From: a virus
IMG/VR virus record: IMGVR_UViG_3300043427_000679
Location: 1-23,749 of that record
Direction: 5' to 3' (one strand)
Length of the DNA stretch: 23,749 bases
Under the pieces are notes generated by a model. The model searched no databases. It saw nothing but the letters and a program-made list of their open reading frames with translations, and was not told the DNA's origin. Below are positions 1-23,749 of the stretch, piece by piece (within the stretch, counting starts at the first letter, position 1; each line of letters opens with the position of its first letter). Made by a program: the position numbers and the translations under genes.

Positions 1-66
1 AGCAGTGCCAGACTCGGTAGCGGCGTTTGTACCAGTGTACACGAATACGCCAACGGTTGCTGCCAT
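1..66 (-). CDS. 5' end of an unidentified phage gene, cut by window edge
   Basis: An ATG at 66-64 opens a frame that stays open for 22 codons to the window edge, starting MAATVGVFVYTGTNAATESG. A good ribosome binding site (AGGAGA, 73-78 on the plus strand) lies 6 bases before the ATG. The gene follows a terminator-like hairpin and the tail-fibre region, so it is probably another virion or tail-tip gene, but the fragment is too short to identify. The strand and start are well supported; the function is unknown. Confidence 0.6.
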   Translation of the reverse strand, partial: MAATVGVFVYTGTNAATESGTA

Positions 67-92
67 TGATTTCTCCTAGGGCATGACGCCCG

Positions 93-124
93 AAAACTAA
101 GCCGGGGGTCTAGCCTTCCCCGGC
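93..124 (-). terminator. Rho-independent terminator after the tail gene block
   Basis: On the minus strand a 7-bp GC-only stem (GCCGGGG with CCCCGGC, 118-124 and 101-107) closes a 10-base loop and is followed directly by TTAGTTTT. It begins about ten bases after the stop codon of the 90-aa gene. Hairpin, U-rich tail and position all fit an intrinsic terminator. The next gene starts only 27 bases further on, with no room for a normal promoter between them, so read-through must be partial or a promoter must lie upstream. Confidence 0.7.
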
Positions 125-134
125 ATATCCCATG

Positions 135-407
135 TTACGGGATATCCCATTCGTTCTTAGCATATGCTTCTGCAAGGTCTAGCATCTGCATGACCGTTGC
201 GATTTGGGCAGGGGTTAGCAGTTCCGTAACATCAACGTCACGCAACTGCCTGCCCTGAATAGACGGAACATCGGTGATTGACTCAGCGATAATCTTGACG
301 CAAGGGTCGTGGTTATCGAAAGTCCCGAACGCGATGTTACCTGTGAAGTTACGGTAGAGGTCAACTCTGACCCTGACTCCTGTTTCAGTGACCGTGACTG
401 TCGCCAT
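135..407 (-). CDS. Hypothetical protein, 90 aa
   Basis: A 90-residue protein starting MATVTVTETGVRVRVDLYRN, with a strong ribosome binding site (TAGGAGG, 4 bases before the ATG). The stop of the preceding collar-fibre gene is 8 bases upstream, so the two are co-transcribed. The N-terminal third looks like beta strands. The C-terminal third (about residues 63-85, LLTPAQIATVMQMLDLAEAY) looks like a helix. There is no signal peptide or membrane segment. I do not recognise the family. Its place after the collar fibre suggests a small tail-tip accessory or fibre-assembly protein, which is inference from position only. It is followed by a terminator. Confidence 0.75.
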   Translation of the reverse strand: MATVTVTETGVRVRVDLYRNFTGNIAFGTFDNHDPCVKIIAESITDVPSIQGRQLRDVDVTELLTPAQIATVMQMLDLAEAYAKNEWDIP

Positions 408-415
408 TGTACCTC

Positions 416-1927
416 CTAAATCTTGATGATGTAGTTCAGAATGATGTACGGCATCATGTTCGATGGCGAGTCATGCGCAGAGTGCCCATCAACCGCGCCG
501 CCAGAGTGGGACAATGCTGCGTGGTTTGATGGCTGCGTGAACGTGTGAGCCGCTGGCTGAGTAACAGAGTGGGACAGTGCCGTTTCCTCTGTGTTGGTAA
601 GAGAGTAGTTGTCGGAGCCGGATGGAGTGCCTGTGTTAGCGTAGTTTGCTGGCGTGTGTGCACCACCAGTTCCGAACGGCGGGGTTGAGCGCCAGAAGAT
701 ACCACCCGAGTTCTGACTGAGCGGTGCCTCGTGCTTGTGGCCAGTGTGTGTGGCAACCGCCGTACCAGAGTGCGCGCTGACCGCGCCACCGGTATGTGCG
801 TCGATTGTATGGCTGGACGGCTGCGTGAATACATGGGCTGAATGGCCAGCATGCGTGTGTGTCGTAGCGCCGCCAGTGGAGCCGATTGCCTCTGCGTTGC
901 GACCGTATGGGACACGGTTGATTAGGCTAGGAAGGTTGAAGGTTGTCGAACCGTCACCGGCACCGTAGGTGGTACCGATGAGGTTGAACAGTGCTGCATA
1001 TGTCGTCCTGCTGACAGCACTACCGTTGCAAAGCAGGTAGCCATACGGAGCGGTGTTCGTACTCCACAGCAGGATTGAGCCTGTTGGCGTGTCGCCATCA
1101 GCAGAACCGTAGTATACCGTGCCAGCCGGAAGCGAAGCCTGAAATCCATTCAACTCGTACCAAGTCTGGCTTCCGCCGCCAGATGCTTCCTCGTTGATAA
1201 CAGTCAGGTACGAGTGGCTATATGGGTCGGGGATTTGGAGCCAGACCTCGTATGCGGTAGGCCCAGCGACAGAGGTCACGACGACGGCCACGCCTGACGG
1301 ACGAAAATCAACTGCGTCTGTCACGCCGACAGACACCGCAGGTTGGTTCCCGAATGCCGCCTGCTGCTTGACCCTGAACCTGATTGTACCACGTGTCCAT
1401 GAGGTTCCGCCACTGCCATTTCCAGACACTTCGATTACTGCAAAGTTGTTCTGGTACTGGCTGACGATTGTGCCGCTGGCAATCTTTGTCCACTTGCCGC
1501 CATCGCTAAGGCTTGTGTTGGACGTTTGGTATGTTGGCGCTCCCGTCATCAGCGGTGTCGGTGCTGCAGTACCGTCCCCAACGAGGACTTGACCGTTATC
1601 GGTGTCGAGCGCCAACTTCTTGTACGTCGTGGCTGGTGGGTAGATTTCAGCAATCCACCTGTCGCCAGTGCCGTAGTCGATTGCGACCTTTACGCTGTCT
1701 CCGATGGTGACGTAGGACGTTTCAGGTACGCGGAAGCCGTCACTGATGTATGCGCCATCAGTCTCGCCATAGAGGTAGGCACCTGCGGTCTTGCCGTCAG
1801 ACGAGACTGAGGCGATGGTGCCCCACGTCGTCTCGACCTTGGCACCGCTGCGCGTGAGTTTCTGGATGCGACCGTCGATAACGTCAATGATACGCGATGC
1901 GTCGTTTAGTCCCAACTGTGTCGTCAT
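416..1927 (-). CDS. Tail fibre/spike protein with phage tail collar domain and histidine-rich tip
   Basis: A 503-residue protein with an N-terminal region (about 1-100) that looks like a small beta-barrel attachment domain. A Gly/Ser-rich middle follows, then a clear Tail Collar domain (about 281-343, with GSILLWSTNTAPYGYLLCNG and TTFNLPSL). After the collar lie two histidine-rich segments: 357-399 has ten His, and 453-485 has six, with FTQPSxH repeats. The protein ends NMMPYIILNYIIKI, the usual end of collar-domain fibres. Known relatives form trimers at the tail tip and bind the host surface. The ATG overlaps the previous stop (ATGA), so translation is coupled to the hub-like gene. The His repeats could bind metal along a trimer axis, as HxH motifs do in T4 gp37. 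Confidence 0.9.
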   Translation of the reverse strand: MTTQLGLNDASRIIDVIDGRIQKLTRSGAKVETTWGTIASVSSDGKTAGAYLYGETDGAYISDGFRVPETSYVTIGDSVKVAIDYGTGDRWIAEIYPPATTYKKLALDTDNGQVLVGDGTAAPTPLMTGAPTYQTSNTSLSDGGKWTKIASGTIVSQYQNNFAVIEVSGNGSGGTSWTRGTIRFRVKQQAAFGNQPAVSVGVTDAVDFRPSGVAVVVTSVAGPTAYEVWLQIPDPYSHSYLTVINEEASGGGSQTWYELNGFQASLPAGTVYYGSADGDTPTGSILLWSTNTAPYGYLLCNGSAVSRTTYAALFNLIGTTYGAGDGSTTFNLPSLINRVPYGRNAEAIGSTGGATTHTHAGHSAHVFTQPSSHTIDAHTGGAVSAHSGTAVATHTGHKHEAPLSQNSGGIFWRSTPPFGTGGAHTPANYANTGTPSGSDNYSLTNTEETALSHSVTQPAAHTFTQPSNHAALSHSGGAVDGHSAHDSPSNMMPYIILNYIIKI

Positions 1928-3087
1928 GAAGCCAACTTAATCTCCCGCAGAAGCCTAAGCGTCTGACGGCTGCTGGACAGCGGCACGGTGAATGCCCTGA
2001 GCCTGTAGTTGCCGTTCAGTTGCGAAAACTCCCGCTCGTCAACGTGGATAACATCGTTACCCTCGTACGCCGGGTTGCAGATTGTCTCTAGTGTGATATC
2101 CTCGTTGATGAGGACATGCTTATAGAATAGACTCTCAGCGGTCTTATCTGCAACTGCTTGCGTCCCGATGTTGTCAGACTCGTACTTGAACACACGCTCT
2201 CCAAGCCTGCTGATGTTGGTTACGCTAGCAGGGTCGTTATCCCTGACGCGGGAGATAACGACGTTATCCTTGTCCTTGGTTCCGAGCACGAGGACTACAT
2301 TGTACAGGTTGTTGTCGGTGTACGACGACTTGATTGTGATGAGGTTGTTGTTGTCGTTCGGGTCGTAGGTGTAGACTACGGCTGTGTCTCCCGGCCTGCG
2401 GAAGTCCTGCGTCGTGAGACGACCGAGCGTATCAAAGTAAACGTCGATGCCATAAGACTTGCAGAGCGCAGCAAGGGCCTCGCCACGGTTGTCTCCCTGC
2501 TCGACGGAGAACTTCTTGGAGAGTTCCCTGTCCGCAGCGGACCTGCTGCTGAGCGGGTCTAGGTTCCTGTACTGGATGCCAGCGGCGTCAGCGATTGCGT
2601 CGATGACCGTGTTGATGCTAGTGCCAGCGGCCCAAGTCTTAGCCTTGGGGAACATCGACTTGCTCAACTTCTTCCACAGGTCGGAGCCAGACAGAACGAC
2701 CATGCTCATGTTGCGCTCTACCGCAACGTCAGCGTTGTCAATCATGAAGGTGCCAACTGGCACCATTTCCGTTGCGCTACCGAAGTCGATACCACGGTAG
2801 AGCCTGATGAGCCTGTTGACGTAGAACAGCCCACCCCAGTCCGAGCGGGGCGACCAGATAGAGTCAGGATTGAGGACAGATGCGTTGAACGTCCTTCTCG
2901 TCAGTCGAGTAACATCTACGTCAACAGAGCCATCAGTCATGGTCTTTGTGGCGTCATTGCTCTTGACACCGGAGTCAAGGAACTCGTATACTGGGTTGAA
3001 GTTGGTGTCGAGGACGACCATCTTCGAGCGGAAAGTGTGAACAGGGTCTTTCAGGGCTGCAAGGAATGAAGATGAAACTGCGTACAC
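1924..3087 (-). CDS. Baseplate/hub-like minor tail protein
   Basis: A 387-residue protein, between the fibronectin-like tail protein and the collar fibre. Residues around 1-130 (GGLFYVNRLIRLYRGIDFGS, then VPVGTFMIDNADV) resemble the N-terminal domain of actinophage minor tail proteins of the DUF5047 kind. The middle (TSINTVIDAIADAAGIQYRN; LAALCKSYGIDVYFDTLGRL) resembles the ring-forming hub fold of gp27/Tal proteins. It would close the tail tube at its distal end. The start is GTG at 3087, directly after the TAA of the previous gene, with GAGG 8 bases upstream; the next gene overlaps it by ATGA. The tail role is confident, the hub assignment inferred. Confidence 0.8.
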   Translation of the reverse strand: MYAVSSSFLAALKDPVHTFRSKMVVLDTNFNPVYEFLDSGVKSNDATKTMTDGSVDVDVTRLTRRTFNASVLNPDSIWSPRSDWGGLFYVNRLIRLYRGIDFGSATEMVPVGTFMIDNADVAVERNMSMVVLSGSDLWKKLSKSMFPKAKTWAAGTSINTVIDAIADAAGIQYRNLDPLSSRSAADRELSKKFSVEQGDNRGEALAALCKSYGIDVYFDTLGRLTTQDFRRPGDTAVVYTYDPNDNNNLITIKSSYTDNNLYNVVLVLGTKDKDNVVISRVRDNDPASVTNISRLGERVFKYESDNIGTQAVADKTAESLFYKHVLINEDITLETICNPAYEGNDVIHVDEREFSQLNGNYRLRAFTVPLSSSRQTLRLLREIKLAS

Positions 3088-6000
3088 TTACTCGACCTCT
3101 GTCCACACGAGCGTCACGTTGACGTGACCGCCGCCCATGTAGTCCTTCGATGGACCGCTGAACTCCACGAACCAGATATCCCCGAACGGAGACTTCAAGA
3201 TGTGAGGGCCAGCGTTGTTCTTGATGTAATCGACCTGAGCGCGAGCCGTCTCGCGTTCCTCGTCCTTCCACCTGCACTGCAGGGAGCCCTCAGCGCCGAG
3301 TGCCTTACCACGGACAATAACCTTGCGGCTAGTGCCAAGCGGCTCGAACACTTCCTGCTGGACAGGCTCCACGAACGGAGCAGCCGAGACAGGAACCTCG
3401 AAGATGTGGGCCGGGTTGCGGTCGGCTCCGACGACGTACCACGAGTCGGTGTCGAGGACTTCTGCGGCAATGTCGGAGTCGCCGCTTTCGAGGTCCGCGT
3501 CACCAACGACGATTGACCACTGCGTAATCTTGTAGTCATACGAGATTGTGTTAGCGGTCAGGTAGTCGGCGTATTCCACGGTGGACTGGTTGACGATTTC
3601 ATCGAGCAGTTGCCACTCGAACTCAGTCGTCTTCTTGCGGTAGATGGTGTACTTGCGGAAGGACGAAGGAGTCGTGTTGCTCTGAGTCCACCTGCAGATG
3701 ACGGCAGAGCGAGACTCGTCCGCAACCGCGATGAAGTCAGTGATTGGGTCTGGCGCGGTCCAGTTCGTTGTGGTAGTGTTGATATCCCATGCCGACGACA
3801 AGCCGTCAGTGTCCCACGTCCTGAGACGGAACTCGTAAGACTTGCCATTGACAAGTGTGCCTGCCGGGTATGCGTAGGAGTTGACGGAAGTGTAGAGCCT
3901 GCCACTGTCGTAGATGGTTGACTCTGTATCGACACGCCAGATTACCAACTGGTAGGAGTTCTGAGCCTTGCCGCCCGAAGACGACTGCGACCACGTGACG
4001 TTCACCGCTGGCGAAGTCAGGGTCGATGCGTCCGCTGGCGTACTGAGTGTCGCAACCGGAGACTGCGACGGCTTGAACACCGTGTACGAAGTCCAAGAGC
4101 CAATGGCCCCCATCGCGTCACGGTACCTAGAACGGTACTTGTACTCAGTCTCGTATGCAAGCGGGTTGGCCGCTCCGGTCACCTTCAAGATGCCAGCGTC
4201 ACCGTCAGTCACGGAGTTCGTTCCTGCGATGAGGTCAGCGTCCTTCCAGAGCGAGTAGACCAGAACTGAGTCTGAGTTGCGGTAGACCTCGACCTCGTAG
4301 GCAGTCGGGGAGTCACCACGAGTCGTCTTCTCGTTGTCGTTGAATGTAGACGTGAACGTCGGAGTCAGGTCGTCAGGGACGATTTCGCCACTGGCCGGTG
4401 ACAGTCCAGACGGAAGTGCTGGGTCGCTGTTCAACACGAACGGGTAGAGCGACGAGTACGCACCCGGAGCGCCACTGGACTTGACATAGGATGCCTGCCA
4501 GTAGTATGTTACCCCCTTGGAGAGAGTGGTGCCGGTGTACAACTTCGAGAACGTCGTGCCGGAGCCAGCGGTGTCACCGCTGTCCCACAGGGCGGCACCA
4601 GAACCATCAGAGGTCGGGTAGACCCTGATGCGGAAGGTGCTGATTGTCTCGCCGCCAGACGTGGTGCCGTCGAACGACGGAGCCGTTGCATCAATGCGCA
4701 GGTCGTCAACGTAGATGGTCCTGCTGACAGAGGCAGAGTATTCAGCGACGATGCCAATGAGCGTCACGTTGGCCCAGTCCTCAGTGCCAGCAGTTACAGT
4801 CGGGGAGCCCTTGGTGACGGTCTTTTCTTCCCACGCAGCGCCAGTGGACGGCGTGATTGCGTACTCGCTGTAGTTGAGGTTCGGAGAAGCGCCGAAGCCG
4901 AAGCGAACCTTGACAGACGTTACCGAAGTAAGAGAGTCGATGTAGGACCAAATCTTGATAGGCGTCTGCTTGCCGTACCTAGCGAGGTTCATGGACACGG
5001 TGCGGTACGCCATCTGAGCGCCGGAGAATGTTCCGGTGAACTTGACAGAGCCGCGACCAACCTGCTTTGTCGTTCCCTCGAACGTAGCCGTCAGGTTTGC
5101 GCCGTTGGTGAAGCCAGTGATATCATCGTAGTCGTCAAGAACCTGCGGAGCACCAAGCCATGCGTCAGACGTTGGAGAAGTCAGAACAGGGACAAGAGCC
5201 GAGTCCATGCTGAACTGGACAAGGCCGGTGTAGCCGGAGCCCCACGTAGAGCCGGAGTCAGCGGAGACACGGACCTTCCACTTGTAAGATGTTCCGAAGG
5301 CGAGCGTAGCGAGGTTGACAGTTCCGCCAGTAGCGTAGGTCACTGTCTTGCTTGGGCCAGCGGTCATCGTCTGCGTGCCTGAGTCCCAAAGGACAGCATC
5401 AGCCAAGGAGTAGACAATCAGGTTCCAAGCGTTGAAGTTGGTGGAGCGACCGAACGTAAAGTCAGGGGTCGTGTCTGTGACCGGAGACACCGGAGCGGTC
5501 ATCGTGATTGAGCCAGCAGCCGGAGTCGTGAAGTATTGCAGGGCACTCCAATCGGAGACGCCACCAATGGAGGACGTGACCTGAACCTGCCATGCGTATG
5601 ACGTGCTGTAGGCAAGCGTAGCGCCACCGTAGGTACGAGAGAAGCCAGTAGACGTGACCCCCGTTGCGCTGCTGCTTGTCCACACCGGGTTCACAAGGTC
5701 AGTGGCCGCGAACACCTTGATGTATGCGTTGGTGAGCAGGTCTGCAGTCGTGGCGCGAGAACCGGCAAAGGTCGGCATAGGGTTGCCCGAGCCGTCGAGC
5801 GAAACGACCGTTCCGCCAGTCGGGGTCAGGCTGATTGCGGTTCCCGTCTTGTGGGTCTTGAAGGAAGGGGTCGAGCCCCAGTTACCGTATGTAGCGCCGT
5901 TGGAGTCGTATGTATATGCGGACCAGTAGTACGTGGAGTTCCACGACAGGGCCGGTCCAGAGTACAAGACCTGCTTCGTAGCGGTCGGCGTGACGGCCAC

Positions 6001-7053
6001 GTATCCGGTGTCCCAAACCCCGCCCCACGCCGAGTTCCAAACGTACAGCCTGTAGGCAGACATAAGGCTGTCAGAGGCGTCAGGGTCGCTGTGGGTAATA
6101 GAGAACGTCGGAGTGAGTGTCTTGATATCAGTTGTCGGGCTTTCGACCAGAGCCAATGTTGGAGCGTTCGGTACGCTGTTGACCTTGAACCTAGACTTGG
6201 TAGTCTGGTACGGTCCCCAAAGGCCACCGTCGTCCTGAGCGCGGACTGTCCACTGGTAGTATGTGTTGCCGGTCAGGGCCGGTCCATTGTAGACCTTGCT
6301 GATGGTCGAGCCAGCGATGGTGCCCGAGTCCCACTTCAAGGTAACGCCGTCGTCGTTGTAGACGAGGATTTGGTAGTTGGCCATGACCTCGCCAGCGTCA
6401 GGGTCGTTGAACGTAGCCGTGAACGTCGGTGTGAGGTTCTGGACAACCGTGTTCCCGGTCGGGGCAAGGTTGGTCGGGGCAGTCGGCGCAGTGTTAGTTG
6501 AGTAGTCAACTACAATGTATGCGTCGTAAGACGAGCCCTTCTCGGTTGACCAGATATCAAACCGCTCGTTTGCATCTGCCTCGTCGGAGGACATGATGCG
6601 AACGCCGTAGAACGTTCCAGCACCGTTGTTCCAAGCCTGACGAACGATGCCTGTGATATCCTTGGAGTACCAAGTGTTCTCCGCGCAGTTAGTGATTGAG
6701 AGCGTAGCGCGGTTGGTTGACGAGCACGCAGGAGCAATGTCGTCAGACGAGTGCCACGTCTCACCAGACGCGGACGAGCCCTCAGACCATGATGCAGTGA
6801 TGAGGTCGATGTAAACTGCAACGTTGTCGCCAGCATACGAACCGTGATAACCGTCTGCAGTCTTGATGTACAAGGTCGCGCTGTTGATAGCCGTCCAGCC
6901 GGTCCAAGAGTACGAGAAGCCAATGAAGGCACGTGCTGCGTCTCCACCGTCAAGCCACGACATATAGCCGACAGGCAGGTGGATATCGACTCCCGAGCCG
7001 TAGTTAGTACCGGATACGTTGTCCTTGTTGGCGTTCCAAGTTACAGTTGCCAT
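3088..7053 (-). CDS. Giant minor tail protein with fibronectin-III-like repeats
   Basis: A 1321-residue protein directly after the tape measure gene. Residues 1-185 resemble a DNRLRE/CBM96-type beta-sandwich (SATLYIKT, WSEGSSASGETW, SYDAYIVVDY). A long series of fibronectin-III-like modules follows from about residue 187, with repeated N/PxxPTxLxPxxG linkers, xLTPTFxxTFxDPDAG and YYWxxxxxD motifs. About residues 640-800 form a second sandwich (LDDYDDITGFTNGANLT to TIYVDDLRIDAT). The last 120 or so residues (RKVIVRGKALGAEG, LKSPFGDIWFVEFSG) look like a distal-tail-protein domain. No catalytic motif is visible. It probably forms the distal tail with carbohydrate-binding decorations. The start ATG is 3 bases after the TMP stop, with GGTGGA upstream. 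Confidence 0.85.
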   Translation of the reverse strand: MATVTWNANKDNVSGTNYGSGVDIHLPVGYMSWLDGGDAARAFIGFSYSWTGWTAINSATLYIKTADGYHGSYAGDNVAVYIDLITASWSEGSSASGETWHSSDDIAPACSSTNRATLSITNCAENTWYSKDITGIVRQAWNNGAGTFYGVRIMSSDEADANERFDIWSTEKGSSYDAYIVVDYSTNTAPTAPTNLAPTGNTVVQNLTPTFTATFNDPDAGEVMANYQILVYNDDGVTLKWDSGTIAGSTISKVYNGPALTGNTYYQWTVRAQDDGGLWGPYQTTKSRFKVNSVPNAPTLALVESPTTDIKTLTPTFSITHSDPDASDSLMSAYRLYVWNSAWGGVWDTGYVAVTPTATKQVLYSGPALSWNSTYYWSAYTYDSNGATYGNWGSTPSFKTHKTGTAISLTPTGGTVVSLDGSGNPMPTFAGSRATTADLLTNAYIKVFAATDLVNPVWTSSSATGVTSTGFSRTYGGATLAYSTSYAWQVQVTSSIGGVSDWSALQYFTTPAAGSITMTAPVSPVTDTTPDFTFGRSTNFNAWNLIVYSLADAVLWDSGTQTMTAGPSKTVTYATGGTVNLATLAFGTSYKWKVRVSADSGSTWGSGYTGLVQFSMDSALVPVLTSPTSDAWLGAPQVLDDYDDITGFTNGANLTATFEGTTKQVGRGSVKFTGTFSGAQMAYRTVSMNLARYGKQTPIKIWSYIDSLTSVTSVKVRFGFGASPNLNYSEYAITPSTGAAWEEKTVTKGSPTVTAGTEDWANVTLIGIVAEYSASVSRTIYVDDLRIDATAPSFDGTTSGGETISTFRIRVYPTSDGSGAALWDSGDTAGSGTTFSKLYTGTTLSKGVTYYWQASYVKSSGAPGAYSSLYPFVLNSDPALPSGLSPASGEIVPDDLTPTFTSTFNDNEKTTRGDSPTAYEVEVYRNSDSVLVYSLWKDADLIAGTNSVTDGDAGILKVTGAANPLAYETEYKYRSRYRDAMGAIGSWTSYTVFKPSQSPVATLSTPADASTLTSPAVNVTWSQSSSGGKAQNSYQLVIWRVDTESTIYDSGRLYTSVNSYAYPAGTLVNGKSYEFRLRTWDTDGLSSAWDINTTTTNWTAPDPITDFIAVADESRSAVICRWTQSNTTPSSFRKYTIYRKKTTEFEWQLLDEIVNQSTVEYADYLTANTISYDYKITQWSIVVGDADLESGDSDIAAEVLDTDSWYVVGADRNPAHIFEVPVSAAPFVEPVQQEVFEPLGTSRKVIVRGKALGAEGSLQCRWKDEERETARAQVDYIKNNAGPHILKSPFGDIWFVEFSGPSKDYMGGGHVNVTLVWTEVE

Positions 7054-7056
7054 CTA

Positions 7057-10000
7057 TTAGTCCACCGCTGACATATGTTCAAGAGCCCTAACCATGTCGG
7101 AGCCCGTGATAAGGTTGGAGAGGGTAGTCATGTCGAGGCCCGACACGCTTCCGTCGCCAGAGGTTACGTCCACATTGAGGTTGATTGTGCGGGTTGCGTC
7201 GGTCGAGGTAGAACTCGTGAACGCTCCGCTGACAGATGTTGCAGACTCAGAGACGCCGTTCATGGCGTCAGTGATTGCGCTAGCCTGAGCGACCATTGCG
7301 TTATATGCATCATCTGTCCTCTCGATGCCGACCGCAAGGCCGCGAACGATGTTCTCACCGATTGCGGCCATGACACGGGAAGGAGACTTGATGCCAAGTG
7401 CGTCGAGGATAGGACCCGGAATGACGTTCTTGATGAATGTCATTACCTTGTCGATAATCCAGTCCTTAGCGTCGTTGATGCCCTTCCACAGCCCAGCGAC
7501 AATGTTCTTGCCGATGCTGAGCATGATGGTGGCAGGGCTTGCAATGCCAAGGAAGTCCTTGATGCCGTCGATAATGTCGCCAACGAAGCCGGTGATTGAA
7601 GTGATAGCGCCGCCGACTGCATCGCCAATGCCCTTGACGAGCCCGCCGACAACATCACCACCGAACTTGATAATGGTGTCGATGAAGCCCTTGACGTGGG
7701 AGTAGATTGAGTCCGGGCCGTCTCCGAAGAATGCCTTGAAGACGCCATCCACGATGCCGAGTCCGGTCGAGATTACATTCTTCATGCCTTCGATGAAGCC
7801 GTTGATGATGCCGCCGACAATCTTCAAGATGCCGTCAACGATGTTCTGAATGCCCTTCCAGAAGGTGTCCCAGTCTCCGGTAAGGAGCGCGGTGAAGACA
7901 TTGAAGACGCCCTCGATAATCTGGAAGAAGCCCTCGATGACACTGGCGATTGTCTCAACGATAATCTTGACTGCGGTGCTGATGCCATTCCACATGGTTG
8001 ACCAGACCGCGAAGATTGCTTCGAGCCAGTTGCCGATGAACTCACCGATGAACGTGAGGACAGCGTTGATGATTTCCTGAATGCCATTGAAGTTGGTGTC
8101 AACGTTCAGGCCGAGGCTGTCAAGCCAGCCCATGATTGCGTTGACCACTTCCGTAATCTTGTCGCCAAGGAGGCCGAAGAACTCACCGGCTGCTGCAAGA
8201 GTATCGCCAATCTGCTCGAAGACCGGGGTGAACGTCTCTACGAGCCAGTTGACCATGGACGTGAATGCAGGCACGAGGACGTTGTTCACAAAGTCAGCGA
8301 TGCCCTGCAGGATGGGAGGAATGACCTCTTGCAACCACTGGAAGACCTGAGCGATGACCGGCCCCACGTTGGTCTGGAACCAAAGCACGATGCCGTCAAC
8401 GAAGTCGCGGAAGCCGAGGAAGTTCGTTTCATATGCTACCACGAAGGCAGCGATGGCTGCAACGATTGCCATGATTACGAGGCCGATTGGGTTAGCGGCC
8501 AGCGCAGCGCCGATGGCCCTGATGCCACCAGCAACGGCGGTCAGCGCGCCCGGAGCAGCACTAATCATGCCCGGAATACCAGCGATGCCGCTGGCGACGG
8601 TGCTAATGCCGCTGGCGACCATCTTGAAACCACGGAGGCTTTCGTTGAGCGCCTTGAACGAGTCGTTGAGGATATTCAGGCCCTTCCACGTCGCAGCGAT
8701 TGCGACGAGCGCACCAGCGACACCCTTCAATGTCTCCACGTCCTGCGGGGTCATGCGGTCGATTGCGTCAGCAAGCCAGTTGACGAAATCAGCCAACTTG
8801 CCGAGTCCCTTGTCGATGAGCCTAGTGATGTTGTCGATGAGCCCGCCGATGCCCTTTGATGTGCCGTCGATGCCGCCGAACAGACGGTCGAAGGCATCGC
8901 TCAGCGCACGGAACAGGTTGCCGAGCGCATCACGGATGCCGCCTGCGTTCTGGTAGATGCGGGTTCCGAGCAGAACGAACGCTGCGATAACTGCAGCGAT
9001 TGTTGCGAGCATCGGGAGCATGCCAGCGATGACAAGGACGATGGTGTTGACGAAGAAGATGAGCGTGCCGACTGCCAACATGATTGCGCCAGCAACTACC
9101 GCAAAGATGGTTCCGAGCGCAGCCCACTTAGCGAACTGCTTGACCATCGAAGGGTTCTTCTTTGCCCAAGCCATGACCTTGTTGAAGGACTCTAGCAGCC
9201 AGTCAATAACCGGCATAACGGCGTCAGCGATAGTCTTTGCGGTTTCCTCGAAGACAGGTGCCATTTCGTAGATAGTCGCAGACAGTTCCTCCAAGATAGG
9301 AGTCAACTTCTTCGCAATCATCTGGCCGATGTTGAGCAGGACAGGCTCAATGGTCTGCCTCAGGAGGCCCTTGATACCAGCCCACGAACCTGCTAGAATG
9401 TCCCAAGACTTCTTGAAGCCTTCGGTAGCGTCCTTCTGGTTGACACGGTAGTCAACCCACGACTTAGCGCCGTCCTTCAATGCCGAGTGCGCGATATCGA
9501 GCATTTCGGTCATGACCGGCAACTCGTTAGCCGTGGTGATGGTTGCGAGCAGGTTGGCCTTCTGCTGGTAGGTCATGTTCTTGGTGGCCTTGGCCAACTT
9601 CCAGATGTACTTCTCCATCCCAACGAAGTTGCCCTTGGAGTCGAACGCGACCTTGTTGTACCCGCCCTGAGCCTTGAACAGTTCGTTCAACTTCTCCTTA
9701 GCGGCAGCAGTCGGCTTTACAATCTTGATGTAGGTCTGACGGAGAGCACGACCAACCTGAGAGCCACGGAAGCCTGCGTCACCCAACGCTCCAAGGACCG
9801 CGACCATTGTCTCCAACGGCTCCTTAGCGTTACCAGCGACAGCACCGAACATCTTGAAGGACTCAATCAGGTTCGGGAACTCCAAGGCCGTCTTCTGCGT
9901 TGCGAAGTGCAGGAGCGAAACTACCTTTTCCGTTTCACTCATCGGCTTGTTAAACTGCTTCAAGACAGCGTAGACGCCCTTGATTGCAGTTTCATAGTTC

Positions 10001-11058
10001 GTGTTGGTCATTGCCGACAACTTCATGATTGCCGACACATTCTTCATGGACCGTTCCAAGTCATCCTGAGTCTTGATGACCTCACCGGTCGTGGACTGCC
10101 AGAAGTACAGACCCTTGGCAACTTCCTCTGCCGGGAACAGCCGCATTTCGCGCGCTACGTCCTGAACCTTCTTCTTCAACGCATCATAGATTGGCAGGGT
10201 GTTATCAAAGATGCCAGCAGCACCAGCGGCACGGTTCAAGGTGAACTCGAACTCGCCCCACTTGTCGAGCATGCCGTCGATTACACCGACAATCCTCTTG
10301 CCGAAGCCAACGAGGTCGCGGCCCATGGCCTGCAGGTGGACACCAGCACGGAACACGGCGTCCATGGCACGCTCGACACGGTTCAGCCTGTTGCTGAACT
10401 TCTCGTAGATGCCCATGAGGATGCCGGTGGACTTGCCTACCTTGCCGTTGGCGTTAGCGAGATTTGCCTGTACCTGAGCGAGGCGTGCGGCTGCGACAGC
10501 GGCACGGCTGGCAGATGCGGAAGCGTTGTTCTGCGCCGTCGTTACACGAGCGGAGGCGGCTGCAGCGTTGGACGAAGCGGTCGATGCACGAGACTGTGCT
10601 GCGCCGAGGCCGACGACTGCCGCTGCGGCCCTAGTAGCCGCCGCCTGAGCCCTAGACTCGGCATTGGCAACGCCAGCCTGTGCTGCAGCAAGGCGGGCAG
10701 AAGCCTGCTGTACGGCAAGTTCTGCGCGCTGCAGTCTGGTGGCAGATGTGGCAGAGTTTGTCTGAGCAGCGTTGAGCCGAGCCTGAGCGGCCTGCAGGTC
10801 TGTAGCGGCCTTGTCTGCGCGCGACTGTGCTGCGGTGACACGGACCTGCGCTGCTGCGGCCTGTGATGCGGCTGTCGAGGCGCGTGACTGTGCAGCCGCA
10901 AGGCGCGTCTGAGCAGTCGCTACCCTAGCGGTTGACGCGGCGAGTCTGTCCTGCGTCATCTGCACGCGAGCATTCGCGTCGTTCAACTGCTTGATTGCGC
11001 TGAGGCCGGTAACTTCTACCTTAATCCTTAGGAGGATATCGGTTGCTGCTTCGCTCAT
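7057..11058 (-). CDS. Tail tape measure protein
   Basis: At 1333 residues this is the longest gene in the window, placed after the chaperones as usual. Residues 28-195 are an unbroken alanine-rich heptad array. About 296-460 match the TP901-type tape measure core (VAREMRLFPAEEVAKGLYFW; LEFPNLIESFKMFGAVAGNA; GDAGFRGSQVGRALRQ). Hydrophobic segments at about 640-700 and 833-876 could insert into the host membrane on injection. The C-terminus has GIKSPSRVMAAIGENIVRGL, typical of the family. The protein sets tail length, here predicted near 200 nm. Its ATG overlaps the stop of a 31-codon ORF (ATGA), and its own ribosome binding site (GGTGG) is weak, so translation is probably coupled. Confidence 0.97.
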   Translation of the reverse strand: MSEAATDILLRIKVEVTGLSAIKQLNDANARVQMTQDRLAASTARVATAQTRLAAAQSRASTAASQAAAAQVRVTAAQSRADKAATDLQAAQARLNAAQTNSATSATRLQRAELAVQQASARLAAAQAGVANAESRAQAAATRAAAAVVGLGAAQSRASTASSNAAAASARVTTAQNNASASASRAAVAAARLAQVQANLANANGKVGKSTGILMGIYEKFSNRLNRVERAMDAVFRAGVHLQAMGRDLVGFGKRIVGVIDGMLDKWGEFEFTLNRAAGAAGIFDNTLPIYDALKKKVQDVAREMRLFPAEEVAKGLYFWQSTTGEVIKTQDDLERSMKNVSAIMKLSAMTNTNYETAIKGVYAVLKQFNKPMSETEKVVSLLHFATQKTALEFPNLIESFKMFGAVAGNAKEPLETMVAVLGALGDAGFRGSQVGRALRQTYIKIVKPTAAAKEKLNELFKAQGGYNKVAFDSKGNFVGMEKYIWKLAKATKNMTYQQKANLLATITTANELPVMTEMLDIAHSALKDGAKSWVDYRVNQKDATEGFKKSWDILAGSWAGIKGLLRQTIEPVLLNIGQMIAKKLTPILEELSATIYEMAPVFEETAKTIADAVMPVIDWLLESFNKVMAWAKKNPSMVKQFAKWAALGTIFAVVAGAIMLAVGTLIFFVNTIVLVIAGMLPMLATIAAVIAAFVLLGTRIYQNAGGIRDALGNLFRALSDAFDRLFGGIDGTSKGIGGLIDNITRLIDKGLGKLADFVNWLADAIDRMTPQDVETLKGVAGALVAIAATWKGLNILNDSFKALNESLRGFKMVASGISTVASGIAGIPGMISAAPGALTAVAGGIRAIGAALAANPIGLVIMAIVAAIAAFVVAYETNFLGFRDFVDGIVLWFQTNVGPVIAQVFQWLQEVIPPILQGIADFVNNVLVPAFTSMVNWLVETFTPVFEQIGDTLAAAGEFFGLLGDKITEVVNAIMGWLDSLGLNVDTNFNGIQEIINAVLTFIGEFIGNWLEAIFAVWSTMWNGISTAVKIIVETIASVIEGFFQIIEGVFNVFTALLTGDWDTFWKGIQNIVDGILKIVGGIINGFIEGMKNVISTGLGIVDGVFKAFFGDGPDSIYSHVKGFIDTIIKFGGDVVGGLVKGIGDAVGGAITSITGFVGDIIDGIKDFLGIASPATIMLSIGKNIVAGLWKGINDAKDWIIDKVMTFIKNVIPGPILDALGIKSPSRVMAAIGENIVRGLAVGIERTDDAYNAMVAQASAITDAMNGVSESATSVSGAFTSSTSTDATRTINLNVDVTSGDGSVSGLDMTTLSNLITGSDMVRALEHMSAVD
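10474..10977 (-). repeat. In-gene heptad-repeat array (24 heptads) in the tape measure gene
   Basis: Residues 28-195 of the tape measure protein can be cut into 24 consecutive heptads without a gap. Most start with Ala (AQ, AE, AS or AA), and many have Arg at position four and a small aliphatic residue at five: AQTRLAA AQSRAST, AQVRVTA AQSRADK, AQARLNA. In register with three heptads, AQSRA, SARL and SARV motifs recur. The DNA repeats are degenerate. This predicts a single long alanine coiled coil. Confidence 0.8.
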
Positions 11059-11150
11059 TCGGTGCCACCAACGGAAGAAAGGGCCGTTCCAAAGGTTGCA
11101 TCAACTGTTCCGATATCGGTATAGTTGTTGCAACTGTTGAAACGGCCCAT
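11055..11150 (-). CDS. Small 31-aa ORF between chaperones and tape measure gene
   Basis: A 31-codon frame starting MGRFNSCNNYTDIGTVDAT. AGGA lies 5 bases before its ATG, and its TGA overlaps the ATG of the tape measure gene (ATGA). Good start context and stop-start coupling support translation. The region also folds into a branched RNA structure, so the ORF may serve mainly to deliver ribosomes to the tape measure start. No family is recognised. It could be a leader peptide or a chance frame over a regulatory RNA. Confidence 0.5.
   Translation of the reverse strand: MGRFNSCNNYTDIGTVDATFGTALSSVGGTE
11081..11148 (-). promoter_or_regulatory. Cloverleaf-like RNA fold upstream of the tape measure gene
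   Basis: On the minus strand a 10-bp closing stem (GGGCCGTTTC, 11139-11148, with GGAACGGCCC, 11081-11090; one G-U pair) encloses three possible hairpins. They are AGTTG-CAA-CAACT (11123-11135), the palindrome CCGATATCGG (11110-11119) and GTTG-ATG-CAAC (11095-11105). AACAGTTG also occurs twice. The fold ends 22 bases before the tape measure start, and the closing stem begins right at the start of the 31-codon ORF. A role in translation control or mRNA processing is inferred. Confidence 0.5.
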
Positions 11151-11157
11151 GTGTTTC

Positions 11158-11795
11158 CTAACTAAGAGTCTTTGCGGCTACGGCATTCTCGCCCGAACGG
11201 AAGTGCTCGAACATGGCCATGAGCCAAACAGGTTGGTCAAGCATCCCGCCAGCCTCGGGAAGTTGCGAGAACCCTGTGACGAACTCCGTCAACTTGTTCT
11301 CGATTGTCTTTCCACGGTTCTTCTCAACCTTCATGTGGAACAGTTGAACTGTCCTGCACACGAGGTACGTGTCAAAAGCCCTAGCGATGCGGGGGTTCCG
11401 CTTACGGAGGTTATCCGTCTTGAAGCCTCCCGCATGCTGGCGCGCTAGGTCGAAGGCTACTTTCCCTCGGCGCTCGACGGGAGAAGGGACTCGAAGTGCT
11501 CAGCCAACTTGGTGTCGAGCACGAGGCCAGCCTCAGCGGACAGGCTCTCATAATCGTCGGAGGTCGGCTTGCCCTCAGTGAGGGACCAACCTACGACAAG
11601 GGTGTCAAACAGAACACGCTGGAAACCAGCGGCGTCAGCCACCGAGAGGCCGGTTCCGCCCTCTGTAACTGCGGGCATAGCCCCAGCGAGAGCATTGAAC
11701 TCGCGCTTCGTAATGTCAGCGCGAACCACGATGTAGTCAGTTTCGTCAAGAGCGATGGTCTTGACTTCCTCGGTTGCCTTGCGGAGAACGCCCAT
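11158..11795 (-). CDS. Tail assembly chaperone, -1 frameshift fusion product (GT-like)
   Basis: A -1 slip at G GGA AAG (11460-11466), just before the TAG of the upstream chaperone, moves ribosomes into a frame that is open to 11158. This adds about 100 residues starting VAFDLARQHAGGFKTDNLRK. Within the extension, VEKNRGKTIENKLTEFVTGF and PVWLMAMFEHFRSGENAVAA are visible. In lambda, gpG and gpGT made this way load the tape measure protein and recruit tube subunits. The second frame has no convincing start of its own: the first GTG is at 11361, far inside it. That also supports frameshifting. Confidence 0.9.
11457..11795 (-). CDS. Tail assembly chaperone, short form (G-like)
   Basis: A 112-residue protein, MGVLRKATEEVKTIALDETD, with YIVVRADITKREFNALAGAM, between the tail tube and tape measure genes, the standard place for the G-type chaperone. 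The ATG has AAAGGA 8 bases upstream. It ends GK-stop on the slippery heptamer GGGAAAG, so most ribosomes make this form and a minority make the longer fusion. It would coat the tape measure protein before tube assembly. The family is divergent in sequence, so the call rests on position, size and the frameshift site. Confidence 0.9.
   Translation of the reverse strand: MGVLRKATEEVKTIALDETDYIVVRADITKREFNALAGAMPAVTEGGTGLSVADAAGFQRVLFDTLVVGWSLTEGKPTSDDYESLSAEAGLVLDTKLAEHFESLLPSSAEGK
11460..11466 (-). promoter_or_regulatory. Programmed -1 ribosomal frameshift site GGGAAAG
   Basis: The minus strand reads GAG GGA AAG TAG, so the heptamer G GGA AAG lies in the correct X XXY YYZ phase right before the stop of the short chaperone. 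It is the same heptamer as in lambda G/GT. The -1 frame continues openly into the second chaperone domain. A 7-bp stem (AGCCTTC with GGGAGGCT) can form just downstream, but it sits very close to the site. Confidence 0.92.
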
Positions 11796-11822
11796 GTAAC
11801 GTATCCTTTCCTCTAGGGAATG

Positions 11823-11880
11823 GTGTCAACTAGAGTCGCCAACGATACAGATTTGTACCGTTGACGACCCTAGACGACAC
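11823..11880 (-). promoter_or_regulatory. Long perfect-wobble hairpin after the tail tube gene
   Basis: Arms 11854-11880 and 11823-11849 pair along 27 positions with one T-T mismatch, closing on a 4-base loop AATC. The inner 20 bp are unbroken. Four pairs are G-U on the minus-strand RNA; on the plus strand they would be A-C mismatches. There is no U tract after it, so it is not a classic terminator. It lies between the tail tube stop (11892) and the chaperone start (11795). A role in mRNA stability, processing or attenuation is inferred. Confidence 0.85.
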
Positions 11881-11891
11881 TGATAAACAGT

Positions 11892-12839
11892 TTACGAGAC
11901 TGTCTGCTCGCTGTTGATGAGCCTTGCCGTGAAGATTGGCGAACCAACCGGGGCGACAATCAGGGCCTCAACAGACTGCTCCAAGTAGTCACCTGCCGAG
12001 AGCGGAACAGCGACCTTGTTCCACCTGACGTTCGGGATTTGGATACGGAGCGTGGACGGGATTGCCCCGCCAGCGACCGTAGTCGAAGTCAAGTGAAGGT
12101 CTACGTCGAAGATTGTTTCACCAAGGAACCTGTCATACTCCGACGTGTCGGTGAAGTCAATCGTCAGAGACAGGGTGACCTCACGCATACCGAGCGCCAT
12201 ACGCTTCCAAGAACGAGTCTTGCGAAGTGTACCGATACGCTCCATGTTGTTGTTGATGCCGAAGGTAAACTCCTTGACCGTAGTCAAGAGAGTGCCGGAA
12301 GCGACCTTGATATCGACGCCGGAGAAGTGGAACGGAACAACGTTCGAGTAAGACGGTGTGCCCGCCGAACCCTGCTTTGCGCGGTTCGTACCTTCGAGGC
12401 CGAAGGAAGCGGTGACGATTTCGCCGTACGCTGCCTTGATTTCAAGGGTATTGACACGAACACCGGAGTAGCGCATGATGAGAACATCTGCTGCGCTGGA
12501 CTCGAAGGTGAACGTCGGTTCCTCCGAAGCCGGGGTGTATACGTGCTCGTAACCGCCACCAGCATACGCGCCGGAAGACACCGTTGCTGCAAAGGCCGAC
12601 TTCAAGAGGGAAGCGATATCCGTTGGGATAAGTTCCATTTCCATCGAGCCGGATACAACGTACGGGGCTGCCATTGCGATGTACTTGTCGCGGCTGTGCC
12701 TAATCTGGTCAGGCACGATAAAGTCGTTGGAGTCCTCGAACGAGAACGAAGATACCGGGAGCCACTTCGTCGGAGCGACGAAAGTACCATCGGTAACCTC
12801 TACTCCATAACCTACGTAGCCAAGTGCGCCAAGGCTCAT
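11892..12839 (-). CDS. Major tail tube protein
   Basis: A 315-residue protein, MSLGALGYVGYGVEVTDGTF, with the features of phage tube proteins: a GxEVTDGTFVAPTKWLPVSS start, SGSMEMELIPTDIASLLKSA, then TLEIKAAYGEIVTASFGLEG and FTFGINNNMERIGTLRKTRS. These match the tail-tube family with two stacked beta-sandwiches. It would stack as hexamers into the tail tube. The ribosome binding site AGAGGA is about 9 bases before the ATG. Placed between the tail-completion genes and the chaperones, it should be made in hundreds of copies per virion, and a long hairpin follows its stop. Confidence 0.88.
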   Translation of the reverse strand: MSLGALGYVGYGVEVTDGTFVAPTKWLPVSSFSFEDSNDFIVPDQIRHSRDKYIAMAAPYVVSGSMEMELIPTDIASLLKSAFAATVSSGAYAGGGYEHVYTPASEEPTFTFESSAADVLIMRYSGVRVNTLEIKAAYGEIVTASFGLEGTNRAKQGSAGTPSYSNVVPFHFSGVDIKVASGTLLTTVKEFTFGINNNMERIGTLRKTRSWKRMALGMREVTLSLTIDFTDTSEYDRFLGETIFDVDLHLTSTTVAGGAIPSTLRIQIPNVRWNKVAVPLSAGDYLEQSVEALIVAPVGSPIFTARLINSEQTVS

Positions 12840-12854
12840 ACTATAGTTTCCTCT

Positions 12855-13337
12855 TTACGCTTCGCGCCCACGCTGCTTGTTGACAGTGAGCGTGACTTGT
12901 GCGGACTTGGCAATGACCGAGCCGCGCACCTGCACCATGTAGTCAGTCGCGGAGGCAACAACCTCCCTGACGCCTGTAAGGCCGTTCAAAGAACGGGTGG
13001 AGTCCCTACGGAACCAGTTGCGAACCTTCTCCATGACTTGAACCATCTGCCGGTCTGCCGTTGCTTCAAGGACAGTTGCGTCCCAAAATGCACGAGAGTC
13101 CACGACGAGGGTTACTAGAACTTCAAGGTCCCTTACTTCGTACCCCGTCGTCTCAATGTCGGGCAGGTCACGAACCGGCTGGACCAAGAAAGCCGGGTAA
13201 CTGTTCACGGGAATGACGCCGGGGTCGCCCCAGTAAACGGCTTCGATGTGAATAATGTCGGAGCACCCGCCGTTGGCGCTATCGGTGTCCTTGAACTCCG
13301 TCAGCGCCGTGACGATAGCGTCTACAACCGCTTCCAC
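12855..13337 (-). CDS. Tail completion/terminator protein
   Basis: A 160-residue protein. MEAVVDAIVTALTEFKDTDS, the YPAFLVQPVRDLPD segment and DLEVLVTLVVDSRAFWDATV fit the small alpha/beta tail-terminator family (lambda gpU/HK97 gp11-like place). It would cap the tube and join it to the head. The start is GTG at 13337, overlapping the previous stop as TAGTG, with GGAGA 7 bases upstream. Fold assignment is inferred from position and size; the tail-completion role is likely. Confidence 0.72.
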   Translation of the reverse strand: MEAVVDAIVTALTEFKDTDSANGGCSDIIHIEAVYWGDPGVIPVNSYPAFLVQPVRDLPDIETTGYEVRDLEVLVTLVVDSRAFWDATVLEATADRQMVQVMEKVRNWFRRDSTRSLNGLTGVREVVASATDYMVQVRGSVIAKSAQVTLTVNKQRGREA

Positions 13338-13861
13338 TACAACTTCTCCAAGTCTCTCGCAATAGCGATGCGCGCTTCCTTGCGGGCTGCGTCCAGAACG
13401 TCGCCGTTGACGAACCAGTAGGGACGAGCGGCCATGTTGCCACGTCCAACCTGATGCACAGCCTTGCTACCGCTGGCTGTAACATTCACAGAGCCACGTT
13501 TCGGCTCAACCTCGACTCTGATACTCCCTCCCTCAAAATCCGTCTTAGCGAATGTTGCAGGGCCTCTGACGGCACCTAGTTGTGTCGTCGTCAGCATCCG
13601 CAAATCCTCATAGCGGTGGAGGATTGGTCCTGTGCCACCAAGGCCCATTTCCTCACGCTCCTTGACGGTGCGGGCTTTGAGTTGGTCCCAGCCGCCGACC
13701 ATAGCGCCCTCTGAGCGGAAGTTCTTGGCGAAGACGGTGCTTGCGCCACGAAGACCGGCGAGTGCGTACTTGTCGGTGCCGATGCGGAGCGTACGGTCAA
13801 CACGGCGCATCATTGTCTTGGTGCCTTCGAGGCCCTTGACAGTGACAGTTACGCGCAGCAT
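13337..13861 (-). CDS. HK97 gp10-like head-tail joining/tail completion protein
   Basis: A 174-residue protein with the GGWDQLKARTVKEREEMGLG...GPILHRYEDLR segment seen in gp10/virion-morphogenesis (Mu gpG-like) proteins, where W..L...T...K is followed by a Gly-rich turn and L..xxxL. ARPYWFVN near the C-terminus matches the ARPF-type motif of the family. It acts at the head-tail junction. Start and previous stop overlap as TAATG. The neighbours are the gp6-like connector upstream and the terminator protein downstream, the usual order. Confidence 0.8.
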   Translation of the reverse strand: MLRVTVTVKGLEGTKTMMRRVDRTLRIGTDKYALAGLRGASTVFAKNFRSEGAMVGGWDQLKARTVKEREEMGLGGTGPILHRYEDLRMLTTTQLGAVRGPATFAKTDFEGGSIRVEVEPKRGSVNVTASGSKAVHQVGRGNMAARPYWFVNGDVLDAARKEARIAIARDLEKL

Positions 13862-14409
13862 TAGCCAATCCTCTCGCGCCTGTACGGTTCCAGCAGGTCA
13901 ACAATCATCTGGTCGATGTTCGTGACCATGAAGATTTCTCGGTCTTGCGGGCCTTGGTACTGAGGCTGAACGAGGTTTGCGACCTTTAGCGCAGTGGCAC
14001 GCTGCACGTTGGAGGGAACGGGGTCGTATCCGGTCACGTAGCCAACGGTGTAGAAGTAATCCCTGTACCAAGGCCCGTTGATTGGGTTCTTGAACTCGAT
14101 GATGCCTCCTGCACGGATACGCACCAGCGAGGGGTCAACGGTGCCGCTTGTTCCCAAGTCGTTGACCCACGCAATCGAGTTGACCACAGTGACCGGGAAG
14201 TCATCGAGGATGAGCCTGTTGCCACCGCTGCCAAAAGACTCCGTGTAAGCGGAGGCAGAGGCAAACTTGCGGTCGCAGTAGTTCTCAACCCAGTCCGATG
14301 CTTCTGTGATGAGGGTTTCAAGGGCATAGGCGGAAGGTGCGAAGGATTGCTTCAATCCGAGCGTTGCCATTTGCTCCTGAATGTACTCTGCGGTGATGAG
14401 GTATGCCAT
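13861..14409 (-). CDS. Head-tail connector protein (gp6-like)
   Basis: A 182-residue protein, MAYLITAEYIQEQMATLGLK. The helical start, ALETLITEASDWVENYCDRK and the following beta region (NRLILDDFPVTVVNSIAWVN) are characteristic of gp6/gp15-type adaptor proteins that form a ring under the portal. PSNVQRATALKVANLV gives the C-terminal helix of the family. GAGAGG lies 6 bases before the ATG, and the start overlaps the previous stop as TAATG. It belongs to the connector block with the next two genes. Confidence 0.85.
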   Translation of the reverse strand: MAYLITAEYIQEQMATLGLKQSFAPSAYALETLITEASDWVENYCDRKFASASAYTESFGSGGNRLILDDFPVTVVNSIAWVNDLGTSGTVDPSLVRIRAGGIIEFKNPINGPWYRDYFYTVGYVTGYDPVPSNVQRATALKVANLVQPQYQGPQDREIFMVTNIDQMIVDLLEPYRRERIG

Positions 14410-14510
14410 TATGCGCCTCTCAGAAGACGGCTACGCTTTTGACGCTTCTTCCTGAACAGGGTTCCGGCACGCGATGATGCGCGGCGGCTGCCTGCGATGA
14501 CCTTTGCCAT
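14409..14510 (-). CDS. Small, very basic ORF of uncertain start
   Basis: A 33-codon frame, MAKVIAGSRRASSRAGTLFR, rich in Arg and Lys, whose TAA overlaps the ATG of the connector gene (TAATG). It starts 4 bases after the glycosyltransferase stop. The same frame is open further upstream, inside the glycosyltransferase gene: ATG at 14546 gives 45 aa, and TTG at 14669 gives 86 aa with GGRKPGRRPSYFEKARLKME. The start is therefore uncertain, and no strong ribosome binding site decides it. The charge suggests nucleic-acid binding, but I do not recognise it. Confidence 0.5.
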   Translation of the reverse strand: MAKVIAGSRRASSRAGTLFRKKRQKRSRLLRGA

Positions 14511-14514
14511 GGAC

Positions 14515-15813
14515 CTAAGCGGAAGGTTCCGCCTGTCGTCCTCCATCTTCAATCGTGCTTTCTCGAAGTACGATGGGCGGCGACCCGGCTTCCTGCCGCC
14601 CTTGATGCTCTTGTTCCTCGATGACTGGCTCTGCCTTAGGCCGGGAGCAGACCTTCTCAATCTTGCCAACGATGGTTTCCTCGTAGGCAGACCAGTCGAA
14701 CTGCTTGACTGCCTCTAGTCCCTGCGCACGCATGCGGGCCATCTTGCGAGGGTCGCGCTTTAGCGAGAGAATGACCTTAGCGATATCCTGCGGGTTCAGG
14801 TTAGCGTAGCGTGTACCCGACTTATGGACTTCCCAGTCATAGGGTTCGATGCCGACGCCGCCACCAAGCCTTGCAACTTCCCAACCGGCACCATACTTGG
14901 TGACGGCGACCGGCGTGCCACAGGCCATGGCCTCCGCGATGGGAAGACCAAAGCCCTCAACCTGAGAAGGCAGCACGAACAGGTCGGAGGCTGCCACCAG
15001 TTCACGAAGGCCGGGAACGTCCAAATCCCCCAGTTCAGGCACGGCCTTCCCGAAGCCAGACATGAGGGGGTTGAAGATGACGCTCTGCTGAATGGCGAAC
15101 GCTGTGGCTACTTCGGGCAAGTTCCACCCTTCGAGCCAGTGGTTCTGGAAAGGAACGGTGTGCAGGTAAAGCAGAACGTCCTTCTGGTTGTACTGATGCT
15201 TTAGGATGCTGATTGCTTCGATAAGACGAGTAAGTTGCTTCCTGCGAACGTTTTGCGACACACAGACGACGACAAACTTGTCACCCCAGCCAAGCCTATC
15301 GCGCATGACTGCGCGGTCTTCGTCGGTCATCGGCGTGAACACGTCATGGTCAACGCCGTGGTAAACGAAGTCGATATCCTTTCCGATATCGCGCTTCACA
15401 ACCTCCTGCCCATACTTGGAGCAGGTCATGAACTCGATGTGCCCAAGAATGGTGCGCCAGTGCATGTTGACGATTGGCTCACCCTCGATTGGGACATACG
15501 CGAAGAACGGCATGGCCTCGGGGATTACAGCGGACATTCCGGTCACGCTTCCGGGGTCGCCGGTCATGTAGATTACGTCAGGCTCGTACTCTTTGTCTTC
15601 GAGCACCCTGATGAGCCTCATGTAGCCCATCGGGTCGTCGCTGGACGGCACGAACTGCGTGATTGGGAGGTCAGTCTCGACTGCCTCGAACTTTAGCCCC
15701 GTAACGGTGGCTACGTCCCAGCCCTTACTTAGGAACGCTCTTGCGGCGTGCTGGTTGACTCGTCCGAACCCCGTCTTCCCCAGCGGGCTGTCCCCCACCA
15801 TCAGAACTTTCAT
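14515..15813 (-). CDS. GT-B glycosyltransferase (GT4-like)
   Basis: A 432-residue protein starting MKVLMVGDSPLGKTGFGRVN, a Rossmann start with a Gly-rich acceptor-side loop. The C-terminal half has the nucleotide-sugar domain: SQNVRRKQLTRLIEAI (186-201) and the E-x7-E signature E286-E294 in VEGFGLPIAEAMACGTPVAV. These mark GT-B retaining enzymes such as family 4. The last 40 or so residues are a polar tail. The start is taken at ATG 15813, with AGGAG 7 bases upstream, not a further in-frame start at 15843. It overlaps the previous gene by 89 bases. Placed between capsid and connector genes, it may glycosylate a virion protein; donor and target are unknown. Confidence 0.92.
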   Translation of the reverse strand: MKVLMVGDSPLGKTGFGRVNQHAARAFLSKGWDVATVTGLKFEAVETDLPITQFVPSSDDPMGYMRLIRVLEDKEYEPDVIYMTGDPGSVTGMSAVIPEAMPFFAYVPIEGEPIVNMHWRTILGHIEFMTCSKYGQEVVKRDIGKDIDFVYHGVDHDVFTPMTDEDRAVMRDRLGWGDKFVVVCVSQNVRRKQLTRLIEAISILKHQYNQKDVLLYLHTVPFQNHWLEGWNLPEVATAFAIQQSVIFNPLMSGFGKAVPELGDLDVPGLRELVAASDLFVLPSQVEGFGLPIAEAMACGTPVAVTKYGAGWEVARLGGGVGIEPYDWEVHKSGTRYANLNPQDIAKVILSLKRDPRKMARMRAQGLEAVKQFDWSAYEETIVGKIEKVCSRPKAEPVIEEQEHQGRQEAGSPPIVLRESTIEDGGRQAEPSA

Positions 15814-16075
15814 CTGCGCTCTCCTGTACGGCGCTATCAGCACTCTTGGTGCTCAGGGAGGCTACGAGTTCGTCAAGGCTGATTTCGCGGCCTGTAACGG
15901 GGTCGAGGCGGTAGCCCTTCATCCATGCACGCTGCGCCCAGTGAGTGAACTCGGGGTCGCGTGGCAACTCGATTACGCCAAAATGAACGTCAACCTCGCC
16001 TTCGTAGAAGTAGAACTTCTGGTCAGGGAGTTCGTTCGGGTAGATGTGCTTTAGAAGTACCTTCTCGGCCATCAT
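15725..16075 (-). CDS. Hypothetical protein downstream of capsid gene
   Basis: A protein of about 116 residues, MMAEKVLLKHIYPNELPDQK, with a compact first 75 residues and a disordered Ser/Gly/Glu tail that overlaps the glycosyltransferase gene by 89 bases. AGGAG lies 5 bases before ATG 16075 and 8 before ATG 16072. The frame is open to GTG 16105, but that lies in a hairpin with no ribosome binding site. The text HFGVIELPRDPEFTHWAQRA suggests a small soluble domain. Placed right after the capsid gene, it may be a head accessory protein, but I do not recognise it. Confidence 0.75.
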   Translation of the reverse strand: MMAEKVLLKHIYPNELPDQKFYFYEGEVDVHFGVIELPRDPEFTHWAQRAWMKGYRLDPVTGREISLDELVASLSTKSADSAVQESADESSDGGGQPAGEDGVRTSQPARRKSVPK

Positions 16076-16094
16076 CACGGCTCCTAGTCTAGCA

Positions 16095-16122
16095 GGAGGG
16101 GTCACATTTCTGCAACCCCTCC
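16095..16122 (-). promoter_or_regulatory. Hairpin after the major capsid gene
   Basis: A perfect 8-bp stem on the minus strand (GGAGGGGT, 16115-16122, with ACCCCTCC, 16095-16102) closes a 12-base loop. It lies 15 bases after the capsid stop and before the ribosome binding site of the next gene. It has no U tract, so it is more likely a 3' stabiliser or partial terminator than a full terminator. Confidence 0.7.
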
Positions 16123-16137
16123 CGTTTTAGTTACGAC

Positions 16138-17019
16138 TTAGAGAACAAAGTTCTTCAAGTGAACCGGACGCCCTTCGAGCGCGAAGCCGAAGTAGCCCTT
16201 AATCATGAAGTCCACAGAGTCCTTGGTCTTGGCCAGTTCCTCGAATGTGAAGTCCTGATGGACGAGCAACTTAGCGTCTGCACGCTTGAAGAACAGAATG
16301 TCCGTGCTCGTCTCCCAGTGGAGGTCCGTAACAATCGGCAAGCCGTCGTACGTGAGAACACGGAAGCCCGCAGCGACCTCAACACGGTCGTTGAACTGCT
16401 GCTGAGCCTGCAGGAGGGAGTTAATCTTCCTGCGAACCGCACGCGAAGTGAGGATGATATCAACGTCACCACGGGATGCGTCGATAGCCTCGTCAATCTT
16501 TGCGAGGGTCAGGTATGCGCCGGAGGCGTCAACGACGCCAGTGCCGGAAGCGCCCCAGTTGAGCACGTCAGAGGTATCAATCTGGTGGATGATGCCCTGA
16601 ATGTCGTCGGAGCCGCCAGTTGCCGTAGCAATGTCGGTGGACAACTTCTCAACGAGAGCCTGCGAGTGTGCCTCGACTTCCATCGCCATAGCGTTGAACA
16701 ACGACCCTGCAGCACGCTGCATCGGGCCGGTGACCTCGCCACGGGTGTACAGGTAGGCAACAGACTTCTGCTGCTTGCTGTACGTGGACTGCGTAGCGGC
16801 AGGCAGAGAGCCGCCGTCCGTAGCCCAAGAAGCGGTCGGGAGGGCATCCCTACGACGAATGAAGTAGGTGTTGGTTGCCCACGGGACCTTGTTCACGACG
16901 TTATACAGGACCGGCTGCTCTGCAGCGTAGTCGCGGATAGCGCCGTCAACTACCTCAGGGATGAGGTAAGAGCCGGTGCTCGCAAGGTCAAGAGCCTTAC
17001 GAATAGTCATCTGGTCCAT
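16138..17019 (-). CDS. Major capsid protein (HK97 fold)
   Basis: A 293-residue protein, MDQMTIRKALDLASTGSYLI, with PEVVDGAIRDYAAEQPVLYN, typical of HK97-fold capsid proteins after the delta domain. GGSLPAATQSTYSKQQKSVA is an E-loop-like stretch. TYDGLPIVTDLHW and FEELAKTKDSVDFMIKGYFG are the C-terminal core. It follows portal and protease in canonical order. AAGGAAG precedes the ATG by 4 bases. It would form the T-number shell around the packaged genome. No long delta scaffold is present in this protein; the scaffold-like region sits in the upstream protease gene. Confidence 0.92.
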   Translation of the reverse strand: MDQMTIRKALDLASTGSYLIPEVVDGAIRDYAAEQPVLYNVVNKVPWATNTYFIRRRDALPTASWATDGGSLPAATQSTYSKQQKSVAYLYTRGEVTGPMQRAAGSLFNAMAMEVEAHSQALVEKLSTDIATATGGSDDIQGIIHQIDTSDVLNWGASGTGVVDASGAYLTLAKIDEAIDASRGDVDIILTSRAVRRKINSLLQAQQQFNDRVEVAAGFRVLTYDGLPIVTDLHWETSTDILFFKRADAKLLVHQDFTFEELAKTKDSVDFMIKGYFGFALEGRPVHLKNFVL

Positions 17020-17028
17020 GTTTCTTCC

Positions 17029-18201
17029 TTACTTGCCCTGCGTCTGCAGAGCCAGAGCGAGACGCAACCTCTCGGACGGGGTAGCCTTGCTCAGGAGGTC
17101 AGCGAGTTCGCTTTCCTGAGACTTCCTCGTCTCGTCGGTGATTGCACCGGGGATTTGCGTACGCGGAGCCTTTTCAAGTTCCTCGATACGAGCGGCTTGC
17201 TCCGCGTTGGCCTTAGCAAGGGCCTCAATCTGAGCCGTCAGAGCAGCAAGACCGTCGTCTGCCGTTTCCTCTGTTGACTTGTCGAGGGTATCTTCCTCAG
17301 CCTCGGAGTCCGACTTCTCGGAACCGACTTCACCAAGAAGACCAAGGTCTGTCAAGGTGCTTGTCATTTCGTTATAGAGCGAAAGCAACTTCTTGCCGTT
17401 AGCGGCGGAAATGTTGCGCCCAGCCTTGTCAACGTCATCGGAGTCATCCTCAGCGGACTTGTCAGTCTCGTCCTCGGTGACTTCCTCAGTCTCAGACTTG
17501 TCAGTCTCGTCGGCAACGGCGCTCGAAGCGTCGGTGTCCTCCGCTGACTTGTCTGTAGTTGCGTCGTCAACTACCTGCTCGTCGGCAGCCTTGTCCGTAG
17601 CGTCCTCGACGTTCTCGTCAAGGAGTTCGCCATTCGGTCCAAACTTCATCGCGTTTACTCCGTCAGAAGCGTCTTCGAGTGACGCATCCTTAATGCTCTT
17701 GGAAAGTACCGACCCGAAGGACGGGTACCATGCAGGGCGTGTGGTGTTCGAGATTTCATCAAGAACCACGTCCTTGTACGTACGGATGGGCTTGGTGTAG
17801 CCTTCAACAACGTCGTAAGCGTAGTCAAGTACCCTACCGCTCACGGACATGCCGTACTGCTTTCCCTTGTCCAACTGCTTCCACAGGTAGGAGGATGCAG
17901 GGTTGTCGTCGTCCAGCCTGACTTCGATGCCAAGGTGGAAGTGCTCGTTGACCCAAGCCTTCGTAATGACGCCAAGGTCGCGCAGGACCCCATCAGGGGC
18001 GTGTGCGTCACGGTAGACTAGACCTTCGTCTGGCCTCTCGTTGATTTGAGCCGCGAACCGCTCGATGAGTTCGGGGGCCATGCGCTCACCCTCGGAGTCA
18101 ACCTCCGGGCCGCTCGCATAGCCGATGACGTACTTACCGTCAGCGCGCTGCTCGCTCTTGATGATGGGGAACGTGTACTTGAACGTTGCCGCAAGAGTCA
18201 T
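17029..18201 (-). CDS. Prohead protease fused to scaffold-like C-terminal region
   Basis: A 390-residue protein. Residues 10-165 resemble an XkdF/HK97-type maturation protease (VIGYASGPEVDSEGERMAPE), with candidate catalytic His67 (in RDAHAPDG) and Ser119 or Ser121 (in YGMSVSGR). Residues 195-315 are very acidic and carry repeated DKS motifs (about 217, 234, 247, 307). About 318-345 are a coiled coil (LTAQIEALAKANAEQAARIE), and a helical end follows. In related phages the scaffold assembles the shell and is then cut by the protease. Here both appear in one chain. The start is 3 bases after the portal stop. The protease call is confident, the scaffold role inferred. Confidence 0.88.
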   Translation of the reverse strand: MTLAATFKYTFPIIKSEQRADGKYVIGYASGPEVDSEGERMAPELIERFAAQINERPDEGLVYRDAHAPDGVLRDLGVITKAWVNEHFHLGIEVRLDDDNPASSYLWKQLDKGKQYGMSVSGRVLDYAYDVVEGYTKPIRTYKDVVLDEISNTTRPAWYPSFGSVLSKSIKDASLEDASDGVNAMKFGPNGELLDENVEDATDKAADEQVVDDATTDKSAEDTDASSAVADETDKSETEEVTEDETDKSAEDDSDDVDKAGRNISAANGKKLLSLYNEMTSTLTDLGLLGEVGSEKSDSEAEEDTLDKSTEETADDGLAALTAQIEALAKANAEQAARIEELEKAPRTQIPGAITDETRKSQESELADLLSKATPSERLRLALALQTQGK

Positions 18202-18204
18202 AGA

Positions 18205-19623
18205 TTATCCGTCCGTCTGGTCCTCGCCACCGGAGCCTTCTCCGGTTGCGGGTTCCTGACCGCCCTCGCTACCGTTAGCCGGTGGCGGGGAGCCTGCTGC
18301 GGGCGGCTGATTTTCGGTTCCCTGCCCGCTGATTGGCTGTCCAGATGGGCCGATAAGACGAGCCGCAACATCGTCCAGCCATTCGACCGGGATTGCGCCC
18401 GCCGCTGTCTGGACAAAGTGAACGTCGCCGCCGTCAATCTTCGGCAGGCCGAGTTCGCCCTTAATCTGGTTGATAGACATAACGCCAAGCCTCTCGGCCT
18501 CACCGTACAACTTCATCATGTCGAGCATGTCACGACGGCTAGAGTCGTTCTGCCTGAACAGAATGTCGTCCCACTTGTAAAGCAAGAGGATAAGGTCGTT
18601 GTTGATTTCTTCCTCGACAACCAACTGCAGCGGAGCGATGTTCTCCTGCCTGAATGTGTTGTCGGCTTCCTTCGAGGTCGAACGGTTCGAGTCCTCTGTG
18701 ATGCCCAACTTGGAAGGGTCAATGTCAAGGACCGAGAGGATTTCCTGACGGTTGAACTTACGACCCTCAATGAACTGCATTTCCTGACGGGTGGAGACGG
18801 ACTTGTTAATGTCAATGTCGCCTTCGAGCAGGACAGGCTTGTGTGCATTGTCGGGACCGACGTAGTTCTGCGTCAGCCACTCACGGTTGCGCTCGACTTC
18901 TTCCTTGTTGCTGTTCTTCATCGAGAAGATGATGCCAGTGTGGGCAGAGTTCTCGAAGAACCTCTCGTTGAACTTCATCGCAAACAGGTCGGATGCGACT
19001 GTCAGTTCAAGAGACGAGAGCAGGCTGAGGCCGCGAATATCATTGTCGGGGTCATCGAACTTGAACTGAACGATATCCTCGTGGTTGTACTCGATTGCGT
19101 CTTCGCTCTCAGCGATGGGTCCGTAGCGCCACTTTGACAACTGGCCATCTACGGTCTTCTCGTCCATGTAATACGGGTGCAGCCTGCGGGCGCTGATTGG
19201 CGTTCCCGCTGCGCTCTTATCACGGATGATGAGCCAGAAGGCTTCACCGTAAATCAGCAAGTCCTTGTAGGTCACACGGAGCAACTGGCTGCCGTTTGAC
19301 ACACGGAAGAACTTGCGGAGCGCCTTGACCTTCATGTCCTCGACTGGCTCGTCTGGCTCAGCCGGTACGAAACGGTACCCGTTAGCGACGGCTACCTTGG
19401 CAATCTTTTCGATGCCAGCACGCACAGTTGGGTGCTGCTTGTACATTTCGTAGAAGGTCGCATAGCGAGCCTTCCTGCTGCGGTCGATGAAGTACGCCTC
19501 GCCGTTCTTGGTCGCACCAAGGACAGTGAAGTTCGCCCTCACCGCGCCGGGAGCCGTCTGGCCAACCTGCGCCTTCTGTGCAGCAGCGTCGGTTGCTGTC
19601 TTAGTCCTTCTAGTCGCTGCCAT
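18205..19623 (-). CDS. Portal protein (HK97 type)
   Basis: A 472-residue protein with the HK97 portal pattern: YEMYKQHPTVRAGIEKIAKV, LLRVTYKDLLIYGEAFWLII, EDIVQFKFDDPDNDIRGLSL, and the strongly diagnostic KPVLLEGDIDINK to KFNRQEILSVLDIDPSKLGI. The last 60 residues are a Gly/Pro/Ser-rich disordered tail. It forms the dodecameric DNA channel at one vertex and docks the terminase. AAGGA lies 7 bases before the ATG, which overlaps the previous gene by 14 bases. The protease gene follows after 3 bases. Confidence 0.95.
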   Translation of the reverse strand: MAATRRTKTATDAAAQKAQVGQTAPGAVRANFTVLGATKNGEAYFIDRSRKARYATFYEMYKQHPTVRAGIEKIAKVAVANGYRFVPAEPDEPVEDMKVKALRKFFRVSNGSQLLRVTYKDLLIYGEAFWLIIRDKSAAGTPISARRLHPYYMDEKTVDGQLSKWRYGPIAESEDAIEYNHEDIVQFKFDDPDNDIRGLSLLSSLELTVASDLFAMKFNERFFENSAHTGIIFSMKNSNKEEVERNREWLTQNYVGPDNAHKPVLLEGDIDINKSVSTRQEMQFIEGRKFNRQEILSVLDIDPSKLGITEDSNRSTSKEADNTFRQENIAPLQLVVEEEINNDLILLLYKWDDILFRQNDSSRRDMLDMMKLYGEAERLGVMSINQIKGELGLPKIDGGDVHFVQTAAGAIPVEWLDDVAARLIGPSGQPISGQGTENQPPAAGSPPPANGSEGGQEPATGEGSGGEDQTDG

Positions 19624-19825
19624 TGTCGTCCTTACGCAGGTAGAATGTCCACGTGCAACTCAGTCCGTTGGGGTCCGAGACGCGGACACTCCATGAGTTC
19701 TTCCTCACGGTAAAGCCCGAAACGTCCCCACGCTCAATGGCGCGACGAACACGGCGAAGTGCTACCTTCACCAACGGGCTGAGTTCTGTCTTGGAAACAA
19801 GACGGTCGAGTTCACGTGTGTTCAT
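19610..19825 (-). CDS. Hypothetical protein, 71 aa
   Basis: Starts MNTRELDRLVSKTELSPLVK at 19825, 2 bases after the stop of the zinc-ribbon gene, with GGAG 11 bases upstream. A longer in-frame start at 19879 would overlap that gene by 52 bases, so the short form is preferred. The first half is basic and helical (LVKVALRRVRRAIERGD); the second half looks like a small beta sheet (FTVRKNSWSVRVSDPNGLSC). It overlaps the portal start. Placement between terminase and portal suggests a packaging accessory, but I do not recognise the family. Confidence 0.75.
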   Translation of the reverse strand: MNTRELDRLVSKTELSPLVKVALRRVRRAIERGDVSGFTVRKNSWSVRVSDPNGLSCTWTFYLRKDDNGSD

Positions 19826-19827
19826 GG

Positions 19828-20016
19828 CTATGCTGTCTCCGGTCCTTCCTTTGCGACCCACTTTACAGTGGTGCCGCACTTTCGGCAGGGGCCTTCGACA
19901 GAGCCACGGATAATCCTGTAGAGGTCACGGTGCTTGATGGCGATGCGCTCACCAGAAGCCTCCGCGTACCCAAATAGGGTACCGCAGGTGCACCTGACCG
20001 GCACTGGTCTACTCAT
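19828..20016 (-). CDS. Com-like zinc-ribbon protein
   Basis: A 62-residue protein, MSRPVPVRCTCGTLFGYAEA. Two cysteine pairs (C9-x-C11 and C44-x2-C47 in GPCRKCGTTVKW) form a likely single zinc site. The layout resembles phage Mu Com, a zinc-binding RNA protein that activates translation of the mom DNA-modification gene; no mom-like gene is in this window. It sits between the large terminase and a small hypothetical, on the same transcript. Only weak ribosome binding signals (AAGAG) precede the ATG. The zinc ribbon is seen directly; the Com relation is inference. Confidence 0.75.
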   Translation of the reverse strand: MSRPVPVRCTCGTLFGYAEASGERIAIKHRDLYRIIRGSVEGPCRKCGTTVKWVAKEGPETA

Positions 20017-20035
20017 TGGCTCTTGGCCCTCTCGG

Positions 20036-21481
20036 TCAGCCGATGATGGACATGCGAGGGGCTACGCGCCCTTCGCCGTACATGGCAAGCATCAGTGACC
20101 AGAAATAGTCGTCCGAAGCGTTGCCTTCACCGGCAAACTTGTAGAAGTTAGCCTCCGTCTTGGTGCGACGGATGCCGTGGATTTGACGCCTCAGGTCCCC
20201 TAGGTTGGGGAAACTGACTCGCCCTGTCTGCATGTCACCCTTGAACTGGGTTGCCCACTTTTCCTTCTTGGCATTGGTGAAGACCACACCCTCAATATTG
20301 GTATTGAGGATGAGGCGCTTAGCGTCCTCCACAAACGTTGCACCGACACCAGTCTGGTCGATGGAAACCCGGTTTGGCTTGACCGCCTCGATGAGGCGCT
20401 GCATGTATTGAAACTGCTCGTTGTACGGGTCCTGCGACGGCTTTGTGAACAGAACCTTCTTGACGCCATCGTCAAGGTGCTCTACGACCGTGAAGACCGT
20501 TTGGTCGCGTTCCTTTGCAAGGTCAACGCCGATGCTGAGGTATCCGGCTGCGTCGTAGGACGGGTGCCACTCGCGCCAGATTGCGGCCTCGTTATCGGTG
20601 CAGTTGACAATGAGGTCCCATGTGTAGTACGCTGTAGCCTCGTCAGCGAACGAAGCCTCGTACTCCGTCTGGAACCCGATAAGGTCGCCACCGAAGTTGT
20701 TGTAGATGATGCGCAGTTTGTCCGTGCCGTACTTTAGGACTCGTTCCTCGGAGCCCTCGACCGCAGCGGCCAGAGCCAAGGCTTCCTCGTAAAGTTCCGG
20801 CTTGACCATTGCCGAGCACTCCCACCACGGAACGGCGTGGCGGCTGTACTCAGGGTAAGCCTGCGTGTTTGTCATAATGTCGTAGAACAGACCTGACTGG
20901 CCGAGCGGGGTGCTGATGATGGTCAGGCGACTGTTTCCACGGGTGATGGCGGGCATCGCGGCGCGGTACAACTTCTGAGCGTCCCTGATGTGGGCAAACT
21001 CGTCAAAGTACACGTCCTTGCGTCCACCACGGACAGCAGACGATGCTGGCTGGCTGATGATGGTGCTTGTGTGCGGCGGGCGATGGAAACTGATTTCCGT
21101 GTCCGCATCCGTCCACAGAACCGGCTTTAGGGCCGGGTCGTGCGTCTTAAACTCGTCAGGAATGCTGTGGTAGATGTTCCGCGCAATCTCAATCTTGTCA
21201 GAAGCCTCCTTCTGGTTGATTGAAATGATGTTAGCGCGGTACGCCTGACCTACTGCAGCCTTGTGGACGACCTCTCCCGCGAGGATTGTCGAAAAGCCAA
21301 TCTGGCGGCTCTTGTTGACGATGCGGAAGAATGAATGGTCATTCAGGTAGCGAACCTGATACGGTTCGAGCCGGAATGGCGCTCCATCCAGTTCCGTCAG
21401 TGTTTCCAGCCATACTGCCGGGTACTGAGCCAACAAGGATACCAAGTCGTCCATTTGCAAGGAGGTTTCGGTCTGCAACAA
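20036..21481 (-). CDS. Terminase large subunit
   Basis: A 481-residue packaging motor. The ATPase has Walker A KSRQIGFST (57-65), Walker B DVYFDE (156-161) and a coupling motif IISTPLGQSG. The nuclease has Asp320 (SIGVDLAKERD), Asp375 (RVSIDQTGVG) and Asp457/458 (ASDDYFWSLML), the RNase H-like triad. It cuts the concatemer and pumps DNA through the portal. The frame opens with TTG at 21481; the first ATG is at 21454 and also lacks a clear ribosome binding site (GGAGG is absent on this strand). It overlaps the upstream gene by 116 to 143 bases, an unusually long overlap, suggesting coupled translation. Confidence 0.96.
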   Translation of the reverse strand: MLQTETSLQMDDLVSLLAQYPAVWLETLTELDGAPFRLEPYQVRYLNDHSFFRIVNKSRQIGFSTILAGEVVHKAAVGQAYRANIISINQKEASDKIEIARNIYHSIPDEFKTHDPALKPVLWTDADTEISFHRPPHTSTIISQPASSAVRGGRKDVYFDEFAHIRDAQKLYRAAMPAITRGNSRLTIISTPLGQSGLFYDIMTNTQAYPEYSRHAVPWWECSAMVKPELYEEALALAAAVEGSEERVLKYGTDKLRIIYNNFGGDLIGFQTEYEASFADEATAYYTWDLIVNCTDNEAAIWREWHPSYDAAGYLSIGVDLAKERDQTVFTVVEHLDDGVKKVLFTKPSQDPYNEQFQYMQRLIEAVKPNRVSIDQTGVGATFVEDAKRLILNTNIEGVVFTNAKKEKWATQFKGDMQTGRVSFPNLGDLRRQIHGIRRTKTEANFYKFAGEGNASDDYFWSLMLAMYGEGRVAPRMSIIG

Positions 21482-22004
21482 TCTTCACAAGCGGCTGTTC
21501 GCCGTCCTTCTCTGTATCCTTGCCCTTTTCGACTTGATGGCGAAGGGTAAGGAGCGAGTTGAGCACCTTTAGGCGGTCAGTTACGTCCCTGCGGAAGACA
21601 ACCTTCTTGACAGTGCCAAGAACCTCGCCTGTGTCAGGGTCAATGTCGATTTCGTTCTCGCCCTGCATTTCTGCGATGAGCGCCGGGTGCAGATTGCGGC
21701 CCAAGAGCAGGATGAGAATGTCGAGTTCGCGCTCAGTCGAGACAACCTCGCCACCCTTGACGACCTTCTTTAGGTACTCGTAGTGCTCAGGCGGGATTAC
21801 GCCGTCGAACTGGATGAGCAACTGGTCTGCCAACTCTGTCGGCACCAACGACTTGCTCTTGTTCTTCGAGCCGGGTGGGCGACCCCTTCCGCGCTTCTCT
21901 CCGCTCAGGTTGCGCGTACGGGCCACAGCACCGGTCCTCTTGCTGCCCTCTGTGGAGCGCAAGCCGGTTCTACTGTTGGCGTGGCGGGGTTCGGTGTCAA
22001 TCAT
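21339..22004 (-). CDS. Putative terminase small subunit with AT-hook-like motif
   Basis: A 221-residue protein, MIDTEPRHANSRTGLRSTEG, directly before the large terminase. Residues 38-50 hold a basic RGRGRPPGSKNKS, an AT-hook core (GRP) that could bind DNA. About 55-170 are helical and charged (ELADQLLIQFDGVIPPEHYE; STERELDILILLLGRNLHPA), suiting an oligomerising core. GAGGA precedes the ATG. The function is inferred from position, size and the DNA-binding motif; I see no clear match to a known small-terminase family. Its last 40 or so codons overlap the large terminase in another frame. Confidence 0.65.
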   Translation of the reverse strand: MIDTEPRHANSRTGLRSTEGSKRTGAVARTRNLSGEKRGRGRPPGSKNKSKSLVPTELADQLLIQFDGVIPPEHYEYLKKVVKGGEVVSTERELDILILLLGRNLHPALIAEMQGENEIDIDPDTGEVLGTVKKVVFRRDVTDRLKVLNSLLTLRHQVEKGKDTEKDGEQPLVKIVADRNLLANGRLGILVGSVPGSMAGNTDGTGWSAIPARTVSGSLPE

Positions 22005-22023
22005 GCTTTCCTCTTGGGAATGC

Positions 22024-22061
22024 GGAAGCCCCCGCCACCCGCTCAGGCGACAGAGGCTTCC
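22024..22061 (-). promoter_or_regulatory. Leader hairpin before the small terminase
   Basis: GGAAGCC (22055-22061) pairs with GGCTTCC (22024-22030) on the minus strand, and CGCC/GGCG can pair inside. The hairpin ends about 20 bases before the start codon. There is no U tract. It may shape translation or processing of the leader; function is not shown. Confidence 0.5.
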
Positions 22062-22138
22062 AGATTAGTCTCCCTTTTGGCCACTGGGATAAGTGGTGAA
22101 CGGTGAGATTGCCTACTCACATGCGCGTGCAAAGTTGG

Positions 22139-22167
22139 TTTATAGCAGTAAACTGTAAACCACGCAA
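22139..22167 (-). promoter_or_regulatory. Candidate sigma70-type promoter for the late genes
   Basis: On the minus strand TTGCGT, 17 bases, then TATAAA, with an extended -10 (TGCTATAAA). The -10 and spacing are good; the -35 matches only in TTG. The region is also an inverted repeat (GGTTTA ... TAAACC) with GTTTAC twice, which could be an operator. Predicted transcription starts about 130 bases before the small terminase. Confidence 0.4.
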
Positions 22168-22374
22168 CCCTACGTTAGCCTCCCGGCAAGAGTTCACGGC
22201 TGGCACCGCTCCGCACCTTCCGCCGTTTAGACGCAGCCCGCTCATCGCGTCGGCCACTGCCCACGTACTTCCGTGTGCGTTTTCTATCTCCGTAGTCCCG
22301 ATATGCCCCCACTCTGCGGTAGAGGCTATTCCGGCACGTTCCTGACGAGGCCGCTAAGCCCCGCCATTATATAG

Positions 22375-22448
22375 TGGCTAGCCCGCAAGGACTCGAACCT
22401 TGACCTGAGTGCTTCAAAGGCACCCGTCCTGCGTTAGACGACAGGCTA
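22375..22448 (-). tRNA. tRNA-Gln(TTG)
   Basis: Acceptor stem TAGCCTG/CGGGCTA, discriminator G and encoded CCA; anticodon loop CTTTGAA gives TTG, reading CAA. T arm AAGG-TTCGAGT-CCTT. It starts with U1-A72, as many Gln tRNAs do. It is the last tRNA of the array, with 1 base between it and the next upstream tRNA gene. Confidence 0.93.
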
Positions 22449-22449
22449 A

Positions 22450-22524
22450 TGGTGAGCCGAGAAGGACTTGAACCTTCAACCTAGGGGTTAAGAGTCCCTT
22501 ACTCTGCCGTTGAGTTACCGGCCC
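22450..22524 (-). tRNA. tRNA-Lys(CTT), first copy
   Basis: Acceptor GGGCCGG/TCGGCTC (two G-U pairs), discriminator A, CCA encoded. The anticodon loop CTCTTAA gives CTT, reading AAG; the stem has one A-C mismatch at its top. T loop TTCAAGT. A second CTT tRNA sits at the other end of the array. Confidence 0.9.
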
Positions 22525-22525
22525 T

Positions 22526-22603
22526 TGGAGAGTCAGACGAGACTCGAACTCGCATCATAGGCGGGGTAAAAGCCCGCTGGTCGCCGTTGACCTTCACTGA
22601 CCC
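22526..22603 (-). tRNA. tRNA-Lys(TTT) with unusual D arm
   Basis: Acceptor GGGTCAG/CTGACTC, CCA encoded. The anticodon stem GCGGG/CCCGC is perfect and loop CTTTTAC gives TTT, reading AAA. The D arm is GGTC-AACGGC-GACC, with four bases between acceptor and stem, and the variable loop is 7 bases. It shares this shape with the CTT tRNA at 23662-23739, so the two look like relatives. Confidence 0.88.
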
Positions 22604-22605
22604 AT

Positions 22606-22680
22606 TGGTCGCCGTGGGTGGACTCGAACCACCGGTACAGTGCTTATGAGACACTTGCCTTACCGCTTGGCTACACTGCG
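22606..22680 (-). tRNA. CAT-anticodon tRNA (Met elongator or Ile2)
   Basis: Acceptor CGCAGTG/CACGGCG, with one A-G mismatch at pair 4-69, CCA encoded, anticodon loop CTCATAA. C1-G72 pairs and the anticodon stem lacks three G-C pairs at 29-31, so it is not the initiator. Whether C34 is modified to lysidine (then Ile, AUA) cannot be told from DNA. Confidence 0.88.
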
Positions 22681-22681
22681 T

Positions 22682-22757
22682 TGGCCTCTCCGAGTGGACT
22701 CGAACCACCGACCTTGGCGTTAGGACCGCCCTGCACTGTCCGCTGTGCTACAGAGAG
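22682..22757 (-). tRNA. tRNA-Arg(CCT)
   Basis: Acceptor CTCTCTG/CGGAGAG, discriminator G, CCA encoded; anticodon loop GTCCTAA gives CCT, reading AGG. One G-A mismatch closes the anticodon stem. T loop TTCGAGT. AGG is rare in GC-rich hosts. Confidence 0.9.
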
Positions 22758-22759
22758 AT

Positions 22760-22835
22760 TGGCACGACTGACAGGACTCGAACCTGCATACCAAGCGGGT
22801 AGAAGCCGCCCGTTCATCCGTTGAACTACAGTCGT
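22760..22835 (-). tRNA. tRNA-Arg(TCT)
   Basis: Perfect acceptor ACGACTG/CAGTCGT, discriminator G, CCA encoded; D stem GTTC/GAAC; anticodon loop CTTCTAC gives TCT, reading AGA. Together with the CCT tRNA it covers both AGR arginine codons. Confidence 0.94.
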
Positions 22836-22836
22836 A

Positions 22837-22911
22837 TGGAGGTTCCTGTCAGACTCGAACTGACGATGATGTGGGTTGCAACCACACGCCTTGCCTCTTG
22901 GCTAAGGAACC
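22837..22911 (-). tRNA. tRNA-Cys(GCA)
   Basis: Perfect acceptor GGTTCCT/AGGAACC, discriminator T (U73, as usual for Cys), CCA encoded. Anticodon stem TGTGG/CCACA and loop TTGCAAC give GCA. A well-formed cloverleaf. Confidence 0.94.
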
Positions 22912-22913
22912 AT

Positions 22914-22989
22914 TGGTGCTTCCAACTAGACTCGAACTAGTTTCTACGGGTTTTCAAGCCGTCGCATAGACCGTCTCTGCCACAGAAGC
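22914..22989 (-). tRNA. tRNA-Phe(GAA)
   Basis: Acceptor GCTTCTG/TGGAAGC, discriminator A, CCA encoded; anticodon loop TTGAAAA gives GAA. One C-C mismatch at the top of the anticodon stem. A 4-base variable loop excludes the Ser(TGA) reading that a one-base shift would allow. Confidence 0.85.
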
Positions 22990-23275
22990 ACGTTTGGCGC
23001 TGCAGTGCTACTGGCTAGGCCAGTTCTTACACACTCCGGCTGACTAGACCGGGGCCGGGAGTCGAACAGAAGGTAGTCAGCCAACCTCGACCCGCATCGA
23101 CGCCTCATTTAGTTGCGGATTAGGAGAGTTCCCGCGTTGCTCCGTTTCCAGACAACCCAGTCGCCGCTAGGGCGACCCCCTTGGGCATATCGGCAGGTTT
23201 CGAGTTCCACGCACGACGTAGCCGTATCATTATGCCGTTAGGTTTTACGTCCAGACCCCGGCGAACGGACTCATA
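22990..23275 (-). other. Structured gap inside the tRNA array, no gene recognised
   Basis: The 286 bases between the Phe and Thr tRNAs contain no complete tRNA. On the minus strand there are three hairpins: ACTGGC/GCCAGT (23010-23024), GGCTGACTA/TAGTCAGCC (23038-23082) and GTCGCC/GGCGAC (23160-23176). The second encloses GTTCGACTC, a T-loop-like motif (23060-23066) whose flanks do not form a T stem and have no CCA. It could be a decayed tRNA pair or a small RNA. An 80-codon frame crossing it runs into the Thr tRNA and has no ribosome binding site. Confidence 0.5.
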
Positions 23276-23349
23276 TGGAGCACCCATTCGGACTCGAACC
23301 GAAACCAGTTGCTTACAAGACAACTGTCCTACCATTAAACGATAAGTGC
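23276..23349 (-). tRNA. tRNA-Thr(TGT)
   Basis: Acceptor GCACTTA/TGGGTGC (G-U pairs), discriminator T, CCA encoded; anticodon stem GTTGT/GCAAC, loop CTTGTAA gives TGT, reading ACA. T arm TTCGG/CCGAA perfect. Confidence 0.92.
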
Positions 23350-23350
23350 T

Positions 23351-23427
23351 TGGCGAAGCCAATGGGACTCGAACCCACTATCTCTAGCGTGACAGGCTAG
23401 TATCAATACCTCTTAGACCTTGGCTCC
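23351..23427 (-). tRNA. tRNA-Asp(GTC)
   Basis: Acceptor GGAGCCA/TGGCTTC, discriminator G (usual for Asp), CCA encoded; perfect anticodon stem CTAGC/GCTAG with loop CTGTCAC giving GTC. The D stem is short, with a G-U pair. Confidence 0.92.
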
Positions 23428-23428
23428 A

Positions 23429-23507
23429 TGGTCCTTGCTGCTGGACTCGAACCAGCGGCCTCCACATTATCAGTGTGATGCACGCATACCTACCGTGCTC
23501 AGCAAGG
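23429..23507 (-). tRNA. tRNA-Ile(GAT)
   Basis: Perfect acceptor CCTTGCT/AGCAAGG, discriminator A, CCA encoded; D stem GCAC/GTGC with an 11-base loop; anticodon loop CTGATAA gives GAT, reading ATC. T arm GCTGG/CCAGC. Confidence 0.9.
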
Positions 23508-23510
23508 ATA

Positions 23511-23579
23511 AACGCCCTTGTCGTCTCGAACGACTCCTGCGGCTACGCGCCGCCGTGCTACCGATACACTACTGGGGGC
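23511..23579 (-). pseudogene. Decayed tRNA (Thr(CGT)-like)
   Basis: It occupies one slot of the array and keeps a D arm (GTG/CAC) and a T loop (TTCGAGA with a 4-bp stem). The acceptor pairs at only four or so positions, the CCA position reads TAT, and the anticodon loop (CGCGTAG) has G instead of T at position 33. The anticodon would be CGT. It is probably not charged. Confidence 0.6.
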
Positions 23580-23581
23580 TA

Positions 23582-23660
23582 TGGTACCGTAACGGGGACT
23601 CGAACCCCGGACCTCCTACTTGGCAAGCAGGCGCACTAACCGAGACTGTGCTACTACGGT
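23582..23660 (-). tRNA. tRNA-Gly(GCC)
   Basis: Acceptor ACCGTAG/TTACGGT, discriminator A, CCA encoded; D stem GCAC/GTGC; anticodon stem CCTGC/GTAGG, loop TTGCCAA gives GCC, reading GGC. T arm CGGGG/CCCCG perfect. An A1-T72 first pair is unusual for Gly. Confidence 0.91.
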
Positions 23661-23661
23661 A

Positions 23662-23739
23662 TGGACAGCGCGACGGGACTCGAACCCGCATAATCGACTG
23701 GTTAAGGGCCAGTTGGTCGCCATTGACCTACACGCGCCG
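23662..23739 (-). tRNA. tRNA-Lys(CTT), second copy, with C33
   Basis: Acceptor CGGCGCG/CGCGCTG, CCA encoded; perfect anticodon stem ACTGG/CCAGT. The loop CCCTTAA gives CTT if C replaces the usual T33. D arm GGTC-AATGGC-GACC and a 7-base variable loop match the Lys(TTT) tRNA. The folded tRNA is clear; activity with C33 is uncertain. Confidence 0.8.
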
Positions 23740-23741
23740 AT

Positions 23742-23749
23742 TGGCTCCA
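23742..23749 (-). tRNA. 3' end of a further tRNA, cut by window edge
   Basis: The last eight bases read TGGAGCCA on the minus strand: a CCA end, discriminator G and four acceptor bases, placed 2 bases from its neighbour like the other array members. The identity cannot be read. Confidence 0.4.

Follow-up and report, generated by a model that had tools for sequence, protein, structure and literature searches.

How a siphophage makes the products of one late operon in very unequal numbers, with a high count of capsid and tube subunits and a low one of chaperones and tape measure proteins, is the question that this locus raises. The tail tube and capsid proteins are the most abundant in a siphophage particle, and in the window (the whole stretch of DNA analysed, a 23.7-kb viral record) the late gene run has gaps longer than 20 nt only after the capsid gene, after the tail tube gene and around the chaperone gene. 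The gap after the tail tube gene holds a long hairpin, hairpin 1, and the genes around it are all on the minus strand:

11892..12839, minus strand: tail tube gene (Pfam PF18906, E 5.7e-37; PHROG 290), upstream of hairpin 1
11823..11880, minus strand: hairpin 1, a 27-position stem with a 4-nt loop and no U tract, in the gap between the tail tube and chaperone genes
11880-11854 and 11849-11823, minus strand: the two arms of hairpin 1, with the loop at 11853-11850
11808..11820, minus strand: mini-hairpin UUCC-CUAGA-GGAA, whose 3' arm contains part of the chaperone Shine-Dalgarno sequence
11457..11795, minus strand: tail assembly chaperone (G frame), the gene that follows hairpin 1; its identity is taken from its position only
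11158..11361, minus strand: second chaperone frame (GT extension, presumed to be reached by a frameshift), an open frame with annotated equivalents in Gordonia phages

The arms of hairpin 1 pair at 26 of 27 positions through 22 Watson-Crick and four G-U pairs, with no A-C and one U-U mismatch. Recomputed on the window, the coordinates, arm length, loop and pair types given in the first-pass annotation of this DNA all hold, and its placement of the hairpin after a tail tube gene is borne out by the Pfam match of the upstream gene. The hairpin begins 11 nt past the tail tube stop, within the 96 bases that separate the end of that gene (11892) from the start of the chaperone gene (11795), and it is the lowest-energy 70-nt segment of the window's coding strand. 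Its folding energy is -39.9 kcal/mol as the minus strand against -26.9 kcal/mol as the opposite strand, and the 121-nt region containing it has a z of -6.2 on the minus strand (equalled by none of 200 shuffles) and of -4.1 on the plus strand. A stable hairpin soon after a stop codon is a property of intrinsic terminators; the U run that these also have is missing from the tail that follows hairpin 1 (CAUUCCCU). An Rfam search of the window gave tRNAs as the sole matches above the gathering threshold, placing hairpin 1 in no Rfam family. The chaperone G frame has no Pfam or PHROG match and is identified by its lying between the tail tube and tape measure genes.

Relatives were taken from IMG/VR as phages with tail tube protein identity down to about 45%. 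The stretch past the tail tube stop was read in 53 phages, the window counted, with some loci being partial contigs, and no additional contigs came from scans in which other tail tubes served as single queries. Hairpin 1 is present in 33 of these 53 phages and missing from the other 20; hairpins of related phages are non-independent samples. On a tail tube tree most of the phages that lack it fall on one branch, where only L033 and L090 retain it. Its start lies 1-36 nt past the tail tube stop in the 31 hairpins scored best by the finder, and z is below -2 in 30 of the 53 stretches; L001, L023 and L116 have clear GC-rich stems although they miss the -2 limit, and L029 and L035 have strong bulged stems that an ungapped finder scores poorly or in part. 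The hairpins range from -19 to -40 kcal/mol and from 9 to 27 positions and are variable in sequence. The first-pass annotation had remarked on the missing U tract, and this is true both of the window and across the relatives, where the U run is at most two in 31 of 33 members and reaches five in L018.

The variation in sequence extends to the closest relatives. L001 and L002 are sisters of the window. Over most of the tail tube gene, read in 60-base blocks, they are about 85-98% identical to it, and over the chaperone mostly 70-95%, yet their hairpins are unrelated to that of the window (27% and 40% identity in the hairpin-bearing block). The more distant L007, whose tail tube blocks match those of the window at about 60-90%, has the 22-nt apical core of the window's hairpin (AACGGTACAAATCTGTATCGTT). 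It seems that phages replace or exchange these hairpins whole. Such swaps between sister phages would imply that selection acts on RNA stability and leaves the sequence almost free, which sequence-based annotation misses.

We also considered a mobile or repeated element and set it aside, as a scan of viral contigs with the apical 16-mer GGTACAAATCTGTATC returned 18 matches and no mobile family. Only the L007 contig among these 18 has the long intergenic hairpin seen here. In L051 and L060, which are identical in sequence, the 16-mer lies in a different context, within a 13-bp stem; the remaining matches are scattered and, by a rough estimate, about as many as expected by chance.

The four G-U and zero A-C pairs of the window are by themselves weak evidence for selection on one strand (about 1 in 16), and it is the relatives that make the strand conclusion solid. 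With a strand-neutral stem finder that handles G-U and A-C mismatches equally, the hairpin 1 stems contain 60 G-U against 14 A-C, with 23 hairpins to 3 favouring G-U (p = 4e-5). Chance stems elsewhere in the same loci contain 905 and 809 respectively, a ratio of 1.1. Part of the G-U excess could stem from C-to-T mutational bias of the non-template strand, but the control ratio is only 1.1. A separate strand count, in which the hairpins were chosen by RNA-strand energy and the choice was therefore biased, gave 58 G-U and 11 A-C. The first-pass annotation had proposed a search for covariation among relatives, and in the alignable sub-family of five sequences (the window, L007, L009, L016 and L024) this yields compensatory double changes: 95.5% of cells are paired and 10 of 18 pairs have changed on both sides, a number as high being reached in 0 of 500 shuffles, with pairing falling to 32-38% when the alignment is slid as a control. 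The sample is small and the controls are clear. Because of the G-U excess, the covariation and the retention of position while the sequence is replaced, we consider it well supported that pairing in the transcript, rather than the sequence, is under selection at hairpin 1, as had been suggested from the window's four G-U pairs.

A second, similar structure follows the gene for the other abundant protein:

16138..17019, minus strand: major capsid gene (Pfam PF17236, E 1.6e-11), upstream of the capsid hairpin
16093..16124, minus strand: capsid hairpin, after the major capsid gene, a 14-bp stem with a GAAA loop, three G-U pairs and no U tract

A hairpin is found after the capsid gene in all relatives read (26 distinct hairpins counted), mostly with 10-16 pairs. 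These contain 50 G-U against 5 A-C, and by sign 22 hairpins to 0 favour G-U. Among the 13 that can be aligned 94.8% of cells are paired and double changes affect 22 cells where shuffles give 5.8; six pairs show a double change, a count reached by 24 of 500 shuffles. We note that L168, L169 and L170 have two strong tandem hairpins past the capsid stop in place of one, and that the interval between the capsid and head-tail adaptor genes of the window contains a 442-codon open reading frame (14515-15843, minus strand) that reads like a glycosyltransferase and is a candidate for one.

A third hairpin lies at the start of the tape measure gene:

11081..11148, minus strand: hairpin 2, in the gap between the chaperone and tape measure genes, with a short U-rich tract (11080-11074) after it; terminator-like
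11055..11150, minus strand: 31-codon small open reading frame, which starts at the base of hairpin 2, crosses the hairpin and overlaps the tape measure start (ATGA)
7057..11058, minus strand: tape measure gene (PHROG 1272, E 5e-72)

The capsid hairpin, this U-tract hairpin and the Shine-Dalgarno mini-hairpin all lie beyond what the first-pass annotation had described. Each of the 30 relatives that were inspected has a strong hairpin in the gap between the chaperone and tape measure genes, even L036 and L037, in which hairpin 1 is missing. In 29 of 31 loci the 60 bases ahead of the tape measure gene contain a U run of 3-7, mostly directly at or after the stem, the stretches measured for hairpin 1 and hairpin 2 differing slightly. 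Mainly because the genomes that have U runs after hairpin 2 lack them after hairpin 1, hairpin 1 is probably not an ordinary terminator.

From the position of hairpin 1, the well-supported selection on its RNA strand, its lack of a U tract and its capsid counterpart, all of which can be read from the genomes, we infer with somewhat more confidence than doubt that it is an intercistronic protector of mRNA 3' ends, stabilising abundant late messages much as selective RNA processing and stabilisation (SRPS) does. The late transcript would be cut in the unpaired stretch past the hairpin, or decay from more distal 3' ends, and 3'-to-5' exonucleases would then be held up by the hairpin. The tail tube message, and likewise the capsid message, would outlive the downstream chaperone message, and the mini-hairpin that pairs the chaperone Shine-Dalgarno sequence may further keep chaperone output low. 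Capsid and tube subunits would as a result greatly outnumber the chaperone, as tail assembly needs. Stability is retained while length and sequence vary, as expected of an exonuclease block. The first-pass annotation had offered three functions, stabilisation of the mRNA 3' end, an RNase III site and lowered expression of the chaperones; the first of these fits best because the major capsid gene has a like hairpin, with function here inferred from sequence. Against this protective role, 20 of the 53 phages build tails without hairpin 1 and a few members have a U run (five in L018). Conserved hairpins after the two most abundantly expressed genes would offer a concrete and testable mechanism for protein imbalance in a late operon.

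The best match among known systems is SRPS as seen in the cip-cel cellulosome operon of Clostridium cellulolyticum, where, as proposed here, mostly U-less stem-loops end the genes of excess products within one operon for a multi-part assembly (PMC4423207). Of 33 stem-loops at processed intergenic sites of this bacterium, 28 have no U run. Stem-loops of this kind are common at the 3' end of strongly transcribed genes, and their folding energy correlates with the ratio between the transcripts of the flanking genes (PMC4423207). Hairpin 1 shares the usual lack of a U run, and stable stem-loops likewise end the tail tube and capsid genes inside the phage operon, the need for these products in excess being general knowledge. 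The phage system differs in being a virion operon and in being known from sequence alone, whereas cut sites and transcript ratios were measured in cip-cel. It differs too in that close relatives can have entirely different hairpins in the same place.

The main rival, which we regard as doubtful, is a partial terminator without a U tract, of the 'I-shaped' kind proposed for mycobacteria, at which some polymerases would stop past the tail tube gene so that chaperone and tape measure transcription is lowered. Mycobacterial genes are said to rely mainly on U-less terminators that lie no more than 50 bp from the stop codon (review PMC12288462), and hairpin 1 is similarly a strong U-less hairpin close past a stop codon; the I-shaped structures are proposed to end transcription, whereas in these phages U tracts go with another hairpin and the genes downstream of hairpin 1 must be transcribed. 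The title of a work cited in that review has mycobacterial polymerase needing a U tract. The closest cultured tail tube relatives of the window are mostly Gordonia phages, in keeping with a terminator of this kind, though at only about 25-30% identity, and the window's host is not known to be an actinobacterium. At the same site in the late operon of mycobacteriophage Corndog, a siphophage, past the major tail gene, a 12-bp stem followed by TTTCT was taken by the authors as a terminator (PMC4351075), and L018 too has a U run after hairpin 1; the passages on the Corndog stem describe neither a capsid counterpart nor a test of pairing across diverse phages. Against partial termination are the U runs of 3-7 that these genomes place after hairpin 2 rather than hairpin 1, together with a Ruminiclostridium stem-loop that, minus its U-rich tail, did not stop transcription (PMC9045158). 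Internal terminators in ABC importer operons of cellulolytic Clostridia resemble hairpin 1 in following a gene whose product is needed in excess, but they need the U-rich tail that hairpin 1 lacks, and hairpin 2 is closer to that type (PMC9045158). A literature search for U-less hairpins after phage capsid or tail genes found nothing beyond Corndog, most subscription papers being outside its scope.

Three further explanations are less likely. An RNase III processing site, at which the long double strand is cut and the tube and chaperone messages are separated, is suggested by the 27-position stem of the window, long enough for about two turns of near-perfect double strand, and by stems of at least 20 positions in several relatives, but many others have only 9-14 GC-rich pairs and the capsid hairpins mostly 10-16. 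A stem of 9-16 pairs is short for a two-turn RNase III substrate, and since cutting within the stem would abolish protection we think such a site unlikely. Placed between a stop and a start codon, hairpin 1 might instead be a translation insulator that blocks ribosome reinitiation from tail tube to chaperone, with the chaperone starting weakly through the Shine-Dalgarno sequence held in the mini-hairpin, an element that recurs in relatives and in Gordonia phages; this is very unlikely, in that the capsid gene has a like hairpin yet is not followed by a chaperone gene, and the pairing of the window's chaperone Shine-Dalgarno sequence is moderate (0.63) and not unusual among the window's genes. 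Finally, the swaps of whole hairpins between close relatives and the apical core found in a more distant phage suggest recombination, as would suit a DNA-level palindrome (the end of a mobile element, or a recombination or packaging site) with incidental RNA pairing. We disfavour this as highly improbable given the large preponderance of G-U over A-C on the coding strand in many unrelated hairpins and the fixed position relative to two genes. Occlusion of the Shine-Dalgarno sequence as the sole explanation was also set aside, the chaperone site being not unusually paired among the genes of the window.

The small open reading frame at hairpin 2 is shared by the window and 12 near relatives (L001, L002, L004, L005, L007, L008, L009, L010, L012, L013, L014 and L016), beginning in each at an ATG at the 5' base of the hairpin and running for 24 to 32 codons; it is absent from the near relative L017. 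In these 13 it ends 0 to 8 bases past the tape measure start, and the other two frames end in that range in 1 of 26 cases; the loci are related and the count overstates their independence, yet gap lengths and hairpin sequences vary widely. We hypothesize that a ribosome on this small frame would open hairpin 2 and finish at the tape measure start. A more tentative extension, possible rather than probable, is that the three hairpins together set part numbers in the late operon, with U-less protectors after the capsid and tail tube genes, a U-tract terminator inside a coupled small frame that the translating ribosome opens as it reaches the tape measure start, and hairpins swapped between phages as tuning cassettes.

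No similarity was found between the window DNA and cultured phages, and a search of bacterial genomes for tail tube relatives, as a prophage route to the host, returned none. The layout itself is present in culture. Gordonia phages Demosthenes, Woes and Orchid, Rhodococcus phage Reynauld and Tsukamurella phage TIN2 all have a long hairpin past the major tail gene, and a second hairpin follows the chaperone in Demosthenes, Woes, Reynauld and TIN2 but not in Orchid. A hairpin also lies past the capsid gene, or a little behind, in Demosthenes, Woes, Orchid and TIN2, the capsid gene being annotated within the compared stretch only for Woes and Orchid. In Woes (L134, 3487-3559) and TIN2 (L139, 3446-3519) a tRNA-Asn gene is situated between the major tail gene hairpin and the chaperone, and the transcript must therefore be cut there to free the tRNA, an implied cut that speaks for the proposed protection of 3' ends. 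With their matching layout, the cultured Gordonia and Tsukamurella phages make these proposals testable in the laboratory at once.

Upstream of its late genes the window also contains 12-13 tRNA genes in an array (22375-23739, minus strand). A 17-bp hairpin (22024-22061, minus strand) lies between this array and the first late gene, and the sequence that follows it, ATTCCCAAGAGGAAAG, is nearly the same Shine-Dalgarno mini-hairpin as that ahead of the chaperone gene.
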